Below, in pieces: positions 1-64,000 of a stretch of DNA of 64,000 bases. The notes beneath the pieces are model-generated. The model did not search any database. It saw nothing but the letters and a program-made list of their open reading frames with translations, and had not been told where the DNA came from. How positions within the stretch are numbered: the stretch's first letter is position 1; the number at the start of each line of letters is the position of its first letter. Made by a program: the position numbers and the translations under genes. The stretch comes from Syntrophobacterales bacterium (lineage in GTDB: Bacteria; Desulfobacterota; Syntrophobacteria; Syntrophobacterales; Thermodesulforhabdaceae), in assembly GCA_026417655.1 (NCBI GenBank), contig JAOACS010000012.1, forward strand, positions 1 to 64,000, written 5' to 3'.

Positions 1-576
1 GGCTACTATGGTGACAGAGGGGAAGATATGCTTAAGGAATCTGATAGGGCAGGTACCGATTTCCTCGCTAGGGTTTGCGTAGATTGGGAAGAAACTGCAC
101 TGGAGGCTACCAGAAAGGGGGTCCGGACAGTAATTATGCGATTTGGAATTATTTTGGGAAAGACGGGAGGAGCCTTAGGTCAAATGCTTAAGGCCTTTCG
201 GCTCGGTTTTGGAGGTCCCCTTGGAAGTGGTGAGCAATGGTTTTCTTGGATCCACATGGCGGATCTCTTAAGGGCTATGGAGTTTACAATTGAGAATTCA
301 TCTCTCAAGGGTACCTTTAACTTTTGTGCTCCTAATCCAGTAAGGAATAAGGAGTTGGCTTATACCCTCGGGAAGCTTCTCAGTAAGCCCGCTTTTCTAA
401 AAACTCCAGCTATTATATTAAAGCTGGTTTTGGGAGAATTTGGTAACGTTCTTCTCATGAGTCAGCGGGTAGTGCCTGAGAGGTTGATCCAAAGTGGATT
501 TGAATTTGTATATCCCCATATTCAGGAGGCCTTGAAATCAATCCTTTCTGAGAAAGAGTCTCAATCTTTGAGCTAG
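1..576 (+). CDS. TIGR01777-type NAD-dependent epimerase/dehydratase (5' partial)
   Basis: The C-terminal two-thirds of an SDR-superfamily epimerase of the TIGR01777 (YfcH/SulA-like) group. The reading frame is open from base 1 and begins GYYGDRGED, the segment carrying the family's conserved Tyr-Gly-Asp motif. It is followed by the WEETALEA helix, an IMRFGIILG strand, and a C-terminal DUF1731-like tail (about residues 140-185 of the visible part) with the SQRVVPERL..GFEF pattern typical of the family. About 191 residues are visible of an expected 300 or so; the NAD-binding Rossmann start lies outside the window. The substrate is not known for this family. The family is clear and only the start is missing. 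Confidence 0.85.
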   Translation, partial: GYYGDRGEDMLKESDRAGTDFLARVCVDWEETALEATRKGVRTVIMRFGIILGKTGGALGQMLKAFRLGFGGPLGSGEQWFSWIHMADLLRAMEFTIENSSLKGTFNFCAPNPVRNKELAYTLGKLLSKPAFLKTPAIILKLVLGEFGNVLLMSQRVVPERLIQSGFEFVYPHIQEALKSILSEKESQSLS

Positions 577-589
577 GATTAAGGTCGAG

Positions 590-1093
590 TTAGGCGTGAT
601 CTTTCCTTTTTTGTGGTATTATAATATCTTTTCTCTTTATTGATATGGTGTAGGCCTGTAGATCCTCTTTCCAAAGGATATACTTTGCTAACTCGTAATA
701 GGCGATTTTTCCGAAGCGGGCTCTCAGGTTTTTGCGACTAGCTAGGCAATAGATTCCTGTTTCTCCCTCGATCCATAGTGTCTCTGGACGGAGGAGCTCT
801 TTTCTTCCGTCTGTAAGTTCTATTTCTATGGACTCTATATCCCCCTCCTCTAGGCCGGGATTGATGTGAACGTATTTCACCCAAAGGGGCGCATCTTGAA
901 CCTCTACAGGATGTATCTCCCCTTCACATCGTATGTAGTAACGACCTTCCATTTCGAAGATGGAAGAACTCAGAATCTTCAAAAGCTCTCGATCTGTTAC
1001 TCGATTTCCTTCACAAAACCAATTGCCATTTCCATCAATAAAGTAATGGTATACATGTTTTTGGTGGCGGGGTATCAAATCACTTTTACTCAT
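590..1093 (-). CDS. DUF1285-like protein
   Basis: A 167-residue soluble protein with no signal peptide. The pattern of a short 'DGNGNWFCEGN' start, a 'GRYYIRCEGE..PVEVQDAPLWV' core and a later nucleic-acid- or ligand-binding-like beta region resembles the DUF1285 family, whose function is unknown. It is convergent with the upstream epimerase gene, leaving only 13 bases between the stops, and lies downstream of epmA on the same strand with an 82-base gap, so it may or may not be cotranscribed with efp-epmA. The family call rests on motif resemblance only. Confidence 0.6.
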   Translation of the reverse strand: MSKSDLIPRHQKHVYHYFIDGNGNWFCEGNRVTDRELLKILSSSIFEMEGRYYIRCEGEIHPVEVQDAPLWVKYVHINPGLEEGDIESIEIELTDGRKELLRPETLWIEGETGIYCLASRKNLRARFGKIAYYELAKYILWKEDLQAYTISIKRKDIIIPQKRKDHA

Positions 1094-1175
1094 GTCTAAA
1101 ATACTCCGTGGAGTCTAGAGTCTTTACCATCTCATGTAGGGCCTGCGACCTACCCAACTAAAGGGATTAGAAATT

Positions 1176-2114
1176 TTAAAGCTCTTCTGGGGTGAAGGCA
1201 ACCACCCATTCGATAGAGGGAGCGTTAGAAAGGATCATAACGAGTCGATCTACTCCCATGGCTATACCGGCGGAGGGAGGCATTTTATTAAAAAATTTTA
1301 TGAAGCCATCGGGGATTGGAAGGTGAACATTAAGGGAGCTTTTAAAGGCTAGAACCTTTTGGAATCTTTCTTTTAGAGTTTCTTCATCGGTAATTTCTGA
1401 GTTTCCATTGGCAAGTTCTATTCCACCCCAGTAGACCTCGAATCTTTCGCATATTTCTCCAAGACATTTTGAGAGAGCCGCTTCTGAAGGAGGGTAATCC
1501 TTGACAATACATGGCGTTGAAAAGGATGCCAGGTAGGGTTCTATCTTTTCCACGAGAGCGATTGAAAAGGACTCCGAGTCGGAAACAGTGAAAGGATCCC
1601 ATCCAACGCATTTTTGAAAGAGTTCTCTAACTGTAAAGAGATGCCAGTTCTCAGAGTAACTCAGTCTATTTTCGCCGTAGGGGAATGGATCAGGGAGTCT
1701 TAACTGTTCACCTATAAACTTTATAAGATTTCGACAATCATCCATGAGTGTTTCGTAGGAACAATCTCTCCGGTACCACTCTAACATTGTAAACTCAGGA
1801 ATATGATACTTTCCTCGCTCACCTTTTCGAAAAACCTTGGTTATTTGATAAATCCTTTCGTAACCCTGGGCTAAAAGCATTTTCATCTGTAGCTCTGGGC
1901 TTGTGATTAAAAACCACTCTTCTGAGCGGAAGGGTTCGATATGGTATTCGGGAGTAGGGGCGGGGATTCTTATAGGAGTTTCTACCTCTAGGAATCCTTT
2001 GCTGTCGAAGAATGCTCTAATAGAGCGGATTATGTCTCTTCGTCTCTCGAGGTAAAACCTTTTTTGGAGGGCACAGGGTGTTGTACCCCCCCAGTGCTTA
2101 AACTCGTTCGACAT
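1176..2114 (-). CDS. epmA: elongation factor P--(R)-beta-lysine ligase EpmA
   Basis: A 312-residue class II lysyl-tRNA-synthetase-like enzyme lacking the anticodon-binding domain, the hallmark of EpmA (GenX/PoxA/YjeA; 325 residues in E. coli). It activates (R)-beta-lysine and attaches it to a lysine of EF-P. Visible class II motifs are motif 1 (GFLEVETPI), motif 2 (FRKGERGKYHIPEFTMLEWY) and motif 3 near the C-terminus (GIAMGVDRLVMIL). The start overlaps the end of efp by 17 bases on the same strand, so modifier and substrate are translationally coupled. No epmB (lysine 2,3-aminomutase) is visible in the window. Confidence 0.93.
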   Translation of the reverse strand: MSNEFKHWGGTTPCALQKRFYLERRRDIIRSIRAFFDSKGFLEVETPIRIPAPTPEYHIEPFRSEEWFLITSPELQMKMLLAQGYERIYQITKVFRKGERGKYHIPEFTMLEWYRRDCSYETLMDDCRNLIKFIGEQLRLPDPFPYGENRLSYSENWHLFTVRELFQKCVGWDPFTVSDSESFSIALVEKIEPYLASFSTPCIVKDYPPSEAALSKCLGEICERFEVYWGGIELANGNSEITDEETLKERFQKVLAFKSSLNVHLPIPDGFIKFFNKMPPSAGIAMGVDRLVMILSNAPSIEWVVAFTPEEL

Positions 2115-2664
2115 AACTTCCTGTTCTTGTATCTATTTTCAGTATATCGCCTTCTTCTACGAAAAGTGGCACCTGAAGTTCATAACCGGTTTCGAGAACA
2201 ACAGGTTTTGTTGCTCCCGAGGCGGTATCACCCTTTACTCCTGGTTCAGCATGGATTACTCTAAGATTCACGAAATTTGGTAAAGTTATCCCTATTGGTC
2301 TATCTTTAAAAAAAAGCATACTCACCTTAAGATTTTCCGTAAGGTAGTTTACGGCGTCACCTAGCTGGTCAGTAGACATCTCAACCTGTTCATAGGTTGA
2401 TGTAACCATGAAGTGATATTGTTTTCCTTCCTTGTAGAGATACTCTGCCTCCTTTTCTTCAATGTCGGCTTCTACAAAACGATCACCTGAGCGGTATGTT
2501 CGATCGAATTGAATACCGGTTATAAGATTTTTTAGGCGACACCGATATAGGGCCTGCCCTTTCCCTGGTTTGGTGAATTCGAAGTCCACTATAAGATAAG
2601 GTTCGCCGTCAATTTCCAGCTTAAGCCCCTTTCTTAGATCACCAGCATTAATCACAGCTCCCAT
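2098..2664 (-). CDS. efp: translation elongation factor P
   Basis: EF-P, 188 residues, the normal length. It binds stalled ribosomes between the P and E sites and stimulates peptide-bond formation at polyproline stretches. It has a KOW-like N-terminal domain, an OB domain in the middle and the family tail (GYELQVPLFVEEGDILKIDTRTG..Y). The tip of the first domain reads KPGKGQA, so Lys35 occupies the site modified by EpmA; this agrees with the presence of epmA directly downstream. A purine-rich Shine-Dalgarno (GTGAGGG) precedes the ATG. It is probably the first gene of an efp-epmA pair. Confidence 0.96.
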   Translation of the reverse strand: MGAVINAGDLRKGLKLEIDGEPYLIVDFEFTKPGKGQALYRCRLKNLITGIQFDRTYRSGDRFVEADIEEKEAEYLYKEGKQYHFMVTSTYEQVEMSTDQLGDAVNYLTENLKVSMLFFKDRPIGITLPNFVNLRVIHAEPGVKGDTASGATKPVVLETGYELQVPLFVEEGDILKIDTRTGSYVERV

Positions 2665-2894
2665 TTTAAACCCTCACTTTTTGCGGTTATTGCAAGTTAC
2701 AGATAGACACGGGGTATGATAGATAAGCAGTTGAAGAAGGGTCAAGTTTATTCTGTCATGCCAACTCCATTAAAGAGCGGCATGGTTATTTTTTGAATTG
2801 TTTGAATATCTTGTATCATCCGAGAGAACGCGAAATCTTTGTAAAGCTTGCCATTGAAGAGGAAGATGAACCCTTCATATATCTTTCATACCCC

Positions 2895-3075
2895 ACATGG
2901 TTCAGATGGATTCGACAGGAGGCGCATAATGTGCGCGTTAGTTCTAGGGTTACTGGGTGGTAATGCGTATAATCGCGTTACGTTATCGGAAGGCGAATCA
3001 CCTTCCTATGGACCCTTTATATTGGTACGGGCCATTCCTACCGACCCCTTTCCGATTTCTCCAGTCAGACCCTAA
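2895..3075 (+). ncRNA. candidate structured RNA (tandem hairpins)
   Basis: Three compact hairpins follow one another: GCGCA-TAATG-TGCGC at 2922-2936, GTAATGCG-TATAAT-CGCGTTAC at 2960-2981 (one G-U pair), and GGAAGG-CGAATCA-CCTTCC at 2988-3006. Just before them is GGATTCGACAGG (2908-2919), a string found near the 5' end of tmRNA. No alanine-tag frame ending in ALAA and no tRNA-like 3' end with CCA follow, so this is not an intact ssrA. The same bases can be read as W-I-R-Q in an open frame, so the match may be chance. Local GC is higher than in the surroundings. Very tentative. Confidence 0.22.
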
Positions 3076-3256
3076 GAATTATACACATAAATAAAATCTG
3101 TTTTTCATTATAGACTTTTATTATCTCATTATAGAACATCTCTTTGGATATTTTCTTATAGATGTATATGCCTTCTTTAGGAATTATCGAACTTTTAAAT
3201 ATCCTTACCATATTACTCCTCGTTTTTCTGATGTTGTATACGTCTATCTTTTTCAT
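3065..3256 (-). CDS. small AT-rich hypothetical ORF
   Basis: A 63-residue ORF (MKKIDVYNIRKTRSN...) rich in Ile, Lys and Tyr. It has no recognised domain, signal peptide or strong Shine-Dalgarno. Its ATG lies one base after the stop of a start-less fragment in another frame, which suggests that both are pieces of a single frameshifted gene. Its base composition is clearly more AT-rich than in the flanking housekeeping genes. It sits inside the relic zone and may not be expressed. Confidence 0.2.
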   Translation of the reverse strand: MKKIDVYNIRKTRSNMVRIFKSSIIPKEGIYIYKKISKEMFYNEIIKVYNEKQILFMCIILRV

Positions 3257-3573
3257 TCTACTTTGTGCGAATATTTTCTACCCCAGCATCCTTATCGGTA
3301 CTGTTGGCTATGTGGGCATTATTTTTTGCCCACTCTTTTAGTGCGTCAATATTAGGATTATTCTTATATATATACTCCCCATGGTTAAGATGAAACAATG
3401 GCCTGAGCTTGAAAGTATTCTAAATAATTTTTATTACCGATGAAAAGGAGCTTGACGAAAAACTTTATAAAGTTTTTTTCAGAAAGAAGCTTTAAAGAAA
3501 TCTTGGGTATGAGACGAACTAACCCATTCCAAAAGGCATTTTCACTTGGAAACCTACTGATATTTTCTGATTG

Positions 3574-3775
3574 ATGGGTAAAGAAAAACTTGATATTTTA
3601 ATGCTTGATAAGGGTTCCTAGTCGGTTTGAGCTTTTAGCCAAGATACTTAAAGACCAGCAGGAAACCCTTTTGGATACAAGTCTTTTTGTGGGGGATTAA
3701 AGAAGGTTATTGCAAGCTGCAGAGACAAAATACCTACTGTCACAGTTAGACTGTCTGCCTGAAGGAAAAAACTAA
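3574..3775 (+). pseudogene. relic of an unidentified small protein gene
   Basis: Coding-like text with at least one frameshift and one in-frame stop. It begins ATG with MGKEKLDILMLDKG at 3574, shifts frame near 3615 into SRFELLAKILKDQQETLLD, and after an in-frame TAA (near 3698) continues as RRLLQAAETKYLLSQLDCL before a final TAA at 3773-3775. The amphipathic helical pattern persists across the lesions, as expected for a decaying gene rather than random sequence. I do not recognise the family. It lies 23 bases upstream of the rhodanese relic and may have formed an operon with it. Confidence 0.45.
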
Positions 3776-3798
3776 TTAATAATAGGTGGAGGGGGACT

Positions 3799-4015
3799 AT
3801 GGATGACCATATCAGAAGTCTAACTATGCCAGCAATTATAGCACAAAGTTAATGTGGAACAGTTAATAGAACTTCTTAATAGGGAAGAAGCTATTTTATT
3901 AGATATAAGGTATCCTTTTGAACTTGATGTATGGATATTTAAGCCTGCTAAATTTATTCCTCTAACCTCGTTAATAGGTTCTATAATTAATACTTTTGCT
4001 AAAACTTTACTTTAG
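3799..4015 (+). pseudogene. frameshifted rhodanese-like (sulfurtransferase) gene
   Basis: A GGTGGAGGGGG ribosome site precedes ATG at 3799 (MDDHIRSLTMPAI). The frame then runs into a stop at 3850. The adjacent frame continues with clear rhodanese-domain text, VEQLIELLNREEAILLDIRY followed by PFELDVWIFKPAKFIPLTSL (about 3854-3973), and stops at 4013-4015. The LLDIR.PFE pattern is the start of the rhodanese fold; the catalytic cysteine loop expected further on is not visible in any frame. Further traces may extend to about 4150. This is a truncated, frameshifted remnant, not a working gene. Confidence 0.65.
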
Positions 4016-4176
4016 TTTAAAACATCTAAGAAATAGATTTAAGAGTTAAGCATAAAAACAGGGCTCACGCGGTATGTATATTTATAGACAGGCTTTGAAG
4101 GAGATGATAAAAAGGTTTTGTGGATTAAAACTTCTTGGTAAGCTTTGACATACGAAACATAACAAATAAACCATAG

Positions 4177-5460
<1,284 letters not shown>

Positions 5461-5493
5461 TTGTTAGAATGTCTGAAGCGAGAGGAGAAGGGA

Positions 5494-6276
5494 TTGGAAC
5501 TTAGCACTCTAGCCAGGATCGTTATAGACACTTTAATTACTACAGAGACCTTCCCTTATATGTGGCGAGATCCATTGATGGCCTGTGCCCGAGCCGATGA
5601 TCCGCTTTTTCTTCGTCTAAAAGAGGTTGTTACCCCTGATCACTTGATGCCAGATGATTTATTAAAGGGGGCAAAATCGGTAATTGTCTATTTTATCCCC
5701 TTTAGACGTGAGATTGGGATAGATAACTCATCAAATTATCCCTTTGCTTCCGAACTTTGGGCAAGAGCCTACATAGAAACTAATACTCTGATTTCCACAA
5801 TAAATGAAAGGCTTTCGGGTTTCCTCTCGCTTCATGGTTACCGATCAGCCATCACGCCTCCTACTCACAACTTTGATCCAGAGCTTCTAGTAAGCCGTTG
5901 GTCCCATAAGCATATAGGCTTCATCGCAGGACTTGGAACCTTTGGTCTTCACAGGCTTCTTATAACCCCTCTAGGGTGCTGTGGAAGACTAGGAAGTATT
6001 GTTACAGACGCTTATATAGAACCTTCAAAATACCAGAAAGAGGAGATTTGTCTTGAAAGGAGAGGCACAAAATGTAGTAAATGTGCCTCTCGATGCCCCG
6101 TTCAGGCTATAGGATCTAACGGGGAGTTTAACCGAAAAGAATGCTACAGGATGCTACTTGAAAACGATCGTCGCTACGGACACCTTCCCCTAACCGATGT
6201 GTGTGGCCATTGTTCCTGCGAGGTTCCCTGTAGCTATGGAGTGCCTACCTATCAAGCTTCTCAAGAACTTCCTTAA
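5494..6276 (+). CDS. QueG-like 4Fe-4S protein
   Basis: An iron-sulfur protein of about 260 residues related to epoxyqueuosine reductase (COG1600). It has a central GLGTFGLHRLLITPLGCCGRLGSI segment and cysteine clusters near the C-terminus (CSKCASRCP at about residues 194-202 and CGHCSCEVPC at about 237-246), enough for two clusters. True QueG proteins are longer and have a HEAT-like tail, which is absent, so queuosine synthesis is not assured; this may be a paralogue of unknown role. I prefer the TTG start at 5494, because AGGAG lies six bases upstream; a TTG directly after the eno stop (5461) is the alternative. The 3' end overlaps cbiK convergently by 32 bases. Confidence 0.7.
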   Translation: MELSTLARIVIDTLITTETFPYMWRDPLMACARADDPLFLRLKEVVTPDHLMPDDLLKGAKSVIVYFIPFRREIGIDNSSNYPFASELWARAYIETNTLISTINERLSGFLSLHGYRSAITPPTHNFDPELLVSRWSHKHIGFIAGLGTFGLHRLLITPLGCCGRLGSIVTDAYIEPSKYQKEEICLERRGTKCSKCASRCPVQAIGSNGEFNRKECYRMLLENDRRYGHLPLTDVCGHCSCEVPCSYGVPTYQASQELP

Positions 6277-7135
6277 GGTGATCCAACCAAATGTTTACAA
6301 TTTCCGGATTCTCCGCCATGCCCTTCAAAATCGGTTCACAAGAAAATCCTTTGGCGGTGAGGATTGACTTCCAGCTATCAGGTGAATCCCCAGCCATATC
6401 CTTTCTCGCATGATCACCGGCAACAGCCATAAAAGGCACGAGAAAAACCTTCTTGACTTTTTTCGCTATAAGTTCAGGGATTATATCATCGAGAGTTGGG
6501 TGCCCATCAACGGTGGCGAGGAAGGCATAGGGATCTTTTTTGTTGAGGATAGCGTTCATTGCCATGTAGATACTATCGGCTGGATGTTTCTCGCTGCCGT
6601 GTCCCATGAAAATTACGGCCTCCTGAGGCTTTCTCGAAGGGGGAAGACTTTTTAACATAATGTCGGCCGTTCGCTGGAGATCATTGTAGGAAGATAAGAG
6701 AGGTTGAGCGACAAGAAGTCTACTAAACCCTCCTTCCATTTGTTCGAAGAAGGATGAATTTCGAAAGAGCCCATGAAACTCTTCCCCAGGGATGATGTGA
6801 AGGGATAATAGGGCTACATGTGTGTAGCCTTCTTCCATAAGTTTTGCCAGAGCGAGTTCAGGTGAATCGAGAATCTTTCCTTCTTTGGCTAACTTTGCTC
6901 TTATTGTTTTTGAAGTGTATGCCCATCGGATAGTTATTTCTGGAAAGGCTTTTTTTACCATGGAATCAACGTTTTCGAAGGCCTTCTGGGCTTCAGGAAC
7001 GCTGGTTCCAAAGGCAACCAACAAAATAGCTCTTTTATGCTCTTTAGAAGATTTCCTCATAGCTTGAGCCTCCACTGTTGTAAAGGATGTTATCAAGACC
7101 AGGGCTAATGTAAGAAGCCAAAGAACCTTTCTCAT
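6245..7135 (-). CDS. cbiK: sirohydrochlorin cobaltochelatase CbiK, exported type
   Basis: A 296-residue class II chelatase inserting Co2+ into sirohydrochlorin, the entry step of the anaerobic cobalamin pathway. The N-terminus (MRKVLWLLTLALVLITSFTT, cleaved near VEAQA) is a signal peptide, matching the periplasmic CbiK(P) form described in Desulfovibrio vulgaris. The core starts AILLVAFGTSVPEAQKAF; the metal-binding histidines are probably those in FMGHGSEKHPAD and AGDHARKDMAGD. A cobalamin riboswitch with its own terminator lies upstream (7235-7514), so expression should fall when B12 is plentiful. An exported form raises the question of haem or B12 traffic across the membrane. Confidence 0.93.
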   Translation of the reverse strand: MRKVLWLLTLALVLITSFTTVEAQAMRKSSKEHKRAILLVAFGTSVPEAQKAFENVDSMVKKAFPEITIRWAYTSKTIRAKLAKEGKILDSPELALAKLMEEGYTHVALLSLHIIPGEEFHGLFRNSSFFEQMEGGFSRLLVAQPLLSSYNDLQRTADIMLKSLPPSRKPQEAVIFMGHGSEKHPADSIYMAMNAILNKKDPYAFLATVDGHPTLDDIIPELIAKKVKKVFLVPFMAVAGDHARKDMAGDSPDSWKSILTAKGFSCEPILKGMAENPEIVNIWLDHLKEVLEKLDR

Positions 7136-7165
7136 GAGATCTACCTCCCTTTTAGTTTAAAATTA

Positions 7166-7193
7166 CCCCGGAATGCTGGGGGACATTCCGGGG
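7166..7193 (-). promoter_or_regulatory. 10-bp perfect hairpin just upstream of cbiK
   Basis: CCCCGGAATG and CATTCCGGGG pair perfectly around an 8-base loop. The stem lies between the riboswitch terminator and the cbiK ribosome site (GGGAGGT at about 7145) and is followed on the minus strand by TAATTTTA, a weak U-rich run. It could be a second attenuator, an mRNA 5' stabiliser or a processing site. Confidence 0.5.
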
Positions 7194-7234
7194 TTTAGGT
7201 GTTTTGTGAAATGGTGAGGAGGGACGGTGCCAAT

Positions 7235-7268
7235 AAAAAACCCCCAAAGTCCACAAAGACTCTGGGGG
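7235..7268 (-). terminator. intrinsic terminator of the cobalamin riboswitch
   Basis: On the minus strand, CCCCCAGAGTC and GACTTTGGGGG form a stem that is followed directly by TTTTTT. It lies about 70 bases downstream of the aptamer and upstream of cbiK, the arrangement expected for transcription attenuation by B12. Confidence 0.85.
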
Positions 7269-7337
7269 ATTGCACCCTGTTTCTTCATCCACCAGTAAGG
7301 CCCTTTCCGCATCGTCCGTGGGAAGGCCGCTTTAGAT

Positions 7338-7514
7338 CATCAGGCAGGTCTTCTGGCTCCCTCCACCTTCTGCAGCCTTCCCATCTCGCCAGGAGACAGT
7401 GGCTTTTAGACAGCAGAAGGTTCCACTCTGACTATTCAGAATGGTAGAGGTTACAGCGGCGGGACCGCTCCCGATTTTCACGGGATTCCCTTTTAAGCCC
7501 TTCTAGGCACCTGA
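7338..7514 (-). ncRNA. cobalamin (B12) riboswitch
   Basis: The minus strand reads through the conserved B12 aptamer elements in order: GGTGCC, AAAAGGGAATCC, the GGGAGCGGTCCCGCCGCTGTAA core, GCCACTG, GGGAAGG and finally GAGCCAGAAGACCTGCCTG (B12 box). All are present with normal spacing. It is followed by a terminator and then cbiK, so binding of adenosylcobalamin should stop transcription of the cobaltochelatase. Confidence 0.95.
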
Positions 7515-7536
7515 TACCTCCAAAATCTACAATCCG

Positions 7537-7566
7537 ACTCTACATGGAATTTGAAAACCCTGTCAA
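7537..7566 (-). promoter_or_regulatory. probable sigma-70 promoter for the riboswitch-cbiK unit
   Basis: On the minus strand a consensus TTGACA (7561-7566) is followed after 18 bases by TAGAGT (7537-7542). This would place transcription start near 7530, just before the riboswitch aptamer. Confidence 0.55.
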
Positions 7567-7587
7567 GGAAAAATCTAAAAAATGTTT

Positions 7588-8022
7588 TTAATGCCATAGA
7601 AGCCTAAGAGATACACATCCCCCATTGGTATGAAAACAGTGATTTTCGAGGCAAATGGTTACACCCTTCATAGAACAGTAATCAATTGTAGAAGTTTTTT
7701 CCCTTTTCAGAAGTTCATTCCAACTATAACTTCCGTTGGTGTAATAGAGCTCGGTTTCAGGATCAGTCTTAGCTTTAAAGCCAGAAAATTTCCACAGAGG
7801 AAAACAGTTAATTTCTACAATCTTTTCTGTAACAGAGTTTACAAAAGTCACGTGAACTTTGCTCCATATCCAGCCCCATAGGATTTTCTCTGTAACCCCA
7901 TCTTTCATAACCACTATAGGTCTTACGAAGATAATTACTGAAGCTACTAGAAATAATGATATTAAAAGGTTTTCTTTAAGGGTTTGTCGTAAGACTTCTT
8001 TAAGGATTTCAATAACTTTCAT
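7588..8022 (-). CDS. DUF1850 protein (TRAP-TAXI companion)
   Basis: A 144-residue protein with one N-terminal membrane segment (about residues 19-35) and an extracytoplasmic domain. The text SKVHVTFVNSVTEKIVEIN matches the DUF1850 pattern of a 'HSVEK' strand after the anchor. DUF1850 genes commonly sit beside TAXI-type TRAP transporters, as here, where it is the last gene of the SBP-permease unit (67 bases downstream of the binding-protein gene). Its function is unknown; a periplasmic accessory role in transport is inferred from context only. Confidence 0.7.
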   Translation of the reverse strand: MKVIEILKEVLRQTLKENLLISLFLVASVIIFVRPIVVMKDGVTEKILWGWIWSKVHVTFVNSVTEKIVEINCFPLWKFSGFKAKTDPETELYYTNGSYSWNELLKREKTSTIDYCSMKGVTICLENHCFHTNGGCVSLRLLWH

Positions 8023-8089
8023 CTTAATCTTAGAAAACTTTTTATTCTTAAGAGGGCGACTAATAGTTAGCCACCCCCAAACTTTATAT

Positions 8090-9100
8090 TTATTTTACTA
8101 CTCCGATCTCCTTAAAATACTTCATAGCTCCATCGTGAGTAGGAATGATGCCTTTGGTGAATTTTACCGTGTTTTGTATGGTTGTATCTTTGGCTGCTTT
8201 GACACCATCTTGAAGTTGTTTGAGATTTTCAAAGAGAGTTTTCGTCATCGTGTAGGCTGTTTGCTCAGGAAGGGATGCTGAGCAGAGAAAGAGATTCCAG
8301 AAAGCAAGAGTAGGAATATCCTTTTCTGTGCCATAGACATCCTTTGGAATTATGTTCGCCTCCATAACACCAGGAAAATCGTTTAAAAGTTTCTTAACTA
8401 CAGGATCTTCCGGCGATAAAACCACAAATTCCATCTTTGCGCCTTTACGGCTAAGGGTAGTGCTGAGTTCGGTAATAGAAGATGTAGGAAGTCCCCCTGA
8501 CCAGAAGTAGGCATCGATCGTTCCAGCGGCCAAAGCTTCAGCAGATTCGGCGGCCCCCAATCTTTCATGCTTTGAGAAATCCTTTGTGCTTATGCCTGCT
8601 GCTTCAATCACAAGGAGTGCCTCTACCTCAGTTCCCGAATTAGGAGCACCTGTAGAAACCCGTTTACCCTTAAGATCGGCAAGGGTTTTAATCCCCGAAT
8701 CTGACTTAGTGACAATATGAAGAAAATTTGGATACATGGCCCACAACATTCTAAGCTCTTTAGCAGGAGTGTCCTTGAATTTCTCATGTTTTCCAGTAAA
8801 AGCTAGATAGGCAGAATCGGGAAGAACGGTGCCACAGTAGAAATTTCCGGCGGATGGATCACTTTTTTTCTGTATCAACAAGATATTGTCTATAGATGCG
8901 GCGGTCTGAATCGCTGTTGCCTTAATTCCAGCCTTCTGAGAAAGAATTTCAGAAACTGCTGTGCCGTAATAGTAGTAGACGCCTCCAAGCCCTCCAGTCG
9001 CGATTATAAGATTTATATTCTTCTCCTCTGCCTTTGCATGCATAAGTGATGTGCCTAAAACCAAAAAAGCAGTAAAAATTGGGACTAAACTTCTCTTCAT
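8090..9100 (-). CDS. TAXI-family TRAP transporter substrate-binding protein
   Basis: A 336-residue periplasmic solute receptor. The signal peptide is MKRSLVPIFTAFLVLGTSLM with cleavage near AKA. The mature protein begins with the TAXI-family pattern IATGGLGGVYYYYGTAVSEI and contains ADLKGKRVSTGAPNSGTEVEA, typical of the ligand-binding lobe. The family transports small organic acids or amino acids (glutamate for one Thermus member), but the ligand here cannot be read from sequence. It is encoded just downstream of the fused permease and is probably cotranscribed with it. Confidence 0.92.
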   Translation of the reverse strand: MKRSLVPIFTAFLVLGTSLMHAKAEEKNINLIIATGGLGGVYYYYGTAVSEILSQKAGIKATAIQTAASIDNILLIQKKSDPSAGNFYCGTVLPDSAYLAFTGKHEKFKDTPAKELRMLWAMYPNFLHIVTKSDSGIKTLADLKGKRVSTGAPNSGTEVEALLVIEAAGISTKDFSKHERLGAAESAEALAAGTIDAYFWSGGLPTSSITELSTTLSRKGAKMEFVVLSPEDPVVKKLLNDFPGVMEANIIPKDVYGTEKDIPTLAFWNLFLCSASLPEQTAYTMTKTLFENLKQLQDGVKAAKDTTIQNTVKFTKGIIPTHDGAMKYFKEIGVVK

Positions 9101-9152
9101 GATTTCACCTCCTCAAGATAAATCCTCTAATCCTTCAACCATCCCCTACCTT

Positions 9153-11291
9153 TTATGCTTTTGCCCTCTCTTGTATCACCCCCTTTTTAGAAAATTGCCC
9201 GGAGACTAGGAAAACTATTAAGGTTATTACAAAGGATATTACATTTATTATCCAATCAGGCCAAAAAAAGCCCAAGGAAATAATACCAATAACCCATCTG
9301 TGATGGATAGAAAGAGGTTTAATCAAATACCCTGCACCAGCGCCAGAGAGAAGAGCTGCTCCAATGAAAGCGCACAATAGCCTTGCTCCGATTAGAGCTG
9401 TTGAGTGCCACCAGGGCAATAGATTCCAAACCGGTACAATAAGAAGGGCGGTACCAGAGAAGGAGAGAATAAAGGAGAATCCAACAAGATATTTAGGGAT
9501 TGCAACTCTTGCGGCGTAGATTCCAGTTCTTAGAGGATGAGTTCCAAATACACTTGCAGAAGCATAGGCCGATAGTCCAACAGGGGGTGTAACATCAGCA
9601 AGAATCGCATAATACATGAGAAACATATGGGTTGCAAGCAGGGCCGCTTCCGATGGGATCCCATTTGCTATAGCTATTTGGCATATAGCTGGGGCGGTAA
9701 GAGATGAGGCAATCACGTATGTTGCTGTAGGAGGAACTCCCATACCCAGTATAAGACTAAAGACGGCAGCAAAAGATGTGGCTATAAAAAGATTTTCCCC
9801 TGCTAGATGTCCAAGAAGTAGAGAGAATTTCGATGGAAGACCTGTAATAACCATAAGAGTCATTATGATATTTGCGGCAACAACCGCTGTCCCTATGGGA
9901 AGAAGGGCTCTAAAGCCTACGGCTAATCCATTAATTATAACCTTTGCTGATGGCCGTTCTATACGTTTGTCTATATAGGCAATTACTATAAATGTTACTG
10001 TGGCTATCACCACTCCCATATTTACCGGATATCCTAGGAATATGACAGCTATAATAAGAAGGATTGGAACAAAAATATGGGCATAACTAAGGAAGTATTT
10101 GTAATTTAGCGTTTCGGAGGTTTCTACAGGTCTTAAATTATAACGCATTGAATAAAAGCGGTTGTAGCTCCAAATGGCAACAAGATAGATCATCATAGGG
10201 GCTATGGCCATAATACATACCCAGGAGTAGGGTATGGATAAAACCTCCACCATAATGAAGGCCATAGAGCCCAATACAGGAGGGGTTATCATGGCAATCG
10301 TCCCTGCCGTTGCGGCGATGCCAGCGGCAATGAATCTGTCGTATCCAGATTTTTCATAAAGGGGCTTTGCTATGGTCGAGACGAATTGAGTGTCTGCAGC
10401 TCCAGAGCCACTGAACATTCCCATGAAGATACTTGCAACAATTGTGACTTTCCCGGCAGCATCCCGTCCCTTTCCTACCACGACCGAAGCAATGTTTGCT
10501 ATAAGCCGGCCAATCTTCAACGCTCCAACAATCCCTCCAAGTATTGTAAAGTAGACAAGATACTTTGATGACACACCTGTTATTAGTCCAAAAAGACCTG
10601 CTTCAGTCTCGCTATATATTTTTCCTAAAAGGAGCTCCAGATCGAAGGGTGCGTGGGAAAGAACTCTTGGAAATGCTTCACCGTGGAGGTTATAAAATAG
10701 AAAAAATAACACAAGACATGGTAAAACCGGTCCCGTTAATCTATATACAAGTCCTAGTAGTCCCATGAACATGGAAAAAGACATAACAATATCCATGGGT
10801 TCTGGGAACATAGCTCGGACAATGATATCTTGGAACATGATAACTTCATAAATGTAGGGAATTATCATGATTAGAGCTACAGCAACGTCGGATAGCCTTC
10901 GAACTTTGGGTAGAAAAAGGGGAACTACAATGATGATCCAAACAAGAGAACATAGAAGTTTTACAAAAAGAGCTGTTTTTAACTTAAAGAGTGCGTGGAT
11001 GGGAACAAGGGCAAATATGAGAAAGGTAAATGTTCCAATCGATGGAGGGGTAACGCTGGTATATAGTGATGACACTAGGAAACCGCAAAACAATAAAAGG
11101 AAGACATGGGTTGCTCTCTGAAGTTGGGTAATATCCAAAATAGAAATCTGGAGCTTGGCTAAAGGGGTATGAGGATGAATCACTACATAAATGCTGTATA
11201 GGCTAGCGAGAGTTAAGGCTACAGTAAGGAGCTTTGAAACAATCGCCGTGAATCCCTTGGGTTGTAGTTCTGAGCTTAGATCGAGTTCCAT
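9153..11291 (-). CDS. fused TRAP transporter permease (DctQM type)
   Basis: A 712-residue integral membrane protein fusing the small (DctQ) and large (DctM) permease subunits, as is normal for TAXI systems. The DctM half has the family loops GMFSGSGAADTQFVS, TAGTIAMITPPVLGSMAF and GMGVPPTATYVI...ADVTPPVGLSAYA. It imports substrate delivered by the adjacent receptor using a cation gradient. I start it at the ATG at 11291 (MELDLSSEL), which has GGGGAGGAAA seven bases upstream, rather than at the longer frame start 48 bases earlier. At least 15 hydrophobic segments are evident. Confidence 0.92.
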   Translation of the reverse strand: MELDLSSELQPKGFTAIVSKLLTVALTLASLYSIYVVIHPHTPLAKLQISILDITQLQRATHVFLLLFCGFLVSSLYTSVTPPSIGTFTFLIFALVPIHALFKLKTALFVKLLCSLVWIIIVVPLFLPKVRRLSDVAVALIMIIPYIYEVIMFQDIIVRAMFPEPMDIVMSFSMFMGLLGLVYRLTGPVLPCLVLFFLFYNLHGEAFPRVLSHAPFDLELLLGKIYSETEAGLFGLITGVSSKYLVYFTILGGIVGALKIGRLIANIASVVVGKGRDAAGKVTIVASIFMGMFSGSGAADTQFVSTIAKPLYEKSGYDRFIAAGIAATAGTIAMITPPVLGSMAFIMVEVLSIPYSWVCIMAIAPMMIYLVAIWSYNRFYSMRYNLRPVETSETLNYKYFLSYAHIFVPILLIIAVIFLGYPVNMGVVIATVTFIVIAYIDKRIERPSAKVIINGLAVGFRALLPIGTAVVAANIIMTLMVITGLPSKFSLLLGHLAGENLFIATSFAAVFSLILGMGVPPTATYVIASSLTAPAICQIAIANGIPSEAALLATHMFLMYYAILADVTPPVGLSAYASASVFGTHPLRTGIYAARVAIPKYLVGFSFILSFSGTALLIVPVWNLLPWWHSTALIGARLLCAFIGAALLSGAGAGYLIKPLSIHHRWVIGIISLGFFWPDWIINVISFVITLIVFLVSGQFSKKGVIQERAKA

Positions 11292-11633
11292 GCTATTTCC
11301 TCCCCATCGGTTCGCAAAAAGGAGTGTGTAAAATTGCAAATACCGAATTCTGAAGCTATAAAAGAAGAGGTCCTAAATTGCTCTTTACTCTAAAGAGTGA
11401 TTTTTTTGTTTCTATATGTGAAACATTATTTTACGTGGTAATACCTACCATGATGGTTTAATATATGTCAAGTTTTTATGAGACCTCAGCTGGGATTTAC
11501 CATTGTCATATTATCCTTTTTTCACACTTACTATTTTTTTCACAGAGTCTTGAAAATAGGCAAATAAAAATTACTCTTAATATAAAAAGCGTTACAGGTA
11601 ATGTTTTTTAACTCAAAAGAGAGGGTAATAGAA
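11292..11633. promoter_or_regulatory. divergent intergenic region, TRAP operon / oxygen-defence operon
   Basis: An AT-rich divergent region that must hold both promoters. The only clear symmetric site is TGGTA-ATACC-TACCA at 11436-11450, which resembles the TGGTnnnACCA style of GntR/FadR-family operators. A TTGAAA at about 11552 and TAATAT near 11579 are too far apart to form a convincing -35/-10 pair. I saw no clear Fur or PerR box. Confidence 0.3.
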
Positions 11634-12146
11634 ATGAAGGTAACACTTAAGGGAATGCCTCTTGAATTAGAAGGAACTCAGGTTGAAGTGGGGCAAAGGG
11701 CTCCGGATGTTAAGTTGGTAAAAACGGATCTTTCAGTTGTAGGCCTAGATGATTTTAAAGGTAATGTTTTAATTTTGGCCTCGGTCCCATCGTTAGACAC
11801 TCCCGTCTGTGATATGGAAGCCAGAAGATTTAACGAGGAAGCAACAAAATTAAGTCAGGATATTAAGGTACTAATTATAAGCATGGATCTACCCTTTGCT
11901 CAAAAGAGATGGTGTGGAGCTTCAGGTGTTGATACGGAAAAAGGAGGAGTTATTACCCTTTCGGACCATAGGCTTGCATCCTTCGGTATGAACTATGGCG
12001 TGCTAATAAAAGACCTGAGATTACTTGCAAGAGCTATCTTTGTGGTTTCGAAGGATGGCATTATTAAACATAAAGAGATTGTTTCTGAGATAACCAATGA
12101 GCCTAATTACGAAGCGGCGTTAGAGGCGGCCAGGGCCTGTCTTTAG
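11634..12146 (+). CDS. tpx: thiol peroxidase (Tpx, atypical 2-Cys peroxiredoxin)
   Basis: A peroxiredoxin of 170 residues reducing hydrogen peroxide and alkyl hydroperoxides with thioredoxin-type electrons. The peroxidatic site is PSLDTPVC (Cys59) and the resolving cysteine lies in RWCGASG (Cys94), the Tpx spacing. The start at 11634 gives the usual MKVTLKGMPLEL N-terminus with GAGAGGG upstream; an in-frame ATG 33 bases earlier is less likely. It is the first gene of a plus-strand run of oxygen-defence genes. Confidence 0.95.
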   Translation: MKVTLKGMPLELEGTQVEVGQRAPDVKLVKTDLSVVGLDDFKGNVLILASVPSLDTPVCDMEARRFNEEATKLSQDIKVLIISMDLPFAQKRWCGASGVDTEKGGVITLSDHRLASFGMNYGVLIKDLRLLARAIFVVSKDGIIKHKEIVSEITNEPNYEAALEAARACL

Positions 12147-12179
12147 TTAAAGCTCATCAAAAGGAGGAGGTAAGAAGTT

Positions 12180-12563
12180 ATGGCAGAAAGACTTCAGGTT
12201 TACAAATGTGAGCTTTGCGGAAACATCGTTGAAGTTCTTCATGGCGGAAAGGGAGAGCTGGTTTGCTGTGGGCAACCCATGAAGCTTTTTGTAGAAAACA
12301 CGGTTGATGCGGCAAAGGAAAAACATGTTCCAGTTGCTGAAAAGGTATCGGAAGGGCTTAAAGTAAAGGTAGGAAGTGTTGCCCATCCCATGGACGAGAA
12401 GCATTATATCGAATGGATTGAGGTTATCGATGAAGCGGGAAAGGCTTATCGTCAATTTCTTAAACCTGGAGATGCTCCTGAAGCTGTGTTTTGTCTTCCC
12501 GAAGGTAAATATACTCTAAGAGAATACTGTAACCTTCATGGTCTGTGGAAAGCTGAGGTGTAA
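12180..12563 (+). CDS. dfx: desulfoferrodoxin (superoxide reductase)
   Basis: A 127-residue class I superoxide reductase that reduces superoxide to peroxide in the cytoplasm of anaerobes. The N-terminal desulforedoxin-like centre I has Cys10, Cys13, Cys29 and Cys30. The catalytic centre II ligands are all present: His49, His69, His75, Cys117 and His120, plus the conserved Glu47-Lys48 pair before His49. It lies 33 bases after tpx with a strong AGGAGG site; the product peroxide would feed Tpx. Confidence 0.97.
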
Positions 12564-12565
12564 AC

Positions 12566-13096
12566 ATGTTGTCGGAAAAGATGTCAATCGCGTTGAATGA
12601 CCAAATAAAGTGGGAGCTTTATTCCTCCTATCTTTACCTTTCCATGGCAACATATTTTAAAGATAAGGGTCTAGAAGGTTTTGCTAGGTGGATGGAGGTT
12701 CAAGCTTTAGAAGAACTTTTTCACGCCATGAAATTCTATTCCTACATCAATGAACGAGGTGCTAAGGTTGAGCTCCAACCTATTGATGGTCCTCCCACAA
12801 CATGGCAGTCGGTAACCGCCGTTTTTGAGCATGTCCTAGAACATGAGCGCCATGTAACAGAACGAATTCATAGACTTGTAGATCAGGCTATAGAAGAAAA
12901 GGATCACGCTACGAATAATTTCCTTCAGTGGTTTGTCGCTGAACAGGTAGAGGAAGAAGCAAGTGCTTCGGAAGTCCTTAATAAGGTAAAATTAGTCGAA
13001 GGTGGCCAGGGGCTTTTTATGCTCGATCGAGAGTTGGGACAAAGAACCTTCACCCTTCCTCCAGGAACTACCATTATAGGGTTGGGTAAAGCTTAA
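12566..13096 (+). CDS. ferritin
   Basis: A 176-residue non-haem ferritin (FtnA type) storing iron as a ferric mineral. The four-helix bundle pattern is clear: [54 protein letters not shown] and [20 protein letters not shown], with ferroxidase Glu and His residues in the usual places. The ATG lies two bases after the dfx stop, so translation is probably coupled. It fits the operon by sequestering Fe2+ that would otherwise drive Fenton chemistry. Confidence 0.95.
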
Positions 13097-13120
13097 CATT
13101 AAAGAAGTCTCAGGCTCTCT

Positions 13121-13151
13121 GAAGCCTTGAAAATTTTCTTCTTAAGGCTTC
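13121..13151 (+). other. intercistronic hairpin
   Basis: GAAGCCTT and AAGGCTTC pair around a 15-base AT-rich loop between the ferritin gene and the next gene. It has no U-run, so it is more likely an mRNA processing or stability element than a terminator. Confidence 0.4.
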
Positions 13152-13177
13152 AGGGGGCCACATGAGGGAGATTTTCC

Positions 13178-13708
13178 ATGGACCTTAAAGACCACCTTGA
13201 AACCTTCTTCTGTGACATTCTTGATTTAAAAGAAAAGAAGATAAATTTCTATGAAGAATGGGCTAAAAAATGTGATGATTCCATAGGCCGTGATGTAATG
13301 AAGGCGATGGAAGATGCTGAGAGAAGGGGCCTTGAACACCTAAAAACTCTCCATGCTGAATTCAGCAAAACCGGTCAATGGAGCGAAGTGTGTAGATACC
13401 TTCCCGAAAGGGTGCCGGTCGCTGATGTGGTTATTTCTAAGGCTATCGAAACCTATAAAAAATCTAAAGACAATCTCTGTTCCACCAAGATCCCCTTGGA
13501 AGTTGGATTAGAATTGGAGGAGAAGGCTATAGCTATTTTCCAAAAATATCTTAATATGGTTAATACCGAAGAGGAGAAAAAGTTTTTCGGAGCTTTTATT
13601 GCCGAAGAGAAAGAACACCTGAGAATACTTAATGACATAAAATATTATTACGAAGATCCACAGGGATGGTTTATGGAAAAGGGTCGAGGCGGGCTAGATG
13701 GAGCTTAA
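13178..13708 (+). CDS. rubrerythrin-like ferritin-family diiron protein without rubredoxin domain
   Basis: A 176-residue all-helical protein with two repeated diiron-type halves: an early KINFYEEWA helix with EDAERRGLEHLKTL, and a later LELEEKAIAIFQKYL helix with FIAEEKEHLRIL. The ExxH pairs (EHLK..., EHLR...) resemble the rubrerythrin ferritin-like domain. The C-terminal rubredoxin domain of classical rubrerythrin is missing. Position in the operon supports a peroxide- or iron-related role; the electron donor may be the nearby flavodoxin or the small zinc-ribbon-like proteins, which is inference. Confidence 0.8.
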   Translation: MDLKDHLETFFCDILDLKEKKINFYEEWAKKCDDSIGRDVMKAMEDAERRGLEHLKTLHAEFSKTGQWSEVCRYLPERVPVADVVISKAIETYKKSKDNLCSTKIPLEVGLELEEKAIAIFQKYLNMVNTEEEKKFFGAFIAEEKEHLRILNDIKYYYEDPQGWFMEKGRGGLDGA

Positions 13709-13742
13709 AATCAGAATGTAAAACCCTTTAGGAGGAGGTATT

Positions 13743-13937
13743 ATGACAAGAAAACGTTACACGGTAAGAGGGCAGTGCCCCCAATGTGCTTGCGGGGATG
13801 TGAGCTTCTTAGGGCCTGAGAAATTAAGGGAGAAATACATTGGTCCTCAGGAAGAGATAGAAGTGCTCTGCCCCATGTGTGGAACAAAACACTCTGCTAA
13901 GATAGAACATGTGGAGGAGGCTGAGGAGAAGGCTTAA
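13743..13937 (+). CDS. small CxxC-type metal-ribbon protein
   Basis: A 64-residue protein with two cysteine knuckles, CPQCACG near residues 12-18 and CPMCG near 44-48, consistent with a zinc ribbon or a rubredoxin-like FeS4 site. The C-terminal tail is very acidic (EHVEEAEEKA). AGGAGGAGG lies just upstream, implying strong translation. Its stop overlaps the next ATG (TAATG). It could be a small electron carrier or a zinc protein; I do not recognise a named family. Confidence 0.75.
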   Translation: MTRKRYTVRGQCPQCACGDVSFLGPEKLREKYIGPQEEIEVLCPMCGTKHSAKIEHVEEAEEKA

Positions 13938-14377
13938 TGATTAAAAAAGCTTTGATTATTTATGCAACAAGAACCAATCAGACTAAGAAGATAGCCGAGC
14001 TCATCGCCGAAGGTATTAGGTTTGGTGGAGCAGAGGCAAAGGTTGTAAACGTAAATGACTTCGATCCCGATAAGGATAATCCTAAAGATTACGATGCCAT
14101 AGTAATTGGGTCTCCAACCTACCATGGGGAAATGTTACAATCCATAAAGACACTTCTTTTCAAGCTTGAATCCCTAGGACTTGAGGGAAAAATAGGAGGA
14201 GCCTTCGGGGCTTACGGATGGAGTGGTGAAGCGATAGATCGTATATATAATACTATGCTCCATGTCCTTAAGATGAACATGGTAAGCGATGCCCTACGTT
14301 TGAAGTCCGCCGATCTTGGAGGCGGAATTCAGATGGCCCAAAGTTATGGAAAGGAGATTGCTAAGAAGGTAGTTTGA
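13937..14377 (+). CDS. flavodoxin
   Basis: A 146-residue flavodoxin-fold protein. The phosphate-binding loop for FMN is IIYATRTNQTKKIAELIAEG, and the isoalloxazine loops are GSPTYHGEM and GAYGWSGEA, the latter being the pattern of flavodiiron-protein flavodoxin modules and related stand-alone flavodoxins. It is translationally coupled to the preceding small metal-ribbon gene by the TAATG overlap, which suggests an electron-transfer pair serving the peroxide-, superoxide- and iron-handling proteins upstream. Confidence 0.9.
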   Translation: MIKKALIIYATRTNQTKKIAELIAEGIRFGGAEAKVVNVNDFDPDKDNPKDYDAIVIGSPTYHGEMLQSIKTLLFKLESLGLEGKIGGAFGAYGWSGEAIDRIYNTMLHVLKMNMVSDALRLKSADLGGGIQMAQSYGKEIAKKVV

Positions 14378-14397
14378 TTAATTGAAGGAGGGAGATT

Positions 14398-14583
14398 ATG
14401 AATTCTACCCCTAGACATTGTCCCGGCTTTGAACAGTTTAAGAGTTTACAATCTTTCCTTTGCAAATGTCCCGAGTGTGATGAGGAAATAGAAGTCTTTT
14501 CTGACGAGTTCGATAAACCTCGTAATTGTCCTAAGTGCAAAAAGCCTGTCGATTTCTCAAAGTGCACCCTTTATTCTAGGTAA
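14398..14583 (+). CDS. small zinc-ribbon protein
   Basis: A 61-residue cysteine-rich protein with CKCPECDEE and NCPKCKKPVDFSKC pairs, which suggest one four-cysteine metal site plus extra cysteines (near residues 9 and 56). GAAGGAGGGAG upstream is a strong ribosome site. It is the last gene before the operon terminator. Its function is unknown; as with the 13743 gene, metal binding is inferred from cysteine spacing. Confidence 0.75.
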   Translation: MNSTPRHCPGFEQFKSLQSFLCKCPECDEEIEVFSDEFDKPRNCPKCKKPVDFSKCTLYSR

Positions 14584-14600
14584 CGTTTTAGGGAGTCTTG

Positions 14601-14625
14601 GGGGAGCTTCGGCTCCCCTTTATAG
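14601..14625 (+). terminator. intrinsic terminator of the oxygen-defence operon
   Basis: GGGGAGC-TTCG-GCTCCCC followed by TTTAT: a UUCG tetraloop with a seven-pair GC-rich stem 17 bases after the last stop. Confidence 0.88.
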
Positions 14626-14647
14626 TTTCTAGAGAAGGATTTTCAAT

Positions 14648-16711
14648 ATGCCGAATAGATTGGTCTATGAAAAGAGCCCCTATCTTCTCCAGCATTCGAA
14701 CCAGCCAGTTGATTGGTATCCCTGGGGAGAGGAAGCCTTTAGGAGGGCAAGAGAGGAAGGCAAGCCTGTATTTCTATCTATTGGATATTCAACCTGCCAT
14801 TGGTGCCATGTTATGGCCCATGAGAGTTTTGATGATGAGGAGGTAGCGGATCTTCTGAATAGATACTTCGTGTCCATAAAGGTCGACAGAGAAGAGCGGC
14901 CAGATGTGGATCATGTTTATATGATCTTTTGCCAGCTTATGAGGGGCAATTGTGGTTGGCCCCTTTCTGTCTTTATGACCCCCGATAAAAAACCCTTCTT
15001 TGTGGGAACCTATTTCCCAAAAAGGAGACGTCCTGGTTTAGATGGATTTTTAGATATTTTGGAAAAAATCGTATATCTTTGGCTCAATAACAGGCAAGAG
15101 ATTGAAGATACCGCAGACTCTATTTTTAAGATTGTTCAACAATCAACTGAAGCTTCTGGCCATAGTCTAAAAACTTTTCGACAACATCCTCAACCCTTCC
15201 AAGAGGAGATCTTTTATCGAGCCTATAGGAATCTTGAAAGAAGTTTCGATCCCCTTTGGGGAGGTTTCGGACCTCCTCCAAAGTTTCCCACTCCTCACCA
15301 ACTCCGTTTCCTTCTCCGATATTATAACCGCTATGGTGTTGAGAAGGCTTTGAAAATGGTTGAGAGAACCTTGGATGGAATGGCTTCAGGTGGCATTTAT
15401 GATCAATTGGGAGGAGGGTTTCACAGGTATTCGGTGGACAGAGAATGGATTGTGCCTCACTTTGAAAAGATGCTCTATGACCAAGCTCTAATCCCGATGG
15501 CATACCTAGAGGCCTGGCAGGTTACTAAAAATCCTGCCTACGAAGAGATAATCTCCCAGACTCTCCGTTACGTTTTAGATGAGTTGCTATCGACCGATGG
15601 TGGCTTCTATTCTGCACAGGATGCCGACATAGACTGTAGAGAAGGCGAATATTACCTTTGGGATAGGAGCGAAATCATGAGCTCTCTCGGAACCCAAGCT
15701 GGCAACTGGGCCTGTAGCTATTGGGGGGTTGAAGGAAAGGGTAATTTTGAAGGTCGTTTTGTTTTGTATAGGGCTGAAGATCGACGTAATGATTTGAGGT
15801 TATCTCCACTACCCGATAGGATTAAACCTCTTAGGGAAAAACTTCTAGCAATCAGAAGGAGTCGTCCTAAGCCTATGAGGGACGATAAAATTCTTACCTC
15901 CTGGAATGGTCTCATGATAGCCTTTTGCGCTCGGGTTGGAGAGGCTTTTAAAAATCCCCTTTACATTTCTGCTTCTGAAAAGGCAGCTAATTTTTTGCTT
16001 GCTAATCTTGTGGATCCAAAGGACTATAGGTTATATAGATGTTACCGTGAGGGGACTGTCACGTCAGAAGGATTCCTTGAAGATTATGCCTTTTTCATTA
16101 AGGGACTTTTGGAATTGTATCTTACTACGTTTGAACCTAGGTTTCTTAGACATGCCCAAGAGCTAGCCGATCGTATGATTTCTCTTTTCTGGGACGATAA
16201 GAATAAGGGATTTTACTTTGTCCCAGGTCATAAGAAGGAACTCCCTCTTCGTTCCAAGGAATTATTCGATGGAGCAACGCCATCTGGAAATAGCGTAGCC
16301 TTCGAGGTGCTGTTACTATTAGACCGAGTGTTGAGTAAGGGACCCTATGGAGAAATGGCCTCGGAGATGTTTGATGTCTTTGAAGATACCCTGTTACAAA
16401 TACCCACCGCCTATACCTATTTTCTCTGCGGTCTAGATGTTTTTTGTGGACCAACTTTAGAAATCACCATCCTGCAGGATGCTCATAGTAGTTATGTCGA
16501 AGAGGTTAGGGACAGGCTAAATAGGGCCTTTCTTCCGAGAACAATCTATTTAGTCTCGGAGCCCGATAGCGAAAGGGAGAAGACAGAGATTAGGCTTTGT
16601 AAAGGGAAGACCTGTATGATGCCAATCGACGCATCGGTTTTCCTAAGATATTCTTTTGTGGAGGGCGACCTTAGGGAATCTAAACTACTCAACATAGGAG
16701 TTGGGCTGTGA
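14648..16711 (+). CDS. thioredoxin-domain DUF255 protein (YyaL/SPATA20 type)
   Basis: A 687-residue cytoplasmic protein of the YyaL family. The N-terminal thioredoxin-like domain (about residues 1-165) begins [14 protein letters not shown] and carries the redox-type motif STCHWCHVM near residue 50. An (alpha/alpha)6-barrel of the N-acylglucosamine-epimerase/six-hairpin glycosidase class follows, with [38 protein letters not shown] and the later LTSWNGLMI. Length is normal. The biochemical function of the family is not established. The stop overlaps the next start by four bases. Confidence 0.92.
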
Positions 16712-17532
16712 AAAGTAAGATAGCCAAGGCTATAGATTTAAGATATGAACCGGTAGGTATTCTCTGGACAGATACACGTCCGGAGGGTGCGGCGGAGTTC
16801 AAAGAAAACAAATGGGGTTGTGTGATGTGGATGCTTGCGAGGGCAGCCAAGGGTGGTGTAGCGGTTTTCACTGATAAAACCTATGGCTGTTGGGGTGGAG
16901 GTGTAGGTCTTGGGTTTGGCAATCGATATGTAGAGTTTCCTGGAGGTGAGGAAGGTTTTTGTTATTTTCTCTCAGTTGGAAACAATAAATGGGAGCCAGG
17001 GAAGAAGGTTGCTGAACAGATGAGGGGGCTTGCTACAGATAGTTTTATTGAGGACTTCCTTGAAGGTGAGGGTTATGTAAAGTCTCCTGAACTCGTTAAG
17101 GACTTTATTGAGAATCTTCCAATCTTCCAAATTCCCACAAAATACGTAGTCTTTAAGGCTCTAAAGGATATTCATACCGAAGAGGAGATACCTGTCGTTG
17201 TCGTATTTCTTGCGTATCCCGATGAGCTATCAGCTCTAGTAGTCCTTGCTAATTATGGAAGAAAGGGGGTTGATAATGTTATTATTCCCTTTGGAGCTGG
17301 ATGTCAGACTATAGGGATATTCCCCTATCGAGAGGCTATGTCTCAAAATCCTCGGGCCGTTATAGGCCTTACTGATATTTCCTCAAGGCTTTACACAAGG
17401 AAACAGCTTGGAGATAATCTCTTCTCCTTTACCGTTCCATGGAAGATGTTCCTAGAAATGGAGGACAACGTAGAGGAGAGCTTTTTAAACAGGAGAACCT
17501 GGAAGGCTTTGAGAGCTAAGACGCTTAGCTAA
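16708..17532 (+). CDS. DUF169 family protein
   Basis: A 274-residue protein beginning at a GTG that overlaps the previous stop (GTGA). The text [15 protein letters not shown] near the start, the cysteine-containing [14 protein letters not shown] and [15 protein letters not shown] segments, and a late [12 protein letters not shown] match the DUF169 pattern of an uncharacterised, cysteine-conserved family found mostly in anaerobes. The conserved cysteines suggest metal or cofactor binding, which is inference. It is in a run with a sugar-isomerase-like TIM-barrel protein and a thiamine-binding protein. Confidence 0.8.
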
Positions 17533-17548
17533 GAGGAGGGAGGAGGTT

Positions 17549-18388
17549 GTGACGGAGTTTTCTGAGATCGAGCAGGAGATCCTCCTGGTTGTACACATTG
17601 GAATGCCCTGGAAATTTATACTGAAATACATAGATCTTTTGTTCCATGAGGGGATGGCAATAGAGATTGGTATCGGTTCAGAGGAGTTAGACAATGCTTC
17701 CCGTCGAGAGTTTATATCTATTTCAGAGGAGTTACGTAGTAGGGGAGTTGAATATTCTGTCCATGGACCCTTTTGGGATCTTTGCCCTGGAAGTGTGGAT
17801 CCTTTGATAAGAAATGTCTCTTTCATACGTTTTCATCAGTTGATGGATGTGTGTGAGCTTATACATCCCTGCCAGGTTGTATGCCACACGGGCTTTGATC
17901 CACGTCATCATAGGGAACATGTTGAGGAATTTATTGATCGTTCAATGGCATTTTGGGAAAGTATCGCCAAAAGGGCTGAACATATAGGAACCCCCGTCGC
18001 GATTGAAAATGTCTGGGAAGAGACACCCGATATACACTGGAAGATTCTCAACAGGGTAGGTTCACCCTATCTTGGTTTTTGCCTAGATGTGGGACACCGT
18101 AATACCTTCGCTAAAGCTCCGCTCGAGGAATGGATAGAGGTTCTTGCACCCTATCTAAAGGAGATCCATCTCCATGATAACGATGGTTCAGAGGATACCC
18201 ATTTCCCTCCAGGGACGGGAACAGTGGACTTTTCCGGGCTTTTTAAGAAACTCTTAGAGTGTAGGGTAAGCCCGATATTGACAATAGAACCTCATCGGGA
18301 AGATCATTTTTATGAGTCCATTAGAAACCTTTCAAAGTTGATCCCTCCAGAGTTTCTTAAACCTCGTCGTAAAACACTTGCGAAATAA
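17549..18388 (+). CDS. sugar phosphate isomerase/epimerase-like TIM-barrel protein
   Basis: A 279-residue protein of the xylose-isomerase/AP-endonuclease-2 TIM-barrel group. Features are the VEYSVHGPFWDLCPGS strand-loop, VVCHTGFD, PVAIENVWEE, LGFCLDVGHRNTF, KEIHLHDNDGSEDTH and the late TIEPH strand. These supply the Glu, His, Asp and His ligands usual for a divalent metal site. The start is GTG, preceded by a long GAGGAGGGAGGAGG run. The substrate cannot be told from sequence; it could act on a sugar or on DNA abasic sites, the former being more likely. Confidence 0.85.
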   Translation: MTEFSEIEQEILLVVHIGMPWKFILKYIDLLFHEGMAIEIGIGSEELDNASRREFISISEELRSRGVEYSVHGPFWDLCPGSVDPLIRNVSFIRFHQLMDVCELIHPCQVVCHTGFDPRHHREHVEEFIDRSMAFWESIAKRAEHIGTPVAIENVWEETPDIHWKILNRVGSPYLGFCLDVGHRNTFAKAPLEEWIEVLAPYLKEIHLHDNDGSEDTHFPPGTGTVDFSGLFKKLLECRVSPILTIEPHREDHFYESIRNLSKLIPPEFLKPRRKTLAK

Positions 18389-18438
18389 CCTGTAAGACAT
18401 TAAAAAAGTCTCGATGAAAAGGTAAGGAGCTTAAGTGT

Positions 18439-18750
18439 ATGGCCATTGTAGAAATAAGTATTGTGCCCTTGGGGACTTCTGATACAAGCCTCAGTAAATA
18501 TGTGGCTAAGGTAATAGAGGTAATTGAAGAAAGTGGGATATCATACCAGATCACACCCATGGGGACTATTCTAAGCGGTCAATTGGCAGAGATTTTACCT
18601 GTGATTTTGAAGATGCATGAAAGATGTTTTGAGGAAGGGGTTAAAAGAGTTCTTACTATGGTGAAGATAGATGATCGTCGCGACAAGAAGGTAGGACCTC
18701 AAGATAAGGTATCGTCTGTAAAAGCAAAACTTGAAGGAAGGGAGCCGTAG
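18439..18750 (+). CDS. MTH1187-family thiamine-binding protein
   Basis: A 103-residue protein of the thiamine-binding MTH1187/YqgV group (formerly DUF77). The pattern is complete: VEISIVPLGTSDTSLSKYVA, then YQITPMGTILSG, and VLTMVKIDDRRDK. Members are ferredoxin-fold tetramers that bind thiamine or a related ligand. A role in cofactor salvage or sensing is possible. Its 3' end is next to the KH-domain gene. Confidence 0.88.
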   Translation: MAIVEISIVPLGTSDTSLSKYVAKVIEVIEESGISYQITPMGTILSGQLAEILPVILKMHERCFEEGVKRVLTMVKIDDRRDKKVGPQDKVSSVKAKLEGREP

Positions 18751-18751
18751 T

Positions 18752-19006
18752 ATGACAGACGCTCTGAGTGATAAAATGAAAAATCTAGTAGGTTTTATTG
18801 CTAAATCCCTTGTTGAAAAACCTGAAGAGGTAGTTGTCGAGTCCCATGAAAGCGAGAAAACGGTACTCGTTGAGATTAAGGTAGCCTCTGAAGATCTTGG
18901 GCGAGTTATAGGGAAGGATGGTAGTACGATCAATGCCATACGGGTTATTTTGCAAACGGCTGCGGCGAGTCATGATAAGAAAGCGAGGTTAGACCTATTG
19001 AGCTAA
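18752..19006 (+). CDS. khpA: KH-domain RNA-binding protein (KhpA type)
   Basis: An 84-residue single KH domain. The GRVIGKDGSTINAIRVIL segment (about residues 50-67) holds the GxxG loop (GKDG) that grips single-stranded RNA. Length and fold match KhpA/YlqC, which in other bacteria pairs with KhpB. Genes of this type usually lie between rpsP and rimM; here it follows the thiamine-binding gene, so a paralogue is possible. I take ATG at 18752 (GGAAGGGAG upstream) over an earlier in-frame TTG. Confidence 0.82.
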   Translation: MTDALSDKMKNLVGFIAKSLVEKPEEVVVESHESEKTVLVEIKVASEDLGRVIGKDGSTINAIRVILQTAAASHDKKARLDLLS

Positions 19007-19020
19007 AAAGGGGGAAGGAT

Positions 19021-21489
19021 ATGATAGGAAACCATCCTGAATTGTCTCCAAAGGATGCACGAGCTTTTATTGATCCCGAAAAACTGCCTTTTCGAAGCAC
19101 GGCTGAGATCCTTGATAAGGTCGAAGGTGTTATAGGTCAACAGAGAGCTATAGATGCTATCCTCTTTGGGATGGGCATGAAGGAGGATGGATACAATATC
19201 TTTGTGGCCGGATCGCCCAAGACAGGTCTTACATATATTGCCAAAACCTTTTTGGAAGAACAGGCTAAGAAAGAGCCTACTCCTCCAGATTGGTGCTACG
19301 TTTATAACTTTAGAGAGCCGGATAAGCCCAAAGCTATCAAACTCGCACCAGGAAAGGGTAAAGAATTTAAGAGAGACCTCCATGATCTTGTGACCACCCT
19401 TCAGCAAAAGATTCCTGAAGTCTTCGATAGCGACGATTATAGGTCGAAGGAAAGCGAACTTCAACAGCAGTTTGAGGAAAGGAGGCGAGAGCTTATTGAG
19501 CAGCTCTCGGAAACCGCAAGAAATGAAGGTTTTATCCTTCAGTTTTCCCAGGTTGGAATGATGATTATTCCGGCAAGGCCTGATGGTCAACCAATGAGTC
19601 AGGAAGATATTGCCCATCTTACGGATGAAGATAGAAAGAGGCTTCGAGCCAAGAGTGAAGAGCTTCAAGAAAAGATGAAGGAAGCTATTCGCAAGATAAG
19701 GGAGTTAGAGAATAAATATAGGGAAAAACGTAGTAAACTCGATCGTGAAATTGCCATGTTTGTTGTAGGACAGTTAATAGATGTTCTTCTTGAAAAATAC
19801 CAGCATGAGTCCGACGTGATTGAGCATCTAAAGGCCGTTCAAGAGGATATCGTTGAAAATATAGACGATTTTAAGAAAAAGGGGGAAGAAGGACAGTCGC
19901 CTCATATGCCACCCTTTATGCTTCCCCATCGAAATGGCATGATGAAGCGATACGACGTTAATGTTTTTATAGACAATTCTGAGTTGAAGGGAGCTCCAGT
20001 AGTTATCGAATCGAATCCGGCTTATCCAAATCTCTTTGGGACCATCGAACGTCAGGCCTGGTTTGGTGCTCTATTTACAGACTTTACCATGATTAAGCCC
20101 GGTGCTCTCCATAAGGCAAATGGTGGCTATCTTGTAATGAAGGCTCTTGATTTACTCAAGTGGTATATTTCCTGGGAAGCTCTTAAAAGAGCCCTTAAGG
20201 ATAAGGTCATTCGCATAGAAGATCTAGGAGAGCTCTATGGTATCTTTAGCACCAGAACCATTAGGCCTGAGCCTATCCCCCTGGATGTTAAAATTATTCT
20301 TACGGGGGATCCCTGGTTATATGAATTGCTCTACATTTACGATGATAAGTTTCAGAAACTATTTAAGGTTAAGGCCCATCTCGATACATCAATGGATAGA
20401 ACCGAATCAAACATTCTCCAGTGTGCCAAAGTAATTGCCAACTTTGCTGAGGCCAATAGATATCGCCACTTAGATAACACAGGCTTTGCCCGTCTTGTGG
20501 AATACAGCATGGAAAGGACTGAGAATAAGGAAAAGCTCTCTCTAGAGGTTGGTGACATTAGTGATCTCATAAAAGAGGCTAATTACTTTGCTGCCCTTGA
20601 TGGCTCAGATCTAATAAAAAGAGAGCATATCCAGAAAGCTATAGATAAACGCATTTATCGCTCGAATCTCATAGAAGAGAAGGTAAGAGAGCTTGTAGAG
20701 AAGGATGTCTTCTGGGTTGAAACGGATGGTTATAGGATCGGGCAGGTTAATGGCCTATCTATTCTCATGACAGGGGATTATGAATTTGGAAAGCCCAATA
20801 GAATAACCGCAACGGTTTCTATAGGTAGGGAAGGGGTTATCGCTATTGAGAGGGAATCGAGACTAAGTGGCCCCATTCATACCAAGGGTGTCATGATTCT
20901 TACCAACTTCCTTAAAGAAAGGTTTGCCCAAGATAAACCTATATCCCTTACTGCAAGCCTTTGTTTTGAGCAAAGTTATGGCATGGTTGAAGGAGATAGT
21001 GCCTCCAGTGCAGAACTGTATGCCCTTCTTAGTGCTATAGCCCAGGTTCCCATCTACCAGGGTATTGCGGTAACGGGTTCAGTCAGTCAGAAGGGAGAGA
21101 TCCAACCCGTTGGAGGGGTTACAAAAAAGATAGAGTCCTTCTTCCACATATGCAAAGTAAAAGGCCTAAATGGTAAACAGGGGGTCATCATCCCGGAGAA
21201 GAACATTAGAAATCTAATGTTAAAGGAGGAGGTTATTGAGGCCATAGAAAAGGGGCTATTCCACATCTGGCCAATAAAGAGAATAGAGGAGGGTATAGAA
21301 ATTCTTACGGGAATGAAAGCTGGAAACCTTCAGCCCGATGGAACCTATGAGGAGGGGTCCTTCTTCCGAAAATTGGATGATAGATTGCGGGCTATGATTG
21401 AAATCGTAAGAAAATTCGGCAAAGAGGAAGAGACTCAAAAATCGACATCAAAGGATGAAGTGCCTTCCTGCGACGCTTGTGGGAAATAG
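19021..21489 (+). CDS. Lon-like ATP-dependent protease (AAA_32/S16 type)
   Basis: An 822-residue protein of the YcbZ/LonB-like group: an AAA+ domain with a long coiled-coil insertion (about residues 130-280), then a C-terminal S16 protease domain. The catalytic serine is probably Ser660 in GDSASSAE, with the lysine in PVGGVTKKIE. The nucleotide-binding loop reads AGSPKTGLTY (about residues 63-72), so the usual Gly-Lys of Walker A (GTGKT) is Gly-Leu here. Family members often have Arg at that spot, so ATP use may be altered or absent. The C-terminus ends with a CDACGK tail. Confidence 0.9.
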   Translation: MIGNHPELSPKDARAFIDPEKLPFRSTAEILDKVEGVIGQQRAIDAILFGMGMKEDGYNIFVAGSPKTGLTYIAKTFLEEQAKKEPTPPDWCYVYNFREPDKPKAIKLAPGKGKEFKRDLHDLVTTLQQKIPEVFDSDDYRSKESELQQQFEERRRELIEQLSETARNEGFILQFSQVGMMIIPARPDGQPMSQEDIAHLTDEDRKRLRAKSEELQEKMKEAIRKIRELENKYREKRSKLDREIAMFVVGQLIDVLLEKYQHESDVIEHLKAVQEDIVENIDDFKKKGEEGQSPHMPPFMLPHRNGMMKRYDVNVFIDNSELKGAPVVIESNPAYPNLFGTIERQAWFGALFTDFTMIKPGALHKANGGYLVMKALDLLKWYISWEALKRALKDKVIRIEDLGELYGIFSTRTIRPEPIPLDVKIILTGDPWLYELLYIYDDKFQKLFKVKAHLDTSMDRTESNILQCAKVIANFAEANRYRHLDNTGFARLVEYSMERTENKEKLSLEVGDISDLIKEANYFAALDGSDLIKREHIQKAIDKRIYRSNLIEEKVRELVEKDVFWVETDGYRIGQVNGLSILMTGDYEFGKPNRITATVSIGREGVIAIERESRLSGPIHTKGVMILTNFLKERFAQDKPISLTASLCFEQSYGMVEGDSASSAELYALLSAIAQVPIYQGIAVTGSVSQKGEIQPVGGVTKKIESFFHICKVKGLNGKQGVIIPEKNIRNLMLKEEVIEAIEKGLFHIWPIKRIEEGIEILTGMKAGNLQPDGTYEEGSFFRKLDDRLRAMIEIVRKFGKEEETQKSTSKDEVPSCDACGK

Positions 21490-21511
21490 GGCTCAAATTG
21501 GCGGGTAACTC

Positions 21512-22957
21512 ATGGAATGTTCGACTCATAACCGGTTTTCATATAGGGATGGTGGGGTTAAAAGGGCCCTAATCATTGCAGCTGGTGTAGGATCTAGATT
21601 TGGTGCAAGAACCAATAGCACTCCAAAGCCGCTTATTCCAGTCGGGGGATTACCCCTGATTCTTCGCACAATCTATACGGCTAGAGAGGTTGGTATAAGG
21701 GAGTTTATAGTTGTTACTGGATTTTTGGGACATGAGCTAGAGACATTCCTCGAGTCTCGGTCCCCCAAGGATATTAAGGTTCGTTGCCTTTATAATGAAC
21801 TGTGGGAGCGTTCTAACGGTTGGTCTGTTTATCGATCAAAGGATGAATTCCAAGCTGATGAACCATTCCTTTTGATGATGTCGGATCATGTGGCGGAGCC
21901 TGAACTTTTAAGAAAACTCATAGCTGATCCCCTGCCTGAAGGCCATTGTAGGCTTGCAGTAGATTTTAATCCATCTAGAATCCCTGATATCGAAGAAGCG
22001 ACCAAAGTGTTAGTTGATCAAAGGGCTTATATTCGACGGATAGGAAAAAAAATCCCAGACTATAACGGTGTAGATACCGGTTTTTTCCTCTGTTCTAAAT
22101 CTATTTTCCTCGCCCTTGAGGAGGCTCTCAGTGAAGGGAAGGAGACCCTTTCTGACGGAATTCAGAAGCTGGCCGATAAGGGCCTTATGGAGAGTATTGA
22201 TATAGGATCAGTATTCTGGCAAGATGTGGATAATGAAGAGGATTTAAGACGTGCAGAGGTCTATCTTTTTAACTCCCTAAGGAGTAAAACCGACAGCTGG
22301 CTCACACGACATATCAACAGGAGGATATCTCTGGCAATAACAAAGCGTATAGCATCACTTCCTCTAACCCCAAATCAGATAACCTTAATCAATTTTTTTA
22401 TAGGCCTTGCAGGTTGCTTTGCCATCTTACATGGTGCGACCTTTGCGGTTCTAGTTGGAACGGTTATTTTTCTGCTGTCTTCCATCCTCGATGGTTGCGA
22501 TGGAGAGCTAGCAAGGTTACGGTTCCAGAAAAGTCGTGTGGGAGCCTGGCTTGACGTGACAACCGACAATGTTGTGCATTGGGTCCTTTTTTATGCCATA
22601 ACTGAGGTGGTTGTTAGAAGAGAAGGGTTTTTTCCTTACGGAATCCTAGGAGGATTCCTGCTTTTAGGTAGTTTCATCTCCTTTGTTTTGACCTGGTTTG
22701 TATCGGAAAGTGATGCCTCAAGACCTGAATCGCATATAAAACTTCTTTTTTCAGAAGCAACCTTTCAAGACGCTTTTAGAAATCGAGATACCCTATCTTC
22801 CCTTGTTGATAGTACCGCTAATCGGGATTTCGCCTATCTTCTTGTTTTGCTTGCCATATTTGATAGGATTCAATGGTTCCTTGTCCTAGGAGGGATTGGA
22901 GCTCCCTTGTTTGCTTGGATTCTTTACCGAAGAATTGTATCGGAGAGACTCTCGTGA
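21512..22957 (+). CDS. bifunctional IPC transferase / DIPP synthase-like protein
   Basis: A 481-residue fusion. The N-terminal half (about 1-245) is a nucleotidyltransferase starting RALIIAAGVGSRFGART, with KPLIPVGG and MSDHV. The C-terminal half is a CDP-alcohol phosphotransferase with the signature DGCDGELARLRFQKSRVG (from residue 327), then DVTTD, and membrane helices. The domain order and the SSILDGCDGE region match the inositol-1-phosphate cytidylyltransferase/di-myo-inositol-phosphate-phosphate synthase of Archaeoglobus, which makes the thermophile solute DIP. A bacterial phospholipid head-group role is the alternative. No inositol-phosphate synthase is in view. Confidence 0.8.
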   Translation: MECSTHNRFSYRDGGVKRALIIAAGVGSRFGARTNSTPKPLIPVGGLPLILRTIYTAREVGIREFIVVTGFLGHELETFLESRSPKDIKVRCLYNELWERSNGWSVYRSKDEFQADEPFLLMMSDHVAEPELLRKLIADPLPEGHCRLAVDFNPSRIPDIEEATKVLVDQRAYIRRIGKKIPDYNGVDTGFFLCSKSIFLALEEALSEGKETLSDGIQKLADKGLMESIDIGSVFWQDVDNEEDLRRAEVYLFNSLRSKTDSWLTRHINRRISLAITKRIASLPLTPNQITLINFFIGLAGCFAILHGATFAVLVGTVIFLLSSILDGCDGELARLRFQKSRVGAWLDVTTDNVVHWVLFYAITEVVVRREGFFPYGILGGFLLLGSFISFVLTWFVSESDASRPESHIKLLFSEATFQDAFRNRDTLSSLVDSTANRDFAYLLVLLAIFDRIQWFLVLGGIGAPLFAWILYRRIVSERLS

Positions 22958-23691
22958 AAGTTGAAAGGGCTATCATTCTTGCTGCTGGTCAGGGGAAACG
23001 ACTGCTTCCTTACACGAAGGATCGTCCCAAATGTCTCCTACAGTTTGGCGAAAAAAGCCTTATAGAGATTCAAATAGAAGCCTTACGGGTTTGTGGTATA
23101 AAAGATGTGACAGTGGTTATAGGTTATAGGGGCGATCTCGTTAAAGGGAGACTAGGAGATCGGGCAAAATATGTGGAAAATATTCGATATGAAGATACCT
23201 CTAGCATGTACTCCCTTTGGCTTGCGGGGAGGAATTTTTCTGGAAGTTGTGTAATCTTAAACTCCGATGTGTTGTTTCATCCGAGCATTTTGAAAAAACT
23301 CCTAGATAGTAAAAGCCCCAACGCTCTTGCGATGGATTTTCATTCCCACCTGAATGAAGAAGAGATGAAGGTTTTGGTAGAAGGTAAGCGAGTCAAGGGG
23401 CTGAGCAAGGCCTTCAGACAAGCAGATGGTGAAAATGTTGGAATGCTCAAATTTGATGAAAACGGTTGGAGTCTCCTTTTCGAGACAATAGAGGATCTTT
23501 TGAATCAGGGTTATATAGGAGAAATGGTTCCCTTTGCTGTAAATGCAATTGTGTCTAGGTGTTTTATCGAAGCTGTCTCGGTAGATCATCTGCCCTGGAT
23601 AGAGATTGACTTTCCCGAAGACTATGAGCGGGCCCAGAAGGAGATATACCCCGCCGTGACTTTAGCCTTGTGTAGAGGGAGTTCGGTATGA
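22954..23691 (+). CDS. LicC/sugar-phosphate nucleotidyltransferase-like protein
   Basis: A 245-residue NTP transferase with the fold's signature VERAIILAAGQGKRLLPYTK...PKCLLQFGEKSLIE and a later YEDTSSMYSLWLAGR, which resembles LicC-type CTP:phosphocholine cytidylyltransferases. GTG at 22954 overlaps the stop of the upstream fusion gene (GTGA), so the two nucleotidyltransferases are translationally coupled. It may supply a CDP-alcohol for that fusion's phosphotransferase domain, but this is inference; the activated substrate is unknown. Confidence 0.82.
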   Translation: MKVERAIILAAGQGKRLLPYTKDRPKCLLQFGEKSLIEIQIEALRVCGIKDVTVVIGYRGDLVKGRLGDRAKYVENIRYEDTSSMYSLWLAGRNFSGSCVILNSDVLFHPSILKKLLDSKSPNALAMDFHSHLNEEEMKVLVEGKRVKGLSKAFRQADGENVGMLKFDENGWSLLFETIEDLLNQGYIGEMVPFAVNAIVSRCFIEAVSVDHLPWIEIDFPEDYERAQKEIYPAVTLALCRGSSV

Positions 23692-24641
23692 GAAGATGGC
23701 TCCATCGAAGAATGCTTTTTGTTCTTTGCCTCTCGACTTTAACAGTAACAATGGTAAGTGGGGTATGGGGAGGGGATGAGGAGGAGTTTCCCATAAGACC
23801 TCCTAAAAAATATTCCTACTCCTATCCTGATCGAACAGTGATTGGAGCTATTCAGTATCACGTAATTAAAAATAGGGAAACCTTTCTTGACATAGCAAGG
23901 CGCTACGAACTAGGTATTAACGAGCTTGAACTTCTGTATACGTCAATGGATCCTTGGGTTCCCCCTCCAGGTCTTAAGGTGATAATTCCTACTATATGGG
24001 TTATTCCTCCTACGAAATACGGTGGGATAGTTTTAAATATTCCTGAGTTTAGACTCTATTTTTTTAGACCAACAGAGGGAACCGTTCAGACTTACCCTGT
24101 AGGAATAGGCGATGAAGGATGGGAAACCCCTACGGGGATTTATCGGATAGAGAGTAAACGAGAGAATCCAACTTGGTATATTCCTCCTTCGCTTCAGGAA
24201 AAGTATGGAGCAACCACTATGCCGCCTGGACCCGATAACCCCCTTGGAAAGTTCATGATGAAGTTCGCACCTATGTATGGTATCCATGGAACTCACATAC
24301 CCTGGGGAGTAGGAAGGCTTGTTAGTCATGGTTGCATTAGAACCTATCCGGAACACATCGCTGTCCTATATCCACAGGTTAGTATTGGCACACCTGTAGA
24401 AATAATCTACGAACCGATAAAGTTCGGTATGCGGGAGGGACGGATTTTTGTGGAAGTTCACCCGGATGTCTATAAGAAACTAAAGGACTTTATGGATTAC
24501 GGTCTGAGGCAACTTGAAGCCTCTCCCTTACGAGATAGAATCGATCGGTCCCGGTATGTAACCGCTCTTACCCTACAAAACGGTATGCCTACGGATGTGA
24601 CCAAAGATGGGGGAGTAGCTATCTCTTCCATGCTTCACTAA
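23688..24641 (+). CDS. LysM-containing L,D-transpeptidase (YkuD domain)
   Basis: A 317-residue exported enzyme, signal peptide about residues 1-29. A LysM-like peptidoglycan-binding stretch (VIKNRETFLDIARRYELG) is followed by the YkuD domain (about 105-245), with the catalytic motif HGTHIPWGVGRLVSHGCIR holding the active His and Cys. It forms 3-3 peptidoglycan cross-links or attaches lipoproteins (ErfK/YbiS group). The ATG overlaps the previous stop (ATGA). The 3' end overlaps the opposing glycosyltransferase gene by 23 bases. Confidence 0.93.
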   Translation: MRRWLHRRMLFVLCLSTLTVTMVSGVWGGDEEEFPIRPPKKYSYSYPDRTVIGAIQYHVIKNRETFLDIARRYELGINELELLYTSMDPWVPPPGLKVIIPTIWVIPPTKYGGIVLNIPEFRLYFFRPTEGTVQTYPVGIGDEGWETPTGIYRIESKRENPTWYIPPSLQEKYGATTMPPGPDNPLGKFMMKFAPMYGIHGTHIPWGVGRLVSHGCIRTYPEHIAVLYPQVSIGTPVEIIYEPIKFGMREGRIFVEVHPDVYKKLKDFMDYGLRQLEASPLRDRIDRSRYVTALTLQNGMPTDVTKDGGVAISSMLH

Positions 24642-25725
24642 GTCTTTTCTCTAGATAGTTAGCAATCTCTACCGCAGATATTGAGGCACTACACGCCTCA
24701 TCATAGAGGCATTTCTTCTTTAAGCAGGGGCTACAGGACAAGGGACTCTGAAGAGCGGAATGTAGCCCCCCGGAAGGAGCGTTTCTCCTTGAATCGGTTG
24801 AGCGATAAAAAGAGATGGTTGGGATCCCTATGAGGGCTGCGAGATGAAGAGGGCCCGTATCAGGCCCAATGACAACCTTTGTAAGGGAAAGAGTAGCGAT
24901 AAGAGATCTAATACTACCTCCCCGCCAGACGATGGGATTATAGCCCCCGTGAAGGCTATACTGTTGAGCTGTTTCTAATACAAGTTTTTCGGAGAAGGAG
25001 CGTTCCTTCTCGTTTCCCCAAAAGATTAGGATTCTTCCTAACTTTTTCCTACAAAGAAGTTTCATTAGTTCGATCCACCTCTTTGGATGCCACATTTTAG
25101 TTTTCCATGTAGTTCCAGGGATAATCCCTATAATTGGTTCGCCTCGCCAGCCCTCCTCTATTAGGAGCTGCCTTTGATTTGCCTGCTCCGGATAATCAAT
25201 AATATGGTTAAGGGGGTTATTGTAGAAAGAATCTTCCTTTTTTAGAAGGACACCCTCCTCTTCCAAAAATCTTTTTGCAATGTGTAGGAGCTTCATTCGG
25301 ATAGGCCGAAGATTTACAGTAACCTTTATATTTGTTGCTAGAAGGTTTGGAAATTCTCGCACGTCCAATCTTGAAAATCCGTAACGCCTTGGAGCTTGAG
25401 ATAGAATTGTAAAGATAGCGCTTTTTATGTTTCCCTGAAGGTCGAGGGCAGCGTTGTAACGACCTTTGGCCATTTCTCTACGGAGATAAAGTAGTACCTG
25501 CCTTGCCTCACTGCCCAATGGATTACGGCGAAGTCTTTTAGTGTCCAGAGCGTAGATTCTATTAATGAGTGGATGGGCAGCGAGGAGTTCCTTTAAAGGC
25601 TCCTCTACTACCCAGTCAATCTCTGCATTGGGAAGATATTCCTTAATATAGTCGGCTATTGGTAGGGCGTGAACAACGTCTCCAAAGGCACTAAGCTTTA
25701 CAATAAGGATTTTTTGAGGCGACAT
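24619..25725 (-). CDS. GT9 (heptosyltransferase-like) glycosyltransferase
   Basis: A 368-residue glycosyltransferase family 9 enzyme, the LPS heptosyltransferase (WaaC/WaaF) group. It opens with ILIVKLSAFGDVVHALPI and has LDLQGNIKSA, IIGIIPGTTWKTKMW and VIGPDTGPLHLAA, the ADP-heptose-binding region. An inner-core heptosyltransferase I role is most likely. I start at MSPQKILIVK (25725), two bases after the livK-like stop; a start 24 bases upstream would overlap that gene. Near the end is a cysteine-rich CSPCLKKKCLYD, unusual but seen in some members. Confidence 0.88.
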   Translation of the reverse strand: MSPQKILIVKLSAFGDVVHALPIADYIKEYLPNAEIDWVVEEPLKELLAAHPLINRIYALDTKRLRRNPLGSEARQVLLYLRREMAKGRYNAALDLQGNIKSAIFTILSQAPRRYGFSRLDVREFPNLLATNIKVTVNLRPIRMKLLHIAKRFLEEEGVLLKKEDSFYNNPLNHIIDYPEQANQRQLLIEEGWRGEPIIGIIPGTTWKTKMWHPKRWIELMKLLCRKKLGRILIFWGNEKERSFSEKLVLETAQQYSLHGGYNPIVWRGGSIRSLIATLSLTKVVIGPDTGPLHLAALIGIPTISFYRSTDSRRNAPSGGLHSALQSPLSCSPCLKKKCLYDEACSASISAVEIANYLEKRLSEAWKR

Positions 25726-25727
25726 TT

Positions 25728-26927
25728 TTACATTTCTAGGAGTTTCCATGAGGCATTTTCTATCTTCACAATTACAAGAGAGTCGGTTCCAAGTCCGTTA
25801 TGGTCCTCTGGTGTTAGATTAAAGATGCCACTTACCCCAACATATCCTTTGATGTTTTCAAGTTCTGTTCTTATGGCTTCTCGATCCGTTCCTGCCTTCT
25901 TCATGGCCTGGGCAAGGAGCATGAGAGCATCCCAGGCGTAGCCAGAGTGGGTGTTTATGGGATATTGCTTATCGAATTGATAAACATCTTTATAAAGCCT
26001 TATAAATTCTAGAACAATGGGTTTTTGGGGATCGCTGTCGGGAAGCTGATTGGCAACCATTAATTTTGTCGATGGCATGATGGTTCCTTCCGCGGCTGTT
26101 CCGGCAAGTTCAATATATTTAGGATCTGGTTGTCCATGGCATTGAATGAGAGGCATTGGAAGGGCCAGTTGTTTAAAATTTCTTGCAACCTTTGCTCCTG
26201 CAGGACCAATTGTCCAACATATGACTACTTCCGGATTACTCGATTTTATCTTCGTAAGTTGTGTGGTCATATCTGCATCGTTCACATCGAAGGATTCTAT
26301 GGCCACGAGTTCTATCCCAAATTCAGGGGCGATATCCTTTAACCAGCTGAGACCGTCTCGACCAAAACCATCGGTTGCATGAATTATGGCGACCCTTTTG
26401 ATTCCCTGTTTTTTGAGATAGCCGTATATCTTTCTCACTGCTGTGGATGTTCTCTGAGGAGTCTTAAAGGTCCACTTGTAACTTCCAAATTTTCCTCCAG
26501 CAATTACCGGATCACCACCTATAGTCATTATTGTAGGAATTCCCTTTTCCTCAATGTAAGGCTTTATAGCCATTCCACTGTCCGTTCTCGTGGGACCAAT
26601 GAGAGCAATAACCCCTTCCTGCTCAACTAGCCTTTTAGCTACCATCAAAGCTTTGGTAGGATCACTTTCGGTATCGCCAAAAACCAGTTCAATGGGACGA
26701 CCGTTAATGCCGCCTTCTTTGTTGATCTTATCGGTTACCATCTGAGCAACCAATTTGGTTGGAGTTCCGATTGATGAAGCAGGACCAGAGAGAGCAAAGA
26801 GAGCGCCGATTTTTATAGGATCTTTTTTGCTCTCCTTTTTTTCCTCAGCGAAAAGAAGACTGATGGAGCCAACTAGGACTACAATTGTAAACCCCATTAA
26901 AAATCTTACAACCAATTTTTGTTTCAT
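25728..26927 (-). CDS. branched-chain-amino-acid-type ABC substrate-binding protein (LivK family)
   Basis: A 399-residue periplasmic receptor. The signal peptide is MKQKLVVRFLMGFTIVVLVG up to about residue 28; the mature domain starts PIKIGALFALSGPASSIGTP and carries AQMVTDKINKEGGINGRPIELVFGD and ALIGPTRTDSG, the two-lobed type I binding fold. The ligand cannot be read. Because the gene is in an operon with iorAB, livH, livMG and paaK, an aromatic amino acid or aryl acid is plausible. Confidence 0.9.
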   Translation of the reverse strand: MKQKLVVRFLMGFTIVVLVGSISLLFAEEKKESKKDPIKIGALFALSGPASSIGTPTKLVAQMVTDKINKEGGINGRPIELVFGDTESDPTKALMVAKRLVEQEGVIALIGPTRTDSGMAIKPYIEEKGIPTIMTIGGDPVIAGGKFGSYKWTFKTPQRTSTAVRKIYGYLKKQGIKRVAIIHATDGFGRDGLSWLKDIAPEFGIELVAIESFDVNDADMTTQLTKIKSSNPEVVICWTIGPAGAKVARNFKQLALPMPLIQCHGQPDPKYIELAGTAAEGTIMPSTKLMVANQLPDSDPQKPIVLEFIRLYKDVYQFDKQYPINTHSGYAWDALMLLAQAMKKAGTDREAIRTELENIKGYVGVSGIFNLTPEDHNGLGTDSLVIVKIENASWKLLEM

Positions 26928-26977
26928 TGGAGACCTCCTTTTTTTAACGTTAGGTTATACCTTACCCCTTCAGGATC

Positions 26978-28291
26978 CTAGACTCCAGGCTGAGAATTAC
27001 CGTTTCTGTGGTCAAATACTCTTTTACTTTTCCTATCGGTGCGAGGCAGGGTGCCGTAATCTAAAACTTCTACATCTGCCCTAACAAGGATATGTCTCCT
27101 TATAGCTTGAGCGATTGTATCCTTGAGGATAGGATCCTTCTCGGGGGAGCTCTCGGGTGCTCTTTCTACTTTTAAAACCATAACATCTCTTCCGTCTTCA
27201 CGATGATAAAGATGGATCTGGTATTCACTTCCTATGCCGCTTATTTGTGATAAAACGTGATCTATCTGCCCTGGGTATATGTTTACTGCTCGGAAGATGA
27301 ACATATCGTCTGAACGTCCAAGGATATGATCGTGACGAGGAAAAGGATTTCCACAAGGGCAAGGTTCTGGGATCAGCCTAGAGAGGTCCCTTGTTCGGTA
27401 TCGAATAAGGGGTGATGCCTCCTTTCTAAGGGTTGTTACAACCATTTCGCCTACTTCGCCAGGGGCCACGGGTTCCAAGGTCTCGGGATGGAGAATCTCC
27501 AGGATGTAATAGTCTGCCCAGAAATGAATACCCTGATGGGCTATACACTCAAGTCCTGTGCCGGGGCCATAAAGCTCTGTCATGCCAGGGATATCAAAAA
27601 GATGTTCAGCGCCCGTAAGTTCCTGAATACGCTGCCTCATTCTAGCACTATGCCGTTCTGCACCAAAGATTATCTTCCTCAAAGCGATCTTATCTTTTAT
27701 GCCCCTCCGGTGGATTTCTTCAGCCATAAGAAGAGCCATAGAAGCGGTTGCGCAAAACACCGTTGTTTGAAGATCCACTAACATCTGACAGTGAATCTCT
27801 GCATTGGCGGGTCCAACAGGAACAGCCATAGCTCCAAATCGCTCGCAACCGGCTTGGAACCCTACACCGGCTGTCCACAGTCCATAACCTACGGCGATCT
27901 GAATTCGATCCCTTTTTGAAACACCCGCCATCTGATAGCAACGGGCAAACATATTGGCCCAATCATCAATATCTTTCTGGGTATAGCAAAGAATCTTTCT
28001 TTTCCCCGTTGTGCCAGATGAGGCATGAACTCTAACAATATTTTCAAAGGGCACAGACCTTAGGGGGAAGGGATATCCTTCCTGAAGATCTTCAGCGGTT
28101 GTAAAGGGTAACCTTCGAATATCATCAAGCTCTTTAATGTCTTCAGGTTTTACCCCCGCTCTGTCGAGCCTCTCCCTATAAAAGGGTGAGTTGTTATAGG
28201 CATGACTTACCGTCCATTGCAAACCTTTTAGTTGTATTGCCCTGAGTTCACTTTCTGTAAGATGTAATGGCATGAAATTGGATTCATTCAT
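26978..28291 (-). CDS. paaK: phenylacetate-CoA ligase
   Basis: A 437-residue adenylate-forming ligase making phenylacetyl-CoA (or another aryl-CoA) from the acid, CoA and ATP. The P-loop is HASSGTTGKRKIL near residue 90, followed by FGAERHSARMRQR and the C-terminal PRTDRKSKRVFDHR lysine segment. The length equals PaaK. It sits between livMG and livK on the minus strand. With the upstream indolepyruvate oxidoreductase it could connect aryl acids and arylacetyl-CoA in aromatic-amino-acid oxidation. Confidence 0.93.
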   Translation of the reverse strand: MNESNFMPLHLTESELRAIQLKGLQWTVSHAYNNSPFYRERLDRAGVKPEDIKELDDIRRLPFTTAEDLQEGYPFPLRSVPFENIVRVHASSGTTGKRKILCYTQKDIDDWANMFARCYQMAGVSKRDRIQIAVGYGLWTAGVGFQAGCERFGAMAVPVGPANAEIHCQMLVDLQTTVFCATASMALLMAEEIHRRGIKDKIALRKIIFGAERHSARMRQRIQELTGAEHLFDIPGMTELYGPGTGLECIAHQGIHFWADYYILEILHPETLEPVAPGEVGEMVVTTLRKEASPLIRYRTRDLSRLIPEPCPCGNPFPRHDHILGRSDDMFIFRAVNIYPGQIDHVLSQISGIGSEYQIHLYHREDGRDVMVLKVERAPESSPEKDPILKDTIAQAIRRHILVRADVEVLDYGTLPRTDRKSKRVFDHRNGNSQPGV

Positions 28292-28321
28292 GGATTCCTC
28301 TTCCCTCCTTGAGATCTTTTG

Positions 28322-30136
28322 TCATTTGGTGCCACTTGCTCCTAATATCGTAGGAAATGAAATTATTCCCCTTTCTGGTCCAAGATAGGCTCTTACAACC
28401 TCAGGATTTCTTGATACTACCTCCGGCGAGCCATCAGCTATAACTACTCCTTGATGTAGAACAACTACCCTATCTGCAAGATTCATTACCATGTCCATAT
28501 GATGGTCTATAAAGATTATACCTATTCCCTCTCCTGCGAGGTTCTTTATAAGAAGGACAATTTCCGATTTTTCCGTGTTACTTAAACCCCCGGCAGGTTC
28601 ATCTAGAAGTAGAAAAAGGGGCCTTCCGGCAACAGCTCTAGCAATCTCAAGGAGTTTGTGCTCAAAGAGTGTAAGGGTTTCAATAGGGTAAAGGGCCTTC
28701 TCCTTAAGTCCAAACCTTTCAAGGAGATCTAAAGCCTTTTCTTCATATGAACGCATCCTTTTTCTGAATGAAGGAAGATCTAAAAGTCCGGACACAAACC
28801 CTTCTCGTATGTCCCTATGCATACCTATTAAAAGGTGATCCAACACGGTCATATTTGGGAATCCCTGGGATACCTGAAAGGTTCTTCCTATATATTGGGA
28901 TATTATATGAGTTGGAAGTTTTTCGAGGGATAGCCTTTGGCCTCTCACCTGTAATATCAAAGACCCCTCTTGAGGTTTTACTATACCGGATACGACGTTA
29001 AAAAGGGATGTTTTCCCGGCTCCATTTGGTCCTATGATGGCATTTATCCTCTTTGAGGAAAAGGTTACTGTGACGTTAAGAAGAACCTGAAGACCGCCGA
29101 AACTTAGCGAGATATGTTCTAGTTTGAGAAGGGATTCCTCCAAAAAGGGGCTGAAAGTGTTTTTATGGGAGGAAGTAGTTGTATTTACTATCCTATCGGT
29201 TTCTGGCCGATAAAATTTACTGTATAGGGCTGGAACAAATCCCTCAGGACAAAAGATCAGAACTCCCATGAGGATTGAACCGTAGAAGAGAATGTGAAGA
29301 TCCTCTAATCTATGAAGAAGTTCTGGCACTAGGGTTAAAAATGTAGTTCCAAGCACACCTCCCCATACATTTCCCATTCCCCCAAGGACAGACATAGTAA
29401 GCCACTTGAGAGATGTAAGAATCCCGAAGGTCTTGGGACTTATAAAGGTCATATAATGGGCGTAAAAGACGCCTGAGATCCCCGAAAAAATGGCACTTAT
29501 TACAAAGGCTATAATTCTATGTCGATTAACAGGAATGGATGAAACATCCGCTACAGTCCTATTGGCTCTTATGGCTTTGAAGGCTCGTCCTAACTTGGTC
29601 TTCTCAAGATTAAGGGTTATCCATAGAAGAAAGATGGTAATAGACCATATAAGAAGGAAGAATTTACGATCACTGTCTATGGGGTATCCTGCTATAGAGA
29701 TTTTTGGAATACCCGAAAATCCTGAAGGTCCTCCAGTTACGGGTTCCCACTGGTTCATCACTATTTGGACTATGATATTTATACCGAGGGTTGCCATGAC
29801 AAGGTAATTTCCCTCGAGTCGTAGAGTTGGGAAGGCTATAATTAAAGAAATAATTCCCACTGAGGAAAGAGCTATAAGTCCACTTATCCATAGGGGAAAG
29901 CCTAGAGTTGAAGAAAATATTCCTGACACATAGGCGGCAATGCCCATAAAGGCCGCATGACCTATGGAAACCTGTCCCGTTGCCCCTATTAAAATATTTA
30001 AGCCAGTCACGGAAATAATGTATATTGCCAAAAGATTAGCGGTGATAAAGACATAGTCATTTTTTACTAGAAGCCAGATAATACTTAGGATCAGGGTGAG
30101 AATAAATAGTAACAAATAATTACTGTAACCTCTCAT
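28322..30136 (-). CDS. fused LivM-LivG branched-chain amino acid ABC transporter protein
   Basis: A 604-residue protein joining a LivM permease (about residues 1-310, with GQVSIGHAAFMGIAAYVSG) to a LivG ATPase (about 335-604). The ATPase has Walker A GPNGAGKTS (from residue 369), a Q-loop RTFQVSQGF, Walker B FLLLDEPAGG and the HHMD switch. The ABC signature, normally LS-GG-Q-like or LPYGxQ in LivG, reads LTLFEHKLLEIARA, lacking both the glycine and the glutamine. No livF follows, so the second ATPase is missing from this locus. Confidence 0.9.
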   Translation of the reverse strand: MRGYSNYLLLFILTLILSIIWLLVKNDYVFITANLLAIYIISVTGLNILIGATGQVSIGHAAFMGIAAYVSGIFSSTLGFPLWISGLIALSSVGIISLIIAFPTLRLEGNYLVMATLGINIIVQIVMNQWEPVTGGPSGFSGIPKISIAGYPIDSDRKFFLLIWSITIFLLWITLNLEKTKLGRAFKAIRANRTVADVSSIPVNRHRIIAFVISAIFSGISGVFYAHYMTFISPKTFGILTSLKWLTMSVLGGMGNVWGGVLGTTFLTLVPELLHRLEDLHILFYGSILMGVLIFCPEGFVPALYSKFYRPETDRIVNTTTSSHKNTFSPFLEESLLKLEHISLSFGGLQVLLNVTVTFSSKRINAIIGPNGAGKTSLFNVVSGIVKPQEGSLILQVRGQRLSLEKLPTHIISQYIGRTFQVSQGFPNMTVLDHLLIGMHRDIREGFVSGLLDLPSFRKRMRSYEEKALDLLERFGLKEKALYPIETLTLFEHKLLEIARAVAGRPLFLLLDEPAGGLSNTEKSEIVLLIKNLAGEGIGIIFIDHHMDMVMNLADRVVVLHQGVVIADGSPEVVSRNPEVVRAYLGPERGIISFPTILGASGTK

Positions 30137-30148
30137 GATCCGGTGTCT

Positions 30149-31033
30149 CTACACTCTGTAAGTTTTCGCCTCTCCAAAAAGTCCCGTTGGCCTCCAGAAC
30201 AATATGCCTAAAAGGGCAAGAAATGCTATGGCGTCTTTATAGGTTGAGGAGATAAAGCCAGCTCCAAGGGATTCCATAAGCCCAAGAAGGATACCCCCAA
30301 GCACTGAACCGGAAAATGATCCAAACCCACCAAGAACTGCTGCTGCAAAACCCTTTAAACCTAGCATGAGACCACACTGATAGCTCATTGTTGTGAGGGG
30401 AGTGACAAGTATACCCGCTATGGCTCCCAGGGCCCCACTTAAGCCGAAGGAAAGGGTTACAAGGTTTTTTACCGGCACTCCCAAAAGTGCTGCCCCCTCC
30501 GGATGCTCCGCCACCGCTCGCATGGCTTTGCCTATTTTGGTTCGATAAAACAAAAGGGAAAGGAGCACAAGAAGCACCGTTGCTGTAGCTATGATAACAA
30601 CAGTTTGGGGTATGAAGGAGGCATTTAAAACTCGTATTGGATCGTAACCTCCAATGGGAGGAAGGGTTTTTGACTCCTTGCCCCATATGAGCATGCTTGT
30701 TCCCTGGATGAAAATTGAAGCTCCAACGGTAAGCATCACCAGGATGAGGTGATTTTTCGATTTCGCCCGTCTGAGAGGCCCCGATTCAAGAAGAAAGCCT
30801 ATAAGGGTAACAACCAATACTGAAGCTATAGCTCCAATCCAAAGGGGAAGGTTTTGTTCTTGAGAAAATGATATGGTAAAGAGTGCCCCTAGCATGACGA
30901 ATTCGCCCTGGGAGAAATTAACAATCCTTGAAGCATTATAAATTAATGAAAACCCAAGAGCGATTAGGGCATAGATACTACCGCTAGTTATACCGGACAC
31001 AATATATTGAGGAACGAGCATTAGCTCTCCCAT
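30149..31033 (-). CDS. livH: LivH-type branched-chain amino acid ABC permease
   Basis: A 294-residue inner-membrane permease with about eight hydrophobic segments. It starts MGELMLVPQYIVSGITSGSI and has the family text YALIALGFSLIYNASRIVNF followed by SQGEFVML, plus the EAA-like GKAMRAVAEHPEGAALLGVP and the late AAVLGGFGSFSGSVLGG. It pairs with the LivM half of the downstream fusion to form the channel. Upstream, iorB ends only three bases away, so transport and oxidoreductase genes appear to form one operon. Confidence 0.92.
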   Translation of the reverse strand: MGELMLVPQYIVSGITSGSIYALIALGFSLIYNASRIVNFSQGEFVMLGALFTISFSQEQNLPLWIGAIASVLVVTLIGFLLESGPLRRAKSKNHLILVMLTVGASIFIQGTSMLIWGKESKTLPPIGGYDPIRVLNASFIPQTVVIIATATVLLVLLSLLFYRTKIGKAMRAVAEHPEGAALLGVPVKNLVTLSFGLSGALGAIAGILVTPLTTMSYQCGLMLGLKGFAAAVLGGFGSFSGSVLGGILLGLMESLGAGFISSTYKDAIAFLALLGILFWRPTGLFGEAKTYRV

Positions 31034-31036
31034 AGC

Positions 31037-31570
31037 CTATTGAACTCCTGCCCCTAAAGCTTCTATAAGCCCAGGATTTTCAGAGCCCTTTGCTACCGAT
31101 ATAAGGTCTTCTAGAGAGCAAAATAGGTAACCCCTTGAGGCAGCAAAGCCTAAAAGGACTACATTAGCCATACGGTGATTTCCAAGCCTTAAGGCCGGTG
31201 TGTTTGCGTTGAAAAATATTATGTTTTCTTTTGTATAATTGGGGGAATTGCCCTTTACGGTCGATTCATTACAAATAATTATTCCCCCTTCTTTTAGGAG
31301 GTGGAGATAGGGAGGGATCGCCTCGGGGTGGAGCGAAATAAGAAGATCAGCATTACCTGGACGGATTAGGGGGCTCCAGAACTTATGAGTATTGGATAAG
31401 GGATCATAGATCTTTATATAACTTACAACATTTCCACCTCGCTGAGCCATTCCATGAGTTTCAGAGGCGAAGACAGAGAGATTTTTAAGAAGCGCTGCCT
31501 CAGTTACTAATTTTGTTAGGAATACTACGCCCTGGCCGCCAAAGCCAGAGATTACAATTTGCTGCTTCAT
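31037..31570 (-). CDS. iorB: indolepyruvate ferredoxin oxidoreductase, beta subunit
   Basis: A 177-residue gamma-domain subunit of the 2-oxoacid:ferredoxin oxidoreductase class. It opens QIVISGFGGQGVVFLTKLV and has ETHGMAQRGGNVVSYIKI, both typical. With IorA it converts aryl pyruvates (indole-, phenyl-, hydroxyphenylpyruvate) to arylacetyl-CoA with reduced ferredoxin. The start is the ATG at 31570, with GGGGAGGAGAAAGG upstream; it overlaps the iorA stop as ATGA. The longer upstream frame lies inside iorA and is not used. Confidence 0.94.
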   Translation of the reverse strand: MKQQIVISGFGGQGVVFLTKLVTEAALLKNLSVFASETHGMAQRGGNVVSYIKIYDPLSNTHKFWSPLIRPGNADLLISLHPEAIPPYLHLLKEGGIIICNESTVKGNSPNYTKENIIFFNANTPALRLGNHRMANVVLLGFAASRGYLFCSLEDLISVAKGSENPGLIEALGAGVQ

Positions 31571-33414
31571 AGTCCTTTCTCCTCCCCATTCCCGATAATT
31601 TCCAATCCTCCAAAGGGACATACATGAATACACACTCCACAACCTGCACAGAGCGCCTCATCGAGAATTACCGGTCTTTTGCGTCCTTGACTTACTAAGG
31701 CTGGACATTCAAACCTTTGGGAGCAGAGCTGACAGCCTCGGCACTTATCAGTAACCCTAATCCTAAGTCTAGGAGTTCTTTCTTTTTGCCGTCTATCGGT
31801 TACACAGGGACTTTCAACTATAACCACTGCCACCCCTTCCCTTTTGTCGAAGGCGTAATACCCGGCTTCTTTTAGGACCTCGATAATTCTGGATAGATCG
31901 TAGGCATTAACTGTTTCAATGAAGGAGACTCCACAGGCTTTGACTAGCTCTTTTATTGAAATCTTAAAGGGAGCTATATTTTCAGGTGTAGGCTGATGTC
32001 CAGTCATGGCCGTCGTTTTGTTGTCTAGAATAATGAGTATGAAACAGGCCTTTTGGGCTACAGCCTCAATAAGAGGGGGGATACCAGCGTGGAAGAAGGT
32101 TGAATCGCCTATAGTTGCAATTACTGGTGTGGGAAGATCCTCTTCTTTTAGCACCTTCGAAAAGCCTATAGCCTGCGAGATAGAGGCTCCCATGCATAAA
32201 ACTGTGTCCACAGAACCTAGATTGATACCCAAGGTATAACAGCCGATGTCGCTTGGATACACACCCTTTGGAAAGCACTTTCTAATGGCAAAAAAAACGG
32301 ATCTGTGGCCGCACCCGGGACATAGGGTCGGACGTCTTTGGGGGACTTCCTGGGGAGTAGGGATGTTTTTGGGATAAACTTCTGGTTGAAGCCAATCTGT
32401 AATAATCTTTTCGATTTTTTCAGGAAGAAGCTCCCCCTCCTGGGGTACATGACCTGTTTCTCGCCCTAACACTTTCACACCGTTTCTAATCTGGAGCTCT
32501 ATAACCGGATAGGTTTCTTCAAAGACCATAACCTCATCGAAGCTAGCGAGTTCCTCAAGAAGTTTTTTGGAAAGAGGATAGGGCATAATAACTTGGAAGA
32601 AGGGGATCCTATGCCATAGACCGATAGATTCCAAAATTTCTCTAGCATAGGAAGCTGTAATACCAGAAGATACTATACAACGTTTAGAAACTTTGCCATT
32701 GTCGAGAACCTCATCCCTATTTAGGAATCGAAATGTCTGATTTTCTTTAGCAAGAGCTCTTATCTTGTTGTTCAAAAGCCTATGAAGGTGTAAGCGAAAT
32801 TTAGGCGTTGCTGCCCATCGGGGGGGATTTTTTTCGAAAGAGGGTTTTACCTCAGGTATTTTAAAGGGTTTCACGGTTACATCCTGTCTTGCATGGCAAA
32901 TACGTGTAGTAGGTCGTAACATTACAGGGATTTCTAACTGTTCGGAGAGTTCAAAGGCCCTAGGAATTATTTCCTTCGCCTCTTTTGGAGACGAGGGATC
33001 AAATACAGGAATTTTTGCAAACATGGCGAAGAACCGGCTATCTTGCTCGGTTTGGGAACTGTGGGGGCCTGGGTCATCCGCTGATATAATGACAAACCCA
33101 CCTTTAGTGCCCGTGTAGGCACTACTCATCATGGGATCGGAGGCTACATTAAGGCCTACCTGTTTCATCATAACAGCGGATCTAACGCCAGCATAACTTG
33201 CCGCAAGAGCTATTTCAAAGGCGACTTTTTCATTAATGGACCATGCGGCGTGAATGTGTTCGAGATGTTCTCTAGTCTTAAGTTTTAGTATGGTATCCAA
33301 GATTTCCGATGCAGGCGTTCCCGGATAGGAGGCTGCTACAGAACATCCTGCTTCTATGAGTCCGTAAGCTATGGCTTCGTTTCCTAAGAGGACCTTTCGT
33401 TCTGCCACGGGCAA
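31567..33414 (-). CDS. iorA: indolepyruvate ferredoxin oxidoreductase, alpha subunit
   Basis: A 615-residue thiamine-diphosphate enzyme. It opens with a pyrimidine-binding-type domain (VLLGNEAIAYGLIEAGCSVA), has a TPP-binding domain with TLCPGCGHRS and IGDSTFFHAGIPPL, and ends with two [4Fe-4S] motifs, CRGCQLCSQRFECP and CAGCGVCIHVCP (about residues 555-605). This is the full IorA domain set at the normal length. The start is GTG with AAGGAGTTGCCC upstream. A terminator lies 19 bases upstream of the start, so the operon promoter must either sit very near or be read through from 33.7 kb. Confidence 0.95.
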   Translation of the reverse strand: MPVAERKVLLGNEAIAYGLIEAGCSVAASYPGTPASEILDTILKLKTREHLEHIHAAWSINEKVAFEIALAASYAGVRSAVMMKQVGLNVASDPMMSSAYTGTKGGFVIISADDPGPHSSQTEQDSRFFAMFAKIPVFDPSSPKEAKEIIPRAFELSEQLEIPVMLRPTTRICHARQDVTVKPFKIPEVKPSFEKNPPRWAATPKFRLHLHRLLNNKIRALAKENQTFRFLNRDEVLDNGKVSKRCIVSSGITASYAREILESIGLWHRIPFFQVIMPYPLSKKLLEELASFDEVMVFEETYPVIELQIRNGVKVLGRETGHVPQEGELLPEKIEKIITDWLQPEVYPKNIPTPQEVPQRRPTLCPGCGHRSVFFAIRKCFPKGVYPSDIGCYTLGINLGSVDTVLCMGASISQAIGFSKVLKEEDLPTPVIATIGDSTFFHAGIPPLIEAVAQKACFILIILDNKTTAMTGHQPTPENIAPFKISIKELVKACGVSFIETVNAYDLSRIIEVLKEAGYYAFDKREGVAVVIVESPCVTDRRQKERTPRLRIRVTDKCRGCQLCSQRFECPALVSQGRKRPVILDEALCAGCGVCIHVCPFGGLEIIGNGEEKGL

Positions 33415-33432
33415 CTCCTTTTTTTAAGAAAT

Positions 33433-33465
33433 AAAAAAGCCGTGAGCGGGTGAGCCGCCCACGGC
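33433..33465 (-). terminator. intrinsic terminator upstream of iorA
   Basis: On the minus strand GCCGTGGGCGG-CTCA-CCCGCTCACGGC is followed by TTTTTTAT. It follows the small ORF at 33488-33727 and precedes iorA by about 19 bases. It may end the small gene's transcript or act as an attenuator for the ior-liv-paaK operon. Confidence 0.8.
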
Positions 33466-33487
33466 GCCTTATCCTCCTTGGCTATGG

Positions 33488-33727
33488 CTACTGGTGGGCA
33501 GACCTCACCCCTCTTATGATACGCCACCACCAGAATCTTCCCGGGTTTATTGGATCAATAGATTTTATAACCTTACCTCCCATAACTTCCCTTCCATCGG
33601 TAGAGAACGACAGTTTTTCGTTAGCAAAAATTCCTAAAACGGTCAACTCGAAATGAGGCCTTTTAAAAGTCCTTCTAAACCGCTTCAAGTTTCTTTTTAG
33701 TTGAAAAAGCTCATATATTGGTCTCAT
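33488..33727 (-). CDS. small basic hypothetical protein
   Basis: A 79-residue protein of unknown function. It is strongly basic at first (LKRNLKRFRRTFKRPHF), then has a short region LTVLGIFANEKLSFSTDG and an end with three tryptophans (GRFWWWRIIRGVRSAHQ). No signal peptide or known domain is apparent. An intrinsic terminator follows its stop by about 20 bases, which supports its being a real transcribed gene. Its start is ATG with only a weak GCAGGGCT upstream. Confidence 0.4.
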   Translation of the reverse strand: MRPIYELFQLKRNLKRFRRTFKRPHFELTVLGIFANEKLSFSTDGREVMGGKVIKSIDPINPGRFWWWRIIRGVRSAHQ

Positions 33728-33786
33728 AGCCCTGCTTATGAAAATCCTTAGAAGGGTTTAATAGGATGGGTCCATAAATTGAGACC

Positions 33787-34623
33787 CTAGGGGGGTGGAA
33801 ACTCCTGCTCCTCTTCTACAATAAGCAGAAATTCCCTAACAATCCTGTTGAAAGTATCGTATGCTTCCAAATGAAGTAGGTGTCCTACTTCCTCTAATTC
33901 AACCAACCGGGCATAGGGGATTAGTTCTACAAGTATTTTGGAATTTTCCGGAGGAACAAGAATATCATCCTTTCCTGTAATTACAAGGACAGGGCAGGTG
34001 ATGCGGTCTAAGATAGAACATACATCAAACTTGTTGATGGCCGCGATCTGTGCCTGGAAGGCTTCAAGGGGTTGAAGAGGGGAAGAGAGGGTATTTCTTT
34101 TGTATTCTTCCACAATCTCAGGATGCTCACTTCTACACTTATTACCAAAAAGAAGGGGTATATTTTTTTCTACAATCTCTTCCGCCGACAATCCTTCCTG
34201 ATTGGTCAGCCGAGATAAAACCTCAGGCGAGGGAGGGATACGACGTTTTTTTCCACAGTGGGTGCAGCCTAGAACCAGAGCCGATAGGCGGTTAGGGTGT
34301 GTCGCAGCCAACTGCTGGGCAATCATCCCACCCATGGATATTCCCACAACATGAACCTTTTCTATAGCGAGATGATCAAGAAGAGCTAAAGTATCCTCGG
34401 CCATCTGCTCCATTGTGTATGGTCCTGGTGGCATCCAGGATCTTCCGGCTCCTCGATTGTCGAAGGTTATTACCCTATAGAAGGCCTCAAAGAAAGGCCT
34501 CTGTTTATACCAGGACCAGCTCCCTCCACTTAAGCCACTTATGAAAAGAAGGGGTCTTCCGTAACCTGAGATTTCGTAGTAAATCCTTCTTTCACCTTCT
34601 ACAAAAAAGGGCATAGATTCCAC
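33787..34623 (-). CDS. alpha/beta-fold hydrolase
   Basis: A 278-residue alpha/beta hydrolase. The oxyanion and nucleophile regions are clear: LLFISGLSGGSWSW, then FDNRGAGRS, the nucleophile elbow VVGISMGGMIAQQ (Ser near residue 99), an acid in VLVITGKDDILVPPEN, and a late histidine in LEEVGHLLHLE. It is soluble, with no signal peptide. The substrate is unknown; 3-oxoadipate-enol-lactonase-like and esterase members share this pattern. It is downstream of the lipoprotein-FKBP-TPR genes on the same strand, 13 bases after the lipoprotein. Confidence 0.88.
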   Translation of the reverse strand: MESMPFFVEGERRIYYEISGYGRPLLFISGLSGGSWSWYKQRPFFEAFYRVITFDNRGAGRSWMPPGPYTMEQMAEDTLALLDHLAIEKVHVVGISMGGMIAQQLAATHPNRLSALVLGCTHCGKKRRIPPSPEVLSRLTNQEGLSAEEIVEKNIPLLFGNKCRSEHPEIVEEYKRNTLSSPLQPLEAFQAQIAAINKFDVCSILDRITCPVLVITGKDDILVPPENSKILVELIPYARLVELEEVGHLLHLEAYDTFNRIVREFLLIVEEEQEFPPP

Positions 34624-34636
34624 TCTCTTTTAAGAC

Positions 34637-35155
34637 CTAGAATCTATCCATCTCCTTATGCTTTATGAAATCAAAGAATATATGGCCTAACTTCCGAACA
34701 TCGGGGGATTTCCATTTTTCAGGGATAGTTTCTGGAAAGGCGAATCCTATGGTGGTTTCTTTGATTACTGGAGAGCTTTTTAAACCCTTCTGATCTACAA
34801 CAATTATCTCCACCCGGAGTCTTTCATTAGTCTCCAGCTTAGGAATATCTATCGTTACAAATCCCTTGAAATCCTTACGATTTTCTGGCGAAAGGGGAAT
34901 GTAGTGCGATGATGATTTAACTCCCACTTGAGTTACTACAAACCATAGACCCGCCATGTCACCATCGGGATCCTGAGCCTCCACATAGATGGGAAGGATC
35001 ATATTAGATAAAATGTGTGCTGTTATATAGCTATCTACAACTAAGGGTTCCCTGCCGGGTGAGGTAACCTTCAATGGGGTGGGGGGAACGTTCTCTAAAC
35101 TGCATCCCCCTATAATCATAGAAACAATAAGGGCCAGAGGAAAAAATCTAATCAC
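34637..35155 (-). CDS. predicted lipoprotein of unknown function
   Basis: A 172-residue protein starting at GTG (35155), one base overlapping the FKBP stop (TAGTG). The N-terminus MIRFFPLALIVSMIIGGCSL is a lipoprotein signal with the lipobox IIGGC and Cys18 as the lipidated residue. The mature part looks like an all-beta domain (LSNMILPIYVEAQDPDGDMA, RLRVEIIVVDQKGLKSS), perhaps Ig-like. No named family is recognised. Confidence 0.72.
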   Translation of the reverse strand: MIRFFPLALIVSMIIGGCSLENVPPTPLKVTSPGREPLVVDSYITAHILSNMILPIYVEAQDPDGDMAGLWFVVTQVGVKSSSHYIPLSPENRKDFKGFVTIDIPKLETNERLRVEIIVVDQKGLKSSPVIKETTIGFAFPETIPEKWKSPDVRKLGHIFFDFIKHKEMDRF

Positions 35156-35649
35156 TATTGTTCTCCTAGTTTGCCAAATTCACAGGGGCGAAGGAAGGCA
35201 AGCTCTTCCTCCGTTGCATGCCTTACTTTGATAATTTTTACTGTGTAAAAGAGATCCTTCCCTGCGAGGGGGTGGTTAAAGTCAAGTAGAACATCGTGAT
35301 CCGTCTTTTCAATAACTTTATAGGCGTATTGAGCCCTTGTGTTGGGATTAGTAGCGACAACCCATCTTCCGGGGATAAGATCTCTTCCTTCGGGAAATTC
35401 TTCAAAGTTTCTACGCTTGAGAAGTTCCTTTTTGTAATGACCAAAGGCTTGGGATGCCTTAATTACAAAGGACACTTCCTCTCCTTCCTTAAGTCCATAC
35501 AAATTGGCTTCAAGGGCTGAAAGAATCTGGTCATATCCCACAGTAAAACTCATCGATGCAGGTGAATCAGGAGAGCCCTTGACATAAGAACCGTCATCGA
35601 GCTGAACTGTATATTCTATGGTAACTACGCAGTCCTTTAGAATCTCCAT
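35155..35649 (-). CDS. SlyD-like FKBP peptidyl-prolyl isomerase
   Basis: A 164-residue FKBP-type proline isomerase and chaperone. The N-terminal core starts CVVTIEYTVQLDDGSYVKGS, then the FKBP-IF insertion region (FGHYKKELLKRRNF EEFPEG) and the return DHDVLLDFNHPLAGKDLFYTV, the SlyD arrangement. The histidine-rich nickel-binding tail of E. coli SlyD is missing. It is encoded upstream of the lipoprotein and downstream of the TPR gene with short gaps, so the four genes likely form an operon. Confidence 0.9.
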   Translation of the reverse strand: MEILKDCVVTIEYTVQLDDGSYVKGSPDSPASMSFTVGYDQILSALEANLYGLKEGEEVSFVIKASQAFGHYKKELLKRRNFEEFPEGRDLIPGRWVVATNPNTRAQYAYKVIEKTDHDVLLDFNHPLAGKDLFYTVKIIKVRHATEEELAFLRPCEFGKLGEQ

Positions 35650-35660
35650 TCTCCGCTCCC

Positions 35661-36251
35661 CTAATCTACCGTAAGCCCGAGTTGGATCGCCTTTTCTCTA
35701 TAGAGGGAAGCTTTTTCCGAGTCCCCTGTTGATTCGTAAAGAGCTGAGAGATGATAATAGGCTGGTGCAAAGTCTGGGCGAATTTCTATCGCCTTCAAAA
35801 AGGCCTTTTCTGCTTCTTCCAGCTGATTTAGGGATAGAAGGGCTATTCCTAAGTTATGATGGGCCTGAAGAAGTGATGGCATGAGTTCGATCGCTTTTTT
35901 ACATACCTCCACAGCCCTTTCATAGTCATTTTTTTGCAAATAAACGAACCCTAGATTACTATACGCCATAGGAAGGTTTGGGTCTATTTCAATGGCCTTA
36001 AGGTTGTAGGCTATACATTCGTCTAATTTTCCATTTTGAAATAGAATACCTGCAAGATTTACATAAGCTTGAACAAGGGTAGGGTCACACTCTATGGCCT
36101 GGCGAAATTCCGAGGCCGCTTCTTCCCTAAGACCTTTTCTTAAATAGGCGAGGCCTAGGTTGTAATGAAACGCTGCTACTTGGGGTTCAAAGAGTATTCG
36201 TTCTTTCAGGTACTTTATGTACCTATCAAGATCGGAAACTTGGTGGGACAT
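35661..36251 (-). CDS. tetratricopeptide-repeat protein
   Basis: A 196-residue protein built of about five TPR units (for example AAFHYNLGLAYLRKGLREEA, then AYSNLGFVYLQKNDYERAVE and AHHNLGIALLSLNQLEEAEK), the 34-residue helix-turn-helix repeat used for protein-protein binding. There is no signal peptide and no catalytic domain. It is the first gene of the TPR-FKBP-lipoprotein-hydrolase group, transcribed away from dsr. Confidence 0.88.
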   Translation of the reverse strand: MSHQVSDLDRYIKYLKERILFEPQVAAFHYNLGLAYLRKGLREEAASEFRQAIECDPTLVQAYVNLAGILFQNGKLDECIAYNLKAIEIDPNLPMAYSNLGFVYLQKNDYERAVEVCKKAIELMPSLLQAHHNLGIALLSLNQLEEAEKAFLKAIEIRPDFAPAYYHLSALYESTGDSEKASLYREKAIQLGLTVD

Positions 36252-36656
36252 GATGATCTCCTTTAAAATGCTCCTAATGTTTTCTCTCCCCCAACCTTTG
36301 GGGTATATAATGCTTAATCCTTAAAATATTATAGTCAAGATCAAAGGAGGATCCTCCTGAGATGTTGGGGGTTTAGGTGTATTTGTGAAGGGCATATCTA
36401 GGTTGTCGAAGCTATAGTTTACCCAACAAGTGACGAAAAATTTTTTAGAATTTGTGGTTGACAAGAAAAAATTACAGTGAGTATAAAACTCATGAAAGTA
36501 AAGATGGTGAAGAGATTCACGTGTTAGGTCATTGCTAATGAAGGAAGAGTTTTTTTTGTTTCATGTTATAAGGTCTTTTGTGTGTAGTAATTCCCGCTGT
36601 GGTGGCGGGATTAGCAAATAAATGCTTATGGCGTTTAAAAACATGGAGGCTCAGTT
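36252..36656. promoter_or_regulatory. divergent leader upstream of the dsr operon
   Basis: This 405-base stretch holds a 14-base perfect palindrome AGGAGGATCCTCCT (36345-36358), the dsr promoter (36458-36487), a T-run near 36550, and a TCCCGC-TGTGGTG-GCGGGA hairpin (36592-36610) about 45 bases before the dsrD start. The predicted transcript would have a leader of about 165 bases, long enough for regulation. No other gene is seen. Confidence 0.55.
36458..36487 (+). promoter_or_regulatory. sigma-70-type promoter for dsrDAB
   Basis: TTGACA (36458-36463) and TATAAA (36482-36487) separated by 18 bases: both boxes near consensus, implying strong constitutive transcription of the dissimilatory sulfite reductase operon. 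Confidence 0.7.
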
Positions 36657-36899
36657 ATGAGTAGCAAGGAAGAAGCGAAGGAGCGCATCATTAACTGGAT
36701 GAAGGAACAGAAAAAGAGTAAGCACTATTTCAACGACATCTGTAAGGCTGTTCCAGAGATTAACATGAGGGAAGCCAAGAAGTTAATAAATGAACTTGTA
36801 AGTGAAGGTCGGCTTCGCTATTGGACCAGTGGAAGCACCACTATGTATATGCTCCCAGGAGTAGATGATGTAGAGAAGGAAGAAAAAGGGATGGTGTAA
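36657..36899 (+). CDS. dsrD: dissimilatory sulfite reductase-associated protein DsrD
   Basis: An 80-residue winged-helix protein. The pattern EEAKERIINWMKEQKKSKHY..DICKAVPEINMREAKKLINE..EGRLRYWTSGSTTMYMLPG matches DsrD (78 residues in Desulfovibrio vulgaris). DsrD is reported to stimulate sulfite reduction by DsrAB and marks reductive sulfur metabolism. It normally lies downstream of dsrB; here it is the first gene of the operon, 36 bases before dsrA. A GGAGG site precedes the ATG. Confidence 0.93.
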   Translation: MSSKEEAKERIINWMKEQKKSKHYFNDICKAVPEINMREAKKLINELVSEGRLRYWTSGSTTMYMLPGVDDVEKEEKGMV

Positions 36900-36935
36900 A
36901 ACTAGAGGAGAGCCTTAATTCAAGGAGGGAAGTGT

Positions 36936-38210
36936 ATGGCGTTAAAACACAAGACCCCTATGCTAGATGAATTAATGAAGGGGCCATGGCCAAGTTTTGT
37001 TACAGACATCAAGCGGGTTGCAGAGAGAAAGCCACAGTGTGACGATATCCTAGGTTTGATGGAGTTATCCTATAAGGATAGAGAAGGTCACTGGAAGCAT
37101 GGTGGTATTGTAGGGGTTTTTGGATACGGTGGAGGTGTTATTGGACGCTATTGTGATAGGCCTGACCTTTTCCCCAATGTGGCTCACTTCCATACGATGC
37201 GAGTCAATCAGCCGGCCAGTAAATTCTATAAGACCGATGTTTTGAGGAAGCTATGTGATATTTGGGAAGAAAAGGGAAGTGGTCTTTTCAACTTCCATGG
37301 GTCTACCGGTGATATTATTCTTTTGGGAACCACAACCGACCAGTTGGAAGCTATTTTCTATGAGCTTACTCACGAACTTGGGATGGATCTTGGTGGGTCT
37401 GGATCCAACATGAGGACTCCTGAGGGTTGTGTAGGAAGGGCTCGTTGTGAATGGTCCTGCCTTGATACCCAGGACATAGTTTATGATATTACGATGAGGT
37501 ATCAGGACGAGCTCCATCGACCCGCGTTCCCCTACAAATTCAAATTCAAGGTTTCTGGTTGCCCCAATGATTGTGTTGCTGCCATTGCTCGGGCCGACTG
37601 TTCCATCATTGGAACCTGGCGTGACAAGATACGTATAGATCAAGAGGCGGTAAGAGCCTACGTGGGTGGTGAGTTGGTGCCCCATGGAGGAGCGGATGGG
37701 CCGGAGAAAAGACCTCTAGATATTCAGGCGGAAGTTATTGACAAGTGTCCTACCAAATGCATGGAGTGGGATGGTAAGAATCTCAAGATTTGGGATGAAG
37801 ACTGTGTTCGTTGCATGCACTGCATAAATATTATGCCAAGAGCTCTCCGTCCCGGCGAAGATGTTGGGGCGACAATACTTGTTGGATCGAAGGCACCGAT
37901 TCTTGAAGGAGCTCAGCTTTCCAGCGTTATCATTCCGTTTATGAAGATGGAGCCTCCTTACGAGGAATTTCATGAGTTTGTTGGTAAGATGTGGGATTGG
38001 TGGATGGAACATGGTAAGAACCGTGAACGCCTTGGGGAGCTTATTCAGAGACTTGGTATGAGAGAATTTCTCAGGGCTACAGATGTTAAACCAGATCCAA
38101 GAATGGTTAATACTCCTAGATACAATCCCTACATATTCTATGACCCAGATGACGTGCCTGGAGGATGGTCAAGAGATCCAAAGGCTTATCGTGAACGTCA
38201 TCAGCCTTAA
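36936..38210 (+). CDS. dsrA: dissimilatory sulfite reductase subunit alpha
   Basis: DsrA, 424 residues (437 in D. vulgaris). It forms the alpha2beta2 core that reduces sulfite with electrons from the membrane, forming a DsrC trisulfide in the cytoplasm. The sirohaem/[4Fe-4S] cysteines are in GCVGRARCEWSC and GCPNDCVAAIARADC. The inserted ferredoxin domain has KCPTKCMEW and DCVRCMHCIN. AAGGAGGGAAG precedes the ATG. Confidence 0.98.
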   Translation: MALKHKTPMLDELMKGPWPSFVTDIKRVAERKPQCDDILGLMELSYKDREGHWKHGGIVGVFGYGGGVIGRYCDRPDLFPNVAHFHTMRVNQPASKFYKTDVLRKLCDIWEEKGSGLFNFHGSTGDIILLGTTTDQLEAIFYELTHELGMDLGGSGSNMRTPEGCVGRARCEWSCLDTQDIVYDITMRYQDELHRPAFPYKFKFKVSGCPNDCVAAIARADCSIIGTWRDKIRIDQEAVRAYVGGELVPHGGADGPEKRPLDIQAEVIDKCPTKCMEWDGKNLKIWDEDCVRCMHCINIMPRALRPGEDVGATILVGSKAPILEGAQLSSVIIPFMKMEPPYEEFHEFVGKMWDWWMEHGKNRERLGELIQRLGMREFLRATDVKPDPRMVNTPRYNPYIFYDPDDVPGGWSRDPKAYRERHQP

Positions 38211-38243
38211 TAATGTTTTACGCAAAATAGAGGAGGTGAAGTT

Positions 38244-39344
38244 ATGCCATTCGATCCTAATGATATAATGAAAGATCGTCTTACAGATATAGGTCCCCCA
38301 AAATACGACAAGTTTTTCCCGCCCATCGTAAAGGAAAACTATGGAAAGTGGAAATACCATGAAATTCTTGAACCAGGTGTTTTGCTTCATGTATCCGAGA
38401 CGGGTGCTAAGCTTTACTCGGTAAGAGTTGGAACAGCTCGTCTCGTTACCGTAGACTACATAAGAGAAGTCTGCGATATCGCTGATAAATATTGTGATGG
38501 TTACTTGAGGTGGACTACGAGAAATAATATTGAATTTCTAATAACCGATGAATCCAAACTTCGTCCCCTTATAGAAGACCTAAAAAGCCGTGGTAATTGG
38601 TTTCCCATAGGAGGAACCGGTGCGAGCATCACAAATATTGTTCATACCCAGGGCTGGATTCACTGCCATACTCCAGCAACCGATTCTTCGGGTATTGTTA
38701 AGGCTGTGATGGATGAACTTTTCGAATACTTTGGCTCCCATAAACTTCCTGCCCAGGTAAGAATAGCTCTTGCTTGCTGTCTTAATATGTGTGGTGCTGT
38801 CCATTGCTCTGACATAGCTATACTTGGTGTCCACCGTAAGCCTCCCTTTATCGAACATGAGCGTGTCCAAAATGTTTGCGAAATCCCCCTTGTTATTGCC
38901 TCCTGCCCGACGGCGGCCATCAAGCCAAAGAAGGTGGGTGAATACAAGAGTATAGAAATTAATGAGGCTCGGTGCATGTTCTGTGGAAACTGTTACACCA
39001 TGTGCCCGGCCCTTCCTATCGCTGACCAGGATGGTGACGGAATAGCTATATGGGTAGGTGGTAAGGTGTCTAACTCTAGAGTTCCTCCGATGTTCTCTAA
39101 ACTTGCTATCCCCTATCTTCCCAATGAGCCTCCTCGTTGGCCTTCAACCGTAAAGGCAGTTAAGAAGATAGTTGAAATATATGCCTCCGATGCTCGTCGC
39201 TATGAGCGTATTGGTGAATGGATCAATCGAATCGGGTGGGAACGCTTCTTTGAAAAGACGGGATTCGAATTTCGTCATGAGCATATTGATGACTATCGTC
39301 TTGCTATGACAACTTGGAGAACCACAACCCAATTTAAGTTCTAG
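38244..39344 (+). CDS. dsrB: dissimilatory sulfite reductase subunit beta
   Basis: DsrB, 366 residues, the subunit carrying the catalytically active sirohaem in structures of the enzyme. Cysteine motifs [13 protein letters not shown] (sirohaem-cluster site) and [18 protein letters not shown] (ferredoxin domain) are intact, as is the end [23 protein letters not shown] site precedes the ATG, 33 bases after dsrA. A strong stem-loop at 39355-39389 follows its stop. Confidence 0.98.
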
Positions 39345-39354
39345 TAAAAACGGT

Positions 39355-39389
39355 ATGGGAAGGGATTATTTAGAAAAATCCCTTCCCAT
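39355..39389 (+). other. 13-bp perfect stem-loop at the dsrB/dsrN junction
   Basis: ATGGGAAGGGATT (39355-39367) pairs perfectly with AATCCCTTCCCAT (39377-39389) around a 9-base loop, eight bases after the dsrB stop codon. It lacks a clear U-run (GCATATTGGAATTTT follows), so it is more likely an mRNA 3'-end stabiliser or partial attenuator that sets dsrAB above the downstream genes. Confidence 0.75.
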
Positions 39390-39429
39390 GCATATTGGAA
39401 TTTTACCGGAATGGTCTACCGAGAATTCA

Positions 39430-40923
39430 ATGAAAAATTCAATTCAGAAGAATTGTTCTACCGGTTTGGAAAGACCTCATGGTTTTATCATCGCTGCCGT
39501 TAAAGGAGGGTCGGGTAAGACCTTTGTCTCAGTTGGTCTTTTGGCCGCTTTGAAATATCTTGGTTATAACGTTACCCCCTTCAAGAAGGGACCCGATTAC
39601 ATCGATGCGGGATGGCTTGCTGCAGCAGCAGGTGGGACCTGTTATAATCTGGATCCCTTTTTAATGAGTAGAAAGGACATTGTTGTTTCGTTCTGTAGTC
39701 GTATAGCTAGATCTGATATGGCTATCGTTGAAGGTAATCGGGGACTGTTCGATGGTCTTGATGATGATGGTAGCTGCTCAACAGCGGAACTTGCAAAGAT
39801 TCTTGATCTTCCAATAATTCTTATCATCGATGTTACTAAAATGACAAGAACCACAGCCGCTATTGTATATGGTTGCAGACACTTCGACAAAGACCTTAAC
39901 ATCGTAGGGATAATTCTTAATCAGGTTGGAACCTCCCGCCAGGAGGAACTTATTCGAAGAGTTGTTGAAAAAACCTGCAATGTGCCAGTTGTTGGAGCTA
40001 TCCCAAGACTATCCAGAAATTTATTCCCCGAAAGACATCTAGGGCTTGTGCCTACTCCCGAACACGGTAGTCTGTCGAAGGCCATTGATTATGCCAGAAA
40101 GATTATAGAGAAATCATTGGAGTTAGAAAAGATCTTGTCACTCTCGAAACCGGTAAGCCTTTGTAGTATTGACGAAAACAAGCCAGATATTTCCAAATTG
40201 AAACATAGTGACGTTACTATTGGCGTAATAAGAGATGAGGCTTTTCAGTTCTATTATCCTGAAAATTTTGAGGCACTCGAAAGAGCTGGAGCAAGACTTG
40301 AGTTTTTATCCGCTTTAAAGGATAAGCACCTACCCCTTGAGATAGATGGGCTTTACATAGGTGGAGGGTTTCCGGAGGTTTACGCAGAGGCTCTAGCTGA
40401 GAATAAGTCGTTTAAAGCTGAATTAAGGGATGCCATTGATAGAGGGATGCCAGTTTATGCCGAATGTGGTGGACTGATGTATTTAAGTGAGCATATTAGG
40501 AAGGATGAACGTAATTTCCCAATGGTAGGAGTCTTTCCCCTCGCAGTGGAGATGAGAAAAAAACCCCAGGGACATGGTTATGTAGTTGGTCAGGTGATTA
40601 GAGAAAATCCTTTCCTACCTGTTGGGTTATCCATAAGGGCTCACGAATTTCACTATTCAAAGGCTTTTTTGAGACGAGAAGAAAAAGATATTGGTTTTGT
40701 TGTTGGGTTACATAAGGGTCACGGAATAGTTGAACAATTTGATGGAATAATGTATAAAAATTGCGTAGCCCTGTATGCTCATATCCACGCGTTAGCCTGT
40801 AAGGAATGGGCAGTCAATTTTGTAGCGGCTGCTCAGACCTATAGGATAGAAAAGAGCATGAAGCCAGGAGGAATTGAGAGATTCAATCTTTCGGCTGTAA
40901 ATGATCAGAAATGTAACGTTTAA
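39430..40923 (+). CDS. cbiA: cobyrinic acid a,c-diamide synthase, DsrN type
   Basis: A 497-residue glutamine amidotransferase of the CbiA/CobB family. The DsrN member linked to dsr is thought to amidate sirohaem for DsrAB. Key parts are the P-loop AAVKGGSGKTFVSVGLLAAL, FKKGPDYIDAGWL, and the amidase nucleophile in YAECGGLMYLSEH. I place the start at ATG 39430 (MKNSIQKN), since the in-frame ATGs at 39355 and 39388 lie in the stem-loop; the exact start is uncertain. dsrC follows 20 bases later. Confidence 0.85.
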   Translation: MKNSIQKNCSTGLERPHGFIIAAVKGGSGKTFVSVGLLAALKYLGYNVTPFKKGPDYIDAGWLAAAAGGTCYNLDPFLMSRKDIVVSFCSRIARSDMAIVEGNRGLFDGLDDDGSCSTAELAKILDLPIILIIDVTKMTRTTAAIVYGCRHFDKDLNIVGIILNQVGTSRQEELIRRVVEKTCNVPVVGAIPRLSRNLFPERHLGLVPTPEHGSLSKAIDYARKIIEKSLELEKILSLSKPVSLCSIDENKPDISKLKHSDVTIGVIRDEAFQFYYPENFEALERAGARLEFLSALKDKHLPLEIDGLYIGGGFPEVYAEALAENKSFKAELRDAIDRGMPVYAECGGLMYLSEHIRKDERNFPMVGVFPLAVEMRKKPQGHGYVVGQVIRENPFLPVGLSIRAHEFHYSKAFLRREEKDIGFVVGLHKGHGIVEQFDGIMYKNCVALYAHIHALACKEWAVNFVAAAQTYRIEKSMKPGGIERFNLSAVNDQKCNV

Positions 40924-40943
40924 CCCAAAGGAGGTGTTAAGTT

Positions 40944-41264
40944 ATGGCGAGCACAATTGAGTACAAAGGCAAAGTTTTTGAAGTTGACGAAGATGGATTC
41001 ATTTCTAGCTTTGATCAGTGGTGCCCTGAGTGGGTCGAATACGTGAAAAAGTCCGAAGGTATTGAAGAACTTACGGAAGCTCATTGGAAGATCATTAACA
41101 TCCTTCAGGATTATTACAAGAAACATGGTATTGCTCCAATGGTGAGAATTCTAACTAAGCTCACCGGTTACAAACTTAAGGAGATTTATGAACTCTTTCC
41201 ATCCGGACCTGGTAAGGGAGCTTGTAAAATGGCAGGACTTCCTAAACCTACCGGTTGTGTATAG
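40944..41264 (+). CDS. dsrC: sulfur-carrier protein DsrC
   Basis: DsrC, 106 residues. The C-terminal arm GACKMAGLPKPTGCV has both conserved cysteines (Cys94 and the penultimate Cys105, ten residues apart), which carry the trisulfide product of DsrAB for reduction by DsrMKJOP. The N-terminal text KVFEVDEDGFISSFDQW and the HGIAPMVRILTK strand are typical. An AAAGGAGGTG site lies upstream. In most sulfate reducers dsrC is unlinked to dsrAB; here it shares the operon. Confidence 0.97.
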   Translation: MASTIEYKGKVFEVDEDGFISSFDQWCPEWVEYVKKSEGIEELTEAHWKIINILQDYYKKHGIAPMVRILTKLTGYKLKEIYELFPSGPGKGACKMAGLPKPTGCV

Positions 41265-41398
41265 GAGATCCTTTTTGTAATTTAATGATAGAAAGCAGGC
41301 TGGCCATTCTTTCATGAGGCGAAATCATGACCAGCAGGCTGTTTATGATAGGGATGGTGGTTATAGGAATTTAGTTTTAGTAGAAGGAGATCCGGTCA

Positions 41399-41584
41399 AT
41401 GTGGAGAGTAACAGTTGAAAAGGATAAGTGTGTAGGTGATGGTGAGTGTGTGGAAGTGTGCCCTGTGAACGTCTACGAAATGATCGATGGCAAAGCTGAA
41501 CCTGTAAATGCTGACGAGTGTCTTGGCTGTGAAAGCTGTGTTGAGGTGTGTGAACAGGGAGCGATCACTGTCGAGGAGATTTAG
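41399..41584 (+). CDS. ferredoxin with CxxDxxC and 4Fe-4S motifs
   Basis: A 61-residue ferredoxin. The first cluster motif is Cys11-Val-Gly-Asp14-Gly-Glu-Cys17..Cys21-Pro, with Asp replacing the second cysteine; the second is complete (Cys41, Cys44, Cys47, Cys51). This equals the arrangement of Desulfovibrio africanus ferredoxin III, whose CxxDxxC site holds a [3Fe-4S] cluster that can take up a fourth metal. It is the last gene of the dsr run, 134 bases after dsrC, and could donate electrons in sulfite reduction (inference). Confidence 0.92.
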   Translation: MWRVTVEKDKCVGDGECVEVCPVNVYEMIDGKAEPVNADECLGCESCVEVCEQGAITVEEI

Positions 41585-41603
41585 CATCGTTAAAAACTAT
41601 GAT

Positions 41604-41640
41604 AAAAGGGGCTCGCTAACCTAGGCGAGCCCTTTTATAT
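41604..41640 (+). terminator. intrinsic terminator after the dsr locus
   Basis: AAAAGGGGCTCGC-TAACCTAG-GCGAGCCCTTTT followed by ATATT: a strong stem with A/U flanks, 20 bases after the ferredoxin stop. It ends the dsr operon. Confidence 0.92.
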
Positions 41641-41666
41641 TGCAAGGTGAATGGGATCTAGAAATA

Positions 41667-42386
41667 ATGGCGAGCTTGGGCACTTTTTACGGTATCGGAG
41701 TCGGTCCTGGAGATCCAGAGCTCTTGACCCTGAAGGCTATTAAAATCTTACAGAAGGTCCCCCATGTTTTTGCCGCATCCTCTTCAAAAAACGACTACAG
41801 TGTGGCTCTTCAAGCGGTTCGAAATTATCTTTCCCCCGGTGTTCAAGTTTATTCCTTACCCTTTCCTATGACCTATGATCAGGAAAAATTGGAAAAAGCT
41901 TGGCACGATAACTGCCGTTCGATCCTCAGTCTGTTACTTAAGGGAGAAGATGTGGCCTTTATAACTATTGGTGATCCTCTAATCTACAGCACTTACATAT
42001 ATCTTTTACGAAAGATCCGTTCTCTGTGTCCGGAAGTTTCGGTTCAGACCATCCCGGGTATAACATCCTTTCAAGCTGCAGCATCTGTTTGCAATATTCC
42101 CCTAGTGGAAGGTGAGGAATCCATGGCTGTTGTGTCCGGTGCCCAGGGAGTAAGCCATTTGGAAAAGACTCTCGAGTCCTGTGATACGGTTGTTATGCTT
42201 AAGGTATATCGTCAAATGCCAGAGATAATCGAGACTCTCGAGAAGCGCTCTCTAAGTAGTTCTATTTGTTACGTAAGTAGATGTGGATTCTACGATCAAG
42301 AGGTCGTTCAAGCGTTGGAGGAGTTGAAAAATAGGACTCCCCATTACCTCTCGCTCATGATTGTTAAGAAAAAGGGTTTGTTTTAA
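41667..42386 (+). CDS. cobI: precorrin-2/cobalt-factor II C20-methyltransferase
   Basis: A 239-residue SAM-dependent corrin methyltransferase (CobI/CbiL). The tetrapyrrole methylase signature FYGIGVGPGDPELLTLKAIK is at the N-terminus, with AFITIGDPLIYSTYIYLL and PGITSFQAAASVCNIPLVEG next. It methylates C20 of the B12 precursor produced by CbiK. The chosen start is ATG 41667; a TTG 27 bases earlier is inside the terminator tail. It is separated from dsr by that terminator, so it needs its own promoter or readthrough. Its end lies four bases from the opposing glycosyltransferase gene. Confidence 0.9.
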   Translation: MASLGTFYGIGVGPGDPELLTLKAIKILQKVPHVFAASSSKNDYSVALQAVRNYLSPGVQVYSLPFPMTYDQEKLEKAWHDNCRSILSLLLKGEDVAFITIGDPLIYSTYIYLLRKIRSLCPEVSVQTIPGITSFQAAASVCNIPLVEGEESMAVVSGAQGVSHLEKTLESCDTVVMLKVYRQMPEIIETLEKRSLSSSICYVSRCGFYDQEVVQALEELKNRTPHYLSLMIVKKKGLF

Positions 42387-42390
42387 GTAG

Positions 42391-43539
42391 TTATTTTAAC
42401 GCCTCGTATAGGCCTATAATTTTTTCTGCAACATGGCTTATCAAAAGATTCTTTTCAAGGTGATGGCGTCCTGATTTGCCAAACTCTAGGGCCTTTTCAG
42501 GATGATTCTTAATCCAAAGGATCTTTTCAGCACAATCTCTAATATCGCCTGGCTCAAAAAGTAAACCACACCGAGCCTCTCGCATGATCCATCTTAGTCC
42601 TGAGCCTTCAATATTACTTGCTATTATAGGTTTCCCATGCCACATGGCCTCCATGAGCACTATTCCAAAAGCCTCAGTTCTATCTATTGATCCAATAACA
42701 AAACAGTCACAGGAATGAAAGAGGGCGGAAAGGTATTCATCGGGAAGATAGCCATCAAAAATAACACGATCATCAACCCCCATCTCCTTTGTTAGAGCCT
42801 TTAGATATCCTTCTAGATTCCCAGATCCTACAATATGAAGCATTATATCTTTCGGAAGTTTGGTCATGGCTTTTATGAGTAAGTCAAAACCCTTATAGTA
42901 GGTTAACCTTCCTACAGATAAAAGCCGAAATGATCCTGACTTCCACATCCTCTCTGCCCAGTTGGTCCTCAAGGAAGTACTGTCTATAATCCGCTTGGTA
43001 TCTATCCCAAGAGGAACTATTACGCACTTTGAAGGAAAGTTTTTTAGGACCGGGCTGGAGTGGAGATAGTCAGGCGAGGTAGCGATTATCAAAGAGGCGT
43101 ATCTCAGAAGGCATTTTTCCAGTATGGAGTAGGGAGGATAGAGGATCTTCAATGTCCTAGGAGACGGAATTACGTCGGAGTGCCAATGGATGACCCAGGG
43201 TATATCTTTAGCTAGCGGTAAAATTAGCGCCCAAAGGGCTGAAGGATTGGGAAGGTGGAGGTGTAAGAGATCTGGTTTTTCATAACGGATCCATTCCAGT
43301 AAGAATTTGGGAAACTTGACACTTAAAGGGGCAAATCCGAAATGTCCAAGAATTTCTGCCCGAAGTATTCTAACGCCCTCAAGGTTTTCTAAGCTCGATG
43401 GTATACCGGTTTTATGATGGTGAACGAGGGCATATGCCTGGACACCCTTTTTAGATAAAGCTACGAGTAAGTCTCTAAGAAAATACTCCATCCCTCCAGG
43501 AACAGGAGGGTAGTATTTACCTATGTGGAGAACTCGCAT
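42391..43539 (-). CDS. GT4 family glycosyltransferase
   Basis: A 382-residue GT-B glycosyltransferase. N-terminal acceptor half: VLHIGKYYPPVPGGMEYFLRD; C-terminal donor half: RLLSVGRLTYYKGFDLLIKA, FDGYLPDEYLSALFHSCD and the EX7E-like EAFGIVLMEAMWHGKPIIAS. It is probably involved in lipopolysaccharide or exopolysaccharide assembly. Its start overlaps the gatA stop by one base (TAATG), an unusual partner for gatA, probably by chance packing. Confidence 0.88.
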   Translation of the reverse strand: MRVLHIGKYYPPVPGGMEYFLRDLLVALSKKGVQAYALVHHHKTGIPSSLENLEGVRILRAEILGHFGFAPLSVKFPKFLLEWIRYEKPDLLHLHLPNPSALWALILPLAKDIPWVIHWHSDVIPSPRTLKILYPPYSILEKCLLRYASLIIATSPDYLHSSPVLKNFPSKCVIVPLGIDTKRIIDSTSLRTNWAERMWKSGSFRLLSVGRLTYYKGFDLLIKAMTKLPKDIMLHIVGSGNLEGYLKALTKEMGVDDRVIFDGYLPDEYLSALFHSCDCFVIGSIDRTEAFGIVLMEAMWHGKPIIASNIEGSGLRWIMREARCGLLFEPGDIRDCAEKILWIKNHPEKALEFGKSGRHHLEKNLLISHVAEKIIGLYEALK

Positions 43540-45005
43540 TAGATGCTCGGATACTTTGGGCTTAACCCTGTCTCCTGTTCGAAAATGTAAGCAAGCCGAA
43601 GGAGAAGATCTTCTTGAAAGTAATTCCCCAAAATCTGCATCCCTATGGGGAGTCCCTCCGGACTAAATCCACAGGGCACAGAAACACCGGGTATTCCAGC
43701 AAGACTTGCCGGTAGGGTGTAAACATCGGAAAGATACATCGAAAGAGGATCATCGAGCTTCTCCCCTATTAGAAATGGGGCAACTGGTGTAACTGGCGCT
43801 ATTATGGCATCGCAGGTAAGGAATGCCTCTTCAAAATCCTTTCTGATAAGGTTTCTAACCTGTGAGGCTTTGTGATAATAGGCGTCGTAATAACCGGACG
43901 ACAGGGCATAGGTTCCAAGCATAATGCGTCTTTTGACTTCCGATCCAAAGCCACGAGATCTGGTCTCAAGGTACATATGGATGAGATCTGGTGATGGGAT
44001 TTCGGCTCTAAAGCCATATTTTACTCCGTCGTATCGGGCTAGATTTGAGCTTGCTTCAGCAGGAGCGATAATATAGTAGGCTGCTACACCGTATTCGGTG
44101 TGAGGAAGGCTTATATCAACAATTCTTGCCCCTAGATTTTCGTAAACCCTAAGAGCCTGGCGGATGGCTTCCTCAATAGAGCTATCTATCCCTTTAGCGA
44201 AATATTCTTTGGGGATACCGAGGCGAAGATTTCTTACTGGCTTCTTCATCTCCTCACAGTATGGAGGGACTTCTTTAAGGATTGATGTGGTATCCTTTGG
44301 ATCATAGCCAGAAATTACCTGAAGTAAAAGAGCCGTATCCTGGACATTTCTTGCCATAGGACCTGCCTGATCCAGGGAAGAAGCGAAGGCGATTAAACCA
44401 TAACGAGAAACCCTTCCGTAGGTAGGTTTCATACCAACAATACCACAGAAGGCAGCTGGTTGCCTAATGGAACCTCCTGTGTCTGTCCCGATCGCCCCAG
44501 GACACAAACAGGCTGCTACTGCAACGGCCGATCCTCCACTAGACCCCCCAGGAACTCTTGAGGTATCCCATGGGTTCCTGGCAGGGCCGAAGTAGGAGTG
44601 TTCCGTGCTAGAACCCATCGCGAACTCGTCCATATTGGTTTTTCCGATTATAATGGCTCCAGCCTGTAAGAGTTTCTCCACAACAGTAGCATTATAGGGA
44701 GGGACGAAGGATTCAAGAATCTTACTTCCGCAGGTAGTTCGTATCCCCTCAGTGCACAGACAGTCTTTTATCGCTATAGGAACGCCCCCAAGAGGTTTTT
44801 CCACAAGTTTGTCGGGATGGTCAACGTAGTAACGAGCCTCTTTAAGAGCTAATTCCTCGCACACAGTTATAAAGGCATTTAGGGAAGGATTTAGGGAGTT
44901 TATTCTTTTCAAATAGGTTTCAACCAATTCTATAGCATTTATCTCTTTTTTAGCTAAGCGCCTTCTAGTTTCTATGATACTCCATTGGGTAATTTCTTCG
45001 GTCAT
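43539..45005 (-). CDS. gatA: glutamyl/aspartyl-tRNA amidotransferase subunit A
   Basis: GatA, 488 residues, the amidase subunit of GatCAB that converts Glu-tRNA(Gln) and/or Asp-tRNA(Asn) to the amide. The Ser-cisSer-Lys triad is visible: Lys in GVPIAIKDCLCTEG, and the serines in VPGGSSGGSAVAVAACLCPG and GTDTGGSIRQPA. It lies 33 bases after gatC. gatB is not adjacent and is not in the window. Confidence 0.96.
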   Translation of the reverse strand: MTEEITQWSIIETRRRLAKKEINAIELVETYLKRINSLNPSLNAFITVCEELALKEARYYVDHPDKLVEKPLGGVPIAIKDCLCTEGIRTTCGSKILESFVPPYNATVVEKLLQAGAIIIGKTNMDEFAMGSSTEHSYFGPARNPWDTSRVPGGSSGGSAVAVAACLCPGAIGTDTGGSIRQPAAFCGIVGMKPTYGRVSRYGLIAFASSLDQAGPMARNVQDTALLLQVISGYDPKDTTSILKEVPPYCEEMKKPVRNLRLGIPKEYFAKGIDSSIEEAIRQALRVYENLGARIVDISLPHTEYGVAAYYIIAPAEASSNLARYDGVKYGFRAEIPSPDLIHMYLETRSRGFGSEVKRRIMLGTYALSSGYYDAYYHKASQVRNLIRKDFEEAFLTCDAIIAPVTPVAPFLIGEKLDDPLSMYLSDVYTLPASLAGIPGVSVPCGFSPEGLPIGMQILGNYFQEDLLLRLAYIFEQETGLSPKYPSI

Positions 45006-45038
45006 TAACTTCTCCTTATAGTTCAGTCTCGGAATACC

Positions 45039-45332
45039 TTACAATACCTTGGGAACCACAAAGAAAACACCATTCTGCTGAGGGGCATTAGAAAGAGCTT
45101 TTTCGCTCGAAAGGGATGGTTTTAGCTTGTCATCCCTCATAACATTTACTTGTTCCACCGCATGATGCATAGGCTCGATATTGGATGTATCTAACTCGTT
45201 TAGTTTCTCCATGTAAAGAAGGATATTGTTTAGCTGATGGGTCATGAGCTCTTCTTCGTTTTCTGAGAGCCTAAGACGTGCAAGTTTTGCGATGTGTTTC
45301 ACTTCCTCTAGGGAAATCTTTCCTTCTTTCAT
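45039..45332 (-). CDS. gatC: glutamyl/aspartyl-tRNA amidotransferase subunit C
   Basis: GatC, 97 residues, the small clamp that stabilises GatA-GatB. The family text is complete: ISLEEVKHIAKLARLRLSEN, LNNILLYMEKLNELDT and the end QNGVFFVVPKVL. It follows the HExxH gene by five bases and precedes gatA. Confidence 0.95.
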   Translation of the reverse strand: MKEGKISLEEVKHIAKLARLRLSENEEELMTHQLNNILLYMEKLNELDTSNIEPMHHAVEQVNVMRDDKLKPSLSSEKALSNAPQQNGVFFVVPKVL

Positions 45333-45337
45333 AGCTT

Positions 45338-45889
45338 CTATCCCTCTTTTTCCTCTATATGAGATTGCAGAACATCTATAGGTAGATGAAGAGAGAAAAA
45401 TTGTAGGACCTCTTCCATACCTGAAATTTTTCTTCTTTTCAACAGCTCTTGAGTAATTTCATGGACTCTTTGTTCTTCCTTCTCCCGTTCACCTTGACCC
45501 GCTATAAAGCTCTGAATGAACTTAGCAAATCTTACGATATGTATAAGCTCATGGGTTACAATATATATTAGAAAGGGTCTGAAAAGAAGAGTCTCGAAAT
45601 CCTCGAGAGTCCTCAATATAACATGGTCCTGAAGACATATTTTGAAGTATTCCCCTCTGAGGCTTCCCCGCAGTCTCTCTTGAGGATGTTGAATGTATCT
45701 AAGTATTTGAGCGTAGGCGGTATCTATAATCTCTTCAGGAGAGAGATCTTTTAGGGATCGAATATCGTATCGATAATGTCTCCACTGGGATGCGGAAATT
45801 TTAAAATAATCACTCACAATATCTTCAGCTATTTCTATTGCCTGGTCAAGCTGGTAGATTTGCCAACTTTTGAAACAGCATCTTTCCAT
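45338..45889 (-). CDS. HExxH-motif protein of unknown family (predicted zincin)
   Basis: A 183-residue soluble protein. It contains VTHELIHIVRF (His113-Glu114-Leu-Ile-His117), the zinc-binding motif of metallopeptidases, followed by an acidic helix EKEEQRVHEITQEL (about 136-149) in which Glu139, Glu144 or His143 could be a third ligand. The rest is helical. No named peptidase family is recognised. I take ATG 45889 (MERCCFKSW; GCGAGG upstream); earlier in-frame starts exist at 45913 and 45940. It is five bases upstream of gatC, so probably co-translated. Confidence 0.7.
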   Translation of the reverse strand: MERCCFKSWQIYQLDQAIEIAEDIVSDYFKISASQWRHYRYDIRSLKDLSPEEIIDTAYAQILRYIQHPQERLRGSLRGEYFKICLQDHVILRTLEDFETLLFRPFLIYIVTHELIHIVRFAKFIQSFIAGQGEREKEEQRVHEITQELLKRRKISGMEEVLQFFSLHLPIDVLQSHIEEKEG

Positions 45890-46072
45890 GGTTCGACCTC
45901 GCACAGATCGCATATTGCCTTTCTTAAAAAACATTGGCAAGGCAAATTTGAGGTTTTCTTGACATAAATTCTCTATCCTATTACGATGTTATTTAAGTGC
46001 TTACAGTCACAAGGGTTAGGTTATGGTCTAGGGATGTGAGTTTGGATAGCGATGAAGTAGGAGATAGCGTCG

Positions 46073-47152
46073 ATGATGTGGGAGCAGAGACGACCTTCTA
46101 GGACTGGGTTTCCTCCAGAGTTTGAGGAGCTTTTTCAAAGGTTAAAAACTCTTTTCGGGAACCGTGGAGCTCCAGTGTGGATAGGAATAGCCCTTTTAAT
46201 CGGGCTGGTGGTAGCCTTCAATTCCTACTATGTTGTAAATCCTCAGGAGACCGCTGTTGTGTCGAGGTTTGGAAGGTTTGTAAGAACTTCTGGTCCTGGA
46301 CTACATTTCAAAATACCTTTTGGTGTAGAACAGGTTCAAAAGGTTGTCACAGGAAGGGTTCTTCAAAGAGAATACGGTTATAGAACGGTTGAAGCTGGTG
46401 TTAGAAGTCGTTTCACTGAGAAGGGTTACGAAGAAGAGGCGAGGATGTTGAGTGGTGATCTAAATGTGGTGGATGTTCAATGGACGGTTCAGTATAAGAT
46501 TGCCGATCCAGCGAAATATCTTTTCAAGGTTAGGGATGTGGAAGGAACGCTAGATGATATTTCCGAGTCGGTTATGAGAAGGATGGTAGGCAACCGTTAC
46601 GCCGATGAAGTACTTACGGTTGGAAGAGCTGAAATTGCTGAGATGGCACGCAAGGAGATTCAAGAGATTATGGATCATTACGAAACGGGCATCCAGATTG
46701 TTGCGGTAAAGCTTCAAAATGTAAACCCTCCTGAACCTGTTAGAGCCGCCTTTAACGAAGTCAATGAAGCAAGACAAGAAAAGGAGCGTATGATCAATGA
46801 AGCTCAGCGACTTTACAACGAGAATATCCCCAAGGCGAAGGGTGAGGCTAGGCAAATTATCACGGAGGCTGAGGGTTATGCTACAGAGAGGGTAAACAGA
46901 GCTCGAGGTGAAGCTGATCGGTTTTTAGAGGTCCTTTCGGCTTATCAGAAGTATCCCGACATAACTCGAAAACGCATGTATCTTGAAGCCTTCGAAAAAT
47001 TCATAAATTCTACCAAAGGGGTAATAATTTTAGACGATTCTCAGAAAAACTTCTTGCCTCTTGTCGATATATCTAAAGGTCTGTTTGGTGGAGAATCTGG
47101 AGCGCAGGAGACACCGGGTCAAGCCAAGCCTTCTACTAAACCTTCTAATTAA
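46073..47152 (+). CDS. hflK: FtsH modulator HflK
   Basis: HflK, 359 residues, a membrane-anchored SPFH/band-7 protein that with HflC forms a cage around the FtsH protease. One membrane segment (about residues 38-58, VWIGIALLIGLVVAFNSYYV) is followed by the SPFH domain (QETAVVSRFGRFVRTSGPGL), and a long charged coiled coil (about 230-300) with the KAKGEARQIITEAEGYATER text. The Gly-rich N-terminal tail of E. coli HflK is short here. hflC follows after 14 bases. Confidence 0.94.
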   Translation: MMWEQRRPSRTGFPPEFEELFQRLKTLFGNRGAPVWIGIALLIGLVVAFNSYYVVNPQETAVVSRFGRFVRTSGPGLHFKIPFGVEQVQKVVTGRVLQREYGYRTVEAGVRSRFTEKGYEEEARMLSGDLNVVDVQWTVQYKIADPAKYLFKVRDVEGTLDDISESVMRRMVGNRYADEVLTVGRAEIAEMARKEIQEIMDHYETGIQIVAVKLQNVNPPEPVRAAFNEVNEARQEKERMINEAQRLYNENIPKAKGEARQIITEAEGYATERVNRARGEADRFLEVLSAYQKYPDITRKRMYLEAFEKFINSTKGVIILDDSQKNFLPLVDISKGLFGGESGAQETPGQAKPSTKPSN

Positions 47153-47166
47153 GAGGGGAGTTTACA

Positions 47167-48147
47167 ATGCCAAGTGGTGTACGATGGATCTTTCCAGCTT
47201 TACTAGTGATACTCTTTGTGGTTAGCGATGGGTTTTTTGTTGTTACTGAAACTCAGCAGGTTATTATTACACAGTTTGGTAAGCCTGTAGGAAAACCGAT
47301 CACAAAAGCAGGGCTTTATGTAAAGATACCGATTATACAAAAGGTAAATGTCTTCGAAAAACGGGTTCTTAAATGGGATGGGAACCCTACACAAATTCCA
47401 ACAAGAGATAAGAAGTATATTTGGGTAGATACGACTGCTCGCTGGCGTATTGGAGATCCTCTACTGTTTTTAATGAGGGTTGGAACGATTCAGACCGCCC
47501 ATAGTCGTCTCGATGGTATTATCGACTCTATAGTAAGGGATCATGTAGCCAATAATCTACTTGTTGAATTGGTGCGAAGTGAAGGTTGGGAACAGGCAGG
47601 AAAGGGGTTAATTGGGACTGGGGATTCCTTAGATTATGCAATCCTTGCCACAGCTGTTGAAAGTGACGAGCCGCTTAAGCTTGAAAAGGGACGAGAGAAG
47701 ATTACTCGGGAGATGGTAGCCACGGCTGTACCTCTTCTTAAGGAATTGGGTATTGAGCTTCTCGATATAAGGATTAAACGGATTAACTATATTGACAGTG
47801 TCCAACAGAAGGTTTTCGATAGAATGATCTCTGAGAGAAAGCGAATCGCTGCTCAATATAGATCAGAGGGGGAGGGCGAACGGGCTGTCATTCTTGGACA
47901 GATGCAGAAGGAGCTTGCTAAAATTAGATCCGAAGCCTTTATGGCTGCTCAGAAAATCAGGGGACAAGCCGATGCAGAAGCAACCAGAATATATGCGGAG
48001 GCCTACGGTAAGGATCCGGACTTTTTTGATCTGTCAAGATCTCTTGAAGTGTATAGGAATTTTTCTAATCCTTACGGTATTTCAGTGTTTTCAACCAAAA
48101 CAGAGGCATTCAAGTATCTTAAGGGGCTTAGGAAAGTGGGGGAGTAA
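47167..48147 (+). CDS. hflC: FtsH modulator HflC
   Basis: HflC, 326 residues. An N-terminal signal anchor (about residues 7-25) precedes the SPFH core VVTETQQVIITQFGKPVGKP. GLYVKIPIIQKVNVFEKRVL and the coiled-coil AQYRSEGEGERAVILGQMQK with EAYGKDPDFFDLSRSLEVY are typical of HflC. It forms the complex with HflK; the pair is normally encoded together as here. Confidence 0.94.
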   Translation: MPSGVRWIFPALLVILFVVSDGFFVVTETQQVIITQFGKPVGKPITKAGLYVKIPIIQKVNVFEKRVLKWDGNPTQIPTRDKKYIWVDTTARWRIGDPLLFLMRVGTIQTAHSRLDGIIDSIVRDHVANNLLVELVRSEGWEQAGKGLIGTGDSLDYAILATAVESDEPLKLEKGREKITREMVATAVPLLKELGIELLDIRIKRINYIDSVQQKVFDRMISERKRIAAQYRSEGEGERAVILGQMQKELAKIRSEAFMAAQKIRGQADAEATRIYAEAYGKDPDFFDLSRSLEVYRNFSNPYGISVFSTKTEAFKYLKGLRKVGE

Positions 48148-48168
48148 TAATAAGGGGGGAGATTGGGG

Positions 48169-49389
48169 ATGATATACGCTGAAGAAAATCCTTCAGGAGT
48201 TAGCGAAGTTGATTTAGTAGTAGCTATCCCGACCTTTAATGAGGTTGCCAACATTGCTACGGTGACCTCCCAGGTGGATATAGGGCTAACGAAATATTAT
48301 CCAAATCTCAAAAGTGCTATTATCGTGTGTGATAACCATTCAATGGATGGGACCAGAGAGGCCTTTTTGGAGACTAAAACCAAAAATCCCAAGATCTATT
48401 TATCTTCTGCTCCAGGTGAAAAAGGGAAGGGAGCTAATCTTCGAAATCTCTTTGAAAGACTCATCACTCTTAGACCCCAAGCTGTTATGATCCTAGAGGC
48501 TGATATTAGAAACGTTCAACCAGAGTGGATTTACAATTTCATTGAACCCATTCTAAGGGGTGCAGGCTATGTGACCCCTATTTACGTTCTCCACAAGTAT
48601 GAGTCCACTCTATCCAGTGTTGTTGTTTATCCTTTTATTCGATGTCTTTATGGTCGCCGAGTCCGACAGAGCATCGCTGGCGATTGTGCCTTTGGAAGGG
48701 CTCTCATTGAACATTTTGCCACCGTCCCCCATTGGTCTAGTTTTGTTGCCGAAAAGGGGATTGATATTTGGATGCTTATAAATGCTCTTTATCTTCGTCA
48801 ACCGGTGTGTCAAACTGTTATTGGTCTACCTAAACTACATCGAATTAAAGATCCCCATGCCCAAATAAACAGAGCTTTTGTTCAACTTGTGGGGACATTG
48901 TTCGATCTAATGGTTCCTTTCCAGGACTTTTGGATGCGAGTAAAATGGAGTAAGCCCACCATTCTCTTCAATGCCGACCTCCAGGAAGCCGAGGTAGCTA
49001 TACCAATGGATGTTAATATTTCAAGATTGTTTGAAACCTTTAGTAGGGGACTTGATACTTACAGGGATCTTTTGAATCAGGTCTTAAGTGTTGCCGAAAT
49101 GCATAAACTTGATGAAATTAGGAGTATGGGTATTCAACATTTCAATTTCCCGTCGCATACTTGGGCCACTATTTTGTTTGATATGGCTGTTGCCTATAGA
49201 GATGCTCCTTCGGATCTGAGACCTTCTCTTCTTGAAGCTCTTCTTCCCCTCTATTACGGTAAAGTGGCTTCCTATGTTCGTAAAACAGAACGGATGTCCA
49301 CTCAGCAAGCGGAAGAGGTGGTGGAAAACAAATGCATGGTTTTTGAGGAGAATAAATCTTATTTGTTGAGTCGCTGGAAGGGTAATTGA
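48169..49389 (+). CDS. GT2/GT-A family glycosyltransferase
   Basis: A 406-residue GT-A glycosyltransferase. It opens LVVAIPTFNEVANIATVTSQ, has CDNHSMDGTREAFLETKTKN, GEKGKGANLRNLFERL and the metal-binding-type acidic LEADIRNVQPEWI. A later DLMVPFQDFWM region and a C-terminal helical part resemble the glucosyl- or mannosylglycerate synthase layout, so a compatible-solute role is possible but unproved. ATG 48169 with AAGGGGGGAG upstream is preferred over a TTG six bases earlier. It is 21 bases after hflC. Confidence 0.75.
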   Translation: MIYAEENPSGVSEVDLVVAIPTFNEVANIATVTSQVDIGLTKYYPNLKSAIIVCDNHSMDGTREAFLETKTKNPKIYLSSAPGEKGKGANLRNLFERLITLRPQAVMILEADIRNVQPEWIYNFIEPILRGAGYVTPIYVLHKYESTLSSVVVYPFIRCLYGRRVRQSIAGDCAFGRALIEHFATVPHWSSFVAEKGIDIWMLINALYLRQPVCQTVIGLPKLHRIKDPHAQINRAFVQLVGTLFDLMVPFQDFWMRVKWSKPTILFNADLQEAEVAIPMDVNISRLFETFSRGLDTYRDLLNQVLSVAEMHKLDEIRSMGIQHFNFPSHTWATILFDMAVAYRDAPSDLRPSLLEALLPLYYGKVASYVRKTERMSTQQAEEVVENKCMVFEENKSYLLSRWKGN

Positions 49390-49455
49390 GAGGAGTCCGG
49401 CTTCCTGGGAGACCGGTTGGCTTGGGTTCATGAATAAAATGTGGAGGTTTTAGCA

Positions 49456-49824
49456 ATGGCAAAAATTCTCGTTGTGGACGATGAAGAACACATTAGATTA
49501 CTGTATTCAGAGGAACTTCGTGATGCTGGTTATGAGGTTATAACGGCTGAAAGTGGTTACAAGCTTCTTGAGCTTATAGAGAGTGAAAAGCCAGATCTTG
49601 TGGTGCTTGACATTAAAATGGTCGATTATAATGGTCTCGACTTGCTTCAGGATATTAGGGCTAAGTTTTATGATCTACCTGTTATTTTATCCACAGCTTA
49701 TGACACATTTAAAGAGGACACCAAATCTATGGCGGCAGATTTTTACGTTGTTAAGAGCTTCGATTTAACTGAACTCAAAAAGAAGATCGCAATGGCCCTT
49801 GAGGCGAGAGAATCCTTTGAGTAG
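49456..49824 (+). CDS. receiver-only response regulator
   Basis: A 122-residue CheY-like receiver domain with no output domain. Acidic pocket residues are in VVDDEEHIRLLY, phosphoacceptor Asp in LVVLDIKMVDYNGL, Thr/Ser switch in VILSTAYDT, and conserved Lys in FYVVKSFDLTEL. ATG 49456 follows GTGGAGG by eight bases. It could relay phosphate or bind a partner, as in Spo0F- or CheY-type pathways. No histidine kinase is adjacent. It converges on the CZB-like sensor gene. Confidence 0.9.
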   Translation: MAKILVVDDEEHIRLLYSEELRDAGYEVITAESGYKLLELIESEKPDLVVLDIKMVDYNGLDLLQDIRAKFYDLPVILSTAYDTFKEDTKSMAADFYVVKSFDLTELKKKIAMALEARESFE

Positions 49825-49833
49825 ACTACCATG

Positions 49834-49860
49834 ACCCTAAGGCAAACTACGCCTTAGGGT
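49834..49860. terminator. hairpin between convergent genes
   Basis: ACCCTAAGGC-AAACTAC-GCCTTAGGGT, a 10-bp perfect stem in the 45-base gap between the response regulator and the opposite-strand sensor gene. The U-run is weak on either side (ATGTTATCTT on plus), but position suggests a shared bidirectional terminator. Confidence 0.6.
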
Positions 49861-49869
49861 ATGTTATCT

Positions 49870-50877
49870 TCAATGCCAACCTGTAGCCCACTTTTTTATA
49901 ATGTCATAGTTAGTCCAGATAAACATACATAATAGCGTAAACACGATAACAATTAAAACCGTCTCCAAATTCTTAAATAACCGAAGGACTGAGTTCGCCT
50001 TAGCATCGGCAAGTTGTATATTAGCATCAACAACCTGGTTGAAGGCCTTCCACGCTTCCCTTCGGTTTTCCTTTACAACACTAGACAAATGGCTTCTGAA
50101 TCTTTCCATCCTATCTTCAGCTTCCTTTACCAGCATGATATTAACTTCATTAAGATGGTTGAAGATCAGCTCCTTGTTGGCCCTTAGTTCTGAATATAAA
50201 ACCGCCCTCGCTTCTACTATCTGTCCGTTTCTCACTAAATTTTTAATGCGCCAAATACTCTGGTGAAAACGTCTATCTCGCTCTGCTGCAAGATTTAGCG
50301 TCTTAGCCAGTTCTGGGTTATTCGGATTAAGAGATATGAACCAGCTTCCTAGTTTGCAGGCCGTTGGATCATCACCTTCATCGAACATGCGGCCCGTGTA
50401 AAGAAGTTCTATAGCACGGGCCTCTAGGGTCTCGTGTTTTTCACGGAAAGAAACAAGCTCTCTCTTTAGCTCTTCAGGATTTATTACCCCTAGGGCTTCA
50501 AAATATTTTACCATTTCTACAGACTTCTCGGTATTTTCTCTCCATTTTTCCAGGCTGGGTATTATTTGATCAATTGGATTAGGAGTTTTGTAATAACTCA
50601 AAGAAGTCCTATAGGCACTAAGAGCACGCTCAATGTTCCTATGCTCACTCTTTCTGTCATCTGGACCTATATCATAGAGGGCGAGAATATTTAAGCTAAC
50701 AAATGTACTATCGAGGCTTTCTAACATCGGAATTATACTATTTGTGTATGTGCTCCTTACTCCAGTTATGTTTGGGATGGTTTCAATAAGTCTGTTTTTA
50801 CTAAAATAAACAGATAACATCGTAATCAAGCTTATGCATAGCAAAATCGATAAAAGAATACCTATAAGCTTTTTCAT
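49870..50877 (-). CDS. two-pass membrane sensor-like protein with CZB-like motif
   Basis: A 335-residue protein: N-terminal membrane segment (about 3-24), a long helical extracytoplasmic region, and a C-terminal membrane segment (about 307-327), leaving only a few cytoplasmic residues. The first part looks like a four-helix-bundle MCP sensor. The middle has ACKLGSWF (Cys174) followed by RRFHQSIWRIKNLV (His205), resembling the chemoreceptor zinc-binding (CZB) domain. There is no HAMP, kinase or methyl-accepting domain, so the signalling part is absent or on another protein. Confidence 0.7.
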   Translation of the reverse strand: MKKLIGILLSILLCISLITMLSVYFSKNRLIETIPNITGVRSTYTNSIIPMLESLDSTFVSLNILALYDIGPDDRKSEHRNIERALSAYRTSLSYYKTPNPIDQIIPSLEKWRENTEKSVEMVKYFEALGVINPEELKRELVSFREKHETLEARAIELLYTGRMFDEGDDPTACKLGSWFISLNPNNPELAKTLNLAAERDRRFHQSIWRIKNLVRNGQIVEARAVLYSELRANKELIFNHLNEVNIMLVKEAEDRMERFRSHLSSVVKENRREAWKAFNQVVDANIQLADAKANSVLRLFKNLETVLIVIVFTLLCMFIWTNYDIIKKWATGWH

Positions 50878-50988
50878 CTTGTCTCCTTTTTGGGTTGTAT
50901 TATTAAGACTCGATATGTTGCGAATTCAATCTTAATAAGTAATTATTTGGTATGGACCCAGTGTTACAAAAATGTGACATTTTTTTTG

Positions 50989-52062
50989 TTAACGTAATAG
51001 TATTAGAGCTATGATTAATGCCAGTAGGTGGCCTCCCCATAGACTAGCGATTGTAACGCCCGATGATGCGAGGGCTGTCCCAAGTTGGAAAAGCCCGAAA
51101 AAGAGGGCGAATCCAAAAAAAGCTTGGAGTCCCCTTTTAAACTCACTCTGGAACAGGATTCCCGCCCGCCTAGAAATTATGGCGACAGTAAGCAGTATAG
51201 AAATAGCTATTGATGCTGCATGGGCAAAACGAAGGTGTAATTCTAGAAGGTAGGAGCGGGAATTTAACCCCTCCTTTCGCATAAGCTTTATGATATAAAA
51301 AATAGTTCTAATTGAAAGTTCGCTAGTGGATGTTTGAAAATAGGAAAAATCTAGGGGAGATTCTAGGGTATCAAGAGGTAGGGAAGAGATTTTTCTGAGG
51401 CCTACACCTTTTCCTGTATCCAATATGGTAACATCCTTTGCGACCCACCTGTTGTCTTCCCATGCCATTTGTTTGGCTTCAATCCTTTGTTGGAGTCTAA
51501 ATTCGTCATTTACAATGCTTATGGAGACTCGATGGAAGGTTTTTGTCTGGGGATCATAATATCCGATGTGGTAAATAGCCTGCTTTGTAGCGAACCATAT
51601 CTCCCCCCTTTTAATTTGCCTTGCTGTAGTATCAATGCTAACCACCTTCTTTACGCGTTCTCCCCAGATCTTTGAAGTTTTGATCTTTGCCGGACGTTCA
51701 ATAGTGTCGGTAAAGAAGATATATAAAAATGAAAGTGCCACACCAGCCCAAACAAAAACAATGCTGTAGCGTTTAGGTGGGATACCCGATGCGTGGAGAG
51801 CTACAATTTCTAAGCGTTTGGACATAATGCCGTAGGTAATAAGGGTGGCAAGAACTGAAACCGGCAATATAATCTCTTTTATAATGGAGGGGATTCTCAG
51901 GACAAAATATTCTATGGCTTCTCCCGTAGGAATAGATGCGGCCATTAGGTCATCTAATTTTTCAGAGAAGTCAACAGCCATAAATAGACTTATAGTTGCA
52001 AAGACTGTAATGAAAAGAGATAGACTAAAGAGCCGAAGTATGTAGAGGTGAATAAGTTTCAT
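50989..52062 (-). CDS. lptG: LPS export permease LptG
   Basis: A 357-residue YjgP/YjgQ-family permease that, with LptF and LptB, extracts LPS from the inner membrane. It starts MKLIHLYILRLFSLSLFITV and has six membrane segments, three at each end, flanking a periplasmic jellyroll domain (about residues 130-260). The start overlaps the lptF stop by four bases (ATGA). LptF and LptG are told apart here by order and by weak similarity only. Confidence 0.88.
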   Translation of the reverse strand: MKLIHLYILRLFSLSLFITVFATISLFMAVDFSEKLDDLMAASIPTGEAIEYFVLRIPSIIKEIILPVSVLATLITYGIMSKRLEIVALHASGIPPKRYSIVFVWAGVALSFLYIFFTDTIERPAKIKTSKIWGERVKKVVSIDTTARQIKRGEIWFATKQAIYHIGYYDPQTKTFHRVSISIVNDEFRLQQRIEAKQMAWEDNRWVAKDVTILDTGKGVGLRKISSLPLDTLESPLDFSYFQTSTSELSIRTIFYIIKLMRKEGLNSRSYLLELHLRFAHAASIAISILLTVAIISRRAGILFQSEFKRGLQAFFGFALFFGLFQLGTALASSGVTIASLWGGHLLALIIALILLR

Positions 52063-53189
52063 CTTTTGCTGGCGTGCTCTCGAAGGGGAGGGATCATTTT
52101 ATTCCAGAAATAGAATAGCAAAGCCATAAATATACCGATTGGTATATAAACTGCTGCTACTGGACCTATTAGACCGTTTTCGGCAAAACCTTTTCCTAAA
52201 GCAAGAAGCACATAAAACAGGAGAAAACACGAAAAGGCGATCAAAACTGGTGGAACTCTTTTAGTAAATCTCCTTATTGAGTTTAAAGTGGATACAGGAA
52301 GCATAAGCATTCCTAGGATTAGGGAAAGGAAGGGCAAAGCGATCCTTTGATGGAATTCGATGCCGTAGCGGCTTTTTTCTCTGACGGTTGTTGCTTCCTG
52401 AGTTGCCTTCCAAAGTTGACGCATATTCATTTCCCATTTGGTAGAACTTGCCTTTGAGAGTTCTTTCAGTAGCTCATTGGCAGGAAAGACGAGCTTGTAA
52501 CGGTAAAAGGAAAGAATGTGACCTGTTTCGGTTTTGTCAGTTTCCGCTATAGTTCCATCTTCTAGAAGAAGAACTATGTTTCCCTCTTCCATCTCATATT
52601 CTATGAACCCTCTGGAGGCTACGATTGTGAAGCTATTTTTACTCTCTCTGAAATCTTCCACGTAGACTCCATGGACGGTCATCCCCGGAGGAAGGACCTC
52701 GCGGAAATAGAAAACGAATCCTGGAATAGTATCTATAAACACTTCTCTTTGGCTGAATATAGCCGTTACGCTTGCTTTGCCTATCTGATAAATCTTTGTT
52801 CGAAAAAGGGTATTAGTCCCATGAATGACTGTAAGCGTAATAATGAGGGATATGGCCGTGTTGAGGGTGGTAAAGATCAAGAAGGGTTTATAGAGCCTAT
52901 GGACTGGAATACCACTTCCTTCAATAGCGATGATTTCTCCTGAAAGAGAAAGGCGGTTAAGTGTTATGGTGACGGCAAAAGTTGTAGCGAGGGGAATAGC
53001 AAAGATAGAGAGCCTTGGAATTGCGAAGAATATGAGTTCTAATATATCCTTAAGGGTTACTGATGATTGAAAAATATATCGGGCAACCTGTATCATCCTT
53101 CCTAGGCTTAAAAGAGAGAAGGAGACTAGGAGGGAAAGGGTATAGGGGCCTATAAGTTCCTTTAATATGTACCGTTCAAGAATTTTCAT
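52059..53189 (-). CDS. lptF: LPS export permease LptF
   Basis: A 376-residue YjgP/YjgQ-family permease and partner of LptG. It begins MKILERYILKELIGPYTLSL with the family's amphipathic start and has a transmembrane-periplasmic-transmembrane layout, with the periplasmic domain at about residues 115-265. A charged end LREHASKR follows the last helix. It is divergent from dgt, with only 54 bases between, which must hold both promoters. Confidence 0.88.
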   Translation of the reverse strand: MKILERYILKELIGPYTLSLLVSFSLLSLGRMIQVARYIFQSSVTLKDILELIFFAIPRLSIFAIPLATTFAVTITLNRLSLSGEIIAIEGSGIPVHRLYKPFLIFTTLNTAISLIITLTVIHGTNTLFRTKIYQIGKASVTAIFSQREVFIDTIPGFVFYFREVLPPGMTVHGVYVEDFRESKNSFTIVASRGFIEYEMEEGNIVLLLEDGTIAETDKTETGHILSFYRYKLVFPANELLKELSKASSTKWEMNMRQLWKATQEATTVREKSRYGIEFHQRIALPFLSLILGMLMLPVSTLNSIRRFTKRVPPVLIAFSCFLLFYVLLALGKGFAENGLIGPVAAVYIPIGIFMALLFYFWNKMIPPLREHASKR

Positions 53190-53243
53190 TTAGAAGTCTC
53201 TTGCCCTCTATTACCTCTGGAATTTAGAAGAGCAAGAGATTTT

Positions 53244-54320
53244 ATGCAAAAGAAGAGCAAAAAGGCAATGGATAAAAGTTTAGAGGGTATTAGAAGGGAT
53301 CTAGAAGAAAGGGAGTTTTTAATACTCCATCCTAGGGCGAAACGGTCTCGGGAGACTAGGGGTAGAATGTATCCAGAGGAGGAATGTCCCCTAAGAACAG
53401 CCTATCAGAGGGACCGTGATAGAATTGTTCACAGCAAGGCTTTTCGGCGACTTAAGCATAAGACCCAGGTATTTATTGCCCCAACAGGTGATCACTACAG
53501 GACGAGACTTACTCACACGTTAGAGGTCTCCCAGATAGCCCGCACTATAGGAAAGGCTCTACGGCTTAATGAGGATCTAATCGAGGCCATTGCCTTGGGG
53601 CATGATCTTGGTCATACCCCCTTCGGCCATAGTGGTGAGAAGATGTTGAATGAATTGATGTCTTGCGGCTTCAAACATCATGAACAGAGCCTTCGGGTAG
53701 TGGATATTATAGAAAAGGGTGGGAAGGGGCTTAATCTCACGTGGGAGGTTCGGGATGGGATTCTAAATCATTCTAAAGGAAGAACTGGGTCAATTATTGG
53801 CGAGGAAGGGGAACGGGCTGAGACTCTAGAAGGACGGGTGGTGAGGATCGCCGATATTGTTGCCTATTTAAGTCATGATTTAGACGATGCCACAAGGGCT
53901 GGTCTTTTAAATCCTCAGGATGTTCCGGCTAGTATTCGTGTGGTTCTTGGAGATAGGCATAGCGAAAGAATCCATAACCTTGTCTCTGATGTGATCTGGT
54001 ATTCTATGGAGCTAGAGCTTTCGAATATCTCCTTTAGCCCTAGGGTGTTAAAAGTTGTAAACGACTTAAGAGAATTTCTTTTCGAGAGGGTCTACGAGTC
54101 TCCTCCATTAAAACGTGAGGTAGACAAGGCTAGAAAGATCATAGAAGATCTCTTTTATGCCTTCCTTACCAAGGATGATCTATTTCTTAGGGAAATTGGT
54201 CCTCCTTCTGAGTTAGTTCCTCGAGATGTTCAGGTGTGCGACTATATAGCGGGAATGACCGATCGTTATGCCTTAGATCTCTATATTAGTCTTTTTGTTC
54301 CGAAGCCGTGGATGAAATAG
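53244..54320 (+). CDS. dgt: deoxyguanosinetriphosphate triphosphohydrolase-like protein
   Basis: A 358-residue HD-domain dNTP triphosphohydrolase. The metal site is intact: RTRLTHTLEVSQIARTIG, AIALGHDLGHTPFGH (the HD pair) and a later HHEQSLRVVD, with RIADIVAYLSHDLDDA completing the pocket. It hydrolyses dNTP to deoxynucleoside and triphosphate, and in other bacteria the short Dgt type is a housekeeping regulator of dNTP pools. Its end overlaps larC convergently by 35 bases. Confidence 0.9.
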   Translation: MQKKSKKAMDKSLEGIRRDLEEREFLILHPRAKRSRETRGRMYPEEECPLRTAYQRDRDRIVHSKAFRRLKHKTQVFIAPTGDHYRTRLTHTLEVSQIARTIGKALRLNEDLIEAIALGHDLGHTPFGHSGEKMLNELMSCGFKHHEQSLRVVDIIEKGGKGLNLTWEVRDGILNHSKGRTGSIIGEEGERAETLEGRVVRIADIVAYLSHDLDDATRAGLLNPQDVPASIRVVLGDRHSERIHNLVSDVIWYSMELELSNISFSPRVLKVVNDLREFLFERVYESPPLKREVDKARKIIEDLFYAFLTKDDLFLREIGPPSELVPRDVQVCDYIAGMTDRYALDLYISLFVPKPWMK

Positions 54321-55500
54321 GGGTTTTTACTAGACAGTAGCGATAAATTTCTGGCAAAGGAACTCCATAGAGTTTGGATATTTCACGGCAGGATTCATAT
54401 TCGGGCATAATGTGTTTTGAGCCATCTGGTTTCTCAAGGATTTTGATTTTGAGAACTCCCCAGGGGGTTTTTAACAGGTCCTCTCGTCTATTAAGCGATC
54501 TTCGGGAAACTTTGGAGCTTCGTATCCCAGCAGTTGTTGTCTCAAGGAAGAGGATGTTCTCCATAACCTCCTTTAAGGTGGGAGGACAGAGCACAGAGAT
54601 GGTTATAGCCGGGCGGCTTTTTTTCATGACTATAGGCGTCATCCAGACATCAAGAGCCCCGCTAGCAAAAAGCCTTTCCATTGCGTGTTCGTAAAACTCC
54701 TGGGGCATATCGTCAATATTTGCTTCAATAACTAGAAGTTCTTCCGTAACGTCTTCGGAGATTTTTGAAGCTACAATGAGTCTTAACATGTTCGGAGGAT
54801 GGGATTGGGGGTGACTACCTACGCCGTAGCCTATTTTCTCAATTTTACAAGTTGGTATTGAACCAAAACCCTTAGCAAAGGTCTTCAAAATAGCGGCTCC
54901 AGTGGGTGTTACCAATTCTCTTGATGCTTCTACTCCGTAAACGGGCACTCCCTTTAGAATCTCTAGCGTTGCGGGAGCAGGAAGTGGCAGTAATCCGTGG
55001 AGGGTTTCAATGGTTCCTCTTCCCAAAGGTAAAGGGGACGATTGGAGTTCGTAGACTCCCAAATTAAACATTCCTACTGTGCTACCTACAATATCGGCTA
55101 TAGAATCAAGGGCCCCTACTTCATGGAAGTGTATCTCCTCTGGTGGCATGTTATGTATGATGCCTTCTGCCTCAGCTATAAGTCTAAAAATATCTGCCGA
55201 TTTTGTTATAACCCACTCGGGAAGTTTACTACCTTCGAGAAGGTTTATTATCTCTTTAAGGTTCCTATGGACATGAGGGGAAGGTTTTTCCTTTACGTTG
55301 ACGATAGCTCTTGTTCCCCAAAGGTTTCCACGACGTTCCTTACGGCTTACAACTTCTACAGAGTCCTTGAGAAGGCTTTTGAGGGCGCTGTTTATGCTTT
55401 CTAGAGAAGCTCCTAAATCCAGAAGGGCGCCTAAAAACATGTCTCCACTAATTCCTGAAAAACAATCGCAGTAGATAAATAAGCTCTTGTTTGAAGTCAT
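54286..55500 (-). CDS. larC: nickel-pincer cofactor biosynthesis protein LarC
   Basis: A 404-residue LarC-family (DUF111) protein, the nickel insertase completing the pincer nucleotide cofactor of lactate racemase and related enzymes. The N-terminus DCFSGISGDMFLGALLDLGA is diagnostic; further on are EEIHFHEVGALDSIADIVGS and LVTPTGAAILKTFA. The other lar genes (larB, larE) are not visible. ATG 55500 (MTSNKSL) follows a GAAGGGAC site and avoids the overlap that a longer frame would make with the gene upstream. Confidence 0.92.
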   Translation of the reverse strand: MTSNKSLFIYCDCFSGISGDMFLGALLDLGASLESINSALKSLLKDSVEVVSRKERRGNLWGTRAIVNVKEKPSPHVHRNLKEIINLLEGSKLPEWVITKSADIFRLIAEAEGIIHNMPPEEIHFHEVGALDSIADIVGSTVGMFNLGVYELQSSPLPLGRGTIETLHGLLPLPAPATLEILKGVPVYGVEASRELVTPTGAAILKTFAKGFGSIPTCKIEKIGYGVGSHPQSHPPNMLRLIVASKISEDVTEELLVIEANIDDMPQEFYEHAMERLFASGALDVWMTPIVMKKSRPAITISVLCPPTLKEVMENILFLETTTAGIRSSKVSRRSLNRREDLLKTPWGVLKIKILEKPDGSKHIMPEYESCREISKLYGVPLPEIYRYCLVKTPISSTASEQKD

Positions 55501-55507
55501 AGTCCCT

Positions 55508-57019
55508 TCATCCCTGTTTCTTAGATACAAAAAGGGTCAGTCCAATACTAGCAAGCCTTGATGCTATACTAAAGCCTGTAAAGTGATCTTCCGTTATCCT
55601 AGATGAATTACCCCTAGTGTCGGCATAAACGAAACCTATAAGATGTTTGTTGGCATATAGAGGAGCTAGTAAGCAGGGCACAGTTAAAAAGGTTGAAAGG
55701 ATAGGATGCTTTATTACATCACTTATTTCAGGATCGAAGGGTTCCCTTATCCAGAGGGGATCGAACTTGTTCATCATATAAGTAAATATATGGGGTTTTG
55801 TGTTTACAAGGGGGATACTTTCAGGAAATAGAATGGACTCTACGGTTGGTCTTAAAAAGCTATAGCGAATAAAACAGGATCTCCTATTTGGGGTTACAAG
55901 TAGGAAGAGCACTAGATCCATATTTAATCCATTATATATCGTCTCCATCGTGATGGAAAATAGGATATTAGGATCTTTAAACCCCCTATGGATAGTTGCT
56001 ACCATGTCGTGGGAAAAATTGTTCAAAAGTTTAAAGTCTATGCCGGGTTGGTCTAGGGATGTGGCGTAAGAGGCTTCAGGTGTAGTTTTCTCGCTAATAG
56101 TGTCGACTGGTATTTCTATTTGTTTCTCTCCTTCATTTTCTTCTTGGTGAGAGAGCGGCAATTGCGGAAGACAGTAGGAGATAAGGTATTCTAACTCCTT
56201 GGCACTTTCTTTCAGGATTTCATGGATCTTATGAGAGTCTACTTTAAGCATCTTTTCTATCTTTCGAATTTCATCGTCAATAGCTTTATCATAGATATTT
56301 TCGATATCTTCAGAATTAATTCCCAGAAGTTTCTTTCTAACAGCAGGAAGTCTTATAAGTTGATCGGAGGTCTTTAGACAAAGCGTTTCGGGCGAAGAGA
56401 TCTCCGAAAATAGATTCTTAAGCACCATTGAAATATTCCAGGCATTGTTAAGGGCCTGAGATACATATTTTGCCGAAAAGCCAAGTTCCTCAATTTGAAC
56501 TATTTCCAGAGATCTTTTACTAAGTTTTGCCTTTCTACGGATCTCTTCTAATATCTCCTCATCTATCATGAGTTCAATAGCTATCTCTCCTATGTCTTGA
56601 ATGAGACCGGCTATATATATTTCCTCAGGGGAGGAACATTTAGTAGCGATTCCAAGGTTTCTTGCCAGAACCGCTCTAGCAATAGATTGAACGAGAAGTA
56701 ATGCTATTTTTTTTCTCTTCTTTTTATCAATAACATCTTCAACGAGGGATAGGCTTAGAGCGATGGCTTTCACATTTTGCAAACCCATCATTAAGATAGC
56801 TCTAGTGACTGTTTTTATGGGGACACCGGAGGGGTTAAAAAAGGGGCTATTGGCGGTACGCACAAGTTTTACGGACATGCCGGGATCGGAGAGGATCTTT
56901 TCAGCGAGTTTAGGAATAGGGTCTTTAGAATTTTCCGCATAGGCCACAAATTGGATAGTTTTCTTCAGGATGGGAAAGCCTTCAGTTTCTAATCTTTCGA
57001 TGAGCTCCTTGATTTCCAT
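55508..57019 (-). CDS. HDOD domain protein with C-terminal GAF-like domain
   Basis: A 503-residue regulator-like protein. The HDOD domain (about residues 1-260) has LAEKILSDPGMSVKLVRTAN, VTRAILMMGLQNVKAIALSL and IYIAGLIQDIGEIAIELMI; at the HD position it reads QD instead of HD, so phosphodiesterase activity is unlikely. The C-terminal half (about 315-500), with LNNFSHDMVATIHRGFKDPN and LLAPLYANKHLIGFVYADTR, looks like a GAF domain. It is a signalling protein of unknown partner, seven bases upstream of larC. Confidence 0.85.
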   Translation of the reverse strand: MEIKELIERLETEGFPILKKTIQFVAYAENSKDPIPKLAEKILSDPGMSVKLVRTANSPFFNPSGVPIKTVTRAILMMGLQNVKAIALSLSLVEDVIDKKKRKKIALLLVQSIARAVLARNLGIATKCSSPEEIYIAGLIQDIGEIAIELMIDEEILEEIRRKAKLSKRSLEIVQIEELGFSAKYVSQALNNAWNISMVLKNLFSEISSPETLCLKTSDQLIRLPAVRKKLLGINSEDIENIYDKAIDDEIRKIEKMLKVDSHKIHEILKESAKELEYLISYCLPQLPLSHQEENEGEKQIEIPVDTISEKTTPEASYATSLDQPGIDFKLLNNFSHDMVATIHRGFKDPNILFSITMETIYNGLNMDLVLFLLVTPNRRSCFIRYSFLRPTVESILFPESIPLVNTKPHIFTYMMNKFDPLWIREPFDPEISDVIKHPILSTFLTVPCLLAPLYANKHLIGFVYADTRGNSSRITEDHFTGFSIASRLASIGLTLFVSKKQG

Positions 57020-57043
57020 TAGTTCCTCTAACTACTAATATGT

Positions 57044-57068
57044 AAGGGTAGAGTCAAACTCTACCCTT
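57044..57068 (-). terminator. 11-bp perfect hairpin after clpB
   Basis: AAGGGTAGAGT-TTG-ACTCTACCCTT on the minus strand, eight bases after the clpB stop: a very tight stem with a three-base loop. No U-run follows (ACATATTAG), so it may act as a 3' stabiliser or a weak terminator of the heat-shock operon. Confidence 0.55.
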
Positions 57069-57075
57069 GAGTCTT

Positions 57076-59694
57076 CTAGGCAGCTTCCTTAATGGTTGTC
57101 AACTTTAAAGAACCGTTTTCGACTTGAACCTCTATTGTAGAGCCCTCTTTAACCTCACGGGCGATTATTGAACGGGCAAGCATAGTTTCAAGGTGTCTCT
57201 GAATATAACGTCTAAGTGGCCTTGCTCCATACACCGGATCATAGCCAGCTCGAGCGATGAATTCCCGAGCTTCCTCTGTGAGGATGAGCGTAATGTGTTT
57301 ATCCTTTAGTCTCTTGGCAACATCCTCTATCATGAGATCGACGATTTTCTTAATTTCTTCGAGCTTTAGAGGCTTAAAGAGGATAATATCATCTACACGG
57401 TTTAGAAACTCCGGTCTGAAGTTACGCCTAAGTTCCATCATAACAGCATTTCTTGTGGACTCAGGTATTTCACCGTTGGAGGTTACCCCTTCGGTAAGGT
57501 AGTGGGAGCCAATGTTACTTGTCATAATTATAATAGTATTTTTGAAATCAACGGTTCTTCCATGGCCATCAGTAAGTCGCCCATCATCAAGAATTTGCAA
57601 AAGCAGATTAAAGACATCGGTATGAGCCTTCTCTACTTCATCAAAAAGTATGACCGAGTAGGGCTTTCTTCTTACTGCTTCGGTTAGCTGTCCTCCCTCC
57701 TCATATCCAACGTATCCAGGAGGAGCTCCAATTAGACGGGAAACGGTATGTTTTTCCATATATTCACTCATATCTATACGGATCATGTTCTCTTCTGTGT
57801 CGAAGAGGGCTTCCGCTAGGGTTTTTGCGAGCTCAGTTTTTCCAACACCTGTAGGCCCAAGGAATATAAAGGATCCAATGGGTCTTCGGGGATCTTTAAT
57901 CCCAGACCTTGCTCTAAGCACCGCGTCAGCAACCAACTTAACAGCTTCGTCCTGACCAACTACACGTCTGTGAAGCACTTCGTCGAGCTTTAGGAGTTTA
58001 TCACGCTCGGTCTCAATTAACTTGGATACGGGAATACCCGTCCATCTAGATACGATTTCAGCAATCTCTTCTTCCGTTACCTCCTCTCGAAGGAGCCTTT
58101 TACCCTTTTGAATATTGGCCAACTCCTCTTCCTTAGCATCCAGTTTGGCTCTTAATTCAGGAAGCTTTCCATGCCTAAGTTCAGCGACTTTGTTTAGATC
58201 ATATTGCCTTTCGGCTATTTCTATCTCTCGATTTATCCGCTCAATTTCTTCTCGAAGGACCTGAACCTCCCTTATAGCATTTTTCTCCGCTTCCCACTGG
58301 GTCTTCATCATGTCGGCTTTAGATCGGAGTTCTATGAGTTCCTTTCGGACATTTTCGAGCCTTTCCTTACTTGCCCTGTCGGATTCTTTTTTAAGGGCCG
58401 CCTCTTCAATTTCAAGTTGCATGATCCGTCTCATAACTTCATCAAGTTCTGATGGCATCGAATCGATTTCCGTTCTAATCATAGCGCAGGCTTCATCTAC
58501 AAGGTCGATGGCCTTGTCGGGCAGAAAACGATCGGTGATATAGCGATGGGATAAGACGGCGGCGGCCACAAGAGCGCTATCGTGAATCTTAACACCGTGG
58601 TGAACTTCATAACGTTCCTTAAGACCTCTTAGTATTGAAATCGTGTCTTCAACACTTGGTTCTTCGACTAAAACTGGTTGAAAACGTCGTTCTAGAGCCG
58701 GATCTTTTTCGATATATTTACGATACTCATCAAGGGTTGTAGCTCCGATGCAATGGAGTTCTCCACGGGCAAGCATAGGCTTTAACATGTTGCCTGCATC
58801 TATTGCTCCTTCAGCTTTACCTGCACCAACGATGGTGTGAACCTCATCTATAAAGAGAATGACTCGGCCCTCCGATTGCTTAATTTCTTGGAGAACTGCC
58901 TTTAGTCGTTCCTCAAATTCCCCTCGATACTTTGCTCCCGCAATGAGAGAACCCATATCAAGGGCAAAGATGGTTTTATCCTTCAATCCTTCAGGTACGT
59001 CTCCTCGAACGATCCGATGAGCAAGTCCCTCAACGATAGCCGTCTTTCCGACTCCAGGTTCTCCTATGAGAACGGGGTTGTTTTTAGTCTTTCGACTAAG
59101 GATGCGAATTACTCTTCTGATTTCGGCATCCCTTCCAATTACTGGATCAAGTTTTCCATTTCTTGCTTCCTGCACCAAATCCCGTCCATATTTCTGAAGG
59201 GCTTCGTAAGTTACTTCGGGGGTTGGGCTTGTAACCCGTTGATGTCCCCGGACGGTCGTAAGAGCCTTAAGGATTGCGTCTTTGGTTACTCCAAACTCCT
59301 GAAGGATTCGCCCAAGGGGTGTAGTTGTTCCTTCTTCGGAAAGAGCCATAAGGATATGTTCAACCGATATGTATTCGTCCTTTAGCCTTTTTGCTTCTTC
59401 TTCGGCTTTTACAAGAACTTTTCCGAGCCTTTGGGTAAGGTATACCTTTCCTGGTTCTATACCGGGACCACTTATTCTAGGTTTTTTTTCCAATTCCCTC
59501 TCTACTCTAGCCTTTAAGGCCTCACTTGAGATCCCCATTATTTGAAGGAATCTTGGCACAAGACCATCGGTTTGCTCCAGAAGAGCTAAGAATAGATGTT
59601 CAGCATCTACTTCTTGATGTCCATACCGAATAGCCTTTGTTTGAGCCTGCTGCAGGGCTTCCTGGGATTTTATTGTGAATTTGTTAATATCCAT
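57076..59694 (-). CDS. clpB: ATP-dependent disaggregase ClpB
   Basis: ClpB, 872 residues, full length. It contains the N domain (about 1-145), NBD1 with [15 protein letters not shown], a coiled-coil M domain (about 405-520) and NBD2 with [16 protein letters not shown] and [19 protein letters not shown]. It rescues aggregated proteins together with DnaK-DnaJ, whose genes lie just upstream on the same strand. There is no ClpP-binding IGF loop, as expected for ClpB. Confidence 0.97.
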
Positions 59695-59794
59695 TGTTGT
59701 TTTCCTCCTTGCATTTTTCTATATTTTAAGAGCGACCCATGGAGGCCGCTCCCTTATGTTCACCAAGACGTAGCTTTCAAATTTTTAGAAATGA

Positions 59795-60139
59795 TTAGGA
59801 ACTTACATTCCAATCGTTCATTAGCCTAGCGAGCTTTTCTTCAAGGATTCTTACCCGTTCTTCGAGAGAATCTAGTCTAGTTAGAAGATCTAACACCACA
59901 CCTATCCCCGCATAATTGATTCCTAGCTCATTCCTTAGCCTGACGATCTTTTTAATTATTGGCACAACCGATTCTTCGAAAAGCCACGAACCGTCAACGG
60001 GATCTTGACAAAGGGGATCTATCAACCCGAGGTAAACAAACCGATCAATGAGTTCTGGATGAAGACCACATTGGGAGGCCACATCTTCTGCCTTTAGGTA
60101 TAATTTCGACTCCATGCACTTTACAAGGTATAGCGTCAT
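59795..60139 (-). CDS. cbpM: chaperone modulator CbpM
   Basis: A 114-residue MerR-like helix-turn-helix protein. LKAEDVASQCGLHPELIDRF forms the winged HTH, and a C-terminal helix DLLTRLDSLEERVRILEEKL is typical of CbpM, which binds the J domain of CbpA and blocks it. It sits between the dnaJ-type gene and clpB, the usual neighbourhood of the cbpA-cbpM pair, with 77 bases to the former. Confidence 0.88.
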   Translation of the reverse strand: MTLYLVKCMESKLYLKAEDVASQCGLHPELIDRFVYLGLIDPLCQDPVDGSWLFEESVVPIIKKIVRLRNELGINYAGIGVVLDLLTRLDSLEERVRILEEKLARLMNDWNVSS

Positions 60140-60216
60140 AACTAACGCCTCCGAATATAGAACTTAAAAATGCTGTTTTTTTTTGACGGATCAAAGCTTA
60201 TGTAAAAATCTGTTCC

Positions 60217-61167
60217 CTAGCGTGGATTGAAGTTAGATACTTCACGAAGTTTTTCGAACAACTCTCTCTCTTTACTGGTGAGATTCTTGGGAACCATAAT
60301 TTGAACAACAGCATAAAGATCTCCAGCCTCGCCTCGGGGGTTTGGCATTCCCTTACTCTTAAGTCGGAGCTTCTGACCACTCTGGGTTCCAGGAGGTATC
60401 CGGATAGTTACCGTTCCGCCGAGAGTGTTTATTGTCACATCTCCCCCTAGGGCTGCTTCCCATGGAGTAACTGGGAGATTCATAAAAAGATCACGGCCCT
60501 CAAGGCGATACATAGGATGAGGTTCAATCTCCACTTTGAGATAAAGATCGCCACTTCGTCCACCTCCGATGCCGGGCTCTCCCTGTCCTGCGAGTCTGAT
60601 CTTCTGACCAGGAAGTATTCCTGGAGGAATTTTCACGTCGTATGTCTTCTGATCCTTCGGGAGGGTGATCACCTTTTGGGCTCCAAAATAGGCATCTTCG
60701 AGAGATATTCGAATTGTAACCTCCCGATCTGCCCCATCTCGAACCCTGGTAAACCCAGAAGTTCCAGTCTCTCCATGTCTTGCTCTTCCAAATAACATCT
60801 CGAAAAAGTCACTAAATCCGCCGGGTGTAGAGCCACTTCTACTGCCGAAACCAAACAATATGTCTTCGAAGCCTTTTCCTGTTCCCGGACCAAAATCGAA
60901 ATGAACTTCCCATCCCGGTGGAGGTGTAAAATCTTGACCAGCTTTCCAGTGAGCACCAAGTTGATCATACCGTTTTCGTTTTTCTGGATCCTTTAAGACC
61001 TCATAGGCCTCGTTGATTTCTTTAAACTTTTCCTCTGCCCCGGGTTCTTTATTCACATCTGGATGATACTTACGAGCGAGCTTACGATAGGCCCGTTGAA
61101 TCTCCTCCTGAGTCGCCGTTCGGGATACACCTAGGATTTCGTAATAATCCTTGTATTTTACAGCCAT
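60217..61167 (-). CDS. cbpA: type II DnaJ co-chaperone (CbpA-like)
   Basis: A 316-residue J-protein. The J domain (about 1-70) contains the HPD motif in [12 protein letters not shown] (residues 35-37), a G/F-rich linker with a long [18 protein letters not shown] region follows, and the C-terminal substrate-binding domains (about 140-305) have [20 protein letters not shown] and [20 protein letters not shown]. The cysteine zinc-finger domain of DnaJ is absent, which makes it CbpA/DnaJ type II. It stimulates DnaK ATPase. Confidence 0.93.
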
Positions 61168-61246
61168 AGCTAGTTACCCCAAGTTTTCTATTTTCAAAAG
61201 GGGAGGGGAATATTATTGCCCCTCCTCCCTGTATAGAACCTGGATG

Positions 61247-63151
61247 TTATCGTTCTCTGAATTCCGCGTCTATGACGTCATCACTTCCGGAGGTTTTCCG
61301 ATCCCTTGTTTCGGAACCGCTTCCTCCTCCATACTGCTGCGATGTGCTCTGTTGATATGCTGCCGCAGCTATCATATGAAGGGCCTGTTGAATGTCACCA
61401 CTCAATTGTTTAAAACGCTCAGTCGTTGTATTTTCATCGTTCAATGCTGATTTGGCATCCTCTATAAGCTTTTCACAACGACTCTTCTCATGGAGAGGAA
61501 CCTTATCGCCAAGCTCTTTGAGAGTCTTTTCGAGTTGATAGACCAGGCTATCAGTTTGATTTTTCGCCTCAATTCTTTCCTTACGCCTACGGTCCTCCTC
61601 AGCATACTGTTCAGCTTCCCGAAGCATCCGCTCTATTTCGTTTTTGTCAAGATTTGTTGATTCCGTAATGGTTACGGTTTGCTCTTTACCCGTGGCCATG
61701 TCTTTAGCCGTTACTTTGAGAATGCCGTTAGCATCAATGTCGAATGTAACCTTAATTTGTGGGACTCCTCTAGGTGCAGGTGGAATCCCTTCTAGACGGA
61801 ACCTTCCAAGTATACGGTTATCTCGAGCCATCTGACGCTCGCCTTGTAGCACAACTATGTCCACAGCCGTCTGGTTGTCTTCAGCCGTTGTAAAAATCTC
61901 CTCCCGTCTACAAGGAATGGTTGTATTACGTTCAATAAGCCTTGTCATAACACCACCGAGAGTCTCGATACCAAGGGATAGGGGTGTAACATCAAGAAGC
62001 ACAACGTCCTTCACTTCACCTTTGATGATGGCTGCCTGAATCGCAGCTCCTACCGCCACGACTTCATCAGGATTGACACTCATATTTGGTTCTTTTCCGC
62101 CCGTAAGACGCTTCACAAGAGCCTGCACTGCTGGTATTCGAGTCGATCCACCAACAAGTATTACTTCGTCGATATCATTTTCTGTAAGGTTTGCATCAGA
62201 AAGAGCCTGTTTTACGGGTCCAAGGCATCGCTCAATAAGATCTGCTACTAGAGACTCGAATTTGGCTCGAGAAATCTTCTTTACAAGGTGCTTTGGTCCC
62301 GTAGCATCGGCAGTAATGAAGGGAAGGTTAATCTCCGTTTCCATCACCGTTGAAAGCTCACACTTTGCTTTTTCTGCTGCTTCGTAAAGCCTTTGGAGAG
62401 CTTGACGATCGTTTCTCAGATCGATTCCTGTCTCCTTCTTAAACTCGTCGGCTAGCCAATCTACAATCCTTTTATCAAAATCATCGCCTCCAAGGTGAGT
62501 ATCGCCTGATGTGGCACGGACTTCACACACTCCATCACCAACGTCGAGTATAGAAACATCGAAGGTTCCCCCACCAAGATCGAAGACAAGCACTGTTTCG
62601 TTCTTCTTCTTTTCTAATCCATAAGCAAGAGCCGCCGCTGTGGGCTCATTGATTATTCGAAGAACCTTCAAACCGGCAATCTCGCCTGCAGCCTTTGTCG
62701 CCTGACGCTGGGCGTCATTGAAATAGGCTGGAACGGTAATAACTGCCTCGGTTACCTTCTCGCCTAGAAACTTTGAAGCATCTTCTACAAGTTTTCTAAG
62801 AACCTGAGCAGAAACCTCCTCGGGAGCTACAAGTTTTCCTCGAATATCAAATCTCACAGCATCATTTGGGCCAGGAACAACTTTGTATGGCACCATACGG
62901 GACTCTTCTTCGACTTCATTCCACCGTCTTCCAATGAAACGCTTAGCAGAATATATGGTAGCTGCCGGGTTAAGAATTGCCTGGCGTTTTGCAATTTGAC
63001 CGACCAATCTTTGTCCATCCTCAGTAAAAGCTACAACAGATGGAGTTGTTCGAGATCCTTCTGCATTGGGAATTACCGTTGCTTTGCCGTTTTCCCATAC
63101 TGCAATTACCGAGTTAGTAGTTCCAAGATCAATACCTACCGCTTTTCCCAT
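61247..63151 (-). CDS. dnaK: chaperone DnaK (Hsp70)
   Basis: DnaK, 634 residues, full length. It starts [20 protein letters not shown] and has phosphate loop [14 protein letters not shown], the late [15 protein letters not shown], the peptide-binding domain with [16 protein letters not shown], and a lidded C-terminal end with DVIDAEF. It folds and rescues proteins with CbpA and ClpB. It is the first gene of the heat-shock run; grpE is not in the window. AAGGAGGTG lies upstream of the ATG. Confidence 0.98.
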
Positions 63152-63470
63152 GTTATAGACACCTCCTTCATGTTTATTTTTTTTCGTTAAGATTTTGTTT
63201 AGCAGCGGCTTGCTGCCTGTTTTTGTAGCCCCAGGCTGAATTAGAATTTAATCATATATTTGGAAAAAGCTAGAGGAAGTGCGTAAGTTTATTTAGGAAC
63301 ACTAATTAAATAAGAAGCTGTAAAAGCATGGTCTTCGTCGTGATTACGATGAGATAACCGGTGGTTATCATAGGGTTTAGTCTCCATTGATGTTATGTAG
63401 TGACTATGCTAGAAGTAGTATTGAAAAGGGGGGCCGGAGCGTTTGAAAACCAAATGTACCGGAGGATCGA
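63152..63470. promoter_or_regulatory. divergent region upstream of dnaK
   Basis: Contains a leader hairpin for dnaK (GCAGC-GGCTT-GCTGC at about 63202-63216), and near the small plus-strand gene a perfect inverted repeat GATAACC-GGT-GGTTATC (63353-63369), a plausible operator. I saw neither a CIRCE element nor a convincing sigma-32 CTTGAA-CCCCAT pair, so the heat-shock control cannot be named. No gene is seen. Confidence 0.4.
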
Positions 63471-63749
63471 ATGAAAAGGTTGGTAATTTTTGCCCTGATT
63501 TTGATTTTTGTAGGTGTTTTTTCCCTGGGATCTTCAAATGCTAACGATAACCTTGGGGAAAAGCTAAAGAAAGATAGCTATCAGCAGATTGCTAAAGAAT
63601 CGGAGGTAAATAAATCTAGTGAAGGCACCAAGGCCTCTACAAAGATAGAGAGTGGTCCAAAGGAGTCCAAGGAGGGGGAATCGAAGATTAGAAAAGGATC
63701 CGAGGAAGAAAAAAGCAAAGAAGATGACGATGTCTATAAGAACCTTTGA
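63471..63749 (+). CDS. small secreted charged low-complexity protein
   Basis: A 92-residue protein with a clear signal peptide (MKRLVIFALILIFVGVFSLG, cleaved near SSNA). The mature part is hydrophilic and disordered-looking, rich in Lys, Glu and Ser (KESKEGESKIRKGSEEEKS). ACCGGAGGATCGA precedes the ATG. Function is unknown; it resembles small cell-envelope or extracellular proteins of unknown role that are made in excess, and the inverted repeat upstream could regulate it. Confidence 0.6.
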   Translation: MKRLVIFALILIFVGVFSLGSSNANDNLGEKLKKDSYQQIAKESEVNKSSEGTKASTKIESGPKESKEGESKIRKGSEEEKSKEDDDVYKNL

Positions 63750-63978
63750 TCAGTAGGTGCTAACCAACTCTTGATAAGGATTGACGAGTAATCTGAGAAA
63801 CGACTGAGGCGCTCGGCGGGTCCCCTTACTAACACGCTCTGGCATGCCCCCATATGTGTGTGAACTCTGTTAGGAGCTAAATCCACGTTGATTTGACAAT
63901 GCCCGTAAGCGCAATGTATAAGCGATTTTGAGATGCAACTGCCCTGTGAACTTATACCACTGTGGCGAGGTATTGGTC
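63750..63978. other. GC-richer stem-loop-rich stretch, possible mobile-element flank
   Basis: No gene in the first 229 bases. The sequence changes character, with GC-rich blocks (GGCGCTCGGCGGGTCCCC) and a long-range inverted pair CTAACA (about 63808) with TGTTAG (about 63847). A copied element's 5' end, such as a group II intron with 5' truncation, would fit, but no conserved GTGYG start or domain V is visible. Confidence 0.25.
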
Positions 63979-64000
63979 ATGGAGCTCAAAGCAGACAATA
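63979..64000 (+). CDS. start of an unidentified gene (3' partial)
   Basis: ATG at 63979 with GCGAGG eight bases upstream; only MELKADN is visible. The start resembles, from memory, the N-termini of some group II intron reverse transcriptases, which is a weak basis. It runs off the window. Confidence 0.3.

Follow-up and report, generated by a model that had tools for sequence, protein, structure and literature searches.

What does a small ferredoxin do when its gene directly follows dsrC and its first cluster motif is short of a cysteine? The question is raised by a locus in the window (the whole 64,000-nucleotide stretch of DNA analyzed here, from a Syntrophobacterales bacterium), where an earlier note had proposed a redox- or metal-sensing electron carrier for sulfite reduction.

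Gene and operon

The ferredoxin gene (fdx, start codon ATG) is the last in the order dsrD-dsrA-dsrB-cobB/dsrN-dsrC-fdx, all on the + strand. The features are as follows.

36657..36899, + strand: dsrD (PF08679, 2.4e-28)
36936..38210, + strand: dsrA (TIGR02064, over cutoff)
38244..39344, + strand: dsrB (TIGR02066, over cutoff)
39355..40923, + strand: cobB/cbiA-type amidase gene, probably dsrN (TIGR00379, 452 bits, over cutoff)
40944..41264, + strand: dsrC (PF04358, 9.7e-37; TIGR03342, 120.7 bits, cutoff 53.5)
41384..41389, + strand: AAGGAG, ribosome-binding-site-like, 9 nt 5' of the fdx ATG (read from the sequence)
41399..41584, + strand: fdx, 61-aa ferredoxin with CxxDxxCxxxCP and CxxCxxCxxxCE (open reading frame translation, Fer4 models)
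41438..41440, + strand: Asp14 codon GAT, second ligand position of motif I (read from the sequence)
41605..41636, + strand: 13-bp hairpin 3' of fdx, likely operon end (RNA folding)
41667..42386, + strand: cobI/cbiL-type methyltransferase gene, downstream of fdx (TIGR01467, over cutoff)

The neighboring dsrC, on which the earlier note had relied, is confirmed by its TIGR03342 score, and its product carries C-terminal Cys94 and Cys105, spaced by ten residues. A passage of the Dsr survey PMC10504309 gives the role of DsrN as siroheme amidation. Downstream of fdx, the region 41585 to 41650 folds at −24.5 kcal/mol (z, −4.78; 0 of 200 shuffles equally stable), and terminator prediction listed the hairpin for the − strand only. 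The same prediction flagged nothing terminator-like in the dsrC-fdx gap, which is 134 nt long, against 97 to 895 nt (median, 340 nt) across 64 measured pairs with duplicates included, so separate promoters are possible. The cobI/cbiL gene also adjoins fdx in a same-genus genome (G001) and was not seen beside fdx at the other compared loci, where flanks were often only 1.5 kb. An overlapping 63-aa mechanical open reading frame on the opposite strand gave no sign of being a gene. An indolepyruvate:ferredoxin oxidoreductase alpha subunit is encoded 8 kb from fdx on the − strand (31567 to 33414; TIGR03336, over cutoff) and is a possible electron source for the ferredoxin.

Motif I of the protein reads C11-V-G-D14-G-E-C17-V-E-V-C21-P, and motif II (C41-x2-C44-x2-C47-x3-C51-E) is complete and normal. 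The protein thus has seven ligand cysteines (11, 17, 21, 41, 44, 47, and 51) with Asp at residue 14, not the eight of a clostridial-type 2[4Fe-4S] ferredoxin, which its Cys14 relatives do have. It matches the Fer4 models of Pfam (best, PF00037, 2.5e-14), exceeds no NCBIfam cutoff among the best 25 of 64 matches, and is not a member of the nif-specific ferredoxin III model (TIGR02936, 31.2 bits against a cutoff of 80.55). A single copy was found in its own genome, where the next-best match is 41% identical. The substitution itself, as the earlier note had read it, is real: a DNA pattern for CxxDxxCxxxCP has a single match in the 2.30-Mb genome, at fdx. The CxxCxxCxxxCP version has 79 (24 on the forward strand and 55 on the reverse), not all of which are genes, since an in-frame stop interrupts at least one. 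Reversed-pattern controls for both versions gave 0 occurrences each in the genome.

Co-occurrence with dsrA

The ferredoxin was found in 53 of the 59 relatives searched and in all 37 that were ≥90% complete and ≤5% contaminated. Across a phylum sample of 297 genomes (each ≥85% complete), a match at E ≤ 1e-10 was present in 151 and dsrA in 145. At E ≤ 1e-15, 116 genomes had both, 12 had the ferredoxin only, 29 had dsrA only, and 140 had neither, so that the ferredoxin accompanied dsrA in 116/145 genomes and occurred in 12/152 lacking it. Fisher p values for co-occurrence, which ignore shared descent, were 1e-39 and smaller. Genomes with both dsrA and DsrD, taken as a marker of reductive Dsr, carried the ferredoxin in 114/120 cases at E ≤ 1e-10 and 102/120 at E ≤ 1e-15; the figures for dsrA-bearing genomes without a DsrD match were 16/25 and 14/25. 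DsrH, a marker for oxidative-type Dsr, was found in 1 of the 297 genomes and, being so rare, cannot settle whether oxidative Dsr explains the genomes with dsrA and no ferredoxin.

Linkage to the dsr operons

We fetched 120 stretches around ferredoxin copies from the phylum and class samples and scored a copy as linked if dsrA started no more than 20 kb away on its contig or if the fetched stretch (usually 6 kb per side) included a dsr gene. By our own estimate such a stretch is about 1 to 2% of a 2- to 5-Mb genome, so few linkages are expected by chance. In the 116 genomes with dsrA and ferredoxin, fdx lay near dsrAB/C/D only in 31, near dsrMKJOP only in 17, and near both in 18, which gives linkage in 66 of 98 judgeable genomes (18/116 were not judgeable). 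In the other 32 of the 98, which include the judgeable members of family f44, neither dsrAB/C/D nor dsrMKJOP genes lay close to the ferredoxin. The first stretches gave this result for 26 of the 32, and longer ones added G092, G230, G254, G265, G269, and G303, of which G230 and G269 have a cobB/dsrN-type gene about 2 kb from the ferredoxin.

Of the 41 families whose context was usable, class and order relatives counted in, 24 showed linkage, and by such recurrence in many families the ferredoxin ranks as a Dsr system component by association. The dsr link suggested earlier is thus conserved and wider than had been claimed, extending to 116/145 genomes with dsrA and to both the dsrAB/C/D and dsrMKJOP operons.

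The idea that unlinked copies are unrelated to dsr was rejected in part, because dsrM, K, J, O, or P genes turned up in 19 of the 62 loci that the initial scoring had placed away from dsrAB/C/D. At 15 of the 62, fdx directly follows dsrP. DsrM, K, J, O, and P were the commonest recurring neighbors away from dsrAB, and one representative of each exceeded its own NCBIfam cutoff. At 14 of the 62 loci an RsbRD_N-domain protein (PF14361) is encoded just 5' of dsrM (e.g., L191:153-701); that it is DsrT is possible, and a guess. In family f5, three to four head-to-tail ferredoxin copies directly follow dsrP (L255:5050-6183 and L258:7385-8631, in G046 and G042).

A further 80 named loci, found by window-protein patterns and so biased to near relatives (some are the same places as in the sampled genomes), held 98 copies. 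Of these, 30 were in loci with dsrC, 7 were in loci with dsrA, B, or D and no dsrC (such as L087 and L098 of Desulfobulbaceae), and 61 were in loci without dsrA, B, C, or D, tandem copies and short contigs counted. In the portion of the Dsr protein synteny survey consulted, ferredoxin is mentioned once, as a fused domain (PMC10504309).

Variation at residue 14

Residue 14 was compared in 195 copies from the fetched loci, among the matches listed (those of 12 relatives and some extra copies fall outside this set). Copies with <65 bits or <42 aligned residues and one truncated copy (G304) were dropped; of the 8 genomes in family f33, 4 lost their copies in this way, and each of these had Cys14. 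The residue was Asp in 131 copies, Cys in 58, Lys in 6, and nothing else, and the seven other ligand cysteines were invariant except for one C51S. Codons were GAT/GAC, TGT/TGC, and AAA/AAG, respectively. Asp to Cys takes two base changes, and the single-step intermediates, Tyr or Gly, were absent among the 195 copies.

An unrooted tree was built from the 195 rows (60 columns, with the residue-14 column excluded); 103 of its 181 inner branches were open and 16 were starred. The three states required 15 changes on the best tree. Asp against the rest required 14 (shuffled mean, 54), of which well-supported branches force at least 5. Since the tree is unrooted, gain of Asp cannot be told from its loss.

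The exchange reaches the locus of interest. The earlier note had asked whether Asp14 is conserved in homologues next to dsrC and had named Cys there as refuting its proposal; strict conservation is rejected, because Cys14 occurs at the dsrC-fdx locus in G017 and in G003, the latter from the window's own family, f1 (the named record L071 is the same place as G003, not a third case). Asp14 and Cys14 copies coexist in three genomes (G007, G040, and G048). In G040 and G048, one Cys14 copy each lies amid Asp14 neighbors. In G007, the second, Cys14 copy (L239, about 5992 to 6180) has an in-frame TAG at its apparent start and either starts later or is a broken gene.

Lys14 was confined to family f24, in 6/6 copies (L132, L134, L139, L158, L169, and L176; e.g., CDGKGEC). 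No dsrAB/C/D or dsrMKJOP gene adjoins the f24 ferredoxin in L158, L304, or L305, although a 27%-identical DsrK-like protein is encoded 7 kb from it in L305. In the same family the dsr genes, from dsrA through dsrP, form a single cluster that lacks the ferredoxin gene (L291 and L292).

Asp14 was found in 63/68 copies near dsrAB/C/D, 22/33 near dsrMKJOP only, and 13/40 near neither, counts that leave out 55 copies of unjudged context. Stated otherwise, copies with any dsr gene nearby were Asp in 85 cases and Cys in 16, and those with none were Asp in 13, Cys in 26, and Lys in 1; six of the 55 were judged later, all without dsr nearby, and were Asp (4), Cys (1), and Lys (1). Independent pairs were too few for Asp14 and dsrABCD linkage, and a dependence test on the unstable tree gave p = 0.013, so that the tie between Asp14 and dsr linkage, weaker once descent is counted, is suggestive only. 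Coupling between residue 14 and residue 33 (Ala/Ser) gave a likelihood ratio of 20.8; in a 39-column scan, residue 33 scored 14.1 and was matched by residues 39 (15.2) and 5 (14.3), and coupling of 14 with 33 is therefore not claimed.

Proposed role

Our preferred reading, to which we give about an even chance, is that the protein is a cytoplasmic carrier of the Dsr system of the Desulfovibrio africanus ferredoxin III type, probably made with DsrABCD and most likely exchanging electrons with the Dsr enzymes. It draws on the sequence and gene order, on how widely the ferredoxin accompanies dsrA, on its linkage to two operons, and on the Asp/Cys/Lys pattern, and from these we infer the cluster assignment, co-transcription, electron direction, and partner. 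By two-cluster ferredoxin chemistry, Asp14 would lead to carboxylate or solvent ligation of one iron of the Cys11/Cys17/Cys51 cluster. Here, an ordinary [4Fe-4S] cluster would be held by Cys41, Cys44, Cys47, and probably Cys21, and a site-differentiated cluster by Cys11, Cys17, and Cys51, its fourth iron bound by Asp14 or by solvent. The leading candidate step would be transfer from the ferredoxin to DsrAB of the two electrons for loading sulfite sulfur onto DsrC. For a sulfur disproportionator, one passage draws reverse-running DsrAB as handing two electrons to an acceptor that it calls unknown (PMC12142623), which makes the ferredoxin a fair candidate for that partner. The literature passages held no biochemical evidence of ferredoxin electron transfer to DsrAB.

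Exchange of residue 14 would tune cluster stability or potential. The repeated natural replacement of Asp by Cys or the reverse argues against a need for an open iron site in all hosts, and the Lys14 form suggests that even a poor ligand is tolerated there; together these lead us to favor tuning over sensing as the function of the site. A more ambitious version, that a dedicated ferredoxin in the dsrABD-N-C or dsrMKJOP operon is a near-core part of the phylum's reductive Dsr, supplying DsrAB, with a switching Asp/Cys/Lys ligand that sets the first cluster as 4Fe-Cys, 4Fe-Asp, or 3Fe according to host, strikes us as doubtful.

The strongest alternative, a serious possibility short of even, is a general low-potential ferredoxin like Desulfovibrio ferredoxin I, fed by oxidation of pyruvate, CO, or other 2-oxoacids and making no direct contact with DsrAB. 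Its placement in dsr operons would then follow from sulfate reduction being the main sink, with which its expression must match, and a general carrier co-expressed with that sink would yield the same genomics. A passage on Desulfovibrio alaskensis describes ferredoxin I as the major cytoplasmic carrier, the partner of the main pyruvate oxidoreductase, and possibly essential (PMC4215793), from which the dsr linkage may reflect co-regulation only; the likeness to our protein is by description, not by family membership drawn from sequence. Consistent with a general carrier are the single such copy found in the window's genome, the indolepyruvate:ferredoxin oxidoreductase gene 8 kb off on the other strand (31567 to 33414), retention of the ferredoxin in 12/152 genomes lacking dsrA, and its position away from dsr genes in 32/98 judgeable genomes with dsrA. 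Co-occurrence with dsrA and adjacency to either dsr operon are, however, more specific than a general carrier needs.

It is improbable that the ferredoxin instead donates electrons for making or amidating the siroheme or cobalamin ring and not for sulfite reduction. The idea is prompted by cobB/dsrN upstream and cobI/cbiL downstream of fdx in the window and G001, by cobB/dsrN-type genes at 8 of the 62 loci (4 families), and by such a gene at a distance of about 2 kb in L296 and L301, two loci in which it was the only dsr gene found near fdx; yet of the compared loci, whose flanks are often short, the window and G001 alone showed cobI beside fdx, and DsrM, K, J, O, and P are the most recurrent neighbors away from dsrAB. 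Because dsrN counts among the dsr genes, finding it nearby does not discriminate between ring synthesis and sulfite reduction.

A redox or metal sensor, in which the open iron site of the Asp14 cluster would bind or release Fe, Zn, or Cd and so signal metal or redox state to sulfite reduction, is most improbable: a passage on D. africanus ferredoxin III describes uptake of Zn and other metals and binding of thiolate (PMC13111528), which is in vitro chemistry of another protein, but Cys14 occurs in 58 of the 195 copies and at the same locus, Lys14 occurs in 6, and no regulator or signaling domain was found in the seven window proteins scanned. Of the earlier interpretation, then, the aspartate and the dsr link stand, strict conservation of Asp14 is rejected, and sensing gains no support; an electron carrier for sulfite reduction is, judged from sequence, a plausible candidate role.

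Comparison with known ferredoxins

The best NCBIfam match of the window protein is the HgcB mercury-methylation ferredoxin (NF040864, 5.9e-13), of which it is not a member (48.5 bits against a cutoff of 99). The 1xer ferredoxin and the 2vkr zinc-containing ferredoxin, which we take to be from Sulfolobales, share CxxDxxCxxxCP, with the Asp aligned with Asp14, and differ in chain length, being 103 aa long with additional residues at the N terminus. The Pyrococcus furiosus ferredoxin (1siz/1sj1), of which 1siz matches residues 2 to 60 of the window protein at 1.4e-8, is archaeal and has a single cluster. We assume that 1siz/1sj1 and a second sequence (2z8q/3pni/4dhv) are both this ferredoxin and that 2z8q is its Asp14→Cys mutant. 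Passages in two papers describe the Pyrococcus cluster as naturally Asp ligated (PMC4070099, PMC5715301), and one of them also treats Asp ligation in D. africanus ferredoxin III (PMC5715301).

The nearest likeness is to D. africanus ferredoxin III (7Fe/8Fe), from a sulfate reducer, with Asp at residue 14 of motif I. The window protein has the marks of a ferredoxin III-like (Asp14) protein, namely, CxxDxxCxxxCP and a full CxxCxxCxxxC motif in 61 aa. Busch reportedly made the Asp14→Cys change in D. africanus ferredoxin III in 1997; the residue number equals that of this published target, which supports the earlier note on this point. According to a passage in PMC13111528, ferredoxin III has one stable [4Fe-4S] cluster and one reactive cluster, into which voltammetry showed entry of Zn and other metals and binding of exogenous thiolate; the same pair of clusters would be expected of the window protein, likened to it by motif and residue number.

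No title or abstract opening that we found places a ferredoxin in dsr operons. FEMS papers of about 2000 to 2001 that describe dsr operons from Desulfobacter vibrioformis and Thermodesulforhabdus norvegica reportedly include a gene for a ferredoxin; isolated instances of the dsr link would then already be in print. The window protein belongs to the known Asp14 ferredoxins; the apparent novelty lies in how broadly the gene is linked to two operons and in the three states of residue 14. A ferredoxin that follows dsr genes across a phylum sample and is linked to them in 24 families is a concrete candidate electron partner of sulfite reduction, and the pattern at residue 14 provides a set of natural counterparts to the laboratory Asp14→Cys change in D. 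africanus ferredoxin III.
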